Source: Gammaproteobacteria bacterium
GTDB lineage: Bacteria > Pseudomonadota > Gammaproteobacteria > Eutrophobiales > Eutrophobiaceae
Assembly (NCBI GenBank): GCA_030829985.1
Contig: JAURNW010000011.1
Location: 1-64,000, forward strand
DNA length: 64,000 nt
Direction of reading: 5' to 3'
In this document: positions 1-64,000 of the stretch, piece after piece
How positions within the stretch are numbered: the stretch's first letter is position 1
Layout: every line of letters starts with the position of its first letter
The notes under the pieces: model-generated
Databases searched by the model: none
What the model was told of the DNA's origin: nothing
The model's input: the letters and a program-made list of their open reading frames with translations, nothing else
Position numbers and translations under genes: made by a program

Positions 1-199
1 GCTTTCCCCCGTAGGGCGTATGCGGTATTAGCAACCGTTTCCGATTGTTGTCCCCCGCTACTGGGCAGATTCCTAAGCATTACTCACCCGTCCGCCACTC
101 GTCAGCAGAGAAGCAAGCTTCTCTCTGTTACCGTTCGACTTGCATGTGTTAAGCATGCCGCCAGCGTTCAATCTGAGCCATGATCAAACTCTTCAGTTT
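1..199 (-). rRNA. rrs: 16S ribosomal RNA, 5' end (partial)
   Basis: Read on the minus strand, the sequence begins AAACTGAAGAGTTTGATC and continues through the universal 27F region (GATCATGGCTCAG) at about 169-186. It then runs through the V1 loop and the conserved GGCGGACGGGTGAGTAA block to the window edge. The gene therefore starts near 199 and runs off the left end, so only its first ~200 nt are present. The V1 hairpin near 108-128 (GAGAAGC/GCTTCTC) resembles many gammaproteobacteria. The 23S, 5S and any spacer tRNAs lie outside the window. Confidence 0.97.
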
Positions 200-400
200 A
201 AAAATGTATGCTGCTTATGGCAGCAAATCTTGGCTCGATGATTACTGTAAAAAATTACTACGTGTTTAGACGTTACAATTAATTAAGCTTTCACCGATAA
301 TCTTAATGGTGAAACAAGCCATCAACGTAAGCGCCCACACAAATTACTTGATCAGAAATTGTTAAAGAACAGGGTTGGATACCCCCAACCGGGAAGCGGC
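200..400 (-). other. rrn transcribed leader with boxA antiterminator
   Basis: Between the rrn promoter and the 16S start lies a leader of about 195 nt. It holds a boxA-like antitermination element TGTTCTTTAACA (minus strand, about 360-371), close to the E. coli rrn leader boxA. Just upstream of it is a short hairpin GGTTGG/CCAACC (373-378 with 385-390). I see no gene in it. Together with the promoter region this fills the long non-coding stretch between 16S and the ankyrin gene. Confidence 0.75.
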
Positions 401-428
401 ATTATACAGATCACTTAACCTCGGTCAA
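401..428 (-). promoter_or_regulatory. rrn operon promoter
   Basis: On the minus strand there is a -35 box TTGACC (423-428), a 16-bp spacer and a perfect -10 box TATAAT (401-406). A G/C-rich stretch GCCGCTTCCCGG follows where a stringent-type discriminator would lie. The bases further upstream (about 429-455) read as an A/T-rich tract with a run of eight A, as expected for an UP element. Transcription should start near 394 and read into 16S. Confidence 0.85.
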
Positions 429-535
429 CAAATCTTTACATTTTTTTTACGGCTGTTTAAGTAGCTGTTTTATATATAAATAATTAATTTTCAAAATAAC
501 AATTCAAGGCTTTTGATTTCTCCTAACCTGCAGTA

Positions 536-1360
536 TTACTTGCTTAGAATTTTGATGATTTTTTTATGACCGTATTGTTTGGCTATATCACGTGCCTTCA
601 TCCCGTTTGTCAGTGCAATATCTTTATTGGCACCTGCTTCGAGTAAAGCATTCACAAATGTTTCATCTCCGTTCCTCGCAGCATCAATCAATGCAGTCCA
701 ACCCTGACTATGCTGAATATTTGGGTTTGCGCCTTTTTCAAGCAACAACAAACCTAACTCAGTGAAGCCCCGATCAGCGGCCATTATCAAGGGCGTAAGT
801 CGACCATTATCATGGGCATCTAAATCAGCGCCATAAGCTAGTAATCGTTTAGCCGCTTCAATATGATTTTTTTCAGTTGCATACTGTAATGCTGTTCGTT
901 TTGCAGAGCCGCGTTTATTAGGTTCAGCACCTTGCGTAAACAGTAAGTCAATAATTTCGACACTTCCACGAGATGCAGCAAGCATAATTGGTGTCATACC
1001 ATTCACTACACTATTAATAGCTTGTTTATCTAAGGATGCGAGTTGTTGCGCAATATCATCTGCGGTGCCGTTAATTACGAGTTGATGGATATTACCCGTT
1101 AAAGCCAATTCAGCAGAGTCTTGAGTATTAGTAGTAGCCTCTATTCTTGTGGCTGTCTCTGCATCATATTGAGATTTTTTAAATTCCGGCCATACGTAAA
1201 TAAATAAAAAATAAATAAACGCTAATGTAAATAGAGGTAGTAGGGGAATACGATTTGTTGGATTACGCTCAACTACAAGATCATCCTCATCACTATAAAG
1301 GTAGTTAAAATCTATCTGCTTTGCCTTATTGTTTTGACATTGAGCAAGTATACTCGCCAT
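536..1360 (-). CDS. membrane-anchored ankyrin-repeat protein
   Basis: A 274-residue protein with a short cytoplasmic-looking N-terminus, one hydrophobic segment at about residues 39-58, and a C-terminal domain of roughly five ankyrin repeats (about 118-272). Diagnostic pieces are NGMTPIMLAASRGSVEII, RTALQYATEKNHIEAAKRLL, TPLIMAADRGFTELGLLLL and GWTALIDAARNGDETFV. Ankyrin repeats mediate protein-protein contacts, but the partner cannot be told from sequence. The ATG lies 22 bases after the tyrS stop on the same strand, so it is probably co-transcribed with tyrS. No good Shine-Dalgarno sequence is seen. The next element downstream is the oppositely placed rrn promoter region, with no obvious terminator between. 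Confidence 0.85.
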   Translation of the reverse strand: MASILAQCQNNKAKQIDFNYLYSDEDDLVVERNPTNRIPLLPLFTLAFIYFLFIYVWPEFKKSQYDAETATRIEATTNTQDSAELALTGNIHQLVINGTADDIAQQLASLDKQAINSVVNGMTPIMLAASRGSVEIIDLLFTQGAEPNKRGSAKRTALQYATEKNHIEAAKRLLAYGADLDAHDNGRLTPLIMAADRGFTELGLLLLEKGANPNIQHSQGWTALIDAARNGDETFVNALLEAGANKDIALTNGMKARDIAKQYGHKKIIKILSK

Positions 1361-1382
1361 AAATAAGTTAATTATATAGACA

Positions 1383-2582
1383 CTAAATTAAAGTTACTTT
1401 AGCAAACTTACGTTTCCCTACCTGCATCACAGCGCAAAGATCCTTTTTAAACAACTGCTTACTGTCTTCTACTCGCTCACCATCGATTTTGACAGCACCT
1501 TGTTTTACCATGCGATGCGCATCGGAAGTACTGTCCACTAAACCTGCTTCTTTAAGAATATTCGCAAAAGACATTCCTTCTGCGCCGACTTTGATATCTA
1601 CCTCTGGCATATCGTCTGGAATTGCATTGTTGCTAAACCGATTAATAAAATCAGCCTGTGCGTTTGCGGCTGCTTTAGCATCATGAAACCGGGCAATAAT
1701 CTCTTCTGCTAACTTGAATTTTATATCTCTCGGATTTTCACCTTGTTCGATTTGATTTTTGAAGCTATTAATTTCTTCTAATGGTCTAAAACTTAATAAT
1801 TCAAAATAACGCCACATCAATTCATCAGAAACAGACATTATCTTGCCGAACATCTCATTCGGTGGCTCATCGATGCCAATGTAGTTACCTAAAGATTTTG
1901 ACATTTTCTGAACACCGTCTAGCCCCTCCAGTATCGGCATTGTTAAAACCACCTGTGGTGCTTTACCATTTGCCTCCTGAAGTTGTCTGCCAACTAGAAG
2001 ATTAAATTTTTGATCAGTGCCACCCAATTCAACATCTGCGCCCAAAGCAACCGAGTCATATCCTTGAACAAGCGGGTAAAGGAATTCATGAATCGCAATC
2101 GACTGGTTTGATTTATAACGCTTATTAAAATCGTCGCGCTCCAGCATACGTGCCACGGTATAGTTTGATGCAAGTCTGACTATATCAGCTGCATTCATCT
2201 TATCCATCCAGGTAGAATTAAATGCAACTTCGGTTTGTTCAGGATCCAGAATTTTAAATATTTGTTCCTGATATGTTTCAGAGTTCTCTTTGATTTGTTC
2301 AGGCGTTAAGGGTGGACGCGTAGCACTTTTCCCGGATGGATCACCAATCATCCCGGTAAAATCACCAATCAGGAAAATAACCTTATGACCAAGTAACTGA
2401 AATTGTCGTAATTTATTGATAAGAACTGTATGACCCAGGTGCAAATCAGGCGCTGTGGGATCGAAACCAGCTTTTATTCGTAACGGTTTACCCGTCTCTA
2501 GTTTCTTCTTGAGTTCATCTTCAAGTAGGATTTCATCAGCCCCTCTGGCTATCAAATCCAACGCTTCTTGTACCTTAGTCAT
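1383..2582 (-). CDS. tyrS: tyrosyl-tRNA synthetase
   Basis: Charges tRNA-Tyr with tyrosine in the cytoplasm. The 399-residue length and sequence fit the bacterial TyrRS subgroup found in Haemophilus and Pseudomonas. Class I signatures are visible: HLGH at 48-51 (HIGH motif) and KMSKS at 226-230. The C-terminal ~60 residues form an S4-type RNA-binding domain ([23 protein letters not shown]). A strong ribosome site AGAGGAAGG precedes the ATG. It is divergent from the M23 peptidase gene, and the ankyrin gene follows it. Confidence 0.97.
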
Positions 2583-2732
2583 ACCTTCCTCTGAGTCATT
2601 TTAAAACGCGCGTAGCTTATCATGTCATCAATTTATCCGCAGTGAGCAATTCAATCATTGACGAGTGTAAATTCAAAAGTTATTGTTATCAAAATTTACT
2701 TAGGATTAACGGTGACTTACAGAGTCTATATC

Positions 2733-4238
2733 ATGAAAGACTATAAGGATGGGCCAGTAACGTCACGCGTTCGCTCAAACTGGTCATGGGTGGCTTTTCT
2801 ATTCAGTTTCAGCCTGATTCTGATATCAGCCTGGTATATCGTTAATAGTTTACCCCTAAAACCTGCTGATACTTTGAATAACACGCAAGCAAAATCCGAG
2901 ACTACAGCTATACAAGAAATATATGTTACGGAGCAACAGGCCAAACCAGTGCCTTTTATTGAAGCAGCGCCCGTAAATGAAACTCCAATAAACCACGCTG
3001 AATCAAGCAGAATTATCCAAGCAACAGCTTTGCCAGATACAACTGCTATTGAAGAAACTTTTCCAGAGCCTTTTGAGCAAGAATCAAATGAACTGATACA
3101 ACAACAGGTTACTGTAAAGTCCGGAGATAGTCTGGCATTGATATTCTCAAGACTCGGTTTAAGCCCGAGAACACTTTACAATATTATGTCGCTTGGTAAA
3201 GAAGCGGCTCGATTAAAAAGATTACGGCCTGGACAAATATTAAATTTCCATTTCAATGAAAATGAATTAACTGCACTGGAATATGAAGTCGACCTCACCA
3301 ATACACTTTTAATCACTAAAAATGATGATGATTATCAAGCTGAGTTAAAACATGTAGTCCTCGAACCAGTTGTAAAACACGCCAAAGCGATTATTAATGA
3401 CTCCCTCTTTTTATCTGGAAAAAGAGCGGGCTTGTCGGATAATTTGATCATGCAATTAGTCTCTATCTATGGTTGGGATATCGATTTTGCACTTGATATT
3501 CGTGAAGGCGATTCTTTTACACTGATCTATGAAGAACAATATAAAAATGGTGTCAAAGTAACTGATGGGCCTATTATTGCTGCTGAGTTTGTTAATCGTG
3601 GTACTCCATTACGAGCCGTTCGTTATACGCATGAAGATGGACATAGTGATTATTACGCCGAGAATGGCGATGCCATGCGTAAAGCTTTCCTGAGGACACC
3701 CGTTGAATTAGCCCGAATTAGTTCACGTTTCAATCTAAGCAGAAAGCATCCTATACTGAATAAAATAAGAGCCCATAAAGGTGTTGATTATGCCGCTGCA
3801 ACGGGCACACCAATCAAAGCGACCGGAGATGGTGTAGTCGCTCTGGCGGGTAGAAAAGGTGGCTACGGAAATACTGTGATACTAAAGCATGGTGGCAAGT
3901 ACAGTACCCTTTATGCACACATGCATAAGTATGCCAGTGGCATACGGAGCGGGAAACGTGTTAAACAGGGCCAAATTATTGGTTATGTTGGGAAAAGTGG
4001 GCTTGCCACAGGATCTCATCTGCATTATGAGTTCCGGGTTAATGGTGTTCATCGAAATCCGCTTACTGTGAAATTACCCAAAGTTGAATCAATTAACAAA
4101 AATGCCCTTCCTGAATTTTTACAGACAATAAACCCCATGATTGCTGAGTTGGCTCGATTGACTGGAAGACGCTCACTCGCTGCACAAGAAACGAAGATGC
4201 TGTCAAAAAAGCCAAGTCCCTTAATGGAAGACGGCTAG
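2733..4238 (+). CDS. M23-family peptidoglycan DD-metalloendopeptidase with LysM/OapA-type domain
   Basis: Predicted inner-membrane-anchored periplasmic murein hydrolase of 501 residues. It has a single N-terminal membrane segment (about 19-38), a low-complexity linker, a LysM/OapA-like domain (about 125-172: VKSGDSLALIFSRLGLS...LRPGQIL), and a C-terminal M23 lysostaphin-like domain. Zinc ligands are visible as H348 and D352 in HKGVDYA and the HxH at 429-431 (HLHYEF). This is the MepM/YebA architecture, whose relatives cleave D-Ala-mDAP cross-links. I chose the ATG at 2733; an in-frame TTG at 2658 would add 25 residues without a better ribosome site. anmK follows, consistent with cell-wall turnover. 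Confidence 0.93.
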   Translation: MKDYKDGPVTSRVRSNWSWVAFLFSFSLILISAWYIVNSLPLKPADTLNNTQAKSETTAIQEIYVTEQQAKPVPFIEAAPVNETPINHAESSRIIQATALPDTTAIEETFPEPFEQESNELIQQQVTVKSGDSLALIFSRLGLSPRTLYNIMSLGKEAARLKRLRPGQILNFHFNENELTALEYEVDLTNTLLITKNDDDYQAELKHVVLEPVVKHAKAIINDSLFLSGKRAGLSDNLIMQLVSIYGWDIDFALDIREGDSFTLIYEEQYKNGVKVTDGPIIAAEFVNRGTPLRAVRYTHEDGHSDYYAENGDAMRKAFLRTPVELARISSRFNLSRKHPILNKIRAHKGVDYAAATGTPIKATGDGVVALAGRKGGYGNTVILKHGGKYSTLYAHMHKYASGIRSGKRVKQGQIIGYVGKSGLATGSHLHYEFRVNGVHRNPLTVKLPKVESINKNALPEFLQTINPMIAELARLTGRRSLAAQETKMLSKKPSPLMEDG

Positions 4239-4277
4239 CATTTCTAATCCCCATGTAATTATGTCTATAGTATCGTC

Positions 4278-5366
4278 ATGTACTACATAGGACTCATGTC
4301 GGGGACCAGTATGGATGCAATAGATACTGCTCTGGTTGAGTTTGACAATAAAGCGATTCTAAAAACTTACCGTGAATACCCAATAGAAAACTCTCTTCGA
4401 CATCAAATAAGATTAATAAATGAGAAAAGTGATCTAGGACACATTGCCGATCTGGATCATGAATTGGGTCATTTATTTGCAAACGCCGTAAACGATTTAT
4501 TAGAAGAAGCAGAAATAAATTCCGATAAAGTCATCGCTATTGGCAGTCATGGTCAAACAATATTACATAAACCAGACGCCACTCATAAAACATCAATACA
4601 AATCTCAGACCCCAATGTCATTTGCGCTGAAACTGGCATTACAACCGTAGCAGACTTTCGAAGAATGGATATGGCTCATGGTGGACAAGGTGCACCATTA
4701 GCCAGTGCTTTTCATCAATATCAATTCGAGCATAAAAATAAATCCATAGTCATCCTTAATATAGGGGGGATGGCTAATTTATCGTTACTATCAAATAGTG
4801 ATGTCATTGGATTCGATACCGGCCCAGGGAATGCATTGCTGGATGACTGGACTCAACAAAATCTAGGCAAAGAATATGATGCAAATGGTGAATGGGCAAA
4901 ACAAGGAGAGTGTCACCAAAAATTATTAGGTGCCATGTTAACTGATAATTATTTCGCGTTACCCGCACCCAAGAGCACCGGACGGGAGTATTTTAATATC
5001 GCCTGGTTAAATAATTACCTAAACACGGTTGATGCTGATATTGCACCTGAAGACATTCAAGCAACGCTATTACAATTAAGCAGTATAACAATTTGCGATG
5101 CGATTAAAACTTCATCGAAAAAAATTGATGAGGTAATTGCCTGTGGCGGTGGAGCTTATAACGAGTTGCTGATGAAAACTTTGCAAAGCATGTTAGGAAA
5201 TACTCCTTTGGTAACAACTGAAAAATACGGCTTAACACCTAACTGCATTGAAGCAGTAACGTTCGCCTGGTTAGCAAAACAACGAATTGAAAACAAACCG
5301 GCAAATCTACCCAGTGTAACTGGTGCTAATAAGAAAGTGCTGCTTGGAGGAGTTTACTCCAGGTGA
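4278..5366 (+). CDS. anmK: anhydro-N-acetylmuramic acid kinase
   Basis: Phosphorylates and opens 1,6-anhydro-MurNAc to MurNAc-6-phosphate during peptidoglycan recycling. The 362-residue length is typical. Family motifs seen are GLMSGTSMDAID (5-16, phosphate/substrate loop), GSHGQTILHKP, the ADFRRMDMAHGGQGAPL block and GFDTGPGNALLDDW. It lies 39 bases after the M23 hydrolase gene on the same strand, so a murein cutting enzyme and a murein recycling enzyme probably share a transcript. It is convergent with erpA, and no terminator hairpin was recognised in the 28-base gap. Confidence 0.96.
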   Translation: MYYIGLMSGTSMDAIDTALVEFDNKAILKTYREYPIENSLRHQIRLINEKSDLGHIADLDHELGHLFANAVNDLLEEAEINSDKVIAIGSHGQTILHKPDATHKTSIQISDPNVICAETGITTVADFRRMDMAHGGQGAPLASAFHQYQFEHKNKSIVILNIGGMANLSLLSNSDVIGFDTGPGNALLDDWTQQNLGKEYDANGEWAKQGECHQKLLGAMLTDNYFALPAPKSTGREYFNIAWLNNYLNTVDADIAPEDIQATLLQLSSITICDAIKTSSKKIDEVIACGGGAYNELLMKTLQSMLGNTPLVTTEKYGLTPNCIEAVTFAWLAKQRIENKPANLPSVTGANKKVLLGGVYSR

Positions 5367-5394
5367 TCGTTTCGGAAATTATAGTGTCGAAAAT

Positions 5395-5748
5395 CTAAAC
5401 CGAGAAGGATGAACCACAACCACAAGTGGTTTGTGCGTTTGGATTACGAATAACAAATTGTGCTCCTTCCATCCCTTCGGAATAATCGATCTCGGCACCT
5501 GTTAAGTATTGAAAACTCATAGGATCAACCAATAACTTCACACCGTCATTCTCAACAACAGTATCACCTTCGGCAACTTCTTCATCAAAAGTAAATCCAT
5601 ATTGAAAACCGGAACAACCACCACCGGAAATAAACACTCGTAACTTCAATGCATCATTGCCTTCTTCTTCAATGAGCTCTTTAACCTTGCTGGCTGCTGC
5701 CTCACTAAAGATAAGTGGACTTGGTATTGCTTCTTCAACTGAACTCAT
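5395..5748 (-). CDS. erpA: iron-sulfur cluster insertion protein ErpA
   Basis: A-type Fe-S carrier of 117 residues that delivers clusters to apo-proteins. The three cluster-binding cysteines are present: C45 in [11 protein letters not shown], and C109 and C111 in the C-terminal [11 protein letters not shown]. The [14 protein letters not shown] context and the [12 protein letters not shown] segment are typical of ErpA rather than IscA or SufA. It is the last gene of a minus-strand series argC, DUF6776, bactofilin, erpA with gaps of 10-26 bases. Confidence 0.95.
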
Positions 5749-5774
5749 AATTTTATTCCAATTTAGTAATTTAT

Positions 5775-6191
5775 TTATTCGCCCGCTTCTAGTGGATCAC
5801 CGTGCCCAATAGCCAATGGTGAATCTGCCGGTTCAAGCGAATGAACCAATTTCCCATTCACTTCTGCACCAATCGCCATCTCTATAAGATTATAGTACAC
5901 ATTACCTGTGACTCTTGCCTTTGATGCAAGTTCCACGTGTTCGCTACCGTGTACATCGCCGATAACCACACCATTTAATACAACATAAGGGACACTCACT
6001 TCGCCTTCGATTGTTCCACACTCGCTGAGTGATAACATAGAACGACCATCATTTTCAGCGATTACATTACCTTTTATTGTGCCGTCCACATGTAGTCCGC
6101 CCGTAAAACGAATATCACCTTGAAGCTCGCTATGTTGTCCCACCAGCGTATCAATACGAGTTGCTTTACGTTTTTTTGATCTTCCGAGCAT
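5775..6191 (-). CDS. bactofilin-family polymer-forming protein
   Basis: A 138-residue protein that is almost entirely the DUF583/bactofilin beta-helical domain (about 15-120). This is recognisable from repeated turns such as [30 protein letters not shown] and [23 protein letters not shown]. Bactofilins assemble into filaments that scaffold cell-wall or polar proteins. The N-terminus is short and basic ([11 protein letters not shown]), as is common. It lies 10 bases downstream of the DUF6776 gene and 26 bases upstream of erpA, consistent with one operon. Confidence 0.92.
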
Positions 6192-6201
6192 GCTTTACTC
6201 C

Positions 6202-6915
6202 TTAACTTGTATTAGCAGGCCATTCAAAAATTCTCTTTAAAGATGATTTCTTAGCACCTTTTTGCTTCAGGTCAACCACCACCCTTAATGGCGTGAATCC
6301 CTCAGGAAAGTTCAGGTTACCCTCAATTCGTTCAAAGTTCTTAAATTTAATATCACGATTGAGTTTACTACCTGCAGTCACCTGATCCAGAGATAATACC
6401 TGAGATCCAGTCTCATTCATTCCTTCAATAGACATATCCATTATCACTTCAATAATTTTATCACTTTTTGCTACATTGGTTAACACAAGCTTGAAATGAT
6501 AACTTCTCTCCTGCCCGGTAGTTACGATATGAAGCCCTTGAACATTAAGTCCCTTGGAATCAGTTGTTGCGGACATAATACCTTCATAAAACTCTAGTTC
6601 ACCTTTTAGAGTGTACACCTGGTCCTGAAGTAACTGCATTTCATTTTGTAATCTGGCCGCAGCCTCATTATCTATTTGAGTTGAACGCGCAAGAATAGCC
6701 ACTTGTTCCCGCAATAGTTTATTTTCCTGCTCAAGACCTTGATTCGCATCCCACAATAGATTTGTGTCTTCATTTTGTGATAATTGATTCTTGATAAAAT
6801 GCCAGTGACTTAGATCTAATAATATCCATGTAGCAACAGAAATTGTCACACTCAATAACACTACCGCGAGGATGATCTCCATAGGGCGGTGCTTTTTTAT
6901 CACCAGTCTAGGCAT
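6202..6915 (-). CDS. DUF6776-family membrane/coiled-coil protein
   Basis: A protein of 237 residues. It has one N-terminal transmembrane segment after a basic patch (PRLVIKKHRPMEIIL), a coiled-coil-like stretch (EQENKLLREQVAIL and the following heptads) and a C-terminal beta-rich domain. I recognise this as the DUF6776 type found before bactofilin in many gammaproteobacteria; its function is unknown. I chose the internal ATG at 6915, which leaves a 13-base gap to argC. An upstream in-frame start at 6978 would overlap argC by 50 bases. Its place next to bactofilin suggests a role at the envelope, which is inference only. Confidence 0.85.
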   Translation of the reverse strand: MPRLVIKKHRPMEIILAVVLLSVTISVATWILLDLSHWHFIKNQLSQNEDTNLLWDANQGLEQENKLLREQVAILARSTQIDNEAAARLQNEMQLLQDQVYTLKGELEFYEGIMSATTDSKGLNVQGLHIVTTGQERSYHFKLVLTNVAKSDKIIEVIMDMSIEGMNETGSQVLSLDQVTAGSKLNRDIKFKNFERIEGNLNFPEGFTPLRVVVDLKQKGAKKSSLKRIFEWPANTS

Positions 6916-6928
6916 AAATAGTCTCGCG

Positions 6929-7966
6929 CTAGGGAATAAATGCGGGGATGACCAAACCCGTAGATTCTTCAAGGCCAAGCATAATATTCATATTTTGTAT
7001 CGCCTGCCCAGCCGCACCTTTAACCAGGTTATCAATCACTGACAGTATCACCGTAGGCTGAGATTTATTTTTAGCTGGGTGCACAGAAATTCGGCATAAA
7101 TTTGTCGCCCTGACTGAAACAGTATCAGGATGAGAACCTTCAGGCATGACATCAACAAACTGTTCCTCTGCATAATAAGCAGTATAGTACTTTTGTAATT
7201 CCAGAGACTGATTAATTGATTTGACATATATTGTAGCAAATATGCCTCGATTCATCGGCACTAAATGTGGCACAAAGGTCAAATTAACACTCGATCCAGA
7301 ATTTACATTAGTAAGCGTTTGAATAATTTCGGGCAAATGTCTGTGGCCAGCGACAGAGTAAGCCTTAAAAGATTCAGATATTTCAGTAAATTGTGTAGCA
7401 AGTGCCGCTTTCCTTCCGGCACCGCTCACACCTGATTTTGCATCAGCAATAATATCTTCAGGATCAATCAAACCGTGTTCGATCAATGGCAATAAAGCCA
7501 GCGTAATCGCGGTGGGATAACAACCCGGATTAGCCACCAAACGTGCGTCTTTAATCTGACTTCTATTTAGCTCGGGCAGGCCATATACCGCAATATCAAG
7601 TAATTCCGGGCAAGCATGTTTCTCCTGATACCATTGTTCCCATATTGATGGGTTTGTGATTCTAAAATCTGCCGATAGATCAATAATCTTACAGTTTTGA
7701 TTAAGTAAATTTTGGACATAATGCATTGCGGTCGCATGTGGCGTCGCAAAAAAAACAATATCACACGATTCGAGTTGCTTACTACCATGTTCGACAAACT
7801 CCAGATCAATGTGTGAGCGCAAGCCTGGAAAGACAGCCGCAACAGATTTCCCTTTTTCTGAGTTTGAAGTCACTACTTTTAGCTCAACTGCGTCATGTCC
7901 AGACAACAATCGCAGTAACTCGATACCTGTATAACCTGTAGCACCAACGATACCAACATTAATCAT
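6929..7966 (-). CDS. argC: N-acetyl-gamma-glutamyl-phosphate reductase
   Basis: NADPH-dependent reduction of N-acetylglutamyl phosphate to the semialdehyde in arginine synthesis. The protein has 345 residues. The nucleotide-binding motif GATGYTG sits at 8-14, and the catalytic cysteine is C149 in ANPGCYPT. The C-terminal histidine-containing segment VAGHRHLPE is also present. This is the ~345-residue ArgC type. It heads the minus-strand series running to erpA. Its leader contains two TTGACA promoter-like elements and a strong hairpin. Confidence 0.96.
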   Translation of the reverse strand: MINVGIVGATGYTGIELLRLLSGHDAVELKVVTSNSEKGKSVAAVFPGLRSHIDLEFVEHGSKQLESCDIVFFATPHATAMHYVQNLLNQNCKIIDLSADFRITNPSIWEQWYQEKHACPELLDIAVYGLPELNRSQIKDARLVANPGCYPTAITLALLPLIEHGLIDPEDIIADAKSGVSGAGRKAALATQFTEISESFKAYSVAGHRHLPEIIQTLTNVNSGSSVNLTFVPHLVPMNRGIFATIYVKSINQSLELQKYYTAYYAEEQFVDVMPEGSHPDTVSVRATNLCRISVHPAKNKSQPTVILSVIDNLVKGAAGQAIQNMNIMLGLEESTGLVIPAFIP

Positions 7967-8030
7967 TTTGTTTACCTAAACCGGTTATAATTTATAAAGT
8001 GTGAATCATACGTAGTGGCGGGAAAATAAA

Positions 8031-8048
8031 AAAGCGGCCGAAGCCGCT
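8031..8048 (-). terminator. UUCG-loop terminator-like hairpin in the argC leader
   Basis: On the minus strand AAGCGGC-TTCG-GCCGCTT forms a perfect 7-bp stem closed by the very stable UUCG loop. It runs directly into TTTTATTTT, which has the form of a Rho-independent terminator. It lies 64-82 bases upstream of the argC ATG and downstream of two promoter-like elements, so it could end a short RNA or attenuate argC. I found no leader peptide rich in arginine codons. Confidence 0.7.
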
Positions 8049-8060
8049 TGAATTCGATTT

Positions 8061-8089
8061 TTATTATTATTTTATGAATTAACTGTCAA
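8061..8089 (-). promoter_or_regulatory. promoter-like element, proximal, argC leader
   Basis: Minus strand: TTGACA (8084-8089), a 17-base spacer and TAATAA (8061-8066). The predicted start at about 8054 lies immediately upstream of the hairpin at 8031-8048. The -35 is perfect and the -10 matches four of six positions. An AT-rich context makes a chance match possible. Confidence 0.4.
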
Positions 8090-8108
8090 AGCAGTAAATT
8101 CGAGAAAG

Positions 8109-8137
8109 AGATTAATGCCAGATGAAATACCTGTCAA
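8109..8137 (-). promoter_or_regulatory. promoter-like element, distal, argC leader
   Basis: Minus strand: TTGACA (8132-8137), a 17-base spacer and TAATCT (8109-8114). The predicted start is near 8102. A transcript ended at the 8031-8048 hairpin would be about 75 nt long, and read-through would reach argC. The rest of the 318-base gap between argC and the DUF4126 gene (8138-8284) shows only a weak plus-strand promoter-like TTGCCA-16-TATGTT at 8226-8253. Confidence 0.45.
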
Positions 8138-8284
8138 GAGTTCGCTATAATCACTCAAAATCTAATATCAACATAAAGTTAACTATCTGTTTTTATTAAT
8201 TAAATAGATTTATTACGCGCTATGATTGCCATCCGATATAAATTCGGTATGTTGTTAATAATACGATAAGCGAGAAATACTATT

Positions 8285-8932
8285 ATGGATACAATTCATT
8301 ACATAGCCCTTAGCATGGGCACAGCCTGGGCAAGTGGCATAAATCTATATGCCGCTGTATTTATGCTCGGTTACCTGGGCAGCACCGGTAATGTTGCTTT
8401 ACCGCCGGAATTGATGCTGGTCACTGATCCACTGGTAATGACAGCAGCGGGATTAATGTACTGTGTCGAATTCTTTGCTGATAAAACACCCGGCGTAGAT
8501 ACTGTCTGGGATAGCGTACACACTTTCATTCGCATTCCACTCGGCGCAGTATTAGCGATGAGTGCGGTGGGCGATACAACGCCTGCTGTTGAACTTGCTG
8601 CATTCCTTGTTGGCGGCAGTTTAACGGCAGCGACACACGCAACCAAAGCAGGTGGTCGTGTCATTATCAATTCATCACCCGAACCGGTTAGTAACTGGTT
8701 CACTTCTCTTGGGGAAGATTTTTTAGTCATTACTGGCATGTGGGCGGCGGTGACTCACCCATGGATATTTGTTGTTTTTCTCATCTTTTTTATAATATTG
8801 ATGATCTGGTTACTGCCTAAAATCTGGCGTGGCATTAAATTGATTTTTTCTAAGCTAAGAAATTTTTTTAACGGAAATAGAAATGTTACTGTGCCGACAC
8901 TTGAATCATCGAGCGAGTCTCGTAATGAATAG
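8285..8932 (+). CDS. DUF4126-family integral membrane protein
   Basis: A protein of 215 residues with several hydrophobic segments and a basic C-terminal tail. The opening MGTAWASGINLYAAVFMLGYLG and the later FADKTPGVDTVWDSVHTFIRIPLGAVLA and THATKAGGRVIINSSPEPVSNW are hallmarks of DUF4126. The family's function is unknown. The stop at 8932 is followed after three bases by the TlpA-like gene, and hemJ follows that, so the three are almost certainly one operon. The tail after about residue 190 is short and Ser/Asn-rich. Confidence 0.88.
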   Translation: MDTIHYIALSMGTAWASGINLYAAVFMLGYLGSTGNVALPPELMLVTDPLVMTAAGLMYCVEFFADKTPGVDTVWDSVHTFIRIPLGAVLAMSAVGDTTPAVELAAFLVGGSLTAATHATKAGGRVIINSSPEPVSNWFTSLGEDFLVITGMWAAVTHPWIFVVFLIFFIILMIWLLPKIWRGIKLIFSKLRNFFNGNRNVTVPTLESSSESRNE

Positions 8933-8935
8933 TTC

Positions 8936-9457
8936 ATGAAAGCCAAGCTATACCTCCCGCTGACGGTATTATTGCTCTCTCTTGTATCCGGTATTGGTTT
9001 TATCATATTTTCCCAGGAACTGACTAAAGTACCCGATATCAGTTTAAACTTTATTGATGGTCGAAAGGTCGACTTTGAAACCTTTAGAGGGAAACCATTA
9101 CTCGTTACATTCTGGTCAACGACGTGTTCAACTTGTATAAAAGAAATGCCTCATCTAGTTGAGTTGTACAATGAACTTAATAAGGAAGGCTTTGAGATTA
9201 TAGCTATAGCAATGCCTTATGATCCCCCGAATATGGTAGTGGAGTTGTCGGAAAAGAAGGGAATTACCTATCCTATAGCACTTGATATTGAAGGTTTGGC
9301 CATGAAAGCATTTGGGGATGTCAGTTTGACACCGACCAGTTTTTTAATTGATTCGCTAGGTAATATTGTTGAACAAAAGACCGGGGAAATAGATATAAAA
9401 CAACTTCGTACCAGAATTAAAGAATTACTTAAAACATCAAAAGCTACGATTTCATGA
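8936..9457 (+). CDS. TlpA/ResA-like membrane-anchored thioredoxin-fold protein
   Basis: A protein of 173 residues. The N-terminal hydrophobic segment (about 6-25) is a signal anchor that would place the thioredoxin fold in the periplasm. The redox motif is C64-S-T-C67 within FWSTTCSTCIKEMP, and the cis-proline loop reads SLTPTSFLID. Relatives reduce disulfides in apo-cytochrome c or other envelope proteins; the substrate here cannot be named. It is sandwiched between the DUF4126 gene (3-base gap) and hemJ (12-base gap). Confidence 0.9.
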   Translation: MKAKLYLPLTVLLLSLVSGIGFIIFSQELTKVPDISLNFIDGRKVDFETFRGKPLLVTFWSTTCSTCIKEMPHLVELYNELNKEGFEIIAIAMPYDPPNMVVELSEKKGITYPIALDIEGLAMKAFGDVSLTPTSFLIDSLGNIVEQKTGEIDIKQLRTRIKELLKTSKATIS

Positions 9458-9469
9458 CGCACAACAATA

Positions 9470-9895
9470 ATGCTCTGGTTTAAATCCTTACATCTGATTG
9501 CAATGGTGACCTGGTTTGCTGGCCTGTTCTATTTGCCGCGCCTGTTCGTTTACCATGCAATGAGTGATGACAAAATAAGTATTGACCGTTTTAAAATCAT
9601 GGAACGAAAACTTTTTTATGGTATCACCACTCCCGGCGGGGTACTGACTATAGTTTTTGGTCTTTGCACTTTATTTAGCAACGGCTTGTCAGTATATAGT
9701 GGACAAATATGGTTACAGATAAAATATGCTCTGGTTTTGTTGTTGGTTTTTTATCATATTTATTGCTGGTTTTTATTACAGGATTTTAAATATGATCGGA
9801 ATCAACATAGCCATGTCTGGTATCGCTGGTTTAACGAATTCCCGGTATTATTATTGGTCGGCATCATCATTCTCGCGGTCGTTAGACCTTTTTAG
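9470..9895 (+). CDS. hemJ: protoporphyrinogen IX oxidase HemJ
   Basis: A membrane protein of 141 residues with four predicted helices, matching the HemJ/UPF0093 family in length and order. The first helix carries the conserved histidine in SLHLIAMVTWFAGLFYLPRLF, with a second in VYHAM. The conserved LWLQIKYALVLLL-type third helix and the C-terminal RWFNEFPVLLLVGIIIL are present. HemJ oxidises protoporphyrinogen IX in many proteobacteria that lack HemG or HemY. hemL and hemB lie elsewhere in this window, which fits. It is the last gene of the 8285 operon. Confidence 0.94.
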   Translation: MLWFKSLHLIAMVTWFAGLFYLPRLFVYHAMSDDKISIDRFKIMERKLFYGITTPGGVLTIVFGLCTLFSNGLSVYSGQIWLQIKYALVLLLVFYHIYCWFLLQDFKYDRNQHSHVWYRWFNEFPVLLLVGIIILAVVRPF

Positions 9896-9906
9896 ATAGA
9901 CATGGA

Positions 9907-10071
9907 CTAAACTTCAATCATTTCAAAATCTTCTTTTCTCGCACCACACTCAGGGCAAATCCAGTCTGCTGACACATCTTCCCAGCGTGTACCTGGTGCA
10001 ATATCATCTTCAGGCCAACCCTTTGCTTCATCATAAATAAAACCACAAATAACACACATATATTGCTTCAT
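9907..10071 (-). CDS. rubredoxin
   Basis: A 54-residue protein reading [20 protein letters not shown] at its start. The two iron-binding pairs are C6-x2-C9 (CVICG) and C39-x2-C42 (CPECG), with the conserved WEDVSADW between them. This is the compact one-iron rubredoxin that acts as a low-potential electron carrier, for example to hydroxylases or to rubredoxin-oxygen and peroxide-reducing enzymes. It ends 11 bases from the convergent hemJ stop and is divergent from thiD. No partner reductase is adjacent. Confidence 0.97.
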
Positions 10072-10135
10072 TGCCTAACGACTCCTTAAATTTTTATTAC
10101 TTTGATAATTAATGGCTGTGTAGAATACCGTTCTT

Positions 10136-10918
10136 ATGATCAATAGCAATAATCAAAAACCGGTTGTCCTCGTAATTGCAGGCCACGACCCCAGTGGGGG
10201 CGCTGGAATTCAAGCGGATATTGAAAGTATCGCGAGTGCGGGTTGTCATGCTGCTACTGTAATTACCTCTTTAACAACTCAAAATACCAGTAAAGTTATT
10301 GATATTATCCCGCAAAACCCAGAACCTTTTAGCAAGCAGATAAGATTAATTTTGGAAGATATGGAAGTTGTTGCCTGCAAAATAGGGATGATTGGTAGTA
10401 TTGAGCTATTACAAGTCATCATCAATGAATTATCCGAGATTGATTTTCCTATCGTACTCGATCCGGTAATGAGTTCGACAACGGGAAGAGCTTTTGCAAA
10501 TGCAGACCTATGTAAATTAATGCTCACTTCCTTATTACCCATTACTACATTGGTCACCCCAAATAGTCACGAGGCAAAACTACTCACCGGTTCAAAAGAC
10601 TTGCCAACAGCGGCCAGTAAATTATTAGCTTACGGAACAGACTCGGTATTGATTACCGGAACTCACGAAAATACTGAAGAAGTGATCAATTCTTTATATA
10701 CTAAAAAAAAACCATCGATCGATTACCACTGGCAGCGATTAGATGAGACCTTTCATGGCTCTGGCTGCACACTTTCTTCTCGAATCGCGGCACTATTAGC
10801 ATTGAATATTGATTTAATTAGTGCTGTTGAAAAAGCTCAGGACTATACCTGGCAATCATTGAAACAGGGCTTAAAACTTGGCATGGGTCAGGCACAGCCT
10901 GATCGTTTTTATAAATAA
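10136..10918 (+). CDS. thiD: hydroxymethylpyrimidine (phosphate) kinase
   Basis: Phosphorylates HMP and HMP-P in thiamine synthesis. The 260-residue ribokinase-fold protein has the substrate loop GHDPSGGAGIQADI (16-29), the KIGMIGS segment and the anion-hole motif FHGSGCTLSS with C211. No TPP-riboswitch-like structure is evident in the 64-base gap to rubredoxin. thiE follows after 16 bases. A run of nine A near 10701 encodes Lys-Lys-Lys in frame and does not break the gene. Confidence 0.95.
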   Translation: MINSNNQKPVVLVIAGHDPSGGAGIQADIESIASAGCHAATVITSLTTQNTSKVIDIIPQNPEPFSKQIRLILEDMEVVACKIGMIGSIELLQVIINELSEIDFPIVLDPVMSSTTGRAFANADLCKLMLTSLLPITTLVTPNSHEAKLLTGSKDLPTAASKLLAYGTDSVLITGTHENTEEVINSLYTKKKPSIDYHWQRLDETFHGSGCTLSSRIAALLALNIDLISAVEKAQDYTWQSLKQGLKLGMGQAQPDRFYK

Positions 10919-10934
10919 TCCGTATCTATAAAAC

Positions 10935-11567
10935 ATGCTTACACAAAACCCAGCCGGTCTCTATGCAATAACTGATTGTTCAACGAACTCGACCACTGAT
11001 TTACTAAAGAAATCAGAACTCATCCTGAACACCGGCATAGCATTATTTCAATATCGCAATAAGACCGAAGATAAAACACAAAAAAAAGAGCTCGCTCTGC
11101 AACTACAAGCTCTGTGTCAGCGCTATAAAACACCTTTTATTGTTAATGATGATCTCGATCTTGCTGCAAGCATTGACGCCGATGGTATCCATCTAGGCAA
11201 AAACGATATTGATATCAGTACCGCGAGAAAAAGTATCGGTAAAAAAATAATTGGTGTTTCTTGCTATAACGATATCGAAAGAGCAATAGTTGCTGAAAAA
11301 TGTGGTGCGGATTATGTTGCATTCGGCTCTTTTTTTCCATCAGCAACAAAACCTGATGCGGTTAAAGCAGACGTTGAATTAATTATTCACTCAAAGAATA
11401 AATTAAATATTCCAGTAGTTGCCATAGGCGGCATAACACCGGAAAATGGAAAAGAATTAATCAAAGCAAAAGTTGATTATCTAGCCGTGATTAATGGGCT
11501 TTATTCAGCTAATGAAACAGTCATTGCGACACAACGCTACAAAAATTTATTTAAAAATTACGTATAA
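10935..11567 (+). CDS. thiE: thiamine-phosphate synthase
   Basis: Joins HMP pyrophosphate and thiazole phosphate to give thiamine phosphate. The 210-residue TIM-barrel protein shows the family motifs FIVNDDLDLAASIDADGIHLG, GVSCYN (pyrophosphate region), AFGSFFPSATK and VAIGGITPEN. It stands between thiD (16 bases upstream) and hemL (3 bases downstream), all on the plus strand. The thiamine and heme genes are therefore probably co-transcribed, an order also found in other gammaproteobacteria. Confidence 0.95.
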   Translation: MLTQNPAGLYAITDCSTNSTTDLLKKSELILNTGIALFQYRNKTEDKTQKKELALQLQALCQRYKTPFIVNDDLDLAASIDADGIHLGKNDIDISTARKSIGKKIIGVSCYNDIERAIVAEKCGADYVAFGSFFPSATKPDAVKADVELIIHSKNKLNIPVVAIGGITPENGKELIKAKVDYLAVINGLYSANETVIATQRYKNLFKNYV

Positions 11568-11570
11568 ATT

Positions 11571-12848
11571 ATGGTTGACGAATTATTTAACGCAGCAAAA
11601 AAACATATACCGGGCGGAGTCAATTCTCCGGTACGCGCTTTTAAATCAGTATCAGGTACGCCACTCTTTATTAAGCGGGCGTCCGGGCCCTACTTATTTG
11701 ATAGCGATGATAAACAATATATTGATTATGTTGGTTCATGGGGGCCCATGATTTTAGGCCACGCGCATCCAGAGGTTATTAAAGCCGTTCAGGATACTGC
11801 CAACAACGGTCTCAGTTTCGGTGCGCCAACTGAACTTGAAACACAGATGGCGGATAAGATATGTGAATTAATACCGTCCATTGAAAAAGTACGCATGGTG
11901 AGTTCGGGAACGGAAGCTGCTATGAGTGCAATTCGACTCGCGCGCGGCTATACCGGTAGAGACAAGATCGTGAAATTTGAAGGCTGTTACCATGGACATG
12001 CTGATTCATTACTGGTGAAGGCAGGCTCCGGTGCATTGACTCTCGGTATTCCAACATCACCAGGTGTACCAGCTGATTTGGCAAAGCATACCATCACACT
12101 TGCTTTCAATGATCCAGAGCAGGTAAAAACTGTTTTTGCAGACATCGGCGAACAAATTGCAGCCATCATTGTTGAGCCTATTGCAGGCAATATGAATTGT
12201 GTACCTGGTGCGCCTGATTTTTTAGAGACCCTGAGAGCGGTATGTACGCAATATCAATCGGTACTGATCTTTGATGAAGTAATGACGGGCTTTCGTGTCG
12301 CCCTTGGTGGCGCGCAATCAATCTACAACATCACTCCAGACTTAACTGTGTTAGGCAAGGTGATTGGCGGTGGTATGCCAGTCGGTGCCTTTGGTGGTAA
12401 ACGAGAGATCATGGATCATATTGCGCCGGACGGCCCGGTCTATCAGGCAGGCACCTTATCCGGCAATCCAATCGCGATGACTGCCGGATTAACAACACTC
12501 AACTTGATCTCTGCATCAGGCTTTTTTGAAGCACTTACTGCAAAAACAGAACAGCTTGTAAATGGATTGAAAGAGCAGGCTGATAAAGAAAATATTCCTC
12601 TCACTACTAATTATAGCGGCGGCATGTTTGGACTTTTCTTTACCAAAGAAAATAAGGTTTCCTGTTTTGAACATGTAATGAATTGTAATACAGCTCGATT
12701 CAATCAGTTCTTTCATGGCATGCTTGATAATGGCGTTTACCTGGCCCCATCTGCATATGAAGCGGGTTTCATTTCTATTAAACATTCACAAGATGATATT
12801 GATACCACTATTGATATCGCTAAAAATATATTCAAAAAATTGAACTAA
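11571..12848 (+). CDS. hemL: glutamate-1-semialdehyde 2,1-aminomutase
   Basis: PLP enzyme that makes 5-aminolevulinate in the C5 pathway. The 425 residues match the family closely. The PLP lysine is K263 in [16 protein letters not shown]. The [10 protein letters not shown] aspartate segment, [16 protein letters not shown] and [16 protein letters not shown] are also present. The start ATG lies three bases after the thiE stop. HemL indicates that tetrapyrroles are made from glutamyl-tRNA, and hemB and hemJ in the window are later steps. Confidence 0.97.
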
Positions 12849-12859
12849 GGGAGAAAACC

Positions 12860-13027
12860 ATGAATAAACTCTTACTTTTGTTAACATTTTCACTATCCTT
12901 AATCTTTCTTTCTGCCTGTGCGCCTGAAGTGGGAAGCGAAAAATGGTGTGCGCAAATGAAAGAAAAACCAAAAGGCGACTGGACTGCAAACGAGGCTGCT
13001 GACTTCACCAAGCACTGCTTGTTTTAA
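12860..13027 (+). CDS. DUF3012-type mini-lipoprotein
   Basis: A 55-residue reading frame with a good ribosome site (AAGGGAG) 11 bases after hemL. It has a signal peptide ending in the lipobox LSAC (Cys20). The mature part of ~36 residues is WCAQMKEKPKGDWTANEAAD plus a final KHC motif. The tryptophan, the Cys pair and the PKGDWT core match DUF3012, a family of tiny lipoproteins of unknown role. The strong ribosome site, lipobox and family-like core make it a genuine gene. Confidence 0.88.
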   Translation: MNKLLLLLTFSLSLIFLSACAPEVGSEKWCAQMKEKPKGDWTANEAADFTKHCLF

Positions 13028-13051
13028 ATCAGAAAGAATATTTTTTCGTTT

Positions 13052-13783
13052 ATGAAGATCAGTTTTCATAAAAAAATAGCTGCATATTTTGGCTATGAAT
13101 TTACCCGCATTAATAGCAGTATCTATGAAGATCAAACGCTACATACCATAGAGCTGATTGAACGACATGATATTGATCTGGTACTTGATGTGGGAGCAAA
13201 TATGGGACAGTTCAGTATTGAACTGCGTGATGCTGGTTATACTGGTCAGATAATTTCATTTGAACCAATAATAGAATGCTATAAGCATTTAACCGCAATA
13301 GCCGATGATAAATGGCGCGTCGAAAATTATGCGCTGGGTGATGTAAATACGACGGAAACTATTAACATTTCTAATAAAACAGTCTTTTCGTCAATTCTTA
13401 ATACCAATGAGTTTGGAAAATCTAATTTTTCTGATTCCATAAAAGTTGTTAATAAGCAGACGATACAAATTAAAAGACTAGATGATGCAATTAAAAAACT
13501 TGTTAACAATCTCAACAAGAAAAGTATATTCTTGAAACTGGATACGCAAGGCTACGATGAACGAGTCATCCAGGGCGCGACTGATACATTACCGCACGTC
13601 CATCTACTCCAGACTGAAGTCTCGTGCAAAGCAATCTATGATGACACGCCAGCCTATCATGAAACATTAAAAAAACTGTCAATTGCAGGGTTTAATATAA
13701 CCGGTATGTTTCCTATAGCACATGACCCCAATACAATGGAACTACTTGAGTTTGATTGCATTTTAATCAATTCATCTAAATAA
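13052..13783 (+). CDS. FkbM-family SAM-dependent methyltransferase
   Basis: A 243-residue protein. The SAM-binding motif I is VLDVGANMGQFS (44-55), followed by an acidic segment ISFEPI and later FLKLDTQGYDERVIQGA, the order typical of the FkbM domain. Members O-methylate sugars, polyketides or other small molecules, and many sit in surface-polysaccharide loci. No glycan genes are adjacent here, so the substrate is unknown. It starts 24 bases after the DUF3012 gene without a clear ribosome site and converges on the DUF3095 gene. Confidence 0.88.
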   Translation: MKISFHKKIAAYFGYEFTRINSSIYEDQTLHTIELIERHDIDLVLDVGANMGQFSIELRDAGYTGQIISFEPIIECYKHLTAIADDKWRVENYALGDVNTTETINISNKTVFSSILNTNEFGKSNFSDSIKVVNKQTIQIKRLDDAIKKLVNNLNKKSIFLKLDTQGYDERVIQGATDTLPHVHLLQTEVSCKAIYDDTPAYHETLKKLSIAGFNITGMFPIAHDPNTMELLEFDCILINSSK

Positions 13784-13844
13784 TTTGTTGACCCCTCTTA
13801 GGCAATAGATTCTAAATACTAAAACTTCCTTCTCAATGCACACA

Positions 13845-15026
13845 TCAAACCTGTAAGGTTTTTAGTTGCTTCTTCATTTCGGTTGCGGCCATTGCGTATC
13901 CACCATCTGCGCCATCAACAAAATGGAAGTGCTCCCCTGAACGATCATTAATCATACAGGTGACAAGCGCTGAATCTGACGCATGGATACCGTAAACACA
14001 TTCGCCTTTTTCATAACGCTGTTTAAGGTAGCCCTGTAATTCAATTCTTTGCTCTTGTGTTCCTGATATAACCTCACGTAATACTCCATCAAATTTCTTG
14101 AAATCTGTGTTTCTAACCAGATCGTTTTTATAGTTCCCCCAGTTAACACCACTGATATTTAATTTGAAAGTCATAAAAACCCATCCAATTAAATTTTGAA
14201 ATCGAATTTTAATCCAGTATTTAATCAAATCAATTTGATCAAGCAAATAGGTATTCACTTTTAATTCATGACTTAATTGAGTGTTATTCATTGTCAAATG
14301 CAGTGCATCAGCCTGAACAGGACTACACGATTCATCATTGCCATAAATTTGACTAATTTTTTTTATAATTTCATCATAAACAATAGCTTGGGCTTCCATA
14401 GAAGATGATAATGCCTTAACAATCAATGAAATTGTTTCTCCATGTTGGCTATAAACCTGATCCCAACGACATTCTAAACCTGAATAATCAGCGGCGATGT
14501 TATTCGAAATTTCATTCAGGTTGTATATTTTTCCTTTTTCCTCATCTTTAATTAAATTTTCCGCATACTCTACGCCACCACCAGCAAAAGCAGTTTGAAT
14601 GTAAAACTTTGACATTCGGTGTCGTGTAATCAGAACCTCATACCCTTCATTAAGCACATCGCTTACGGGAATCACTCCTACTCTCAACGTTAGACCAAAC
14701 TGCTTTTCAGCCATTTCTCTTGTCGAAATTAGTGCTTGTTTGACTTTTATCAAAACAGTTGGAGGTATGCATATCGTTGCCCCATCACCACCAAAAATAT
14801 AGGGCAGCAATAATGGTTTAGTTGAATTACGCACGGAAGTTATTACAGAGACTCCAACAATATTAACTGACTTGTATAAACCTTTTTCAATAGCGATGGT
14901 AGAGTTTTTCACATCCGCAGCAACGATGTACCAATCTGAAGGAATTTTCGTATAACTGGATAGATCGGATACCACTGAAAAGTTATCAAAAACTGTTAAG
15001 TCTGAATAAAATTTTTCAGTTCCCAT
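13845..15026 (-). CDS. DUF3095-family protein, possible class III cyclase relative
   Basis: A 393-residue soluble protein that I recognise as DUF3095; no function is established to my knowledge. Its N-terminal ~130 residues look like a class III nucleotide-cyclase fold. An aspartate sits in VAADVKNSTIAI (D38) where cyclases have their first metal ligand. A second sits in PYIFGGDGATICIP (D81) where the second ligand occurs. A later stretch, LRVGVIPVSDVLNEGYEV, recalls the cyclase LRxGIHxG segment. The cyclase link is inference from motif spacing. It lies 31 bases downstream of an unknown membrane gene, probably in the same transcript. Confidence 0.75.
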   Translation of the reverse strand: MGTEKFYSDLTVFDNFSVVSDLSSYTKIPSDWYIVAADVKNSTIAIEKGLYKSVNIVGVSVITSVRNSTKPLLLPYIFGGDGATICIPPTVLIKVKQALISTREMAEKQFGLTLRVGVIPVSDVLNEGYEVLITRHRMSKFYIQTAFAGGGVEYAENLIKDEEKGKIYNLNEISNNIAADYSGLECRWDQVYSQHGETISLIVKALSSSMEAQAIVYDEIIKKISQIYGNDESCSPVQADALHLTMNNTQLSHELKVNTYLLDQIDLIKYWIKIRFQNLIGWVFMTFKLNISGVNWGNYKNDLVRNTDFKKFDGVLREVISGTQEQRIELQGYLKQRYEKGECVYGIHASDSALVTCMINDRSGEHFHFVDGADGGYAMAATEMKKQLKTLQV

Positions 15027-15057
15027 ATCCGACCTAACTATAAAATTTAGCTTATAT

Positions 15058-15750
15058 TTATATAACTATACAAGTAAGGCTATAACCAGAACTTAATACC
15101 CAATAGGGAAGACTGAAAGTATTGGTTAAATCCAGCTCTAATAACTGTCTATTATTAACATGTAATATCGCAGTATCTTGCACAAATGAATTTGATATCA
15201 GATCCCAAAATACGCTTATATAGTTCATACAATATGAAATAATATTCCACGGAGAAACATCAACAACATCGATAGCGATGCCAGCGTAATAACAGGCCTG
15301 TGTTAACATGGAACCACTTGAATCTATAATCGCAATGGCAACACCACTGCCAACAAGCAATGGTAAATACACAGCGCTTAATAACCAACCTAATAAATCA
15401 CCGAGCGGAATCCAACCAACAGGAGAAATAATATCCGTAGTCCAGTCAAGAAAGCGGTGCATGGCGACAATGCCATTATTAAATAACCACATGGCTGGTA
15501 TAAACCAGAGCACAAAGTATTTAAGCACGCTATAACGTAACAACATAAAAAAGAAATATTGCAATACAAGCGCTATGCCCATAACAACACTAATTGAAAC
15601 CCAACTAATGACCGATACAGTAGACCAACGAGCAGAAGTAAACCAGACAAGACCTTCGCGATAAATAAGCAACAACCCAATAACAAGCAAGCAACCAGTA
15701 ATCATAAGACCATAATTTATTCGCTGCTCACGTTGTTCCTGTTTATCCAT
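15058..15750 (-). CDS. multi-pass membrane protein of unknown function
   Basis: A 230-residue protein not assigned to any family. It has about five hydrophobic segments (near 14-31, 42-66, 72-90, 115-145 and 165-185). Between them are short polar loops such as HRFLDWTTDIISPVGWIP. The C-terminal ~40 residues are polar and then weakly hydrophobic. It starts with a charged stretch (DKQEQREQR). It sits 16 bases downstream of the restored SIMPL reading frame and 31 bases upstream of DUF3095, suggesting a three-gene unit. Confidence 0.7.
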   Translation of the reverse strand: MDKQEQREQRINYGLMITGCLLVIGLLLIYREGLVWFTSARWSTVSVISWVSISVVMGIALVLQYFFFMLLRYSVLKYFVLWFIPAMWLFNNGIVAMHRFLDWTTDIISPVGWIPLGDLLGWLLSAVYLPLLVGSGVAIAIIDSSGSMLTQACYYAGIAIDVVDVSPWNIISYCMNYISVFWDLISNSFVQDTAILHVNNRQLLELDLTNTFSLPYWVLSSGYSLTCIVI

Positions 15751-15766
15751 TTAAATATTGACCAAA

Positions 15767-16457
15767 TCAGAAAAACTGAACCGAACCAGACACCGTAACG
15801 GTTATCTTACTCGTACCAGCATCAACAGCCGGTGCGCTCTTGCTATCCATGGCCATCATTCTGCTTTCGGCATAGATTGGCGGAGAGTGCCCCCCCTCCA
15901 CTATTAATATGTAAATTAACAATACGCACATTTTTTTCCTCCATGTGTTTTTTTACTAACTCCACACGTTGTTTAAATGACACCATGGCTTCTTCAATTA
16001 ATTCATTTTCATATTGTACTTGTGTCTCTCTGGTCGGACTGAATCGCATATTTTTGACCTGTAATCGTTCCTGTAATTTTCCAACCAGACCTGACAATTT
16101 AGTGACATTGATACTCTTTAGTTCCAATTGTTGAATTGCACGCCATCCAATAACTGTGCGCTTATCATATACCGGATATGTATTATAGGACTGCGTACTC
16201 GTATTAATATCATTATATTGAGCTGCTACTTTCAATGCCCAGTCCATATCCTGATTAACTTTATTGGCAATTTTTGCTGCGTCCTTACCTTCTTCTTCTA
16301 CGGCAAGCACTACTGTCAATTGGTTATTAGGAATTTCACGCTCTGCTTGTGCTTGCAGATTCACCTGATTGAATAATGGTTCATTATCATGCGCATGAAC
16401 GGAAATAGGGGAAAAAACAAATAACAGAACGATAGCAAGAAATCTATAAACTCTCAT
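15767..16457 (-). pseudogene. SIMPL-domain (DUF541) periplasmic protein, frameshifted at a G7 tract
   Basis: The uninterrupted frame (15843-16457) starts with a signal peptide (VLLFVFSPISVHAHD) and a SIMPL domain of about 180 residues. It then ends in an out-of-character tail after INSGGGA. On the minus strand the break falls in a run of seven G (15890-15896). Removing one G restores SGGGHSPPIYAESRMMAMDS and a typical SIMPL C-terminus ending ITVTVSGSVQFF, with stop at 15767-15769. So a full-length gene of about 229 codons is interrupted by +1. It may be a sequencing error, a true pseudogene or a phase-variable switch. SIMPL proteins such as E. coli YggE are envelope proteins of poorly known role. 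Confidence 0.85.
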
Positions 16458-16532
16458 TTAGCGATCCTCCTTAAAAAATCTAAACCTCAATATCTTTAAT
16501 CTAGAAATAATTAAGCAATAACCTATAATTAT

Positions 16533-17012
16533 TTACACAAGTTTATTAGTTGCGACCACAACCCCATCTTCGTCAGCATAAATATAATCACCGGGTTTAA
16601 TTGTCACGTCAGCAAAAGTCACTGTTACATCACGTTCGCCAGCTCCTTTCTTAACACTTTTACGCGGATTTGTATTTAATGCCTTAACACCAATATTCAT
16701 ATTGCTCATTACGGCTGAATCACGAATACAACCATAAACAATAACACCTGCCCATTTATTAGCTACGCCTAATTCAGCCAACATATCGCCTAGCAATGCA
16801 CAACGCAAAGAACCTCCACCCTCAACAACAAGCACCTTATTATCACCGGCCTCTTCTAATGCGGATCTTACTAAAGAGTTATCTTCAAAGACCTTGACAG
16901 TTGATGCTGGCCCTGAGAATTTCTTTTTACCGCCATAATCATTAAACATTGGCGTCGCAATTTGAAGTTTCTCTTCATGTTCATCATATAAATCAGCTGT
17001 CGCAAAACTCAT
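16533..17012 (-). CDS. rraA: RraA-family protein (RNase E regulator / oxaloacetate-HMG aldolase fold)
   Basis: A 159-residue protein of the RraA family. Its core is VEGGGSLRCALLGDMLAELG, then GVIVYGCIRDSAVM and ADVTIKPGDYIYADEDGVVV, with the Arg and Asp positions of the shared aldolase active site. E. coli RraA inhibits RNase E, while related proteins are HMG or oxaloacetate aldolases; sequence alone does not decide. At about 160 residues without an extra N-terminal region it fits the RraA subgroup. It is 13 bases downstream of the nitrilase gene, so a glmU-nitrilase-rraA transcript is likely. Confidence 0.88.
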   Translation of the reverse strand: MSFATADLYDEHEEKLQIATPMFNDYGGKKKFSGPASTVKVFEDNSLVRSALEEAGDNKVLVVEGGGSLRCALLGDMLAELGVANKWAGVIVYGCIRDSAVMSNMNIGVKALNTNPRKSVKKGAGERDVTVTFADVTIKPGDYIYADEDGVVVATNKLV

Positions 17013-17025
17013 AATAGTATTCCTC

Positions 17026-17826
17026 TTATTTATTATTTAGTCTTGTATAAAATTCTGGTCTGCGGTCATCAAACAAATTATTATGTTTCGTTATCATTTT
17101 ATTATTTGCTTCTTCTGGTTCAATCTCTGTTATGTATAATGCATCGCGTTGTGATGCTGAACGATGTAATAGCTTACCATCAGGCGCAACAATTTGACTC
17201 TTACCAGTAAACTTTAAACTCCCTTGAGGACGCTTATCTGTACCATAGCGATTAGCAGTTATTGCAAATACTTTGTTTTCTATAGATCTGGAAATCATTG
17301 TCTGCTGACAATAAGTTAAAACAAGGTTTGATGGTTGACAAATAATCTGCGCACCCTGTATTGCTAATGTACGCGTTACTTCAGGGAATACCCAGTCAAA
17401 ACAAATCATTATGCCAATCTTTACACCATTAATATCGTTGACAATAAACGGAGTATCACCTTGGTCAAAACAAAATTTTTCTTCATTAAATAGATGTATT
17501 TTCCTGTAGACATGCTCAATCCCATCTGGTCCAATTAGCGCGGCACTGTTATAACATTGTTTATCGCGCTTCTCCGCGAAACCTAGCACCAGATGTATAT
17601 TATTTTTACTTGCAAGATTAACCAGTGAGTCTATACGTTTACTATTATCAGGATCTTCAGCATATTTTAATGACTCATCTTTATCTTTAAAGTAATAAGC
17701 TGTTAATGCAAGTTCCGGCAATACAATTAAATCTGCCTCTACGTTTTGTAAGGCATGTAGAATCTTCTGGCAATTCTGTTCCGGTTTGCCAAATAGGGGG
17801 CGGAATTGATAATAGCCAACTTTCAT
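17026..17826 (-). CDS. nitrilase-superfamily carbon-nitrogen hydrolase
   Basis: A 266-residue enzyme with the Glu-Lys-Cys triad: glutamate in LIVLPELALTAYYF, lysine in VYRKIHLF and cysteine in IGIMICFDWVFPEV. Superfamily members hydrolyse amides such as N-carbamoylputrescine or N-carbamoyl-beta-alanine; the substrate here is not readable. Because speA and speE are in the window, an N-carbamoylputrescine role is conceivable but not supported by specific residues. I chose the ATG at 17826; an in-frame start at 17916 would run 80 bases into glmU. The gap to glmU is 10 bases. Confidence 0.85.
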   Translation of the reverse strand: MKVGYYQFRPLFGKPEQNCQKILHALQNVEADLIVLPELALTAYYFKDKDESLKYAEDPDNSKRIDSLVNLASKNNIHLVLGFAEKRDKQCYNSAALIGPDGIEHVYRKIHLFNEEKFCFDQGDTPFIVNDINGVKIGIMICFDWVFPEVTRTLAIQGAQIICQPSNLVLTYCQQTMISRSIENKVFAITANRYGTDKRPQGSLKFTGKSQIVAPDGKLLHRSASQRDALYITEIEPEEANNKMITKHNNLFDDRRPEFYTRLNNK

Positions 17827-17836
17827 AGTGTATAAA

Positions 17837-19198
17837 TTACTTTTTAACGGGTCTCTTCCAACCAGGAAGAGTTTTTTGAGTAGTACGACTAATTGCCAAC
17901 TCATTTTGGCCAACATCTTTAGTCACTGTTGTACCAGCTGCAATGGTTGCACCATCATGAACATTAACCGGTGCAATCAACTGCACATCTGAACCAACAA
18001 AAACATTATCACCAATAATTGTTTGATGCTTATATGCGCCATCGTAATTACAGGTAATCGTTCCTGCGCCAATATTACTTTCCGTTCCAACATGGCTATC
18101 ACCCATGTATGTCAGGTGATTAACTTTGCTACCTTTACCAATATCTGTTTTTTTGAGTTCAACAAAATTACCAATATGCACATCTTCATCTAATGTTGTC
18201 TCAGGACGTATGCGTGCGAATGGACCTATATTGCAACCATTACCAATGACTGCATTATCAATCATCGTATTAGGAAGAATGTTAACGTTGTCTGCAATAA
18301 TTGTATCCTTGATATAACAATTGGCTCCAATAGTAACGTTGTTGCCAAGCTTTACCCTGCCTTCAATGATCACATTAATATCAATTTCATTATCACGACC
18401 AATCTCCAACTCACCTCTACAATCAAATCGCGATGGATCACACAAGCCTACTCCTCTATGCATTAGATGGTGTGCCTGAACGAGTTGAAAATACCGTTCT
18501 GCTTCTGCTAATTGGGCTCGGTTATTGATGCCTTTAACTTCAATACCGGATTCTGCCAAGACTGGAGTGATTTTGATTTTATCGCTAACTGCTTTTTCTA
18601 CAATATCAGTTAAATAATATTCATTTTGCTTGTTGTCATTACCAAGTGCGTTTACCCACTGCTTCAATAAATCGGCTTTGACGACCATAAAACCGGTATT
18701 AATTTCACATATATTTTTTTGCGCATCTGACGCATCTTTTTCTTCAACAATAGCAATTATATTTTCACTATCATCACGAATAATACGCCCATACCCTTGA
18801 GGATTTTCAATGTACGTCGTGAGCAAAGAAAAACCGGATTCCGAAGCAGCATCCACTAAAATTTTAAGACTTTCCTCTGTAATCAAAGGTACATCACCGT
18901 AGAGGATCAATACATTATCTACATCTGGGATATCTGGTAAGGCCTGTTGGACGGCATGTCCTGTACCAAGTTGTTGTTCCTGCTTAACCCAAGACACCTG
19001 AAAATCCTGCAATGAATCAGGAACATCTTCGCCACCATGACCATAAACGATATAAATATCACGGTGAACCAGAGCCATTGCTGTGTCATACACATGTTTA
19101 AGTAAAGGTTTCCCTGCCAGTGTATGGAGCACCTTGGGCTTGTCTGAGTACATTCTCGTGCCCTGCCCCGCAGCCAATATGACGATACAAAGACCCAT
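17837..19198 (-). CDS. glmU: bifunctional UDP-GlcNAc pyrophosphorylase / glucosamine-1-phosphate acetyltransferase
   Basis: Makes UDP-GlcNAc for peptidoglycan and LPS in two steps. It has 453 residues. The N-terminal uridyltransferase domain carries LAAGQGTRMYSDKPKVLH (8-25) and the YGDVPLI metal segment. The C-terminal left-handed beta-helix acetyltransferase domain shows hexapeptide turns and the catalytic-site stretch KVNHLTYMGDSHVG. It follows the atp operon (gap 124 bases including a terminator-like hairpin), an order seen in many gammaproteobacteria. Confidence 0.97.
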   Translation of the reverse strand: MGLCIVILAAGQGTRMYSDKPKVLHTLAGKPLLKHVYDTAMALVHRDIYIVYGHGGEDVPDSLQDFQVSWVKQEQQLGTGHAVQQALPDIPDVDNVLILYGDVPLITEESLKILVDAASESGFSLLTTYIENPQGYGRIIRDDSENIIAIVEEKDASDAQKNICEINTGFMVVKADLLKQWVNALGNDNKQNEYYLTDIVEKAVSDKIKITPVLAESGIEVKGINNRAQLAEAERYFQLVQAHHLMHRGVGLCDPSRFDCRGELEIGRDNEIDINVIIEGRVKLGNNVTIGANCYIKDTIIADNVNILPNTMIDNAVIGNGCNIGPFARIRPETTLDEDVHIGNFVELKKTDIGKGSKVNHLTYMGDSHVGTESNIGAGTITCNYDGAYKHQTIIGDNVFVGSDVQLIAPVNVHDGATIAAGTTVTKDVGQNELAISRTTQKTLPGWKRPVKK

Positions 19199-19281
19199 TT
19201 ATAAATTCCTCATATATAGAGTATAAATAATTTATCTAGAAATGATTATATCCGTGCTGTCGATTCGGATATAGGTTTGAT

Positions 19282-19309
19282 TTAACGTGGTGAAGAATCA
19301 CCACGTTAA
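19282..19309 (-). terminator. terminator-like hairpin after atpC
   Basis: A perfect 12-bp stem, TTAACGTGGTGA paired with TCACCACGTTAA around a 4-base loop, sits 13 bases after the atpC stop. The following minus-strand bases (ATCAAACC) give only a short U-rich end. It may be a weak terminator or an RNA-stabilising 3' hairpin that lets some transcription continue into glmU. Confidence 0.65.
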
Positions 19310-19321
19310 TATGTGACTGGG

Positions 19322-19747
19322 TTATCGGCCGGAACGTTTACGTAATCTTTGTATCGTTTGTAACTGTGCGGCGGTTTCAGCCAATTGAGCTCGAGCCTTG
19401 GCATAATCAATTGCTTCGCCTTTTTCATGGAAAGCGTTTTCAGCTTCTTCTTTAGCCTTCATGATCGCAGCTTCATCCAGATCTTCTGCGCGTTGTGCTG
19501 TATCTGAAAGTACAGTAACAACCTTAGGTTGAACTTCCAACATACCACCTGAAACGTAAAATGCAGATTCATTACCTTCAGTATCCTGAACACGTACTTC
19601 ACCAGGACCCATCTTGGTCACTAATGGAGCATGCCCTGGTGCGATACCGACTTCGCCTAATTCAGCTGGCGCAAATACCATATGAGCCTCACCCGAATAA
19701 ATCTCGTGTTCAGCACTCACGATATCGACATGAATTGTATCTGTCAT
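19322..19747 (-). CDS. atpC: ATP synthase F1 subunit epsilon
   Basis: A 141-residue central-stalk subunit that couples rotation and can inhibit ATP hydrolysis. The N-terminal beta-sandwich starts IHVDIVSAEHEIYSGEA and contains GELGIAPGHAPL-like GEVGIAPGHAPLVTKMGPG. The C-terminal helical hairpin (DEAAIMKAKEEAENAF...) is present, so it is full length. It is the last gene of the atp operon, 15 bases after atpD. Confidence 0.97.
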   Translation of the reverse strand: MTDTIHVDIVSAEHEIYSGEAHMVFAPAELGEVGIAPGHAPLVTKMGPGEVRVQDTEGNESAFYVSGGMLEVQPKVVTVLSDTAQRAEDLDEAAIMKAKEEAENAFHEKGEAIDYAKARAQLAETAAQLQTIQRLRKRSGR

Positions 19748-19762
19748 GATTTTCTCAATACC

Positions 19763-22085
<2,323 letters not shown>

Positions 22086-22109
22086 GATTATTTAGTCCTA
22101 GTTTGTTTC

Positions 22110-23651
22110 TTACCAAGTACCACTTTCTTTAAATTTGCCAATGGCATCTTTCAAACCGTTTTCAATTTCATCATTATAATTACCTTCCGAACCAATCTTA
22201 TCCATTAATGCAGATTGATCGCTCTTCATGTAATTATGGAGTGCCTCTTCAAATGCACCGATTTTTTCCAGTTCAACATCGTCCATGAAATCATTTTCAA
22301 CTGCGAAAAGACTGACGCCCATTTCAGCAACATTAAGTGGTGAATATTGTTTCTGTTTCATCAATTCCATTACACGCTGTCCACGCTGTAATTGCTTACG
22401 TGTCGCTTCATCAAGATCAGACGCAAACTGTGCGAATGCTGCTAATTCACGATACTGCGCTAATGCCAAACGAATACCACCACCTAATTTCTTGATGATT
22501 TTAGTTTGAGCGGCACCACCCACACGTGATACTGATAAACCAGCGTTAATAGCAGGACGGAAACCAGAATTAAATAAATCACTTTCCAGAAAGATCTGAC
22601 CATCTGTAATCGAGATAACATTGGTCGGAACGAATGCCGATACGTCACCAGCTTGTGTTTCAATAATAGGTAATGCCGTTAATGAACCGGTTTTACCTTT
22701 GACTTTACCGTTAGTGAGTTTCTCTACGTAATCTGCATTAATACGTGAGGCGCGTTCTAATAAACGGGAATGGAGATAGAAAACATCACCAGGATACGCT
22801 TCACGACCTGGCGGACGTTTTAACAACAGAGACATTTGACGATAAGCCCAGGCTTGCTTGGTTAAATCATCATAAATGATCAGTGCATCTTCGCCCTTAT
22901 CACGGAAATATTCGCCCATCGCACAACCTGAATAAGGTGCAGCGTACTGCATGGCCGCTGATTCAGAAGCGGTAGCAGCAACAATAATCGTATGTTCCAA
23001 TGCACCGTGTTCTTCTAACTTACGAATCACAACATTTATTGAAGAAGCCTTCTGTCCGATAGCCACATAGATACATTTAACACCAGTACCTTTCTGATTA
23101 ATGATAGCGTCGATAGCAACAGCAGTTTTACCTGTTTGGCGGTCACCAATAATTAACTCACGTTGACCACGGCCAACTGGCACCATCGCATCGATTGATT
23201 TCAAACCTGTTTGAACAGGCTGGTCAACTGACTTTCTGGCAATAACACCGGGAGCAATCTTCTCAATTGGAGAGCTTTCCGTCGTATTGATTTCACCTTT
23301 ACCATCAATCGGATTACCTAGTGCGTCGACAACACGACCCAATAGTGCTTCACCAACAGGAACTTCAAGAATACGTTTGGTACATTTAACAACATCGCCT
23401 TCAGAGATGTTTTCGTAACTACCTAAAATTACGGCACCGACAGAATCTCTTTCCAGATTAAGTGCCAAGCCATACGTATTACCCGGGAATTCGATCATCT
23501 CCCCCTGCATTACATCGCTTAAACCATGAATTCTGGCAACACCATCCGCAAGACTAACTACCGTACCTTCGGTACGTGCTTCGGCATCAAGATCCATTGA
23601 CTGGATTTTCTTTTTAATCAGATCACTAATTTCAGTTGCACTGATAGACAT
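22110..23651 (-). CDS. atpA: ATP synthase F1 subunit alpha
   Basis: Non-catalytic nucleotide-binding subunit of 513 residues, the same length as in E. coli. The P-loop GDRQTGKT sits at 169-176. [17 protein letters not shown], the LLERASRIN segment and the arginine-bearing [10 protein letters not shown] region are present. It begins [16 protein letters not shown], the delta-contacting N-terminus. Confidence 0.98.
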
Positions 23652-23673
23652 AAGTCTTTCCTCTATTTAATAA

Positions 23674-24210
23674 CTATTGCGCAAATATATTGTTTAATTC
23701 TTTTAAACGCCCTCTTAAAGAAGCATCTATAACTGAATCGCCGGCTCGAATGATGACGCCACCAATCAAGTCTATGTCTTCTTCAGTATTAACACTTATC
23801 TTCTTTCCGAGTCGTTTGGAAATCGCATCAGAGATAGTATTTACCTGTCCATCATCTAATGTATAAGCAGAGATCACATCAACTTCGCTAATCCCTTCTG
23901 CAGCAGCTCGTTTCAGTTCAAACAGTTTAAAAATATCTGCAACAAGGCTAATGCGCTCGGCATCGACCAGTATGCTGACAAAGTTTTTACCTGTTTGACT
24001 CAGTTTGTCGCCACAAATATCAACGATAAACAGTGTTAGTTGCTCGCTTGTTAATTTGGGGTTACTAATAACACCATGCATATGGTCATCAGAAACAACC
24101 GCACTTAACAATTTCAACATGTCCGACCAATCACTCAACTTCCCTTCTTCAAGAGCTTGTGCGAATGCTGCTTCAGCATAAGGTCTGGCAATTGTTGCTT
24201 TTTCTAACAT
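23674..24210 (-). CDS. atpH: ATP synthase F1 subunit delta
   Basis: A peripheral-stalk subunit of 178 residues. The N-terminal helical domain (TIARPYAEAAFAQALEEG) and the C-terminal beta domain ending GGVIIRAGDSVIDASLRGRL are the typical start and signature of OSCP/delta. It sits between atpF and atpA with gaps of 22-23 bases. Confidence 0.97.
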   Translation of the reverse strand: MLEKATIARPYAEAAFAQALEEGKLSDWSDMLKLLSAVVSDDHMHGVISNPKLTSEQLTLFIVDICGDKLSQTGKNFVSILVDAERISLVADIFKLFELKRAAAEGISEVDVISAYTLDDGQVNTISDAISKRLGKKISVNTEEDIDLIGGVIIRAGDSVIDASLRGRLKELNNIFAQ

Positions 24211-24233
24211 CTAATCGTTCCTGTTGTGATGGC

Positions 24234-24704
24234 TTATAGCTGCTGACTAACCTTTTCAAGAACATCATTGTGAGCAGCGCGATCAACTTCCTTCATCAGG
24301 ATTTGTTCGGCACCCGCAATAGCTAAGGCCGCAACTTGCGTCCTCAATTCCTGTCTGGCTTTTTCTTTCTCTTGTTCAATCTCGCTCAGCGCACTGTCTT
24401 TGATGCGAGAGGCTTCTGCTTTTGCATCGTCTTTCGCCTCTTCAACTATTTCATCATGACGCTTTTGTGCCTGTGAGATAATTTTTGCTGCCTGCTCTTT
24501 GCCTTTTTCTATCTCAACAGCAGATTTTTCCTTCGCTTCTGCAAAGTCTTTTTGACCTTGCTCTGCGGCGGCTAATCCATCTGCAATTCGCGTTTCACGC
24601 TCTTCCATTTGCTTTAGCAACATCGGCCAAACAAATTTCATCGTAAACCAAACGAAGATAGCAAAAGTTACAAGCTGACCTAGTAAGGTTGCATTAAAAT
24701 TCAC
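24234..24704 (-). CDS. atpF: ATP synthase Fo subunit b
   Basis: A 156-residue peripheral-stalk subunit, the same length as in E. coli. It begins with one membrane helix ([20 protein letters not shown]) followed by a long charged coiled coil rich in Ala, Glu and Lys, ending [18 protein letters not shown]. There is a single copy with no b' paralogue, as expected for a heterotrophic or chemotrophic gammaproteobacterium. Confidence 0.97.
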
Positions 24705-24757
24705 TTAAATCACCTTTTATATCTGGATGACTATATAAAGCCATAAATAATGATTTA

Positions 24758-25036
<279 letters not shown>

Positions 25037-25053
25037 TTACTTAAAAATTAAAA

Positions 25054-25950
<897 letters not shown>

Positions 25951-25974
25951 TTAAATCATTCTCAAAAATTTTAT

Positions 25975-26367
25975 TTATTGTTTATTTGTCAAAACCGCCA
26001 GGCCCGTTAGATTTATCAATAACACGAATCCATAACTAACGAACATTAAACCAATATTCAGTGACTCAACCATCATGATTGAAACTGCAAATATCACGAT
26101 TGTTGTGACAATCTTTATTGCCTCACCAATAATAAACCAGGCTAATACCTTACCGCCCGAGCTTGCCGTCGATGTCCCTAAAGAGAACATAATAAAAAGG
26201 ATGTTAGGCACAATGAAAGCCAAACCACCCAAAACTACTGAATAAGTATATTCAATACTGGCAAACGCAAAAAAAAGAAGCCCAACCAGCGTGACCATGG
26301 CAGCTTCTACTATCAATAACCTATTTGCAGTGGAGCGAGTTGTTATTATTTGTTCCGTTCCCGCCAA
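25975..26367 (-). CDS. atpI: ATP synthase subunit I (AtpI)
   Basis: A 130-residue protein with four hydrophobic segments, in the standard first position of the atp operon 24 bases before atpB. AtpI helps c-ring assembly or magnesium supply in some bacteria and is poorly conserved. The best start is a TTG (TTG-GCG-GGA) preceded by GGGTAGAG; no ATG is available near the N-terminus, which is unusual in this window. Confidence 0.85.
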   Translation of the reverse strand: MAGTEQIITTRSTANRLLIVEAAMVTLVGLLFFAFASIEYTYSVVLGGLAFIVPNILFIMFSLGTSTASSGGKVLAWFIIGEAIKIVTTIVIFAVSIMMVESLNIGLMFVSYGFVLLINLTGLAVLTNKQ

Positions 26368-26471
26368 TCACTCTACCCCACAATAATCGCGGTCTATTTT
26401 AATGGCTAAAATTAATAGCGCCAGTAATAAATCGCTGTTTTTTCATTTCCGCTCTACCCTGAGGGAGGGCA

Positions 26472-26500
26472 AGTATAAAGACCCATTGGACAATGATCAA
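26472..26500 (-). promoter_or_regulatory. probable atp operon promoter
   Basis: Minus strand: TTGATC (26495-26500), a 17-base spacer and TATACT (26472-26477), giving a start near 26465 about 100 bases upstream of atpI. The rest of the 259-base parB-atpI gap shows no gene. The call is by eye from consensus match. Confidence 0.5.
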
Positions 26501-26626
26501 TCGTTGCACCGCACAATTTTGTAGATTTCGGACAAAACTGATCTCTTTGTCAATTTCTCTGCAAGCTACAACTCTGGTTTTTGTAATGACCTTTAATCAG
26601 TAATAATGACCAATTACTTATGAGAA

Positions 26627-27493
26627 TTATTTGATATGGTTCAACAATCCGTCTAATTCATCAAGGGAATTGTAATGAATTTCGAGCTTACCTCGACCAT
26701 TTGCCTGATGGTTTATAGCCACACTGGTACCCAGTTTCTCAGACAAATCATTTTCTAGTTTACTGATATTAGGGTCTCTCGCGGTCTTTTTTGCTTTAGC
26801 CGGTTTATCTTTATTAGATAACTGTTGCACCAGACTTTCTGTCGCCCTGACTGATAACCCTTGTTTGACTACCTTTCTCGCGATTTCAACTTGTGTGATT
26901 TTAGCCAATGTCAACAAGGCCCGTGCATGCCCCATATCGATCTGGCGTACTTCCAACATTTTTTTAACGTCTTCATCCAAATCGAGCAAGCGCAGCAAAT
27001 TAGTCACCGCTGAACGTGAACGACCTACCGCTTCAGCAATTTCATCATGAGTCATTTCAAATTCATTGATTAGTCGTTCCAGAGCACGTGCCTCTTCTAT
27101 CGCATTCAAATCCTGACGTTGAATATTCTCAATCAGTGCCAGGCACATCGCCGTCTGATCACTTACATCTTTAATTATGACCGGCACATCTTGCATACCG
27201 GCAATCTGCGCAGCACGCCAACGGCGTTCTCCAGCAACAATCTCGTAAGAATCCTTGGCTTTTAAAGGGCGTACTACTATAGGCTGGACCATGCCTTGTG
27301 CGCGTAATGAGTCAGCCAATTCATCAAGCGCCGTTTGATCAAAATTCTGTCTAGGCTGATATTGCCCGCGTTGAATAAGGTCAACACCTAGCATTTGCAA
27401 TGAGCCATCGTTACTTGAAACTGACTTGATTTCTTTATGGGTCCCTAGCAAGGCGTCAAGCCCTTTTCCCAATCCACGTTTTTTTAAAACCAT
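26627..27493 (-). CDS. parB: chromosome-partitioning protein ParB
   Basis: The 288-residue CTP-dependent DNA clamp that loads at parS. The N-terminus KKRGLGKGLDALLG is the ParA-interacting motif. Then come the ParB/Srx domain (IVAGERRWRAAQIAGMQDVPVI, ALIENIQRQDLNAIEEA) and a helix-turn-helix (MTHDEIAEAVGRSRSAVTNL). A short C-terminal dimerisation domain closes the protein. It lies 21 bases after parA. No full parS site was recognised in the window. Confidence 0.96.
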   Translation of the reverse strand: MVLKKRGLGKGLDALLGTHKEIKSVSSNDGSLQMLGVDLIQRGQYQPRQNFDQTALDELADSLRAQGMVQPIVVRPLKAKDSYEIVAGERRWRAAQIAGMQDVPVIIKDVSDQTAMCLALIENIQRQDLNAIEEARALERLINEFEMTHDEIAEAVGRSRSAVTNLLRLLDLDEDVKKMLEVRQIDMGHARALLTLAKITQVEIARKVVKQGLSVRATESLVQQLSNKDKPAKAKKTARDPNISKLENDLSEKLGTSVAINHQANGRGKLEIHYNSLDELDGLLNHIK

Positions 27494-27514
27494 ATGCTTA
27501 ATTTCATTAATTTT

Positions 27515-28303
27515 TTAAATTGCCGGGACACTACTAACCAAACCTTCTCGCCGTAGCATCTCACCAGCCAATGCCAGATAAGCAACAGCGCCGGAGGATG
27601 TTTTGTCATAGGACAATGCTGCGAGTCCATGACTTGGTGCTTCAGCTAACCGGACATTTCGAGGAATTATGGTGCGATAAACCTTTTCGCCAAAATGTTC
27701 CAGTAACTGCGCTGAAACCTCGGTAGCAAGATTATTACGCGGGTCATACATTGTGCGTAACAAACCTTCTATCTTTAGATCAGGATTGAGGTATTTTCGG
27801 ATTTTTTCTATTGTTGCCAATAAGGCAGTCAGTCCTTCAAGCGCATAATACTCACATTGCATAGGAATCATAACTGAGTTGGCTGCGACCAGCGCATTGA
27901 CCGTCAACATGTTTAAAGAAGGAGGGCAGTCTATAAAAATAAACTCATAATCGTCCTGAACAGGCTCAAGCGCTGTTCTTAATCTTATCTCTCTTGCCAT
28001 TTCATCCAATAACGACACTTCAGCGCCGGTCAAATCTGCATTAGTCGGTATCAGGTCATATTTGCTTTCAGGTGATTTAACAATGATATCTCTTGCTGTT
28101 TTATCACCCATCAATAAATCATAACTGGAAATTTCGAGTTGCTGCTTATCTATACCACTACCCATCGTGGCATTACCCTGTGGGTCGAGATCAACCAATA
28201 GGACCTTTCGTTTTGTGGCCGCGAGTGACGCAGCAAGGTTTACGCTCGTTGTCGTTTTACCAACACCACCTTTCTGGTTCGCTATTGCAATAATCTTGGA
28301 CAT
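27515..28303 (-). CDS. parA: chromosome-partitioning ATPase ParA (Soj)
   Basis: A 262-residue Walker-type ATPase that works with ParB in origin segregation. The deviant Walker A motif is KGGVGKTT (11-18), and Walker B lies in FIFIDCPPSLNMLTVNAL. There is no N-terminal DNA-binding extension, so it is the short chromosomal Soj type. It is followed by parB, and rsmG-mnmG lie upstream. Confidence 0.96.
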   Translation of the reverse strand: MSKIIAIANQKGGVGKTTTSVNLAASLAATKRKVLLVDLDPQGNATMGSGIDKQQLEISSYDLLMGDKTARDIIVKSPESKYDLIPTNADLTGAEVSLLDEMAREIRLRTALEPVQDDYEFIFIDCPPSLNMLTVNALVAANSVMIPMQCEYYALEGLTALLATIEKIRKYLNPDLKIEGLLRTMYDPRNNLATEVSAQLLEHFGEKVYRTIIPRNVRLAEAPSHGLAALSYDKTSSGAVAYLALAGEMLRREGLVSSVPAI

Positions 28304-28392
28304 TTTATATTGGATGTTAACTGTGTAATCACGTTACGGATTTAAAGATGTACTCTATCATACTGCTACTTACGTGCCATACGCTAAAAAAA

Positions 28393-29013
28393 TCACCCTG
28401 CTCGTCTTATCTGAACCAATTTTGCCGACGAATCTTCATTATCAATCGCTATATCATTAATCTTTATAATAAATTCCTGTGTCTCAGATTCCTCTAACTC
28501 AGCCTCAATCGTTTTTCCTTTCATCGCTAACAATTGATTGTCTTTCGTAATGAGATGTTGAGCGAACTTAAGCATGCGATTTATTGGTGCAAACGCACGA
28601 CAAATTATCGTATTAAACTCACTATCCGGTATAAAATCTTCAACCCTCGAATGAACTACCTCTACATTATTAATATGCAGTTCTGCTTTTACATGTTGCA
28701 GGAAACGTATTTTTTTTTGATTGCTATCAAGCAGAGTCCATTCCGTGTCTGGTAGCGCCATCGCCAAAATCAAGCCGGGTAACCCAGCCCCTGTTCCAAT
28801 ATCCAGGCAACATTTTCCTTCTATGAAGGATAAAACAGATAATGAGTCCAACACATGTCGTGATAACATTTGTTCCGGTTGCTTCAGCGCCGTCAGGTTA
28901 TAGGCCTGATTCCATTTATGCAGTAACTCAATATATTTGAGGTATTGATTACAGGGTTGTTGCGCTGGATCAAGGCCCAGGCTTTCAAGACCAGCCGTTA
29001 ACAGATCCTGCAT
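28393..29013 (-). CDS. rsmG: 16S rRNA m7G527 methyltransferase
   Basis: The 206-residue GidB/RsmG enzyme that methylates G527 of 16S rRNA with SAM. Motifs are the N-terminal YLKYIELLHKWNQAYNLTAL, the RHVLDSLSVL segment and the SAM motif CLDIGTGAGLPGLILA. It follows mnmG by 15 bases and precedes parAB, the classic gid-par order. Confidence 0.97.
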   Translation of the reverse strand: MQDLLTAGLESLGLDPAQQPCNQYLKYIELLHKWNQAYNLTALKQPEQMLSRHVLDSLSVLSFIEGKCCLDIGTGAGLPGLILAMALPDTEWTLLDSNQKKIRFLQHVKAELHINNVEVVHSRVEDFIPDSEFNTIICRAFAPINRMLKFAQHLITKDNQLLAMKGKTIEAELEESETQEFIIKINDIAIDNEDSSAKLVQIRRAG

Positions 29014-29028
29014 AGAGATGACTCTTAT

Positions 29029-30924
29029 TCAGGCACTACGTTGAAGCAACATGGTTTGCTTCTTGAGATGCACGCGCAACAAAGAAATAGCCGCAGGGGT
29101 AATACCTTGAATACGTGCTGCTTGTCCAAGATTAATCGGACGATGTTTAGATAACTTCTCAATAACTTCCGACGATAATCCTCTCACTTGTTGATAGTCG
29201 ATACTCTCTGGCAATACCGACTCTTCATGACGCCGGTTACGATCGATTTCTTCTTCCTGTCGTTGTATATAGCCAGAATATTTAACTTGTATCTCAACCT
29301 GTTCAGCAACCTTGGGGTCGATACCCTCAACGGCAATATCAGGTAATCTTGAAATGTCGCTATAGGTAATTTCCGGTCGTCTCAATAATTGTAATAAATT
29401 AACATCTTTGCGCATCGGTTGACCCAGCACACGTTCAGTATCTTCAACTGAAAGTTTGGGCGAACCTACCCAGATTTTTTCTAGGCGTGCCGACTCTTGA
29501 ATAATTGCATCACGCTTTTCACTGAATAAGCGCCAGCGATGATCATCAATCAGTCCCAGACTTCGCGCTTGTTCAGTTAAACGCAAATCAGCATTGTCTT
29601 CACGTAACATGAGTCGATATTCAGCGCGACTGGTAAACATACGATAGGGCTCGGTTGTACCCATGGTAATCAAGTCATCAACCAGAACACCAAGATAAGC
29701 CTCGTCCCTGCGTGGGAACCAGGGCTCTTTATCCTGAACGCGTAATGCTGCATTCATCCCTGCTAATAAACCCTGTGCTGCGGCTTCTTCATAACCAGTC
29801 GTGCCATTAATCTGTCCGGCGAAGAAAAGACCTTTAATAAAACGTGTTTCCAACCAGGGCGATAATTCACGTGGGTCAAAAAAATCATATTCAATGGCAT
29901 AACCCGGGCGCGTGATATGTGCATTCTCAAAACCTTTAATCGATCGCACCAGACCCATCTGGACGTCATAGGGTAACGACGTCGAAATACCATTGGGATA
30001 AACCTCATTCGTATTCAAACCTTCAGGTTCAATAAAGATCTGGTGCGCATCTTTATCAGCAAAACGCATGACCTTATCTTCGACCGAAGGACAGTAGCGC
30101 GGACCGGTTCCTTCAATATTGCCGTTATACATTGGCGAACGATCTAAACCGCTACGGATGATGTCGTGGGTTTGTTCATTAGTATAGGTAATATGACAAG
30201 ACACTTGATGTGGATGTTGGCTAGCATCACCAATATAAGAAAATACTGGAACCGGATCATCACCGGGTTGCGCTTGCAGTTGACTGTAATCGATCGTCTT
30301 GCCATCGATACGCGGTGGCGTACCGGTTTTTAAGCGGCCCACTGTGAACGGTAATTCACGTAAACGATTCGCAAGCGCAATAGACGGTGGATCACCCGCC
30401 CTGCCACCAGCATGATTTGTTTCACCAATATGAATCTTACCACCCAGAAATGTGCCGACGGTTAATACCACCGTTGGTGCCATAAACCGTAATCCTGCCT
30501 GAGTAATAACGCCTTTGACCTGTTCACCTTCAACAATGAGATCATCGACAGCTTGCTGGAATATGAGTAAGTTTTCCTGATTTTCGAGTGCTGGTCTTAC
30601 AAACTGCCTATATAAGGTCCGGTCAATCTGGGCACGTGTAGCTCGTACTGCCGGACCTTTACGAGAATTCAGCATTCGAAACTGGATACCACTGTGGTCG
30701 GCAGCCGTGGCCATTAAACCACCCATGGCATCGATCTCTTTAACAAGATGGCCCTTGCCAATTCCACCTATCGCTGGATTGCAAGACATCTGTCCCAGGG
30801 TATCTACACTGTGTGTCAATAATAAGGTACGTGCGCCCATACGTGCCGACGCCATAGCGGCCTCGGTACCGGCATGACCACCACCAACGATAATGACATC
30901 AAATGTTTGCGAATATGTATTCAT
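29029..30924 (-). CDS. mnmG: tRNA U34 carboxymethylaminomethyl-modifying enzyme MnmG (GidA)
   Basis: A 631-residue FAD protein that, with MnmE, modifies the wobble uridine of several tRNAs. The FAD-binding motif [10 protein letters not shown] is at 14-23, followed by [20 protein letters not shown] and the conserved [11 protein letters not shown] and [12 protein letters not shown] motifs. The C-terminal MnmE-binding region is complete. The gap to speE upstream is only 62 bases, with no cluster of DnaA boxes. Confidence 0.98.
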
Positions 30925-30986
30925 AAGGCCGCTTATTGTAGCGATTGCCGGTAATAATGTAAGACTAGCGCATGAAATAAGTACGG

Positions 30987-31829
30987 TTAAAGCGCATCCA
31001 GAACAAATTGAGGAAGGGCTGCGCAGGCTTTGTGGATATCGGCATTATAGTATTTAGTCGGAAACGGCTTATGTCTGGCTATTTGTTCTCGAAAATCACC
31101 GAATTTTTGTCCTTTTCGCGCCTGTGTTGCTGTCCACCAACCGGAAGGGTAAGTGGTTAATGGAAACTGAATAGTCTGGATCTGGACGAAATCTGCTTTT
31201 TGCATCTCATTTCGCATATCGACGATCAGATTAAGATCAAGCAATGGTGACTCGCTTTGTGCGACAACAATGCCACCTTCACGTAAGGCGTTCAGACAGT
31301 CTCGATAAAATGGTTCTGTAAACAAGCGTTTTGCCTGTCCAACTGGATCAGTTGTATCGAGGATAATCACATCAAGTGAATTGTGTGTGGCATTTTTCAT
31401 CCAGGCGATGGCATCTTCAAATAACAATCTTGCACGCGGATCATTGTTACTTTCACACAACTCAGGGAAATATTCTTCCGACACACGGGTAACACGTTCA
31501 TCCAACTCAACCTGAGTAGCGCTGTGTACCGTGTCATGTTTCAGTACTTCTTTTAACGTGCCACAATCACCGCCACCGACTATGACAATATCTTTAGGGT
31601 TGGGGTGATTATAAAGAGCCGGATGCGTCATCATTTCGTGATAGACAAAATTATCACGCGAAGTAAGCATGACCAAGCTATCCAACGTCATCAATCGACC
31701 AAAGCTTTTAGTCTCATAAATCTCAATCTTTTGATAGGACGATTCTTCTTCATGTAGTTTTTCAGTTATCTCTAACGACATGGCATAACCACGGGCCGAT
31801 TCTGAAAACCAGTTTCCTTCTAATGACAT
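30987..31829 (-). CDS. speE: polyamine aminopropyltransferase (spermidine synthase)
   Basis: Transfers the aminopropyl group of decarboxylated SAM to putrescine. The 280-residue protein shows [10 protein letters not shown], the nucleotide-binding [17 protein letters not shown] and the catalytic [19 protein letters not shown]. speA, for arginine decarboxylase, lies 9 kb to the right. It starts at an ATG after a leader containing GCGCG-AAAA-CGCGC-like dyad symmetry near 31849. Confidence 0.96.
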
Positions 31830-32006
31830 TAATCCAATGCTCCAATGAGTTGCGCGAAAAGCGCGAAATAATAACGAATTATCAGTCAGGATTCGAGGTT
31901 ATTAACTACAAAATAATTATATTTATTCCATAATTTTCTGTCTTGCAGAATTTTGCTGGCACTTCAAAGAAGAGTTAACTTAAAACTCCTTAGCATCAGA
32001 ATAGAT

Positions 32007-33440
32007 TCAAAAGAATAAACGTAATCCATAAAAGAATATTATGGCAAGCACAGCGCCTGCTGGAATGGTAATGACCCAGGAAAGGACAACGTCTCTGATA
32101 GTGCTCATATTGACCGCGCCTATACCCCGTGCAAGTCCAACACCAAGGACAGCACCAACAAGTGTATGTGTTGTGGATATTGGGAGACCTAACTTGGTTG
32201 CTATAACAATAGTCGTTGCTGCACCAAATTCTGCGCTAAACCCACGAGTCGGTGTTAGATGCGTGATCTTTCTACCAATTGTCTCCATGACTCGCCAACC
32301 CCAGGTTGCCAAACCTACAACGATACCTACACCTCCCAAGGCCAACACCCAAAGCGGTACTGGTGCCTTGGCAGCTATACTGTCTCCGCCTGCCATAGCC
32401 ACTGATAATACTGCCGACATTGGACCAATCGCATTAGCGACATCGTTTGCCCCATGAGCAAAAGCAACAAAGCAAGCACTCAATATTTGCAGATAAACAA
32501 ATAACTTCTCTACTTGTTGATATTCAGTGCTATTAGTATGGTATTCATAGCGACGTTCAGATTCCCATCGTAGTCGTCTGACTTCATCCAAACTATCTTT
32601 AATACCTGCTTTCATGTGTCCTGGTGATGCCAGATGAACTTTCTCAAGATGTTTCACTGCTTTACCCAGTGATTTCACTACATTGGGATCCGTTAATTTT
32701 TCCTCACCATCGTCATCGGCTTCCTGAACTTTTATCTTTGAGATTAACCAGACACTGATAACAGCAGCGAGAAGTCCCGCGCAGGACGCAACTGCAAAAG
32801 CAGCAGGCAAACTCAAATCGAGATTAAGATTTTTCAATCCTTTGAATGCCATCGTAAGTGACAGCATGGTAATAACAACGAATACCAGATAGGGAGCTAA
32901 CTTCTTTGCCGATCTAAGCGGTCTGACATCATAAAAAACCGCGCGGAGTATAAAGCTGAAAATGAAATAGGATATGGTTGCGCTTAATAAAGGTGAGACT
33001 ACCCAGCTGGCCGCAATCAGCCCGACCTTATCCCAATGTACGGCGTTAATTCCACCATAGACCGCACCAAAACCAACGACTGAACCAACAATGGAATGTG
33101 TCGTCGACACAGGCCAGCCTTTCCACGATGCTATTTGTAACCACACTCCAGCAGCCAATAAGGCTGAGAGCATGCCTAACATAAAAGACAGACCGTCTCC
33201 GGTGAATATCGCGGGGTCTACAATGCCTTTTCGAACCGTCTCTGACACATGGGTACCAGCTAAAAATGCGCCACTAAATTCCAGTATCGCAGCAATGATC
33301 ACTGCACGCCGCAAAGTGAGCGCACCTGAACCGACTGAAGTACCCATCGCATTAGCGACATCATTAGCACCAATACCCCATGCCATATAAAGGCCGAATA
33401 TAATGGCGAGGCCGATAATGATATAGAGATACATTTCCAT
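32007..33440 (-). CDS. pit: inorganic phosphate transporter, PiT family
   Basis: A 477-residue metal-phosphate/H+ or Na+ symporter with about ten membrane helices. It has the two inverted PiT signature repeats, GANDVANAMGTSVGSGAL near the N-terminus and AHGANDVANAIGPMSAV in the second half. A hydrophilic central loop (about 235-320) carries many charges. It lies 34 bases downstream of the DUF47 gene, the standard pairing in which the PhoU-like partner is thought to regulate or assist Pit. Confidence 0.95.
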   Translation of the reverse strand: MEMYLYIIIGLAIIFGLYMAWGIGANDVANAMGTSVGSGALTLRRAVIIAAILEFSGAFLAGTHVSETVRKGIVDPAIFTGDGLSFMLGMLSALLAAGVWLQIASWKGWPVSTTHSIVGSVVGFGAVYGGINAVHWDKVGLIAASWVVSPLLSATISYFIFSFILRAVFYDVRPLRSAKKLAPYLVFVVITMLSLTMAFKGLKNLNLDLSLPAAFAVASCAGLLAAVISVWLISKIKVQEADDDGEEKLTDPNVVKSLGKAVKHLEKVHLASPGHMKAGIKDSLDEVRRLRWESERRYEYHTNSTEYQQVEKLFVYLQILSACFVAFAHGANDVANAIGPMSAVLSVAMAGGDSIAAKAPVPLWVLALGGVGIVVGLATWGWRVMETIGRKITHLTPTRGFSAEFGAATTIVIATKLGLPISTTHTLVGAVLGVGLARGIGAVNMSTIRDVVLSWVITIPAGAVLAIIFFYGLRLFF

Positions 33441-33474
33441 CTAATTCATATTTCTCAGAGGTTACGGTACGTTA

Positions 33475-34149
33475 TTATTTTGACTCAAGTGTATTTCTTA
33501 CTGTTGCAGCCAGATTATCTGAACGATCAGCAATACCACTTATCTGCCGTATTACACGGGTCCAAAGGAAAAAATCCCCGTAGGAGATATTGTCTTCGTT
33601 AGCGAGTAAGAGTCTGACTAATTCCCGCTGGCTGACATCAGCTTCATGCTCTTTCAGGGCGACCTTGTCGATTAATTCATGAACCTTATTTGCCTCTAGA
33701 CCACCAAACCCCGACTCCAGTAATTCATCAAGCAATTCAATAATGTCGCGAGACAAATTGAATGTCTCAAGGCATTTGCCCGTGAATAAATCGAACGCAG
33801 CATCAAACCCGGCAAACCTCTTGGCCTGCTTAAAGGTAAGCAGAACGGCCATATTCTCTGCACGATTGGCGATACCATCTTGAAGGCTGAGTATTTTAAG
33901 GAGTTTGGATCGATCGACTGGCATGAATAAACCACGGGGCATACTGTTACGGATATCATGTTTTATGAGATCCGCCTCATGTTCCAGTTTTGATATTTTA
34001 CCGGCCAGGGATTCGACTTTTTCAGTATCTTGTTGTCGATATGCTTCTAAAATTATGGGAACCTGACCTACGCATTGGACAACTTTTTCCATGTGCATTT
34101 GCAATGGAACAAAAGGCGAACGACCAAAAACACTGACAATGTTACGCAT
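33475..34149 (-). CDS. DUF47/TIGR00153-family PhoU-like protein
   Basis: A 224-residue all-helical protein. The repeated PhoU-like helices carry acidic and histidine metal-site motifs such as KLEHEADLIKHDIRN and KEHEADVSQRELVRLL. These proteins are encoded next to Pit transporters across bacteria and archaea. A good ribosome site (GAGAGGGA) precedes the ATG. The upstream region holds an exact FNR-type dyad and a second 14-base dyad. Confidence 0.94.
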   Translation of the reverse strand: MRNIVSVFGRSPFVPLQMHMEKVVQCVGQVPIILEAYRQQDTEKVESLAGKISKLEHEADLIKHDIRNSMPRGLFMPVDRSKLLKILSLQDGIANRAENMAVLLTFKQAKRFAGFDAAFDLFTGKCLETFNLSRDIIELLDELLESGFGGLEANKVHELIDKVALKEHEADVSQRELVRLLLANEDNISYGDFFLWTRVIRQISGIADRSDNLAATVRNTLESK

Positions 34150-34202
34150 AAACTATTCCCTCTCAGAAAGACGATTAGTCAAATTAAACACTATCGCCAG
34201 TT

Positions 34203-34246
34203 GTAAGTATGCTTACATACGTTTAATAGAATTTGATATATATCAA
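34203..34246 (-). promoter_or_regulatory. FNR/Anr-type operator and promoter-like region before the DUF47-pit operon
   Basis: TTGAT-ATAT-ATCAA at 34233-34246 matches the FNR/Anr consensus TTGAT-N4-ATCAA at every defined position. A second dyad of the same geometry, GTAAG-TATG-CTTAC, lies at 34203-34216, centre to centre 30 bases away. On the minus strand a -10-like CATACT (34206-34211) would start transcription near 34199. That puts the FNR site centre (34239.5) at about -41, the class II activator position. This is motif reading only; Crp-family regulators can share such sites. Confidence 0.6.
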
Positions 34247-34357
34247 AAACCGTTCAGAAATGAACCATCAAAGGAAATTATTTACTTATGCGGAAAACTG
34301 ACTGTAAAAGTGATATTCGAAAGATAGGCCGAATTATTTACCTACCTTTAATAGGAA

Positions 34358-34885
34358 TTAACTATACTTATGCTGATCCTTGAGCTTGGCATAGTGCTTG
34401 GCGGAATATTTCAGAAAGGCACGTTCTTTTTCGTTTAGCTCACGTATTTGTTTAACGGGGCTGCCGACATACAAATAGCCTGATTCAAGTTGCTTACCAG
34501 GCGGCACCAGACTGCCTGCACCGATAATTACGTAATCACCTAATACAGCGCCGTCCATCACTGTTGCCGACATACCGATCAAACACATATTCCCAACAGT
34601 ACATGCATGCAAGAGTGCTTTATGACCAACTGTAACATCATCACCAATCACGAGCGGGTATCCTGGAAAAAATTCGCTGGTATGTGATTCATGCAAAATA
34701 GATCCGTCCTGGATATTGGTACGTTCACCAATAGTGATTGAATTAACATCACCCCGTATCACCGACATTGGCCAAACCGAACTATCTTTGCCAATAGTGA
34801 CATCACCAATGACAACTGCTGAATCGTCGACATAGGCACTGCTAGCAATGACGGGGGTATTATCTTTAAAGTTTCTAATGGCCAT
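34358..34885 (-). CDS. gamma-carbonic anhydrase-family hexapeptide protein (YrdA type)
   Basis: A 175-residue left-handed beta-helix protein with hexapeptide turns from about residue 15 to 140. The putative metal histidines lie in GSILHESHTSEFF and VTVGHKALLHACTVG, the same pattern as gamma-carbonic anhydrases and E. coli YrdA/CaiE. Many such proteins have no measured carbonic anhydrase activity, so enzyme function is uncertain. The start is the ATG of the TTG-ATG pair, after GGAAAG. A SulP anion transporter lies divergently upstream, so a bicarbonate theme is possible but unproven. Confidence 0.88.
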   Translation of the reverse strand: MAIRNFKDNTPVIASSAYVDDSAVVIGDVTIGKDSSVWPMSVIRGDVNSITIGERTNIQDGSILHESHTSEFFPGYPLVIGDDVTVGHKALLHACTVGNMCLIGMSATVMDGAVLGDYVIIGAGSLVPPGKQLESGYLYVGSPVKQIRELNEKERAFLKYSAKHYAKLKDQHKYS

Positions 34886-35139
34886 CAACTTTCCAAAAAA
34901 TATTTTCTTAAAAAAAGGATTGTATTAGATAGCGGCAAGAGATGGAACGTGCTCAATATTTGTTTGGTATATTTTTATACACTCATTGCCTACTATTATT
35001 TGTATTTAATGCTTATAAATTTGATCCAGCACAATATATTCAAGCTGTTTTGACTTTATAAGTTAATTATCATCATGGGCGCGGAGGGCTAATTATTATC
35101 AGTCTGCAATAGCGGGTTGAGATAATTATAAATTCAATT

Positions 35140-37359
35140 ATGCAGCAATCAGCGACGACAGCAGCACCGGGGCATAAACTCATAAATGAATTTTGGGGTG
35201 GTTTAGCGTCCATGCTGGTCGCTTTGCCCTCATCTATTGCGTTTGGGGTACTAGTCTTTTCTGCAATCTCACCGGAATTAGTTGGTCAGGGTGCATTGGT
35301 AGGCATGATCGGGGCGGCCGCACTGGGACTGGTTGCCCCTTTTACTGGCCGGACAGCGGCCTTGATCACCGCACCCTGTGCCCCGGCGGCAGCGATACTC
35401 ACCGGTCTGGCGCTTGCACTGGTCAGTGCGGGTGTAGAAATCGATCGAATTCCCGGGTTGCTTGCTCTCACCGCACTCATCTCAGCATTTTTACAGGTTT
35501 TCTACGGGTTAGTGAAAGGTGGCCGACTCATCAAGTACATCCCCTACCCCGTTGTTAGTGGTTACCTTTCCGGTGTTGGTTTGATTATCGCGATCAGTCA
35601 ACTTCCCAAATTACTTGGTTTGCCGAAAGATACGGGGCTATTACACGGGTTATCATCTCCGGATTTGTGGCAGTGGCCAGGTATCGTTGTTGGGCTTATT
35701 ACTATTTTGGCAATGATAATTGCTCCGCGCGTTACCCTAAAAGTCCCGGCAGCAATCATGGGCCTAATCGCCGGTGTATCCAGTTATTTTGTGCTTGCCC
35801 TGTTTATCCCTGCGTTATTATCGGTGGAAGCCAACCCGCTGATAATCGGTCCTATCCGCTCATCCGGTTCTTTCCTGCAAACGGTAAGCGGGCGTCTTAG
35901 CTCATTACTAACGATCCAGATGAGCGATTTTAAACTCGTTATATATTCAGCTCTGGCATTATCGGCATTGCTTTCCATCGATACTTTAAAGACCTGTGTT
36001 GTCCTCGATGCGCTTACCAAAAACCGTCATAACTCTAACCGCGAATTGTTCGGCCAGGGCATCGCCAATCTTGCTGCCTTTGCCGTTGGTGGTATGCCGG
36101 GCGCTGGAACAATGGGGCCGACATTAGTGAATGTAACCAGTGGAGGAAGAACTACCAAGTCAGGCATTGCCGAAGGCGTGCTGGTTGTACTCGCTATTCT
36201 GTTATTGGCACCCTTGATCGCATGGGTTCCCATTGGTGCACTCGCTGGCATTTTATTGGTGGTCGCTTTTCGCATGTTCGACTGGCATGCATTCCGTTTA
36301 CTACAACATGCGGAAACGCGCCTGGATTTTACCGTCATTGCTGCAGTCGTCATTGTCGCCGAAACAGTGGGGTTAATAGCAGCTTCAGCCACAGGTGTCG
36401 GTCTCGCCATAATATTGTTTATTCGTGATCAGATTAAAGGATCAGTATTGCGCCGACGAGCCTCCATCAAGGAAGTTTCATCCAAGACCCATAGACTCGA
36501 ATCGGAACGTACTGTCCTTGCAGAAAAGGGAGGCATTGCAAACATATATGAATTACAGGGAAACCTCTTCTTTGGAACCACCGATCAGTTATTTACCGAA
36601 TTAGAGCCCGATCTTTGTACCTGCAAGTGGATGCTGTTTGATATGCGTCGGGTTCAATCTCTGGACTACACGGCAGCACATCTTTTTACACTAATGCAGG
36701 ACAGACTAAAGGATCGGGGTGGCAAACTTCTCTTTAGTGGCATGCCATCAAGTCTGCCCAATCGCAAAGACTTATACAGCTATATGATCCGTGTCGGCCT
36801 TGTCGGTGAAAAGGGTAAAGGAATTAGCATCTTTGAAACCCGTGATGAAGCTCTGGAATGGATGGAGAATAAGATCATTGCAGAAGCCGGTTTGACCACG
36901 GAAAGTGAGAAATCAATTCTTGATCTCAGTGAAATAGAACTGTTACGTGAGTTTGATGAGACAACCATCGCCGAGTTGCGTGAATGCGTGCGTGAGCGGA
37001 CTGTTCCTGCCGGGGAAAAAATATTTAAGCATGGTGATGAAGGCGATGAAATCTTTCTGATACGACGCGGAATCATACGTATTATATTGCCGTTAAAACG
37101 CGGCAAGATTCATCATCTGGCAACTTTCAGGCATGGTGACTATTTTGGTGAAATGGCTTTTCTTGATAAGGGACTTCGCTCTGCGGATGCAGAAGCCAAA
37201 ACAAATTGTGAGTTGTACGTGTTATCCAGAGAAGAATTTAATGCCCGGGTGTATAAGGATGCCGTTCTCGGTGTGTGTATCTTCGCACGACTTGCGCTGG
37301 CCGTTTCACTACGACTACGCCAAACGGATAATGAATTACGAGCTGTTGAGGATCGTTAA
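35140..37359 (+). CDS. SulP-family anion transporter fused to STAS and cyclic-nucleotide-binding domains
   Basis: A 739-residue protein with three parts. The SulP membrane domain (about 1-430) contains GRTAALITAPCAPAAAILTG and GGMPGAGTMGPTLVNVTSGG. A STAS domain (about 465-580) shows FDMRRVQSLDYTAAHLFTLM. A C-terminal CAP_ED/cNMP domain (about 605-730) shows FKHGDEGDEIFLIRRGIIRI and the FRHGDYFGEMAFLDKGLRSA phosphate-binding cassette. The substrate (sulfate, bicarbonate or other anion) is not readable. The cNMP domain implies gating by a cyclic nucleotide. The first part is G+C-rich (114 of 180 bases at 35281-35460), above the 86 of 180 counted in the neighbouring carbonic-anhydrase-like gene. 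Confidence 0.92.
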   Translation: MQQSATTAAPGHKLINEFWGGLASMLVALPSSIAFGVLVFSAISPELVGQGALVGMIGAAALGLVAPFTGRTAALITAPCAPAAAILTGLALALVSAGVEIDRIPGLLALTALISAFLQVFYGLVKGGRLIKYIPYPVVSGYLSGVGLIIAISQLPKLLGLPKDTGLLHGLSSPDLWQWPGIVVGLITILAMIIAPRVTLKVPAAIMGLIAGVSSYFVLALFIPALLSVEANPLIIGPIRSSGSFLQTVSGRLSSLLTIQMSDFKLVIYSALALSALLSIDTLKTCVVLDALTKNRHNSNRELFGQGIANLAAFAVGGMPGAGTMGPTLVNVTSGGRTTKSGIAEGVLVVLAILLLAPLIAWVPIGALAGILLVVAFRMFDWHAFRLLQHAETRLDFTVIAAVVIVAETVGLIAASATGVGLAIILFIRDQIKGSVLRRRASIKEVSSKTHRLESERTVLAEKGGIANIYELQGNLFFGTTDQLFTELEPDLCTCKWMLFDMRRVQSLDYTAAHLFTLMQDRLKDRGGKLLFSGMPSSLPNRKDLYSYMIRVGLVGEKGKGISIFETRDEALEWMENKIIAEAGLTTESEKSILDLSEIELLREFDETTIAELRECVRERTVPAGEKIFKHGDEGDEIFLIRRGIIRIILPLKRGKIHHLATFRHGDYFGEMAFLDKGLRSADAEAKTNCELYVLSREEFNARVYKDAVLGVCIFARLALAVSLRLRQTDNELRAVEDR

Positions 37360-37432
37360 AAATAAATTTTTAAAAGCACTATGAGATTCAGATTTATCTA
37401 CTTTTCTGTCATATACACATTTGAAAACTTAA

Positions 37433-37463
37433 CTATGCGGTGGCAAAATTTACCACCGCATAG
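37433..37463. terminator. hairpin between convergent sulP and ompA-like genes
   Basis: An 11-bp perfect stem CTATGCGGTGG / CCACCGCATAG around a nine-base AT-rich loop lies 73 bases after the SulP stop and 17 bases before the OmpA-family stop. It can serve both strands. Neither side has a strong U-tract, so efficiency is uncertain. Confidence 0.6.
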
Positions 37464-37480
37464 CACCCATAATTATTCTG

Positions 37481-38134
37481 TTACTTCGTCACAGGTTGCA
37501 AGGTAATTTCCACGCGCCGGTTTTGTTGTCTACCTTCCTCAGTTGCATTATCTGCAATCGGTAAAGACTCACCATAACCCGTTGTAAATAATCGTTCTGA
37601 AATCACCCCTCTTGCATTTAATGCTGCGCGAACACTATTAGCACGATTAACCGAAAGCTGTTGATTGAATTCAGCGCTTCCAACACTGTCTGTATGTCCG
37701 GCAACATGAACGATCGTAGATTCATATTTGGCTAATGTATTCCCAACATTATCCAAAATACTATTAAAAGCGGGATTGATGGTTGCCTTGCCGGTCGCAA
37801 ACGTAATATTTGAAGGCATATTCAATTCAATATTATCTCCGACACGTTCGACTTCAACACCCGTACCTTCCAGATCCTTACGCAGAGCTTCTTCCTGTTT
37901 ATCCATATAAACCCCAATACCGGCGCCAGCTAATGCACCAACACCCGCGCCAATTACCGCCGCCTTCATACCATCACCGATGAGTACACCAGCGAGTGCA
38001 CCGGTAGCAGCACCGGCCACAGCACCTGTCTTGGTGTTGCTATGCTGTGTTTCACCTGTGTTTGGATTAAACGTTGTGCATGCACTCGACGCTACTAAAA
38101 CTAATGCCGCTGTAAATATGTATATTTTTTTCAT
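37481..38134 (-). CDS. OmpA-family lipoprotein with glycine-zipper (YiaD type)
   Basis: A 217-residue protein. A signal sequence ends in a lipobox-like ASSAC. A glycine-rich zipper region (AGAATGALAGVLIGDG, GAGVGALAGAGIGVYMDK) follows. The C-terminal OmpA peptidoglycan-binding domain (about 100-215) carries HVAGHTDSVGSAEFNQQLSV and the arginine of QNRRVEITL. It probably sits in the outer membrane and binds murein non-covalently. I chose the ATG at 38134, where the signal peptide starts. The region upstream has two adjacent palindromes at 38221-38252. Confidence 0.9.
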   Translation of the reverse strand: MKKIYIFTAALVLVASSACTTFNPNTGETQHSNTKTGAVAGAATGALAGVLIGDGMKAAVIGAGVGALAGAGIGVYMDKQEEALRKDLEGTGVEVERVGDNIELNMPSNITFATGKATINPAFNSILDNVGNTLAKYESTIVHVAGHTDSVGSAEFNQQLSVNRANSVRAALNARGVISERLFTTGYGESLPIADNATEEGRQQNRRVEITLQPVTK

Positions 38135-38220
38135 TGGTTTTATTGTTTCCAGTTTGTGTAGTTTATTTTCTATTACGATCACATTGACTCAATTTACACC
38201 GTATATATTCAGCATCGCAC

Positions 38221-38252
38221 TAACTAAGACTTAGTTACGTGACAGCTGTCAC
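38221..38252. promoter_or_regulatory. two adjacent palindromes upstream of the OmpA-like gene
   Basis: TAACTAAG-A-CTTAGTTA (38221-38237) is a perfect 8+1+8 dyad. GTGACAGCTGTCAC (38239-38252) is a perfect 14-base palindrome. They are separated by one base and lie about 90-120 bases upstream of the OmpA-family start. Such tandem dyads are typical of operator sites; I cannot assign a regulator. Apart from these and the terminator at 38522-38551, the 430-base gap 38135-38564 shows no gene. Confidence 0.45.
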
Positions 38253-38521
38253 AAATACTCGCAACAAAAAATACAGACAGAGATTGAGGCTGGGAAGTAG
38301 TTGGATTATTTATTCGTGTAGATGAACCTTGATAGTTTCACAACATACTAACTTGTTGCGTAACTAACTTTCAGATGAACTTGTTGGTGAGTCTTATTAC
38401 TGTTAATACTGCTGCGGATAGATTGCGTGAAACACGAACCAGGAAGTGATGTTGTTACATAAACCGGTTTTAACAACAAAGCTTCAACATGTTATGGCAA
38501 ACATTTAAAGAAGTTTTAAAT

Positions 38522-38551
38522 ACAGGGGATAGACTTAAGTCTATCCCCTGT
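38522..38551 (-). terminator. 30-base perfect palindrome, terminator of the cytochrome operon
   Basis: ACAGGGGATAGACTT-AAGTCTATCCCCTGT is a perfect 15+15 inverted repeat 13 bases after the cytochrome c stop, followed on the minus strand by ATTTAAAAC. Its position directly after the last gene favours a terminator or 3' stabiliser over an operator. Confidence 0.7.
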
Positions 38552-38564
38552 CATTAGGTAATGA

Positions 38565-39320
38565 CTATTTCCCGAGTGGGAATTTAATCAGGTTTTCCGG
38601 TCCCAGCACACCATCACCACGTGCAACAAGATATGCGTATAGATTATCGAGATTATCCATAACACGTTTATTGGTATTGTGCGGCCTCATCATGGTGCCG
38701 GACTTGCCATGAGTCACAATATCAACAAATTCATCCTTGCTTAATTTTTGCGTCACACTGTTACCAAGATCGGGACCAACGGCTCCGATACCACCCTTAC
38801 CATGACACGCACCACAGCCACCGCCATTGTAAGTTTTCCACCCCTCAAGGATATTGGCACTTGGTTTACCATCGACAATTTGATAAGGCTTATCACCGCT
38901 AGTCTCCGTAACTGTTGTACTACCCGTTGTTACAGCTTTTAGTTCAGTGGCTTTCGCTTCGGCTGCTGCTTTTGCTTCAGCGGCTTTCACTTCTGCTGCA
39001 ACTTTTGCTTCAGCAATTAAATCTGTTGCATTTTGTACCGCTTCATTCGACGCGTCTGCGACAGGTGCTTGAGTATACGGCCAGTTTTCATAGATCTCTT
39101 CCTGATACACCACCTTGCTCGGGAGATACACTATCTCCGTCGCTACTGCCGGTGTCACGTCTGTGACCGGCATATCCGGCACTTTGGCAGGCAATTGAAC
39201 TGCTGTGGCATCGCTTGAGGGTGCTGCCATTTTTTGTTCTGGTGCATTACTGTCACCACAGGCAAACATAACACTGCCAGAAAAGAGTACTAATAAAACT
39301 ATTTTTAATTGTTTAGACAT
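38565..39320 (-). CDS. c-type cytochrome lipoprotein with Ala/Glu/Lys-rich linker
   Basis: A 251-residue protein. The signal peptide ends in a lipobox (VMFAC), so the protein is probably lipid-anchored in the periplasm. Next comes a variable region containing VVYQEEIYENWPY. A helical linker of about 35 residues is built from repeats of EAKAAAEAKA type. The C-terminal single-heme cytochrome c domain has heme motif CGACH, the GIGAVGPDLGN loop and a likely axial methionine in SGTMMRPHN. The start is the ATG at 39320. Its operon partner upstream is a small lipoprotein with the same VYQ-D/E-EIY motif. The redox partner is unknown. Confidence 0.88.
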   Translation of the reverse strand: MSKQLKIVLLVLFSGSVMFACGDSNAPEQKMAAPSSDATAVQLPAKVPDMPVTDVTPAVATEIVYLPSKVVYQEEIYENWPYTQAPVADASNEAVQNATDLIAEAKVAAEVKAAEAKAAAEAKATELKAVTTGSTTVTETSGDKPYQIVDGKPSANILEGWKTYNGGGCGACHGKGGIGAVGPDLGNSVTQKLSKDEFVDIVTHGKSGTMMRPHNTNKRVMDNLDNLYAYLVARGDGVLGPENLIKFPLGK

Positions 39321-39347
39321 TGAAATCACATACAAATCTATTGTTAT

Positions 39348-39566
39348 TTAGTTATATGGCCAGTTAGCATAGATTTCGTCTTGATAAACGACGCCTTCGG
39401 CTTTTTCAATTTTCATTGCTGATGACGCTTCACCACCGCCAGATGCAGGTGTTGCCGGGGTAGCCGCTGCCGGTGCAGTCATAGTGGTTTTATCATCATC
39501 ACCACAAGCAATTAAGCCAAGCCCTAAAATCATTCCCAAACTTACATTTCGAATAACAGAATACAT
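39348..39566 (-). CDS. small lipoprotein sharing a motif with the adjacent cytochrome
   Basis: A 72-residue protein. A signal peptide ends in the lipobox LIAC, followed by GDDDKTT, then an Ala/Pro/Thr-rich spacer, and it closes with VVYQDEIYANWPYN. Both the ACGD start of the mature protein and the final 13 residues resemble the cytochrome c lipoprotein 27 bases downstream. The ATG at 39566 has a good site (GGGAGTGG). A longer in-frame reading from 39791 would overlap the divergent peptidase gene and lacks signal-peptide character. The family is not recognised. Confidence 0.78.
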   Translation of the reverse strand: MYSVIRNVSLGMILGLGLIACGDDDKTTMTAPAAATPATPASGGGEASSAMKIEKAEGVVYQDEIYANWPYN

Positions 39567-39699
39567 AGTTCCACTCCCATTTATGTAATTGTAAGACCCG
39601 TTATATACTATAAGTCCTGCGAGATAAAATAAATCAATGTAAAATTCTTGCTTGGATCGGCATTCCAAACATTCGGGCTTACCTATTATAGAGATCTCC

Positions 39700-41121
39700 A
39701 TGAACAAACAATTAACTGAATCATTCTGCGCAAACCAATGGGATAGCACAGTTATCCCGGAGTTGATTGAATACATCCGTATACCGAACAAATCACCTGC
39801 TTTTGATCCGGATTGGCAGACACATGGCTATATGGATCAAGTAGTTACGCAATTTTCTAACTGGTGTCTCAAACAGAATATTAATGGGATGACACTGGAA
39901 GTAATCCGTTTGGTTGATCGTACACCTCTCATCTATATAGAGGTTGCAGGCTCGATTGAAAACACCATCCTCCTTTATGGTCATTTAGATAAACAACCTG
40001 AAATGTCAGGCTGGAGAGACGGACTAGGCCCATGGCAACCTGTACTCGACGACGACAAACTTTACGGTCGGGGGGGTGCGGACGATGGTTATGCAACATT
40101 TTCCTCTTTACTCGCTATCAAAGCATTACAAGAACAAGACATCCCGCACGCGCGCTGCGTAATTATCATTGAAGCCTGTGAAGAAAGTGGCAGCTATGAC
40201 TTACCTTTTTACATTGACCATTTAGCCGCTCGTATCGGTACGCCGGAGTTGGTCATTTGTCTGGATTCGGGCTGTGGCAACTATGAGCAATTGTGGTCAA
40301 CCACCTCTTTACGTGGCCTGATTGGCGGCACATTAAGAGTTGATGTGCTAGTGGAAGGCATACATTCGGGTGACGCCAGCGGAATTGTTCCTTCCAGTTT
40401 TCGAATCCTCCGACAATTACTGGATCGACTTGAAGATGCCAAAAGCGGAAAGATACTGGCATCGGAGTTTTATACCGAGATTCCCGAGAAAAGGATTGAG
40501 CAGGCACAACGAGCGGCAGAGATGATGGGAGATGCTGTCTATAAACGTTTCCCGATGAAAAGCGAATTGCAAGCTATGCATGTAGAACCGACGGAGCTGG
40601 TATTAAACCGGAGTTGGCGACCGGCCTTATCCTATATCGGTGCGGATGGTCTTCCGGATATTGAATCTGCCGGTAATGTTTTACGACCATCAACTTCAAT
40701 CAAATTATCTATGCGGCTACCACCTTGCTGTGATGCTGAACATGCCAGTAAAAAGCTGGCCGAAATATTATTAAGCGATCCACCCTATGGCGCCGAGATT
40801 AGCTATACACCAGACTGGGCAGCAAACGGCTGGATGGCGCCTGAAATAGCACCCTGGTTAGAACACGCCATGGATGAGGCCTCACTGAATTACTTCAATA
40901 AACCTGCTGTTTTGATGGGTGAAGGTTGGTCAATTCCATTCATGGGTATGCTGGGAGAAAAATTTCCCGAGGCACAGTTTCTGATTACCGGTGTACTAGG
41001 TCCGGGATCCAACGCCCATGGCCCAAATGAATTTCTGCATATACCGACCGCAAAAAAGTTAACGTGTTGTGTTGCAGAAGTCATAGCCAAACATTATTTA
41101 CATGCGACCAGGGAAGCGTAA
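39700..41121 (+). CDS. M20-family metallopeptidase
   Basis: A 473-residue di-zinc peptidase. Metal and catalytic segments are LLYGHLDKQPEMSGW (His and Asp), GRGGADDGYATFSSLLAI, and the general-base glutamates in IIIEACEESGSYDLPF. A late GPGSNAHGPNEF supplies the last histidine. The HLDKQPE form resembles dipeptidase or carboxypeptidase members. The ATG at 39700 (NKQLTESFCANQW) is chosen over an upstream in-frame ATG at 39652. It is divergent from the small lipoprotein gene. Confidence 0.92.
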   Translation: MNKQLTESFCANQWDSTVIPELIEYIRIPNKSPAFDPDWQTHGYMDQVVTQFSNWCLKQNINGMTLEVIRLVDRTPLIYIEVAGSIENTILLYGHLDKQPEMSGWRDGLGPWQPVLDDDKLYGRGGADDGYATFSSLLAIKALQEQDIPHARCVIIIEACEESGSYDLPFYIDHLAARIGTPELVICLDSGCGNYEQLWSTTSLRGLIGGTLRVDVLVEGIHSGDASGIVPSSFRILRQLLDRLEDAKSGKILASEFYTEIPEKRIEQAQRAAEMMGDAVYKRFPMKSELQAMHVEPTELVLNRSWRPALSYIGADGLPDIESAGNVLRPSTSIKLSMRLPPCCDAEHASKKLAEILLSDPPYGAEISYTPDWAANGWMAPEIAPWLEHAMDEASLNYFNKPAVLMGEGWSIPFMGMLGEKFPEAQFLITGVLGPGSNAHGPNEFLHIPTAKKLTCCVAEVIAKHYLHATREA

Positions 41122-41216
41122 TTCGTTTAGCTTTACATTATCGTAAATTTAAACCTTCACGTTTCATCGTTCACACCTCACAATACAGTCCCAAATTTAA
41201 CGTTATACATATTTAA

Positions 41217-43112
41217 ATGAGCAACTTTGAAAAAATATCGAATCAATGGAGTATTGAGCAATCACGTGAACTTTACCATGTGCCTGCCTGGTCTGATGAC
41301 TATGTCGATATTGATGATCAAGGACAGGTGATAGTTAAACCAACACGAACTGAAACGCATAACGGTGTTAACTTGATCAAGTTAACACAGCAACTGCAGC
41401 AAAAAGGTCTGGCTCTTCCAGTACTGGTTCGATTCTCAGATATCTTGAAAGATCGCGTTAATGTATTAATTAATGCCTTTAATACAGCAATGAAAACGGC
41501 TAGTTATAGTGCTAACTACACTGCCGTTTACCCAATCAAGGTTAATCAACAACGACGTGTCATTGAAGATATCGTCGCAACCGGACAAGGTAATGTCGGT
41601 CTGGAAGCCGGCAGCAAACCTGAGTTGTTAATTGATATCGCCTTTGCCGAACAGGGCAGCACAATTATTTGTAATGGCTATAAAGATCGGGAATATATCC
41701 GTCTTGCGCTTATCGCCAGACAATTAGGCTTCAAAACTTATCTGGTTATCGAAAAACTATCCGAACTTGAACTGATCGTCGAATGTGCACAGGAACTGGA
41801 TATAACGCCGTTGCTTGGACTCCGTGTTCGCTTATCATCGATTGCGAATAGTAACTGGCAAAATACCGGTGGTGAAAAATCCAAGTTTGGTTTACATGCA
41901 AATCAGGTTATAGAGGCTGTTTCGAAACTTCAAAAAGAGGGTTTGATTAACTCTCTCGAGTTACTTCATTTCCATATCGGCTCACAAGTCACTGAACTGG
42001 ATGATCTTAGGACAGGCTTAAATGAAGGTGCTCGCTATTACGCACAATTAAAAAAAATGTCAGTGCCGATTAATACTATCGATATCGGAGGCGGACTTGG
42101 CGTTGATTACGAAGGCACCCGATCGACTCGATCCTGTTCTATGGATTACACCATTAAATCTTATGCCGAGACAGTCATAAAAACCATCCAGTCCGTTTGT
42201 ATGAATGAACAAATTCCGTGTCCTTCTATTATTACCGAATCGGGACGAGCGATGACGGCACATCATGCGATGTTGATTACTAATATCATTGATGTTGAAG
42301 AACCGATCAATTACACGCCCGCGCAACAAAAATATGCTGATGTCGATGTCATTAATAAATTTTATAAGTTACTTGATGATTGTGAAGAAAAGTATGTCGA
42401 TCATTATTCACAACGTAATAAAGATCTGTATGCGGCTGCACGTATCTGTTTTGCAAATGGTGAACTGGATATTCAGCAATGGGCTCTGGTGGAAGAACTT
42501 TACTATGCAATTAGCAAGAAGTGCCTCGAACTGGTTGATCATGAAAACCACGATTTATTAAATCGACTACGCGATAAACTCGCAGATAAATATTTTTGTA
42601 ATTTCTCACTATTCCAGTCTATGCCTGACAGTTGGGCTATCGATCAAATCTTTCCTATCCTGCCTTTACAACGATTGGATGAAAAACCTGACCGACGTTG
42701 CACGATTCAGGATCTCACCTGTGATTCGGATGGGCGCGTAGACAGCTATGTTGATAGTGAAGGTGTTGAAACCAGTTTACCCATACATTCGTTAAATAAT
42801 AAAGAGCCTTATCTTGTCGGCATTTTTCTATTAGGCGCTTATCAGGAAATACTGGGCGACATCCATAACCTGTTTGGGGATACCGCCTCGGTCAATGTAG
42901 ATCTGGATTCGAATGGCGAAGTTCAGCTTAACGAAGTAGATTTTGGCGATAAGGTCTCTGATTTATTTCAGGCCATACACATCGACACTGAAAAACTGCA
43001 ACAGCGATATAATGCTCTGATTGAACAAAGCGACGTTGAAGATGACGCGAAAGCAGAATATCTGGAACAGTTTATTGAAGGTCTTGATGGTTATACCTAT
43101 CTGGAAGACTAG
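41217..43112 (+). CDS. speA: biosynthetic arginine decarboxylase
   Basis: A 631-residue PLP enzyme of alanine-racemase fold that converts arginine to agmatine for polyamine synthesis. The PLP lysine is K108 in AVYPIKVNQQR. Other conserved pieces are LEAGSKPELL, LLHFHIGSQVTELDDL, TIDIGGGLGVDYEG and the C-terminal DLTCDSDGRVDSY. speE is 10 kb away. The next enzyme (agmatinase SpeB, or AguA/AguB) was not recognised here. The ribosome site is not obvious. Confidence 0.97.
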   Translation: MSNFEKISNQWSIEQSRELYHVPAWSDDYVDIDDQGQVIVKPTRTETHNGVNLIKLTQQLQQKGLALPVLVRFSDILKDRVNVLINAFNTAMKTASYSANYTAVYPIKVNQQRRVIEDIVATGQGNVGLEAGSKPELLIDIAFAEQGSTIICNGYKDREYIRLALIARQLGFKTYLVIEKLSELELIVECAQELDITPLLGLRVRLSSIANSNWQNTGGEKSKFGLHANQVIEAVSKLQKEGLINSLELLHFHIGSQVTELDDLRTGLNEGARYYAQLKKMSVPINTIDIGGGLGVDYEGTRSTRSCSMDYTIKSYAETVIKTIQSVCMNEQIPCPSIITESGRAMTAHHAMLITNIIDVEEPINYTPAQQKYADVDVINKFYKLLDDCEEKYVDHYSQRNKDLYAAARICFANGELDIQQWALVEELYYAISKKCLELVDHENHDLLNRLRDKLADKYFCNFSLFQSMPDSWAIDQIFPILPLQRLDEKPDRRCTIQDLTCDSDGRVDSYVDSEGVETSLPIHSLNNKEPYLVGIFLLGAYQEILGDIHNLFGDTASVNVDLDSNGEVQLNEVDFGDKVSDLFQAIHIDTEKLQQRYNALIEQSDVEDDAKAEYLEQFIEGLDGYTYLED

Positions 43113-43147
43113 CGATTTAAATAGATGATGAATTACGGGGGCAAAAA

Positions 43148-44020
43148 ATGAAAACCGGGGTAATTGGTCTGGGTGCTATGGGCGCGAATATGGCAAGAAA
43201 TTTGGCCAAAGCCGGGCAATTAGTATCCGTTTACAACCGAACACTCTCGACAGCGGAAGCTATCGCAAGTGAATGCGGCTGTTCTATTTCAATGACACCT
43301 TCTGAATTAGCCAAACAATGTGAACTGATTATTATCTGTGTCTCACGTGATGCTGATGTACTGGAAATGGTCAATAGTATGAAAGACCGTATTAATCCTG
43401 CAGCGATTATTGTTGATACATCTACTGTTAGTTCGGAAACAGCAAAACAAGCTGCACAAACTTTAAAAGAAGTGAGTGCCTATTTCCTTGATTGCCCGGT
43501 ATCGGGTGGCACTGAAGGGGCGAAAAATGGCACTCTGGCAATGATGGTCGGTGGTGATGAAACTATTCTGGATAAAGCACGACCTGTACTGGATTCGATT
43601 GCGGGGAATATTATCTACATTGGCCCAAGTGGTTCCGGTCAGGCCACCAAGGCAGTTAACCAGATAATGGCTGCTGGCATAAATCAAGCCGTTACCGAAG
43701 CTCTGGCATTTGGTAAGGCAATGGATCTACCAATGGACAAGGTCGTTGATATTGTATCGACTGGCGCAGCTGGCAATTGGTTTCTTGAGCATCGCGGCAA
43801 AACGATGCTGGCTGGTACTTATGAACCGGGGTTTAAACTGAGTTTGCATCATAAAGACCTTTCAATCTGCAAGGAAATGGCAACATCAATCAGCGAAAAT
43901 GCCTTACCCATCATTGAAATGACCTTAATTCACTATCAACGCTTGATGGATGAAGGCTATGGAAACGAAGATATCTCGGCTTTGTTCCGACTTAAACAGA
44001 AAAATTTAAGCCGTTCTTGA
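43148..44020 (+). CDS. NAD(P)-dependent beta-hydroxyacid dehydrogenase (3-HIBADH/GarR-like)
   Basis: A 290-residue oxidoreductase. The N-terminal Rossmann motif is GLGAMGANMARNLAKAG. The substrate-binding signature is DCPVSGGTEGAKNGTLAMMVGG, and the catalytic lysine lies in GQATKAVNQIMAAGINQA. Relatives reduce tartronate semialdehyde, succinic semialdehyde or 3-hydroxyisobutyrate; the substrate is not decidable. It follows speA by 35 bases with a GGGG-rich ribosome site (ACGGGGGCAAAAA), so co-transcription is possible. Confidence 0.92.
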   Translation: MKTGVIGLGAMGANMARNLAKAGQLVSVYNRTLSTAEAIASECGCSISMTPSELAKQCELIIICVSRDADVLEMVNSMKDRINPAAIIVDTSTVSSETAKQAAQTLKEVSAYFLDCPVSGGTEGAKNGTLAMMVGGDETILDKARPVLDSIAGNIIYIGPSGSGQATKAVNQIMAAGINQAVTEALAFGKAMDLPMDKVVDIVSTGAAGNWFLEHRGKTMLAGTYEPGFKLSLHHKDLSICKEMATSISENALPIIEMTLIHYQRLMDEGYGNEDISALFRLKQKNLSRS

Positions 44021-44218
44021 AATTTCAGGAACTGCCCTCATATTTCCTTGTCAATCTAATCAGAAATTGACGGTGTAGTTTTTTTATGCACAATAGTGCA
44101 CCTCGCTAACACGAGGATTTCAGATCCATTTGTGGATAAACAATAAATAACTCGGCTGTAAGCGAAATATATAGCTGCAATAGTTTATATAAATAAGAAT
44201 AATTAGACGTAAATAATC

Positions 44219-44974
44219 ATGCCAGTAACGATAAAAGTAAAATCGTTGTATAAGTCATTCGGCCCTATACATGCCGTCCGTGGCGTGTCTTTCGATGTGA
44301 ATCGTGGCGAAGTACTCGGCTTCCTTGGTCCAAATGGTGCCGGCAAATCCACTACCATGAAAATGATTACCGGTTTTCTTGAACCTACCAGTGGTACGGT
44401 TGAGGTGAATGGTTATGATGTCCGGGAAAACCCTCTCGCAGTAAAACGCTCTGTAGGCTATCTACCTGAAGGAGCCCCTGCTTATGGTGAGATGACCGTT
44501 AGAAGTTTTTTGAATTTTATTGCAGATATTCGTCAATTAACTGGTAGCAGCCGCCAAAAGCGAATTGATGAAGTGGTCGATATTATCAATATAAAAAGCG
44601 TTATCGACCAGAGCATTGAAACCTTGTCTAAAGGTTTTAAACGTCGAGTCGGAATTGCACAGGCTATCTTGCATGACCCGAATGTATTAATCCTCGACGA
44701 ACCGACTGATGGACTTGATCCGAATCAAAAGCATGAAGTTCGAAACCTCATCAAGGAAATGTCAGAAGACAAAGCAATTGTTATATCAACGCATATTTTG
44801 GAAGAAGTAGATGCGGTTTGTTCGCGAGCAATCATCATTGCCAGCGGGGAATTGCTTTTTGACGGTACACCAACAGAACTGATAGCCAGGTCTGAACGTC
44901 ATGATATCGACCATGCCTTCCGCTTGATTACTACTGAAAATACAAACGAAAACAGGGAGTCAGCAGCACCATGA
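44219..44974 (+). CDS. ABC transporter ATP-binding protein (GldA-like)
   Basis: A 251-residue ATPase: Walker A GPNGAGKS (37-44), signature LSKGF (136-140, a variant of LSGGQ common in GldA-type ATPases), Walker B LILDEP (157-162) and the D-loop GLDPNQ. It is the first gene of a four-gene unit with a permease, a GldG-like protein and a DUF4340 protein. The 198-base gap before it has a small hairpin CCTCG-CTAACA-CGAGG (44101-44116) and a lone DnaA-box-like TGTGGATAA. Confidence 0.95.
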   Translation: MPVTIKVKSLYKSFGPIHAVRGVSFDVNRGEVLGFLGPNGAGKSTTMKMITGFLEPTSGTVEVNGYDVRENPLAVKRSVGYLPEGAPAYGEMTVRSFLNFIADIRQLTGSSRQKRIDEVVDIINIKSVIDQSIETLSKGFKRRVGIAQAILHDPNVLILDEPTDGLDPNQKHEVRNLIKEMSEDKAIVISTHILEEVDAVCSRAIIIASGELLFDGTPTELIARSERHDIDHAFRLITTENTNENRESAAP

Positions 44975-45705
44975 GCGCTTTGTTTTCCATTTATAAACGC
45001 GAATTTACCAGTTACTTTGTAACACCGGTAGCCTACGTTTTTATCGTTATCTTTTTATTCATGACCGGCATTTTTACTTTTTATATCGGTGCTTTCTTTG
45101 AGACTAACCAGGCAGACCTGGAACCTTTCTTTCGTTTCCATCCCTGGCTTTATCTATTTTTGATACCTGCCATCTCCATGCGACTATGGTCTGATGAACG
45201 TAAAAGCGGAACCATCGAATTATTAATGACCTTGCCTGTATCCATTACTGATGCAGTGATTGGCAAATACCTTGCGGCGTGGAGCTTTACCGCAGTCGCA
45301 TTGTTCTTGACTTTCCCTATGTGGATTACAGTTAATTACCTCGGCAACCCTGATAATACCGTTATTCTAGCCAGCTACTTAGGCAGCCTGATTATGGCGG
45401 GTGGATTTCTGGCGATAGGTTCCTGCATATCTGCTTTTACAAAAAGTCAGGTTATTGCGTTCGTTATCAGTGTGGTTATCTGTTTCATGTTCATATTGAG
45501 CGGATTCCCAATGGTAATTGATATATTCAAGAGTTGGGCACCACAGGCAGTTTTAGATGCCATCGCATCCTTTAGCTTTTTAACTCATTTCACATCAATC
45601 AAGAAAGGCGTGATTGATATTCGCGACGTCATTTACTTTAGCGCATTAATCGCATTCTGGTTATACGTTAACGTCGTTGTTATCGAAGCGAAGAAGGCAA
45701 GTTAA
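44971..45705 (+). CDS. ABC transporter permease (GldF-like)
   Basis: A 244-residue protein with six membrane segments. The stretch RLWSDERKSGTIELLMTLPVSITDAVIGKYLAAW is the conserved loop of ABC-2/GldF permeases. It overlaps the ATPase gene by four bases (ATGA), indicating translational coupling. In Flavobacterium GldA-GldF-GldG is linked to gliding. In proteobacteria homologous sets exist without gliding, and their cargo is unknown. Confidence 0.93.
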   Translation: MSALFSIYKREFTSYFVTPVAYVFIVIFLFMTGIFTFYIGAFFETNQADLEPFFRFHPWLYLFLIPAISMRLWSDERKSGTIELLMTLPVSITDAVIGKYLAAWSFTAVALFLTFPMWITVNYLGNPDNTVILASYLGSLIMAGGFLAIGSCISAFTKSQVIAFVISVVICFMFILSGFPMVIDIFKSWAPQAVLDAIASFSFLTHFTSIKKGVIDIRDVIYFSALIAFWLYVNVVVIEAKKAS

Positions 45706-45708
45706 ATT

Positions 45709-47616
45709 ATGAGACTCTCTGTAAAAAACAAATTTATTTCAGGCACCGGTTTAATACTGGCAACCTGCCTTTTTGTTGCCACGATTATTCTAGCTAACAC
45801 AGCATTGACAACATGGCGTATCGACCTGACAGAAAACAGATTATTCACCTTGTCCGAAGGTACAAAAAATATTCTGGCAAATCTGGAAGAACCGGTTCAA
45901 CTTGATTTTTATTTCTCACAAAAAGCAATGAGTGATTTTCCCTTGCTGGTTAATTACGGTGCGCGTGTCAGAGATATGCTTGAAGAATATGCAGTTCACG
46001 CCAAAGGAAAGTTGATCCTCAATATTATAGAGCCAGATACATTTTCAGAAGCGGAAGATCAGGCTGTTGCCAGTGGTCTTCGAACAGTTTCTGCGAATGC
46101 AGCAGGTGATAGGGCCTACTTTGGTATTGTAGGTACCAATTCGACCGATGATGAAAAAGTCATTCCTTTTTTCCAGACCAATCGTGAGTCGGCGCTGGAA
46201 TATGACATAACCAAGATGGTTTACGATCTGGCTTATCCGGAAAAACGCGTGGTAGGTGTCGTATCTCCAGATTTACCAATCATGGCAACGACAGGCTCTA
46301 ATGGACAGGACTGGACTATCATCAGTGCCTTGCAAGATTCTTTTGAAGTACGCAACCTGAGCCAAAATCTTGATACCCTGGTTGAAAATGTTGATGTTAA
46401 TAACATAGATGTTTTGATGTTGGTTCATCCGAAAAAACTGGACAACCAACTCTTATACGCAGTCGATCAATACCTTCTGCACGGTGGTAAAGCGATTATT
46501 TTCATCGATCCTCTGGCAGAACTGGATAAATCACAACCAAACCCGACCAACCCCAATGTCGTACCTCAACTTGATTCCTATTTATCAGAGTTATTAGACC
46601 TCTGGGGACTCGAGATGCCTGAGAATAAAATTGTTGGTGATATTAATGCTGCCATGCGCGTTCAGTCTGATGATCCTCGTAATCCGCAAGGCGTTGATTA
46701 TCTGCCCTGGTTGAGGTTGACCGACAAAAATTTTAATTCCGATGATTTTTCTACCAGTGAACTCAATCTGATACACATGGGTACCGTTGGTTCTCTGGAA
46801 GTAAAACAAGACAAAGGGTTAACGATTACGCCTTTGATTCAAACATCGACAGAGTCTACAAAACTGGAACGAGATTTAATTTTGTTTCAACGTGATCCAA
46901 ATATCATTATGAGCAATTTCTCCTCGCTCAATAAAAAACTGACGCTTGCTGCGCGAATAAACGGTAAAGCAAAAAGTTATTTTCCCGATGGAAAACCAGC
47001 TGCAGATACAGAAAGCAACGGGGAGGCAAAACAGGAAAGCACACCAAATTCTGCGCACCTTAATGAAGGTGAGGTCAACTTAATACTGGTAGCAGACACT
47101 GATATTCTGGCCGACCACTTTTGGATTCGTTCACAAGATATGTTCGGCGCCGCGGTCCCACAACCTATTGCTAATAATGGCGACTTTGTCATGAATAGCA
47201 TCGAAAACCTTTCCGGTAATACGGATCTGATTAGCTTAAGAGGACGTGAAAAGTACTCACGGCCTTTCGAAATAGTTGACCAGATACGTCGCGAAGCTGA
47301 AGCTGAATTTCGCCAACGCGAAACGGAACTACAAACTACTCTGGAAGAAACAGAAAACAAAATACGTCAACTACAACAAGAGCAAGGTGGCGAAAAATCT
47401 TATTTATTAAATAATAAATTAACTGCCGAGATCGAAAAGTTCAGAGATCAACGTCTTGCTACCAGAAAAGAATTACGCAATGTTCAGCATGAACTTAAAA
47501 AGAACATTGAAAAACTGGGTGCGCAATTACGCTTTATTAACATTGGCTTGATACCGTTATTGATTACCCTGATGGCATTATTTATCGGGATTTACCGGGC
47601 TAACAGACGCACATAA
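45709..47616 (+). CDS. GldG-like ABC-associated protein
   Basis: A 635-residue protein. It has an N-terminal membrane helix (about 12-32), then a long extracytoplasmic region. That region begins RIDLTENRLFTLSEGTKNIL and contains LLVHPKKL-type LMLVHPKKLDNQLLYAVDQYLLHGGKAIIFIDP, the GldG/DUF7088 signature. A coiled coil (about 525-600) and a final membrane helix near 607-628 complete it. It starts three bases after the permease stop. It is thought to be the substrate-binding or scaffolding partner of the ABC unit. Confidence 0.92.
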   Translation: MRLSVKNKFISGTGLILATCLFVATIILANTALTTWRIDLTENRLFTLSEGTKNILANLEEPVQLDFYFSQKAMSDFPLLVNYGARVRDMLEEYAVHAKGKLILNIIEPDTFSEAEDQAVASGLRTVSANAAGDRAYFGIVGTNSTDDEKVIPFFQTNRESALEYDITKMVYDLAYPEKRVVGVVSPDLPIMATTGSNGQDWTIISALQDSFEVRNLSQNLDTLVENVDVNNIDVLMLVHPKKLDNQLLYAVDQYLLHGGKAIIFIDPLAELDKSQPNPTNPNVVPQLDSYLSELLDLWGLEMPENKIVGDINAAMRVQSDDPRNPQGVDYLPWLRLTDKNFNSDDFSTSELNLIHMGTVGSLEVKQDKGLTITPLIQTSTESTKLERDLILFQRDPNIIMSNFSSLNKKLTLAARINGKAKSYFPDGKPAADTESNGEAKQESTPNSAHLNEGEVNLILVADTDILADHFWIRSQDMFGAAVPQPIANNGDFVMNSIENLSGNTDLISLRGREKYSRPFEIVDQIRREAEAEFRQRETELQTTLEETENKIRQLQQEQGGEKSYLLNNKLTAEIEKFRDQRLATRKELRNVQHELKKNIEKLGAQLRFINIGLIPLLITLMALFIGIYRANRRT

Positions 47617-47624
47617 TAATACCT

Positions 47625-48704
47625 ATGTTTAAAAACAAACTCCTTGTCCTGACTCTCATTACAGTAATCGTAATTATTGCTGCATCGGTATTCGTTAATC
47701 TGCGCGCGCCTCAATCAGCAAAAGAGAAGATCTCCTTTTTCCCGGATTTGGCCACGCAACTGGAATCTGTAAATCATATTTCAATAAAAGGCTACAGTAG
47801 CTCTGTCAATCTATCGCGGACAAATGATACCTGGACCGTAGACGAGTTTGATGGCTTCCCTGCTCTACCCGATAAAGTAAAGAGTGCTGTGCTTGGGGCT
47901 GCGGACTTAAAGATTAATGCCTCAAAAACCGCACTACCAAGACTTTACCATCGACTCGGAGTAGAAGGCCCGGAAGTTGAAGACACAACTTCACTATTAT
48001 TTATATTAAAAGATGCTGAACAGAATAAAATCATTGAAATGATCGTAGGTAAAATACGTCTCAGTAGCGCAGCACAAAATACACCTGGCTTGTATGTCAG
48101 ACGTCCTGAAGATAAACAATCCTACCTGGTAGATGGGGTCATGGATCTTACCACTTCCAAAACTGACTGGATTGAACGTTCATTGCTGGATATCCCTGAC
48201 GAAGCTATCAGGGCTATTCGTGTTGAACATGCTGATGGTGATACGTATACCTTATTCAAAAGCGAAAAAGGCCAGGAACAGTTCGAACTGGAAAACCTGC
48301 CAGAGGGTAAGAAACTTGCTCCAGAAATAATCATCGGTCGATTCGGAAGTTTCCTGCAGGACATACAAATCAATGGTGCTCGTTCTAAAGATAAGCTGAG
48401 CGCACAGGAAAATAAAATACATGTACTCATTCATACATTCGAAGGCACTGTTGTTGATATCGTCACCTTTGAACTTGATGGAACGCCTTACGCCTCATTT
48501 GAATTCAGGTTTGATGAAAACCTGATTCCTGAAGATGAAAACAAAGATAAAATAGAAGGCGTTAAAACCTTTGTGGCAAACATGAACGCTCGTACATTAA
48601 ACTGGTGGTATGAAATACAGCCTTTCAAATATGACGTTATCAAAAAACGATCTGAAAGCATCATCCGTGAAGATACTAGCTATAAAAGAAAAACATCAGA
48701 GTAG
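47625..48704 (+). CDS. DUF4340 domain protein
   Basis: A 359-residue protein. It has an N-terminal membrane anchor (about 4-24), then repeated beta-rich units. Its features are the early SIKGYSSSVNLSRTNDTWTVDEFDGFPALPDKV and later GLYVRRPEDKQSYLVDG and WIERSLLDIPDEAI, typical of DUF4340. It follows the GldG-like gene by eight bases and ends the operon. Function is unknown, but it co-occurs with GldAFG-type sets. The next 280 bases contain the glyQ promoter and nothing else I recognise. Confidence 0.9.
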   Translation: MFKNKLLVLTLITVIVIIAASVFVNLRAPQSAKEKISFFPDLATQLESVNHISIKGYSSSVNLSRTNDTWTVDEFDGFPALPDKVKSAVLGAADLKINASKTALPRLYHRLGVEGPEVEDTTSLLFILKDAEQNKIIEMIVGKIRLSSAAQNTPGLYVRRPEDKQSYLVDGVMDLTTSKTDWIERSLLDIPDEAIRAIRVEHADGDTYTLFKSEKGQEQFELENLPEGKKLAPEIIIGRFGSFLQDIQINGARSKDKLSAQENKIHVLIHTFEGTVVDIVTFELDGTPYASFEFRFDENLIPEDENKDKIEGVKTFVANMNARTLNWWYEIQPFKYDVIKKRSESIIREDTSYKRKTSE

Positions 48705-48930
48705 GCTAACTCAGGGACTGAATAACTGGTAATAATTGTCAAAGCCAACATTTCCCTGAATATATAGTTTCAGATATCCCAGCAACCTGCTACGAGATAA
48801 CGCAGACGCAAAACTACCCTCTCTATAAATCAGGCAGTATGTATTGGCGTTTTACCCCGTTAAGTTCCCCAGGCAATAGATTTCCCAAAGTTCAATAGTT
48901 CATCAGCTGATTATTCACTGAATCACTTCA

Positions 48931-48959
48931 TACACATCAGCGTTCACACACTGTATAAT
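48931..48959 (+). promoter_or_regulatory. probable glyQ promoter
   Basis: A perfect -10 box TATAAT (48954-48959) lies 17 bases after a weak -35 TACACA (48931-48936). The start would fall near 48966, about 20 bases before the glyQ ATG, so the leader is very short. No glycine riboswitch or T-box-like structure fits into it. Confidence 0.5.
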
Positions 48960-48985
48960 CGCGCCTTCTCTAATGGTTGAAATTA

Positions 48986-49915
48986 ATGGCTCAGAACAAT
49001 AAACAAAATACGGCTTCGGGAACTCAGTTGACCTTTCAGCAACTGATATTTGAATTACAACAATACTGGTCTCAACTGGGCTGCGTCATCGTCCAGCCTT
49101 ATGATATGGAAATGGGGGCGGGTACTTTTCACCCGGCAACATTTTTACGTGCGATTGGCCCAGAACCATGGCGTGCAGCCTATGTTCAGCCATCCAGACG
49201 ACCAACTGATGGTCGTTATGGTGAAAATCCGAATCGCTTACAGCATTATTATCAGTTTCAGGTTTTGCTCAAACCTTCTCCAGACGATATTCAGCAGCTT
49301 TATCTCGATTCACTAAAGGCAATCGGCATTGACTCGGAAGTTCACGATATCCGGTTTGTTGAGGATAACTGGGAATCGCCAACACTTGGTGCCTGGGGAT
49401 TAGGTTGGGAGGTCTGGTTAGATGGAATGGAAATCAGCCAATTCACCTACTTTCAACAAATCGGTGGATTGGATTGCAAACCAGTGACTGGTGAGATGAC
49501 ATATGGACTTGAACGAATAGCCATGTGTTTACAAAATTGCAGTAATGTCTATGACCTTATCTGGACCCAAAATGGACAAAATGTTGTCACTTATGGCGAT
49601 ATTTATCATCAGAACGAAGTGGAAATGTCACGCTATAATTTCGAGCAGGCAAATACCAAAGCATTATTTGGCTGGTTTGACGCCTATGAGCAAGAGTCAC
49701 AAGATCTGATCGAAGCGGGTTTACCTATACCTGCATATGAAATGACCATGAAGGCTTCGCACGCTTTTAATTTGCTCGATGCTCGTGGTGCTATTTCAGT
49801 GACTGAACGACAAGGTTATATTTTGCGTGTCAGAACACTCGCACGCGCCGTTGCCCAGGCTTATTATGAAAGTCGTGAATCGTTGGGATTCCCACTGGTA
49901 GAATCAGACAAGTGA
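48986..49915 (+). CDS. glyQ: glycyl-tRNA synthetase alpha subunit
   Basis: The catalytic subunit of the bacterial alpha2beta2 GlyRS, 309 residues. Class II motifs are visible: [26 protein letters not shown], the motif-2 loop [26 protein letters not shown] and the motif-3 region. I start at the ATG at 48986; an in-frame TTG at 48977 would add three residues. glyS follows after 88 bases. Confidence 0.97.
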
Positions 49916-50003
49916 ACTCTGAAACGTCCCTATATACCAGATAATAACCATTTCACTGATACGTAAAATTTACTTTGCACACTTAAGACTTCATTTCTAA
50001 ATT

Positions 50004-52079
50004 ATGAGTAATAAACAGGATTTACTAATTGAGATCGGAACAGAAGAATTACCTCCGACATCTCTAAAGCGACTTGCGACAGCCTTGCATGATGAAATTT
50101 GTAGTTCGCTTAAAGAACACGACTTAAATTTTGCTGAGACGAAATGGTATGCAACACCAAGACGACTGGCATTAATAATCAATCAACTGGATATGAACCA
50201 GGCTGACAAACAGCAACAACGTCGTGGCCCGGCTCTGAGTGCTGCTTTTGATGATGCAGGCAAACCTACACGCGCAACAGAGGGCTTTGCGGGTTCTTGT
50301 GGGGTTACGGTAGAAGAGCTCACGCAACTAGAAACCGAAAAAGGGATCTGGCTGGTTTTTGATACTCTGGTTAAGGGAAAGCAAACACAGGAATTAATTC
50401 AAAACATAATAGAGACAGCCTTAAAACGCCTGCCCATTGCAAAGCGAATGCGTTGGGGTAACAACGAAGTTGAATTTGTTCGTCCGATAAAATGGATATT
50501 ACTTCTATCAGGAAACCAGACTATTGATTGTGAAATCATGGGTATTAAATCCGGTAATCAAACTTATGGTCATCGTTTTCATCATCCACAACCGATAACT
50601 ATAAAACAAGCGGATAGTTATGTTGAAACATTAAAACAAAATGGCAAAGTTCTGGCAGATTTCAGTGAACGTCAAAATTTGATTCAGACACAAGTAGAAG
50701 CAATAGCAAAAAAGAATAATGGCTCCGCAGTGATTGATCCTGAGCTGCTGGATGAAGTGACCGCTCTGGTTGAGTGGCCAGTCAGCTTTGTTGGTAATTT
50801 TAATCCAGACTTCCTTCGCTTACCTAAAGAAGTATTGATCGCCAGTATGCAAGATCATCAAAAATACTTTCCTGTGCTAGATAAAGAGGGGAAACTATTG
50901 GCTTGTTTTATCAGCGTAGCCAATATTGAAAGCAAAGAACCTGATCTGATTAAACAGGGCAATGAACGCGTAATACAGCCCAGATTAAGTGATGCTGCAT
51001 TTTTCTGGGATCGTGATTTGAAAAATGGTTTGGCGAAACAGATTGAGGGACTAAAAAAAGTTGTCTACCAAAAAGAATTAGGTAGCTTGTATGAACGTTC
51101 CGAGCGTCTAGGTTATATTGTTTCAGGATTGGCAAAATCTTTAGACGTAGATTTAAAACATGCAAAGCGCGCGGCTGAATTATGCTTTTGTGATCTGTTG
51201 ACTGAAATGGTATTTGAGTTCCCCGAGCTACAAGGCACCATGGGCAGATACTATGCTGAAGCTGATGGTGAAAATACTGATGTTGCAATTGCTTTGGAAG
51301 AATATTACTTGCCCCGATTTGCCGGCGACAATTTACCCTCTGCAACACTTGGTCAATGTTTAGCCATCAGTGAAAAAATCGATGCTCTCACAGGTATTTT
51401 TTCCATTGGCAAAGTCCCCACTGGTGACAAAGACCCATTTGGCTTACGTCGCTCAGCAATAGGATTATTACGAATAATTATTGAATGTCAGACTGATATT
51501 GATCTGAAAGAATTGCTCGAATTGGCTGTGGATAGTTACCCGGACAAGAGCAAAGCTCATAAATGTATTGATGATATCTATATTTTTTTGATGGAACGCT
51601 TACGCCGTTATTATTATGATGAGGGTGTAAGCAATGATACATTCGAATCAGTACTCGCCATCAACACAAGTAGACCACTTGATTTTCATCAACGATTAAT
51701 GGCGGTCACTGAATTCAGAAAACTTGCCGAGGCGGAGAGTCTGGCCGCCGCAAATAAACGTATTAGTAATATATTAAAAAAATCAGAGCATATAGAAAAT
51801 AGCATCATTGATAGTAATTTACTGACTGAAGATTCCGAGATTAAACTGGCCGGTTTACTAAAAGAATATAAAGAAAAAGTGACCCCGATGATAAATAATC
51901 GTGATTATAAATCTGCCTTAACAGAGTTGGCCGGTTTACGCGAAAGTGTAGATAGTTTCTTTGATAATGTAATGGTGATGTGTGATGATCCAAAACTTAA
52001 AGCAAATCGACTGGCATTACTTGAAAATGTGAGTGCATTATTTCTAAAGATCGCAGACATCTCAAAACTACAGGGTTAA
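50004..52079 (+). CDS. glyS: glycyl-tRNA synthetase beta subunit
   Basis: The 691-residue partner of GlyQ, which binds tRNA. It begins LLIEIGTEELPPTSLKRL, the family signature. The HD-like central region (KRAAELCFCDLLTEMVFEFPELQGTMGRYYAE) and a C-terminal DALR anticodon-binding region (FFDNVMVMCDDPKLKANRLALL) follow. It ends three bases before gmhB. Confidence 0.97.
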   Translation: MSNKQDLLIEIGTEELPPTSLKRLATALHDEICSSLKEHDLNFAETKWYATPRRLALIINQLDMNQADKQQQRRGPALSAAFDDAGKPTRATEGFAGSCGVTVEELTQLETEKGIWLVFDTLVKGKQTQELIQNIIETALKRLPIAKRMRWGNNEVEFVRPIKWILLLSGNQTIDCEIMGIKSGNQTYGHRFHHPQPITIKQADSYVETLKQNGKVLADFSERQNLIQTQVEAIAKKNNGSAVIDPELLDEVTALVEWPVSFVGNFNPDFLRLPKEVLIASMQDHQKYFPVLDKEGKLLACFISVANIESKEPDLIKQGNERVIQPRLSDAAFFWDRDLKNGLAKQIEGLKKVVYQKELGSLYERSERLGYIVSGLAKSLDVDLKHAKRAAELCFCDLLTEMVFEFPELQGTMGRYYAEADGENTDVAIALEEYYLPRFAGDNLPSATLGQCLAISEKIDALTGIFSIGKVPTGDKDPFGLRRSAIGLLRIIIECQTDIDLKELLELAVDSYPDKSKAHKCIDDIYIFLMERLRRYYYDEGVSNDTFESVLAINTSRPLDFHQRLMAVTEFRKLAEAESLAAANKRISNILKKSEHIENSIIDSNLLTEDSEIKLAGLLKEYKEKVTPMINNRDYKSALTELAGLRESVDSFFDNVMVMCDDPKLKANRLALLENVSALFLKIADISKLQG

Positions 52080-52082
52080 TTT

Positions 52083-52622
52083 ATGGCGCTTATCATTCTG
52101 GATCGGGACGGTGTAATCAATAAAGATTCTGATGACTATATAAAATCACCATCTGAATGGGAACCTATCCCTGGAAGTCTTGAGGCAATCTCCAAGCTTA
52201 ACCAGAATGGCTATCGTGTTGTAGTAGCAACAAACCAATCAGGAGTTGGCCGAAAATTATTCACCATCGAGACTCTGAATGCCATCCATATAAAAATGAA
52301 TACGTATCTTTCTCAATATGGCGGTGCAATTGATGCGATCTTCTTTTGCCCACATACTCCAAGAAATCATTGTAATTGCCGTAAACCAAAACCCGGATTG
52401 TATAATGATATATCTGAAAGATTACGTGTCTCTTTGAGTAAGGTCTTTTGTGTTGGTGACAAGATGACAGACATCAAGGCCATTCAGAGTGCCGGTGGAA
52501 AACCTGTTCTGGTTCGAACAGGCAAAGGCCAATCAGAAATAGATAATGAACTGGTGCCTGCAGGAATCCCGATTTATGACAATCTGGCAGCATTTGTTGA
52601 TGAGTTGGTAATTGCTAAATAA
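52083..52622 (+). CDS. gmhB: D-glycero-beta-D-manno-heptose-1,7-bisphosphate 7-phosphatase
   Basis: HAD-family phosphatase of 179 residues in the ADP-heptose pathway for LPS core. The nucleophile motif is LDRDGVIN (D7, D9 at 6-13). The structural zinc site of GmhB is intact: C89, H91, C97 and C99 in CPHTPRNHCNCRKPKPG, and GDKMTDIKA is the last HAD motif. It sits between glyS and plsC, an arrangement common in gammaproteobacteria. Confidence 0.95.
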   Translation: MALIILDRDGVINKDSDDYIKSPSEWEPIPGSLEAISKLNQNGYRVVVATNQSGVGRKLFTIETLNAIHIKMNTYLSQYGGAIDAIFFCPHTPRNHCNCRKPKPGLYNDISERLRVSLSKVFCVGDKMTDIKAIQSAGGKPVLVRTGKGQSEIDNELVPAGIPIYDNLAAFVDELVIAK

Positions 52623-52624
52623 TA

Positions 52625-53353
52625 ATGCTGGTTATCCGCTCGTTGTTTTTTTATTTTGGGCAGGTTATTAGCACCCTGCTTTTTGCACCGCTCGGTGTTA
52701 TTGCTTTTCCATTAAACTTCAATAGCCGTTATTACCTGATAACGCGTTGGACCGTCTTCAATCTTTGGTGGCTGAAAGTATGTTGTCGCGTACATTACAA
52801 GGTAGAAGGTCTTGAGAACATGCCGGATAAGGCTTGTATTGTTATGTGTAAACACCAATCTGCTTTTGAGACATTGGCATTACAACTTATCTTTGTTCCT
52901 CAGGTATGGATATTAAAACGCGAGCTTTTAAAGATCCCTATCTATGGCTGGGGGCTCGCTTCGATGCAGCCTATAGCAATTGATCGTGGTTCTGCTATTA
53001 AATCCTTTCGTCAGATCGTTGAACAAGGATGCCAACGATTACATGAAAACCTGTGGGTAATAATTTTTCCAGAAGGCACGCGAGTTGCTCCCGGAGAAAA
53101 AGGTACCTATCTACCCGGTGGCGGCATGCTCGCCGCAAAGTCAGGGGCAGATGTAATTCCTATTGCCCACAATGCCGGTTATTTATGGCCTCGAAATACA
53201 CTGATAAAAAAGCCTGGCAACATTACCCTGGTCATTGGTCCGTTAATAGAATCAGCAAATAAAAACGCTAAACAAATTACGCAAGAAGTTGAGGACTGGA
53301 TTGAATCTACCGTTAATAATTTACCTGACCCGGAATTAATGACTAAACCTTAA
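52625..53353 (+). CDS. plsC: 1-acyl-sn-glycerol-3-phosphate acyltransferase
   Basis: Makes phosphatidic acid in the inner membrane. The 242-residue protein has an N-terminal membrane segment (about 5-30). Motif I is H77-QSAF-E82, an HX4E variant of the usual HX4D that is common in a proteobacterial subgroup. Motif III is FPEGTR (148-153), and VIPIAHNAG is also present. It begins two bases after gmhB. Confidence 0.92.
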   Translation: MLVIRSLFFYFGQVISTLLFAPLGVIAFPLNFNSRYYLITRWTVFNLWWLKVCCRVHYKVEGLENMPDKACIVMCKHQSAFETLALQLIFVPQVWILKRELLKIPIYGWGLASMQPIAIDRGSAIKSFRQIVEQGCQRLHENLWVIIFPEGTRVAPGEKGTYLPGGGMLAAKSGADVIPIAHNAGYLWPRNTLIKKPGNITLVIGPLIESANKNAKQITQEVEDWIESTVNNLPDPELMTKP

Positions 53354-53415
53354 AGTTCTATCCATCCACTCCTTATCCTGTATTCTACAAACTATAAATT
53401 AACAGGGGTTCTATT

Positions 53416-53730
53416 ATGATTTTAACCAATTTAGAAAGTATCCCGGGTAAAACCATTACCCAGCATCTTGGATTAGTTCAAGGTAGTACCGTAAGAGCTA
53501 AACATGCTGGGCGCGACATTATGGCAGGATTAAAGAATATCTTTGGTGGTGAACTCGAAGCTTATACAGAATTACTACAAGAATCCCGTGAAGAAGCAAT
53601 CAGCCGTATGGTCGAACAGGCACAGTCGATAGGGGCAAATGCAATCCTGAATATTCGATTTTCAACCTCGTCTATTACACAAGGTGCATCTGAACTGTTC
53701 ACCTATGGTACCGCTGTCAAACTCAATTAA
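53416..53730 (+). CDS. YbjQ/DUF74-family protein, soluble copy
   Basis: A 104-residue protein of the YbjQ (DUF74, UPF0145) family. It shows the signature GLVQGSTVRAKHAGRDIMAG, followed by GGELEAYTELLQESREEAISRMVEQAQSIGANAILNIRF. YbjQ proteins form pentamers and were once called heavy-metal-binding; the role is unclear. It is followed directly by a second, membrane-anchored paralogue (TAACATG junction). Confidence 0.92.
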   Translation: MILTNLESIPGKTITQHLGLVQGSTVRAKHAGRDIMAGLKNIFGGELEAYTELLQESREEAISRMVEQAQSIGANAILNIRFSTSSITQGASELFTYGTAVKLN

Positions 53731-53731
53731 C

Positions 53732-54181
53732 ATGATTGACCTCATAATATTAATATCACTTTTAGCCCTGGGCTTTGGTTTTGGTCAATATAGAGAGAAT
53801 CAACATTATAAATCAATCATCAAAAGAGAATCTGCGCTTAGAAATATTCCTGCAATAGCTTCAAGACATTTGCCAACTGAATTCACGCCTTGCACTACAC
53901 AGTTAGTTTGTGGAAATGTTGTTATATCAATCGATTTTTTCAAACAGTTTGTTTCCGGATTAAGAACCCTTGTCGGAGGACGTGTCAGCAGTTATGAGAC
54001 ATTGATAGATCGCGCGCGGCGAGAAGCTTTATTGAGGATGAAGGAGCAAGCTGCCACTCATGGCGCCAGCCATGTCTTAAATATCAAAATGGAGACATCT
54101 TCTATTTCAAAAGGACAAAGAAATAGTATTGGTTCAGTAGAAGTTTTAGCTTATGGAACAGCTATTATTTCTGAAGGATAA
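53732..54181 (+). CDS. YbjQ/DUF74-family paralogue with N-terminal membrane anchor
   Basis: A 149-residue protein. The first ~18 residues form a hydrophobic anchor (MIDLIILISLLALGFGFGQ). After a linker comes a divergent YbjQ domain: QLVCGNVVISIDFFKQFVSGLRTLVGGRVSSYETLIDRARREALLRMKEQAATHGASHVLNIKMET. It lacks the exact GxxxGSTVRAKHxGRD stretch of its neighbour. The ATG comes one base after the first copy's stop, so the pair is a tandem duplication with diverged localisation. Confidence 0.85.
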   Translation: MIDLIILISLLALGFGFGQYRENQHYKSIIKRESALRNIPAIASRHLPTEFTPCTTQLVCGNVVISIDFFKQFVSGLRTLVGGRVSSYETLIDRARREALLRMKEQAATHGASHVLNIKMETSSISKGQRNSIGSVEVLAYGTAIISEG

Positions 54182-54294
54182 CAATTAATTACGTCTCTTT
54201 TTAAATTAATCAAGATCAAAAGTCGGGGTTATCCTGCTTGAATTAACTGGCCCGACATACCACACTCTATTTAACAATAGACGGGAGATAGCGT

Positions 54295-54537
54295 GTGACC
54301 ATTGAACAACTTACCTCATTTCTGGGCTGGTGCGCCATCATCAATATTGGCCTGCTATTGTGGTGGTTTATCTTTATTACCATTGCCCATGACTGGACCT
54401 ATCGTTTACATAGTAAATGGTTTTATATCAGCAATGAACGTTTCGATGCCATTCATTATTGTGGTATAGCTTTATTCAAAATCAGCATACTTCTGTTCAA
54501 TATCACACCTTATTTGGCATTACGTATCATCACCTGA
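54295..54537 (+). CDS. DUF6868-type small membrane protein
   Basis: An 80-residue protein with two hydrophobic segments (about 9-29 and 57-77). The sequence FLGWCAIINIGLLLWWFIFI and FYISNERFDAIHYCGIALFK resembles the DUF6868 group of small proteobacterial membrane proteins of unknown function. It starts with GTG after an ACGGGAGA ribosome site. It is followed by another small membrane protein after 14 bases. Confidence 0.8.
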   Translation: MTIEQLTSFLGWCAIINIGLLLWWFIFITIAHDWTYRLHSKWFYISNERFDAIHYCGIALFKISILLFNITPYLALRIIT

Positions 54538-54551
54538 TTGAGGACAAAAAC

Positions 54552-54806
54552 ATGAAATTATCTATCAAAAAATTCACATTAAGCTGCGGCATTCTTTGGG
54601 GCCTGGCCATTTTTATGGTTAGTGTTGCTAACTTAATATGGCCTGGCTATGGACTTCTGTTTCTAACTATAATTGCATCGGTCTATCCAGGCTATGAAGC
54701 AACCAGTGGAATTAACAGTATCATTATCGGAACCTTGTATGGCATTGTAGATGCTGGCATAGCTGGAGCTCTGTTTGCCTACATCTATAACAGTTTACCT
54801 GAATAA
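54552..54806 (+). CDS. small membrane protein of the holin-like 'bacteriophage holin' annotation group
   Basis: An 84-residue protein. It has an N-terminal basic patch (KLSIKKF) and two or three hydrophobic segments rich in glycine (GYEATSGINSIIIGTLYGIVDAGIAGALFAYIYN). Similar short proteins are often auto-annotated as bacteriophage holins, but no phage genes surround it, so a phage role is doubtful. The ATG at 54552 follows a TTGAGGAC ribosome site; a longer in-frame start at 54459 would overlap the DUF6868 gene. Confidence 0.75.
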   Translation: MKLSIKKFTLSCGILWGLAIFMVSVANLIWPGYGLLFLTIIASVYPGYEATSGINSIIIGTLYGIVDAGIAGALFAYIYNSLPE

Positions 54807-54844
54807 ATATAAATAAAACCTGACATTACTTTCCGCTGCTTATA

Positions 54845-55684
54845 ATGGAATATTCTAATCCTGAAATACCGGAAGGTATTAACACTAGTCGTCAACATCC
54901 TTTAAAAGATTTTTTTATATTAACCACCGGAATATTGGCCAGCATTGCATTATGCGTATTTCTCCTGAGTATGTTTGCAGAACGACTCGCACTCTATATC
55001 CCTTTTTCTGTAGAACAAAAATTACTTAACAAAATTAATATTGGTGATTTTGACGAGTCTGATCCTGAAATAAAAAAATATATTCATGACTTAACATTAA
55101 AGTTATTACCACATATGTCATTGCCAGATGATGTTACGGTCGATGTAACTTATATCAATGACTCAACTATAAATGCTTTCTCGACGTTGGGTGGAAAGAT
55201 ATTAATCCATCGCGGGCTGGTTGAATCATTACCAAATGAAAATGCTTTGGCGATGGTCATTGCTCATGAAATTGCTCATATTAAGCATCGTGATCCGGTA
55301 GTGGCATTAAGCCGTGGGACGATTGTTAGCCTGTTTTTATTTACGCTAACAGGTTTTGGTACGGATCGGCTTATGAGTAATCTGCTCACCGACGCCGGAA
55401 CATTATCAATACTGGGCTTTAATCGTAACCAGGAAAAACATGCTGATGAGGTGGCACTAGCTACATTAGCCAGATATTATGGGCATGTTAATGGAGCAAA
55501 TGCACTTTTCAATATCTTTATAAAAAATCAACATCAAGTTGATAAATTTATACCTGAATTTTTCAGGACCCACCCCTTAAGCGAAAACCGGAACGAAGAA
55601 ATTCAAAAGCTGGCTGATAAAAACAACTGGCCTGTAACTGGAGACACAGTGATGCTTCCGGTCTTCATCAACAGCAAAAACTAA
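54845..55684 (+). CDS. M48-family membrane metallopeptidase
   Basis: A 279-residue zinc protease. One membrane segment (about 25-48) comes first. The catalytic HEIAH is at H141, E142 and H145 (VIAHEIAHIKHRDP), and the third zinc ligand region is RNQEKHADEVAL. The late FFRTHPLSENRNEEIQKLA is the M48 signature. It has a single anchor and no TPR domain, unlike BepA. Likely envelope quality control. It converges on folD with an 11-base gap. Confidence 0.92.
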   Translation: MEYSNPEIPEGINTSRQHPLKDFFILTTGILASIALCVFLLSMFAERLALYIPFSVEQKLLNKINIGDFDESDPEIKKYIHDLTLKLLPHMSLPDDVTVDVTYINDSTINAFSTLGGKILIHRGLVESLPNENALAMVIAHEIAHIKHRDPVVALSRGTIVSLFLFTLTGFGTDRLMSNLLTDAGTLSILGFNRNQEKHADEVALATLARYYGHVNGANALFNIFIKNQHQVDKFIPEFFRTHPLSENRNEEIQKLADKNNWPVTGDTVMLPVFINSKN

Positions 55685-55694
55685 TCTGAAATAG

Positions 55695-56561
55695 TTAATC
55701 GGTCGGAGAAAATCCACTATCTCGTTCTGCTGCCATAACTGTATTGGCAACTAACATCGTAATAGTCATTGGTCCGACGCCTCCGGGCACCGGCGTGATT
55801 AAACTGGCAACTTCCTTTACTTCATCGAAGTCTACGTCACCAACCAATTTGCCACTATCAAGACGGTTAATACCAACATCTATGACAACTGCTCCAGGCT
55901 TTACATGTCTGGCCTTAATCATTTCAGGGCGCCCGGTTGCAACGACTAAAATGTCTGCATTAGTGGTATGTTTTTCCAGATCTTTGGTTTTAGAAGTACA
56001 GATTGTTACAGTTGCGTCCTCTTGCAAGAGCATCATAGCCATGGGTTTACCGACAATATTACTCCTGCCGACAATAACAGCATTCTGTCCGGCTGTCGGA
56101 ACATTACAATATTCCAACATACGCATTACGCCAAAAGGTGTACACGGAGGAAATACTGTATTACCTGTCATCAAAGCGCCAACATTATAGAGATGAAAAC
56201 CGTCGACATCTTTATCCTGTTTAATTGCTTCCAGAACTTTACTGTCATCGATATGTTTGGGTAATGGTAATTGAACCAGAATCCCATTGATTTTTTTTGA
56301 TTGATTCAATTCTTCTATTAATTTCAGTAACATTTTTTCCGATACGTCTTCGGGTAAATCATGGACTTCCGAGTGCAGTCCAACATCATGGCAAGCCTTA
56401 ATCTTGTTATTAACATAAAGCTTTGACGCGGGATTATCGCCAACAATAATTACGGCAAGACCTGGCAATACACCTTTTGCTTTCAGTCTATCAGTACGGC
56501 CTTTCCATTCTTCTCGAACAATTTCTGATATTTTTTTTCCGTCTATTAACTGTGCAGTCAT
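55695..56561 (-). CDS. folD: methylenetetrahydrofolate dehydrogenase / cyclohydrolase
   Basis: A bifunctional C1-folate enzyme of 288 residues. The conserved lysine region is [34 protein letters not shown], the NADP-binding [17 protein letters not shown] and the C-terminal [15 protein letters not shown] are all present. It lies 39 bases downstream of the arsM-like gene on the same strand with an AAGGA ribosome site, so it could be the third gene of that transcript. Confidence 0.97.
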
Positions 56562-56600
56562 AATTTATCCTTTATAATTTTAAACGTGTCTATTATTTTT

Positions 56601-57719
56601 TTAACAACATGCTGAACTGGATGTATTTACGGAGTGTAAACTACCTTTTGTTTCTTTAGCAGGTCGTAATGTTCCTGCTGGCGAACACCACTCTTTAGCA
56701 TCTTGTTCGATAGCAGGCGCAATACATATAAAGCTATCTTTATATGGTTCATTATTCAATACATTGAATGTCCTTTCACAGATCGCCATTCTTTGCCCAC
56801 GCGGAAACTCATATCCTTCATCATCAATGGCGAAACTAAATGGCCCACGGTAAATTGCAGCATGCCCCTTATCGATGCATTCTGTTTGTTCTCGTTTGAT
56901 CGCGGTTAAGGTTACTGAACGAAATTCAATACCTTCTACAATCTGCCATGGGGTATCAGACCACTTATCATAGGTAACCGCTATGAAACCAGCATCATGA
57001 AACATTTTCAACATTTCCAGTTCCTGAAAGGCCCCTGAGATACAACCGCTCCATAACTCTTTATTCTCTTTTAAGTGCTCAGGAATAGACTCATCAGACA
57101 CAATATCAGAGATAGCAATTCGGCCACCGGGCTTAACTACTCGAAATATTTCATCGACTAACTGTTGCTTTTCTACATCATTTACCAGGTTTAAAACGCA
57201 GTTAGAAACCACTAAATCAATCGAATCATCTGCTATAAGCGGTTCTTGTGTACATTGCTGATGTTTCCAGGCATCAAATGCTGCCAGTGCATTGGCATCC
57301 GTTATCGGATTTGATGCAAGTCTTTGTTCCATTGCATCAATATCAAGCGCAAGATCCTGTATTTTTCCTTTCTTGAATTGCACTCGATCGCTGCCTAATT
57401 TGTTTGTCATCTCAGGCTGATATTTACGTGCCAAAGCCAACATATCGTTATTCATATCGACACCAATAACCTTGCCCTTATCGCCAACTAACTGAGCAGC
57501 CATATAACAAATCTTGCCACTACCGCTGCCAAGATCGAGTACAACATCACCTTCTCTGACATAACGAGAAGGGTCACCACAGCCATAATCTTTTTCAATA
57601 ATTTCTTGTGGTAATATTTTTAATAACTCTGTCTGATAGTCGACGGGACAACACAAGGATTCCTGACGCTGATTCGCGCCCTCTGTGTAACGATCGAGTA
57701 CTGCGTTTTCCTGATTCAT
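56601..57719 (-). CDS. arsM: ArsM-type SAM-dependent arsenite methyltransferase
   Basis: A 372-residue methyltransferase. SAM motif I is DLGSGSGK (62-69). The four cysteine positions that mark ArsM enzymes are all seen: C47 in YGCGDPS, C71 in GKICY, C174 in VSNCVLNLV and C226 in SGCISGA. A C23-C24 pair lies near the N-terminus and another CC is the last two residues. A long C-terminal domain (about 265-355) follows the catalytic part. The family methylates arsenite, using thiols as reductant. The gene overlaps the upstream sterol-desaturase-family gene by four bases, so they are translationally coupled. Confidence 0.8.
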   Translation of the reverse strand: MNQENAVLDRYTEGANQRQESLCCPVDYQTELLKILPQEIIEKDYGCGDPSRYVREGDVVLDLGSGSGKICYMAAQLVGDKGKVIGVDMNNDMLALARKYQPEMTNKLGSDRVQFKKGKIQDLALDIDAMEQRLASNPITDANALAAFDAWKHQQCTQEPLIADDSIDLVVSNCVLNLVNDVEKQQLVDEIFRVVKPGGRIAISDIVSDESIPEHLKENKELWSGCISGAFQELEMLKMFHDAGFIAVTYDKWSDTPWQIVEGIEFRSVTLTAIKREQTECIDKGHAAIYRGPFSFAIDDEGYEFPRGQRMAICERTFNVLNNEPYKDSFICIAPAIEQDAKEWCSPAGTLRPAKETKGSLHSVNTSSSACC

Positions 57720-58546
57720 AATTTATCTGCCGTTAGAAAGGGTATCTTCAATAGTTGTATGAGTTGTTCGGAAGATGGGGCACAGAATTCCTCAAGCCCT
57801 AGCCTCATTTTATCATATCCTGCTGCCGGAACAGCACGATAGGTTTTAAACAGTTTGTCCCATATAGAAAGTATATTACCAAAATTACTATCTGTTTCCT
57901 GTCTTAACATAGAGTGATGTATACGGTGCATGTCAGGTGTAACAAAAATAACTCTTAGTGCACTATCAAGCTTGCTATTAAGTAAAATATTACTATGGGT
58001 AAACAAGGCCGCGCCATTTAATAAAATCTCATAGAGAATAACGGCAAATGCAACTGGACCTAACAACAACACCGCAATAATTTTATAAATCATGGAAAAA
58101 ATTATTTCGAATGGATGAAATCGTATTCCGGTTGTAACATCAACCGCTATGTCGGTGTGATGAACACGGTGGATTTGCCAAAGAAAATTAACTTTATGCG
58201 TAATGACATGCTGTAAATAAATAAGACAATCAAAAATAATCAAGGTTAATATAACATTCAGAAATAATGGGGTAGGTAAGATATTAAATAAGCCCAGATT
58301 GTTATCAGCAGCAAATACGGCTACCTGAAATATGGCTATCGGCATCAATAGGCGCACCGCAATAATATCAACTATTAATAATAAAATATTATTAACTCGT
58401 CGTGTTCGATTTGCCTTATCTGGCAAGCGTCGAGGTCTGATTAATTCCAGCCCCATGAAAACTAATATCAGGAAAATGAAACTGAATAACCTCAATGTTG
58501 TTTCATGTTCGAGCAATAGTATCTGGAATTGATTTAATTCATACAT
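57716..58546 (-). CDS. sterol desaturase/fatty acid hydroxylase-family membrane protein
   Basis: A 276-residue membrane di-iron protein with about five hydrophobic segments. The histidine clusters are HVITHKVNFLWQIHRVHHTD, then GIRFHPFE, HSNILL and DMHRIHHS, the order of the family. The substrate could be a fatty acid, sterol, carotenoid or ether lipid and is not readable. Its stop overlaps the arsM start. The divergent neighbour is hemB, across a 72-base gap. Confidence 0.9.
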   Translation of the reverse strand: MYELNQFQILLLEHETTLRLFSFIFLILVFMGLELIRPRRLPDKANRTRRVNNILLLIVDIIAVRLLMPIAIFQVAVFAADNNLGLFNILPTPLFLNVILTLIIFDCLIYLQHVITHKVNFLWQIHRVHHTDIAVDVTTGIRFHPFEIIFSMIYKIIAVLLLGPVAFAVILYEILLNGAALFTHSNILLNSKLDSALRVIFVTPDMHRIHHSMLRQETDSNFGNILSIWDKLFKTYRAVPAAGYDKMRLGLEEFCAPSSEQLIQLLKIPFLTADKL

Positions 58547-58606
58547 AGAAAATTTATGACAATGCCGTTTTTGAGTTACACTTATAGACCAATAGCATAA
58601 CCTTAA

Positions 58607-59626
<1,020 letters not shown>

Positions 59627-59652
59627 GGTAATCCAGTCACAAACTGATTTAG

Positions 59653-61056
59653 TTAAACATCAAGTCCCAGTTGTTTGATCTTTCTCGTCAGCGTATTTCG
59701 TCCCCAACCCAATAACTTTGCAGCATCCTGACGACGACCACCTGATTTTTTAAGCGCCTCAGCAATCAAGATTGTTTCAAATCTTGGCACTGCATCACGG
59801 AGGATTTCAGTATCGCCTTGTAATAAACTGGATTCCACCCATTTTCGAAAAGTACTTTCCCATTCATCAGATACTTCAGGCGCCTCATTATCACGCTTTA
59901 ATTCCGGTGGTAAATCATCAACATGAATTTCACTGCCTGATGCCATCACAGTTATCCAACGACAAAAGTTTTCCAGCTGTCGAACATTTCCATGCCACGG
60001 CAAACCTGAAAGATAATCTGCTGTTTCGGGCAATAGCTGTTTGGTTTCTTCATTCATTTCGGTTGCTGCTATCTTAAGAAAGTGTTTTGTCAGTTCGATA
60101 ATATCCGTTCGTCTCTCTCTTAATGATGGAACATGAACCCTGATAACATTTAAACGGTGTAATAAATCTTCACGAAATTTATTTTCCTTGACCAGTTGTT
60201 CGAGATCTTGATGTGTCGCCGCAATCACTCTTACATCAACTTTAATGGGCATATGACCACCAACTCGATAAAACTCACCTTGAGCAAGTATACGTAACAG
60301 ACGTGTTTGCAAATCTGCCGGCATATCTCCGATCTCATCAAGAAACAGTGTTCCGCCATTTGCCTGTTCAAAACGACCCAGGCGTTGCCCTGTTGCACCG
60401 GTAAAAGAACCTTTTTCATGCCCAAACAATTCTGATTCCAGTAAATCTTTTGGTATTGCAGCAGTGTTGATAGCTATAAATGGTTTGCCTGATCTTGGAC
60501 TATGGGCATGCAATGCACTGGCAACCAATTCCTTACCTGTTCCGGATTCACCCGTAATCAGTACCGTCAGGTTAGAACTGGATAATCGACCGATTGCTTT
60601 AAACACCTCTTGCATTGCTGGAGCAGAACCAATTATCGATGTATTTGTATCTGTGGTTTCTTGTGATGCGGGAATATCGTTCTTCTGTTTATACGTAATA
60701 GCCCGTTTAACCAGACTAATCACCTCATCAACATCGAATGGCTTGGATAAATATTCAAATGCCCCACCCTGAAAGGCAGAAACAGCCCGATCAAGGTCGG
60801 AGTATGCCGTCATTATAATTACCGGGACATTTGGTGAATGCTCCTTTACCTTATCCAAAAGTGTAATCCCATCCATACCTGGCATACGAATATCAGAAAT
60901 AATGACGTCCGGCTCTTCTGTAAGAATCCTTTTCAACACATCTTCCGGCTTTGAGAAACTCTGGATATCAACATCAGTTTTTTGCAATGCTTTTTCTAAT
61001 ACCCAACGAATCGACTTATCGTCATCAACTATCCATACTTTTTTTCGTTCACTCAT
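59653..61056 (-). CDS. ntrC: nitrogen regulatory response regulator NtrC (sigma-54 activator)
   Basis: A 467-residue protein. It has a receiver domain with phospho-acceptor D55, an AAA+ domain with Walker A GESGTGKE (169-176) and the sigma-54 contact loop GSFTGA (216-221), and a C-terminal Fis-type helix-turn-helix (RQDAAKLLGWGRNTLTRKIKQ). I chose the ATG at 61056 because it has a good site (GGAG, 7-base spacing) and overlaps the ntrB stop by eight bases. An ATG at 61113 would add 19 atypical residues and has no site. Confidence 0.96.
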   Translation of the reverse strand: MSERKKVWIVDDDKSIRWVLEKALQKTDVDIQSFSKPEDVLKRILTEEPDVIISDIRMPGMDGITLLDKVKEHSPNVPVIIMTAYSDLDRAVSAFQGGAFEYLSKPFDVDEVISLVKRAITYKQKNDIPASQETTDTNTSIIGSAPAMQEVFKAIGRLSSSNLTVLITGESGTGKELVASALHAHSPRSGKPFIAINTAAIPKDLLESELFGHEKGSFTGATGQRLGRFEQANGGTLFLDEIGDMPADLQTRLLRILAQGEFYRVGGHMPIKVDVRVIAATHQDLEQLVKENKFREDLLHRLNVIRVHVPSLRERRTDIIELTKHFLKIAATEMNEETKQLLPETADYLSGLPWHGNVRQLENFCRWITVMASGSEIHVDDLPPELKRDNEAPEVSDEWESTFRKWVESSLLQGDTEILRDAVPRFETILIAEALKKSGGRRQDAAKLLGWGRNTLTRKIKQLGLDV

Positions 61057-62155
61057 CGCATTGCTCCAATGGTAAGAGGATGCTGAAGCAAGTTGTGTTT
61101 TCTTTTCGTTCATAATTTATTAAACCACCATGTGATTGAATGATTTGTTGCGCAATGGGCAGACCTAAGCCAGTGCCCTCGGCGCGTCCTGTCACCATAG
61201 GATAAAAAGCTCCTGACTCAATTTCTGGAGGGATACCCCGGCCATTATCAATAATATCGACGACAATTATGTGTCGATTTAATTTATGTCGAATAGTCAC
61301 CTGACGCTGAACGCGTGTCACCAGTGTGATTTCACCATCTTCGCCTATTTCCTGCACAGCATTACGTAACAGATTTAAAACTGCCTGTATGATCTGTTCA
61401 CGATCGACCTTTATATTAGGTATGCTGGGATCATAGTCTTTCTTGATATTCAGTTTGTGTGCGTTTTCCGCTCGCACTACAGTAACAACATACTCCAAAA
61501 CTTCATGTATATTCGTTTCAGATTTTACCGGTTGGTTAGTTGTAGCAAGCATACGATCGATAAAATTTCTAAGCCGATCACATTCATTAATAATAATGCC
61601 TGTATATTCAAGCAGGTCTTTGTTGTCCAGTTCAGCTCCTAGTAATTGAGCGGCACCGCGAATACCACCTAGAGGGTTTTTAATTTCATGCGCCATGCCC
61701 TGAACAGATTCTTTTGCTGCTTGTTGTATGGTCTGCTGATTTAATTCCTGAATAGCTCTTACGAAAACCTGGGCATCGACTAATTCGACGATTATCTCTT
61801 CAGCAACTTCATCCACCATTACCGGGGTAATCATGCAATCGACATTTATTATCTGTCCGTTATTAAGGCTTAAATCTACATTTCGTTCGATACAAGTGCT
61901 TCCCGAATTTAATGAGCGCTTAATCGCTTTGTAAAAAAATGAAGAGTGTGGCCAGATCTGTTTCGGCGTCATGCCCAAAACCCTGGGATAGCTGACAAAC
62001 AACAGATCTTCACCAGAACCATTGATAAATAACAGCTGAAGGTTTTTATCAAACAACATCACAGTTGTGGCTAAATTTTCAACGATGTTTACTGCTGATT
62101 GACTTAAAGTCTTCATAATCTGCTTATTATTGCACTGTTTTAGTGCGTTGAACAC
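61049..62155 (-). CDS. glnL: nitrogen regulation sensor kinase NtrB
   Basis: A 368-residue sensor. The N-terminal PAS domain (about 22-130) is followed by a HisKA domain with the phospho-histidine H156 in GMAHEIKNPLGGIRGAAQ. The HATPase domain carries the GRGIPPEIESGAF and GTGLGLPIAQQII motifs. It has no membrane segment, so it is cytosolic, as NtrB that responds to PII is. The start is a GTG at 62155 with a strong GAAGGA site at seven bases; an internal ATG at 62116 lacks one. glnA is not in the window. Confidence 0.94.
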   Translation of the reverse strand: MFNALKQCNNKQIMKTLSQSAVNIVENLATTVMLFDKNLQLLFINGSGEDLLFVSYPRVLGMTPKQIWPHSSFFYKAIKRSLNSGSTCIERNVDLSLNNGQIINVDCMITPVMVDEVAEEIIVELVDAQVFVRAIQELNQQTIQQAAKESVQGMAHEIKNPLGGIRGAAQLLGAELDNKDLLEYTGIIINECDRLRNFIDRMLATTNQPVKSETNIHEVLEYVVTVVRAENAHKLNIKKDYDPSIPNIKVDREQIIQAVLNLLRNAVQEIGEDGEITLVTRVQRQVTIRHKLNRHIIVVDIIDNGRGIPPEIESGAFYPMVTGRAEGTGLGLPIAQQIIQSHGGLINYERKENTTCFSILLPLEQCDE

Positions 62156-62326
62156 GAATTAATCCTTCACCTAATTTTGATATGAATATTTAATGTAATA
62201 AAAACAGATGGTTAGTAAAACAAACAAATGCTCATTTAAATAACATATTGAATAGAGCAAGAAGCAGACCACCTATAGAATAGATGGGCATAAAGACTTT
62301 CAGTGCTTAAATTACGGGATATCTGC

Positions 62327-62833
62327 TTATTGTGATGCGCGTAACAATGAGAAACTACTAGAGGTTGATATTAATGTTTTACCTGTCCCGTCTATAACCC
62401 GTGCAGCAGCTGTGTGAGCTCCACGACTAAGATTGTTAATCTCAGCATTGTTAGCGCTACCTTTTGACACTTCATTACCGTCCATAGTAAAGACAATGTT
62501 ATGCCCTGGTCTTAGGCTTGGTTCAAGAGAAACTGAAATTGTAATGTTCCCTGCATTATTACGAATCCCCGAACCCTGCGCAGGATTGGTAATGATAAAC
62601 CGACTGTAAACATTACCAACATCTAATGGGCTCTTAGGTTGTGTGGGTGGTTTATTTTTAATCGGATTTGGGTTTTTAATTGTTTGTAATTCCTGAAGTT
62701 TTATCTCTTCGGAATTTTCTGAAGGTCTGTCTGTAAAGATAATATTTCCTTTTTCATCCACTGTTTTATAAACAGTTTCTGCAACAATATTATGTGCATA
62801 AAAAACGAAAAATAATAAAAATATTAATTTCAT
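62327..62833 (-). CDS. DUF4124-domain periplasmic protein, copy 2
   Basis: A protein of 168 residues. The N-terminal signal peptide is followed at once by the DUF4124 motif TVYKTVDEKGNIIFTDRPSE. The C-terminal beta-rich domain (about 70-165) contains NAGNITISVSLEPSLRPG and RGAHTAAARVIDGTG. The whole layout parallels the neighbouring gene, so the two are a tandem duplicate pair. The ATG at 62833, where the signal peptide begins, is preferred. An upstream in-frame ATG at 62875 would overlap the first copy's stop by four bases. Confidence 0.85.
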   Translation of the reverse strand: MKLIFLLFFVFYAHNIVAETVYKTVDEKGNIIFTDRPSENSEEIKLQELQTIKNPNPIKNKPPTQPKSPLDVGNVYSRFIITNPAQGSGIRNNAGNITISVSLEPSLRPGHNIVFTMDGNEVSKGSANNAEINNLSRGAHTAAARVIDGTGKTLISTSSSFSLLRASQ

Positions 62834-62871
62834 TTGCCTAGAATAACTAATTGCTTGGAAGCTCACAATCA

Positions 62872-63435
62872 TCATTTATTTATGGTCGGTGCTGCAGGGG
62901 CTACTTGATTATTAGACCTGTTTGGAGACAGTATTGAAATGCGGCGAACATGAAATGTAACCTTGTCTGAATGTTTAACTTCCACACCATCCTGGTTCTT
63001 AAGAGCAACAGCAACTGTATGCGTGCCGCGGTTTATATTTGTTAATAAAAACTGGGGTTTCTTACCTGTTTCCACTTGTTTTCCATCTAGATATAACACC
63101 AATGTATCCTTATTATTAATTTCAGGCTCAATATTAATATTTATATTTACATTACCCTCATTACTATGAATCGTTGCATCGTTTTGCGGGCTCACTATTA
63201 CAAGTTTAGTATAAACTGACGTTTTATGTTTTTCTTTTGGAGGTGATAATTTAAAGGCTCTTACTTTAGGTATATCCAGAGCTTGAGCATCCTGAATTTC
63301 AATGACCTCAGCATTCTCTGTTTTTGTATCCGAAAAAATAATATTCCCTTCTTTATCAACGGTCTTATAGACTGTTTCAGCCGAGACAAATGTCATTAAA
63401 AATAAACTGATAAAAATAATATAATTAGTTTTCAT
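62872..63435 (-). CDS. DUF4124-domain periplasmic protein, copy 1
   Basis: A protein of 187 residues. A signal peptide ends around VSAETVY, then comes the DUF4124 core TVYKTVDKEGNIIFSDTKTE. A C-terminal Ig-like beta domain carries NEGNVNININIEPEIN and the loop TNINRGTHTVAVALKNQDG. It resembles copy 2 in both halves. I chose the ATG at 63435; an in-frame TTG at 63510 would add 25 residues before the signal peptide. DUF4124 function is unknown. The ~290 bases to the kinase gene show no further gene. Confidence 0.85.
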   Translation of the reverse strand: MKTNYIIFISLFLMTFVSAETVYKTVDKEGNIIFSDTKTENAEVIEIQDAQALDIPKVRAFKLSPPKEKHKTSVYTKLVIVSPQNDATIHSNEGNVNININIEPEINNKDTLVLYLDGKQVETGKKPQFLLTNINRGTHTVAVALKNQDGVEVKHSDKVTFHVRRISILSPNRSNNQVAPAAPTINK

Positions 63436-63727
63436 GTTGTTAAGACTAGCATTAACAGTATGCAGTTCAATAAAAACCGGAATGCGGTGTGTTTTACGCC
63501 TGATTTTCAATTTATACGCTTTAATCCATATTTAACCCAACAGAATCTATAATGGTTCGAAAATGCGTAACTTCAGGGCATTATCAATGCGATATAAATA
63601 TCACTTATTTAGTCGTTTACAAAAGGCATGTTTAAGAAGTGCACTTTTGTTAGCCGTATAAGTACTATAGGATTATCATCAATTAGATTCTTAATCAGGC
63701 TTTATTAATGAACTGGATTAATAGCGT

Positions 63728-64000
63728 ATGACTTCTTTCCCGGAACCACCAAGTGATGATTATGCAATTCTCTATCTTGAAAATACTGATCGTGAACTGC
63801 CTCTTAAGCTTAATTCTAATATGCGTTATGCCTATTTCAAGACGATTGCCAAGGGAGGTAAAGCGATAATCCAGTCATGTAAAGATCTGAATTTATCACG
63901 CACGGTTTGTTACAAGAAACTCCGCCCTGAATTTGCCAATGATCCGATAGAGCAAAAACGATTCTTGCGAGAAGCGCGTGTTAGTGCACTACTGCAACAC
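63728..64000 (+). CDS. Ser/Thr protein kinase, N-terminal part (runs off window)
   Basis: An open frame of 91 codons to the window end starting ATG at 63728. The later part reads as the N-lobe of an eukaryotic-type kinase. A glycine-loop-like stretch FKTIAKGGKAIIQSCKDLNL is followed by the putative ATP lysine in CYKKLRPEFA. RFLREARVSALLQH then matches the kinase alphaC helix with its glutamate. The glycine loop is degenerate. The rest, including the catalytic loop, is outside the window. Confidence 0.75.
   Translation, partial: MTSFPEPPSDDYAILYLENTDRELPLKLNSNMRYAYFKTIAKGGKAIIQSCKDLNLSRTVCYKKLRPEFANDPIEQKRFLREARVSALLQH

Follow-up and report, generated by a model that had tools for sequence, protein, structure and literature searches.

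The lipoprotein Lip of Neisseria is not known to have a redox head. Passages of one study describe AAEAP-type repeats that are common to Lip (H.8) and the lipid-modified azurin Laz, with imperfect copies in the nitrite reductase AniA (PMC5542605), and passages of another describe Laz as a tethered azurin (PMC6277709). Cytochrome cy of Rhodobacter is a tethered carrier as well, and part of a further study describes an engineered supercomplex in which the interface retains its anchor and the head is mobile (PMC7876108). By analogy, Lip/Laz and cytochrome cy appear to be the closest precedents for the locus described here, which lies in a gammaproteobacterial genome of 2.17 Mb (G000), within a window of 64,000 nucleotides (the whole stretch of DNA that was analysed). 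A small head-less lipoprotein and a tethered cytochrome c are encoded side by side and have a short peptide in common. In relatives this tag is kept while the heme-binding head is swapped for a copper-binding one, which suggests a plug for an envelope partner.

Layout of the locus

The features concerned are the following (coordinates refer to the window):

38522..38551, minus strand: perfect 13-bp hairpin just 3' of the cytochrome gene (-25.2 kcal/mol, z -6.6; absent from the list of a pattern scan), a probable transcript end
38565..39320, minus strand: gene of the tethered cytochrome c, a predicted lipoprotein (251 aa from ATG; Pfam Cytochrome_CBB3 39.1 bits, cut-off 27)
38568..38894, minus strand: XoxG-like c-type heme head, residues 143-251 (PDB XoxG 6onq, E 2.1e-6; profile 1.9e-7)
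38802-38816, minus strand: heme-binding CGACH, residues 169-173 of the cytochrome (from the sequence)
38925..39059, minus strand: Ala/Glu/Lys-rich arm, residues 88-132 (from the sequence; one helix in a low-confidence model, pLDDT mostly about 45-51)
39075..39110, minus strand: motif VYQEEIYENWPY in the cytochrome tether (pattern search and codon comparison)
39348..39566, minus strand: gene of the small head-less lipoprotein, 72 aa (lipobox LIAC, Pro/Ala linker, C-terminal VVYQDEIYANWPYN; homologues found)
39354..39389, minus strand: motif VYQDEIYANWPY in the small lipoprotein (pattern search and codon comparison)
39700..41121, plus strand: divergent M20-family peptidase, synteny marker of the locus (Pfam PF01546, 63 bits)

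Coordinates and sequences confirm what the sequence-only reading had noted, namely that the two genes are adjacent and co-directional with a gap of 27 bases (39321-39347) and that, with Cys at residue 21 in both proteins, each mature chain would start with CGD. Both are predicted to be lipoproteins; the lipobox of the cytochrome (MFAC) is atypical and that of its orthologues canonical (e.g. LVAC and LLAC). In the cytochrome, the lipobox is followed by ~50 residues, VVYQEEIYENWPY (residues 70-82), the Ala/Glu/Lys-rich arm and the c-type heme head, the tether amounting to 123 residues; an AlphaFold2 model of this carrier, built from 3 sequences, had an uninformative mean pLDDT of 36.6. The small lipoprotein matched no Pfam family and its NCBIfam matches were all noise below the cut-offs; because it holds only an anchor, a linker and the tag, its function would have to lie in the tag. 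The M20 peptidase marker is present in 36 of the 53 genomes with which the window's family was sampled. Two genes, read from sequence as encoding a SulP-like transporter with an apparent cyclic-nucleotide-binding domain (35140-37359) and an OmpA-like protein (37481-38182), separate the cytochrome from a gamma carbonic anhydrase in the window; in G001 the anhydrase follows directly after the carrier.

Conservation of the shared motif

The near-identical 13-residue motif that had been reported at the C-terminus of the lipoprotein and in the cytochrome ahead of its Ala-rich arm is borne out by the comparison of the two genes. The copies share 11 of 13 residues and 31 of 39 bases, and the motif codons comprise 6 identical ones, 5 with synonymous changes and 2 with replacements. 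The likeness is greater than chance: aligned without gaps, the two mature chains reach a score of 70 at best, whereas 1000 shuffles averaged 27.5 and never exceeded 49, and the top score of the small lipoprotein against the 65 other called ORFs of the window is 36. A degenerate DNA pattern of the motif occurs at two places only in the window's genome, both in these genes, and the looser pattern EIYxxWP finds the same two places and no others.

Homologues of the small gene were found in 16 of the 53 family genomes. The profile tally was 17, from which G013 was dropped (there the match lies at the N-terminal end of a frame of 712 aa), and G039 and G049 had entered through matches to their carriers. 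The gene is intact in 13 genomes (14 genes); a contig end cuts the copies of G036 and G039, the latter being a contig-edge fragment, and the short form of G049 ends in VVYMDEIYK, before NWPY. Twelve of the 14 intact genes end exactly in YQDEIYANWPYN, one of them with QD after it, and in every copy the motif sits after a flexible linker.

A codon comparison was made among 13 intact small genes (78 pairs), with the diverged G040 left out. In the 11 motif codons 303 differences were synonymous and 24 were replacements; every one of the 24 came from G010, whose small lipoprotein has two changes in the motif (M and G). The 9 codons preceding the motif showed 184 synonymous and 270 replacement differences. 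Since synonymous changes dominate in the motif and replacements in the codons before it, selection maintains the motif as a peptide: it is under strong purifying selection, which the residues that precede it are not.

A motif search in further genomes, as proposed in the sequence-only reading, did find motif-bearing relatives, within the window's family only. The strict pattern was found in 8 of the 53 family genomes, and class-wide the looser pattern was found in 3 of 369 genomes (a sample that included 4 genomes of the family), all three from the family. Judged from these sequences, the motif does not extend beyond the family of the window, and the pattern was found in no further gene of the 53 family genomes. 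Seven loose EIYxxWP matches in the family (G015, G034:C64, G038, G009, G041, G050 and G003:C14) were rejected as unrelated frames with 20-86 residues between stops. When the small-lipoprotein alignment was used as a profile across the class, matches appeared in 122 of 369 genomes, which we do not accept as evidence of spread: most of the listed matches cover the signal peptide and Pro/Ala linker only, and among 30 loci the 4 non-family ones examined (G211, G229, G356 and G306), where the matches run furthest toward the C-terminus, have no motif. A scan for related loci returned 2 loci only, and a literature search on the string NWPY gave nothing on the subject among the matches listed, as judged by title.

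Duplication, co-divergence and lone small genes

Partial gene duplication combined with a common docking partner had been put forward in the sequence-only reading. The duplication finds its best support in G040 (genus g14), where small gene and carrier have 21 of 27 residues and 69 of 81 bases in common, through the motif; in the window pair only the lipobox region is alike apart from the motif. The pattern in g14 supports either a partial duplication or gene conversion from one copy to the other. Both copies in this genome have changed (GEEEIYNNWPE and SEEEIYKHWPE), a co-divergence that fits adaptation of both to one partner and leaves a common docking partner plausible on the sequences compared; on the other side stand three tethered cytochromes that carry no motif, and no partner was found. 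The co-divergence could also be gene conversion, which would count against docking.

That the likeness is a mere remnant of partial duplication with no present function is very improbable. The g14 pair does resemble a duplication across at least 27 codons, but such a remnant accounts neither for strong purifying selection that acts on the motif and spares the preceding residues, nor for the persistence of the motif through the exchange of heads and in three lone copies. These lone copies are the small genes of G002, G008 and G011, which keep the motif intact; the three genomes have no neighbouring carrier of the searched classes, and their M20 peptidase is gone or broken. Because the small lipoprotein is kept there, it would not be merely an accessory of the carrier.

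The same genomes weigh on the idea that the motif self-associates, so that small lipoprotein and carrier would form mixed membrane clusters with the small one as spacer. Its appeal is that both copies within a genome share the motif and changed together in g14, and that the two genes are adjacent and co-directional. Yet a small lipoprotein with intact motif was found with no motif-bearing carrier in G002, G008, G011, G004, G007 and G035, and we regard self-association as improbable.

Exchange of the redox head

The tethered protein at the M20 locus carries three kinds of head: an XoxG-like cytochrome c (8 genomes: G000, G001, G004, G006, G007, G010, G035 and G049), a pseudoazurin (8 genomes) and a cytochrome c of another class (1 genome). 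The motif is found on the cytochrome tethers of G000, G001, G006, G010 and G049. It is not specific to cytochromes and occurs also on the pseudoazurin tethers of G003 (two contigs), G034, G039 and G040; the pseudoazurin carriers of G032, G041 and G042 have neither motif nor small gene. Beside the peptidase of G017 a soluble cytochrome lies near a tethered pseudoazurin. The third kind, in G012, is a CxxCH cytochrome of another class, borne at this locus by a lipoprotein tether rich in Pro, Ala and Glu (L237:658-1260), whose head we read as cytochrome c5-like from its sequence.

The expectation that homologues of the cytochrome would keep both the small gene and the motif holds in part: in G004, G007 and G035 the cytochrome tether has no motif while the adjacent small gene keeps it, and lipoprotein cytochromes of the same kind found elsewhere, in G050-G052, have neither. 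Neither gene needs the other everywhere, given these motif-less carriers, the lone small genes of G002, G008 and G011, the altered motif of G010 and the short gene of G049. Such a distribution bears on a further explanation, in which the motif directs the placement of two lipoproteins in the envelope (outer membrane, surface or cell wall), apart from electron transfer. The small lipoprotein lacks a redox head and persists where no carrier lies beside it, the motif follows a flexible linker in all copies, and the residues after the cysteine (CGD, CGE and CSD starts) would permit outer-membrane sorting by the E. coli rule. Many lipoproteins of the same genomes must, however, be sorted without the motif, the pattern occurs in no other gene of the family, and three carriers at the locus do without it. 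We consider placement rather unlikely, though less so than self-association.

Comparison of the tethers shows, at the level of sequence, that the tether start and the motif survive the exchange and that tethers under different heads are homologous. Over the first 30 tether residues the copper carrier of G034 has 12-14 identities with the heme carriers of G000, G001, G004, G006 and G007, and 0 of 500 shuffles reached any of the five scores. The likeness is weaker for the tether of G003, with shuffles as good numbering 0 of 500 against G000 and 2 against G001, and 36, 48 and 15 of 500 against G004, G006 and G007, respectively. Arm length varies from 27 to 112 residues across the carriers. The head of G003 matches pseudoazurin (3tu6, E 1.7e-20) and passes the cut-off of Pfam Copper-bind (57 bits, cut-off 21.2), scoring below that of TIGR02375 (83.3 bits, cut-off 109.85); the head of G034 is 79% identical to it. 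In a 5-row alignment of the pseudoazurin heads H37, C75, H78 and M83 are invariant, which we take to be the type 1 copper ligands His, Cys, His and Met of pseudoazurin.

On the M20 tree of 30 loci at least 5 head changes are needed and, for the small gene, 2; these counts are provisional because the M20 and gamma carbonic anhydrase trees disagree on the position of G040. The carbonic anhydrase of G040 (L208:7563-8090) groups with that of G007 (L042:51-581) at 100/100, against the M20 tree, and has possibly been transferred or replaced. A tree of 19 cytochrome heads, which does not include three second copies, resolved little: 1 of 16 inner branches was starred. The exchange of heads, which could not be seen from the window's sequence alone, is the more informative finding.

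The putative electron route

Among PDB entries the heme head matches XoxG best (6onq, E 2.1e-6), and it also matches cytochrome cL (2d0w, 0.0076). It is a class I cytochrome head homologous to theirs, with scores below the NCBIfam cut-offs (40 of 161.75 bits for TIGR03874 and 17.3 of 147.8 bits for TIGR03872). No xoxF- or mxaF-type dehydrogenase gene was found beside the carrier genes in the stretches around the locus. The xoxF operon of the family, as read in G004, encodes XoxF (6dam, E 1e-222), a soluble pseudoazurin, XoxJ (6onp, 5.9e-35) and a 260-aa protein with no Pfam or NCBIfam match. Soluble pseudoazurin takes the place of the expected XoxG in the xoxF operons at L205:5241-9602, L206, L207, L212, L213:8708-10874, L182 and L184; in L207, L212 and L213 XoxF is cut by the contig end or lies beyond it, and in G000 xoxF itself would fall past a contig end. 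The matching passages of the literature describe no operon that combines XoxF with pseudoazurin, and these searches do not establish its absence from print. Parts of one study report that UBA4486 bacteria transcribe xoxF5 in the ocean (PMC12542740).

All 8 genomes with a tethered XoxG-like cytochrome at the locus have a second one elsewhere, which is soluble as read from the sequence in G000, G004, G007 and G010 and as inferred from reading-frame length in the other genomes; the twin in the window's genome, on C17, has an apparent ordinary signal peptide. No such cytochrome was found in G003 and G034, which have pseudoazurin heads. Head type therefore tracks the soluble carriers, and both main head types have a soluble counterpart in the family. 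Tethered and second-copy heads within a genome are 96.3% identical in G010 (L043, L053) and 94.4% in G004 (L041, L050), in part a closer match than between orthologues and a hint of gene conversion between the two copies.

Two genes for heme-copper oxidase subunit I are present in the window's genome. Because of the XoxG-like head, the soluble counterparts of both head types and the presence of heme-copper oxidases, the tethered carrier is likely a member of a methanol-to-oxygen chain, in which its direct partners are inferred. Heme-copper oxidases as the cause of the distribution were rejected, since all 10 tested genomes have them and G011, with a small gene and no carrier beside it, has one match. 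The window's genome also has a PQQ alcohol dehydrogenase with an adjacent PedF-type cytochrome (L065:6545-8954; TIGR04494 177 bits, cut-off 122), which is a separate alcohol-oxidation system. The possibility that the window's cytochrome serves this PedE-like dehydrogenase was dropped, as the enzyme has its own PedF-type cytochrome next to it.

A possible docking tag

We tentatively favour the explanation that the motif is a docking tag which would pin swappable tethered carriers to one envelope partner in lanthanide-methanol oxidisers. We give it somewhat less than an even chance and rank it above placement in the envelope and, after that, self-association; the duplication remnant is disfavoured. 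We propose docking because the motif is selected at the protein level and present on both cytochrome and pseudoazurin tethers, because the tether start of G034 matches those of five cytochrome carriers with none of 500 shuffles as good, because the head tracks soluble carriers and a soluble pseudoazurin sits inside the xoxF-xoxJ operon, and because both motif copies changed together in g14.

The locus would thus encode a periplasmic electron carrier that is tethered to the membrane and whose redox head can be exchanged; part of the family adds a head-less companion lipoprotein. The common peptide of 12-13 residues would dock both proteins onto the same envelope protein. On the carrier, the tag would fix the base of the tether beside this partner, so that the head, on an arm of 27-112 residues, could commute between donor and acceptor. 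The donor would probably be XoxF, the lanthanide methanol dehydrogenase, or the soluble carriers of this enzyme, and the acceptor probably a heme-copper oxidase. The small lipoprotein would be a plug without a head that, acting as scaffold, spacer or regulator, occupies or organises those same sites. Four parts of this account are inferred: that the proteins are lipidated, that they dock, the path of the electrons and what the small lipoprotein does. No partner for the motif was found and none is evident beside the genes. A CGD start predicts the outer membrane under the E. coli lipoprotein sorting rule; such a position would not fit an inner-membrane partner and would count against docking.

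A bolder version, which we hold to be doubtful, is that the motif is the dedicated plug of an undescribed envelope scaffold of lanthanide-methanol-oxidising gammaproteobacteria, which would take any tagged heme or copper carrier, leaving the organism free to exchange its redox head, while the head-less plug fills or gates spare sockets. If the motif is a plug, the 13-residue peptide would be a ready bait for the protein to which lanthanide methanol oxidation passes its electrons in an uncultured marine group. Evolution would then have swapped a heme carrier for a copper carrier through a change confined to the head of a tethered protein, a modular parallel to the interchange that is known for soluble cytochromes and cupredoxins.

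Comparison with known systems

Like Lip and Laz of Neisseria, the locus would combine a small head-less lipoprotein and a lipoprotein carrier with one peptide element in common, a likeness that we regard as analogy and not descent. The Neisseria element is a simple Ala/Pro pentapeptide repeat, whereas that of the window is a single aromatic/acidic 12-mer that survives the change from a heme to a copper head; AAEAP is absent from both window proteins. With cytochrome cy the carrier shares, as far as can be told from the gene sequences, a membrane anchor, a long linker and a cytochrome head, with a soluble alternative in the genome. It differs in having a predicted lipid anchor and not a transmembrane helix, a conserved tether peptide, a head-less companion and relatives with heads of different folds. 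The heme head resembles XoxG in its best PDB match; unlike XoxG, the window's cytochrome is tethered, does not lie beside xoxF and scores below the NCBIfam cut-offs, and a pseudoazurin occupies the place of XoxG in the xoxF operon. The carrier head of G003, which that of G034 closely resembles, matches pseudoazurins; it differs from them in scoring below the TIGR02375 cut-off and in being tethered, with the motif in the linker.
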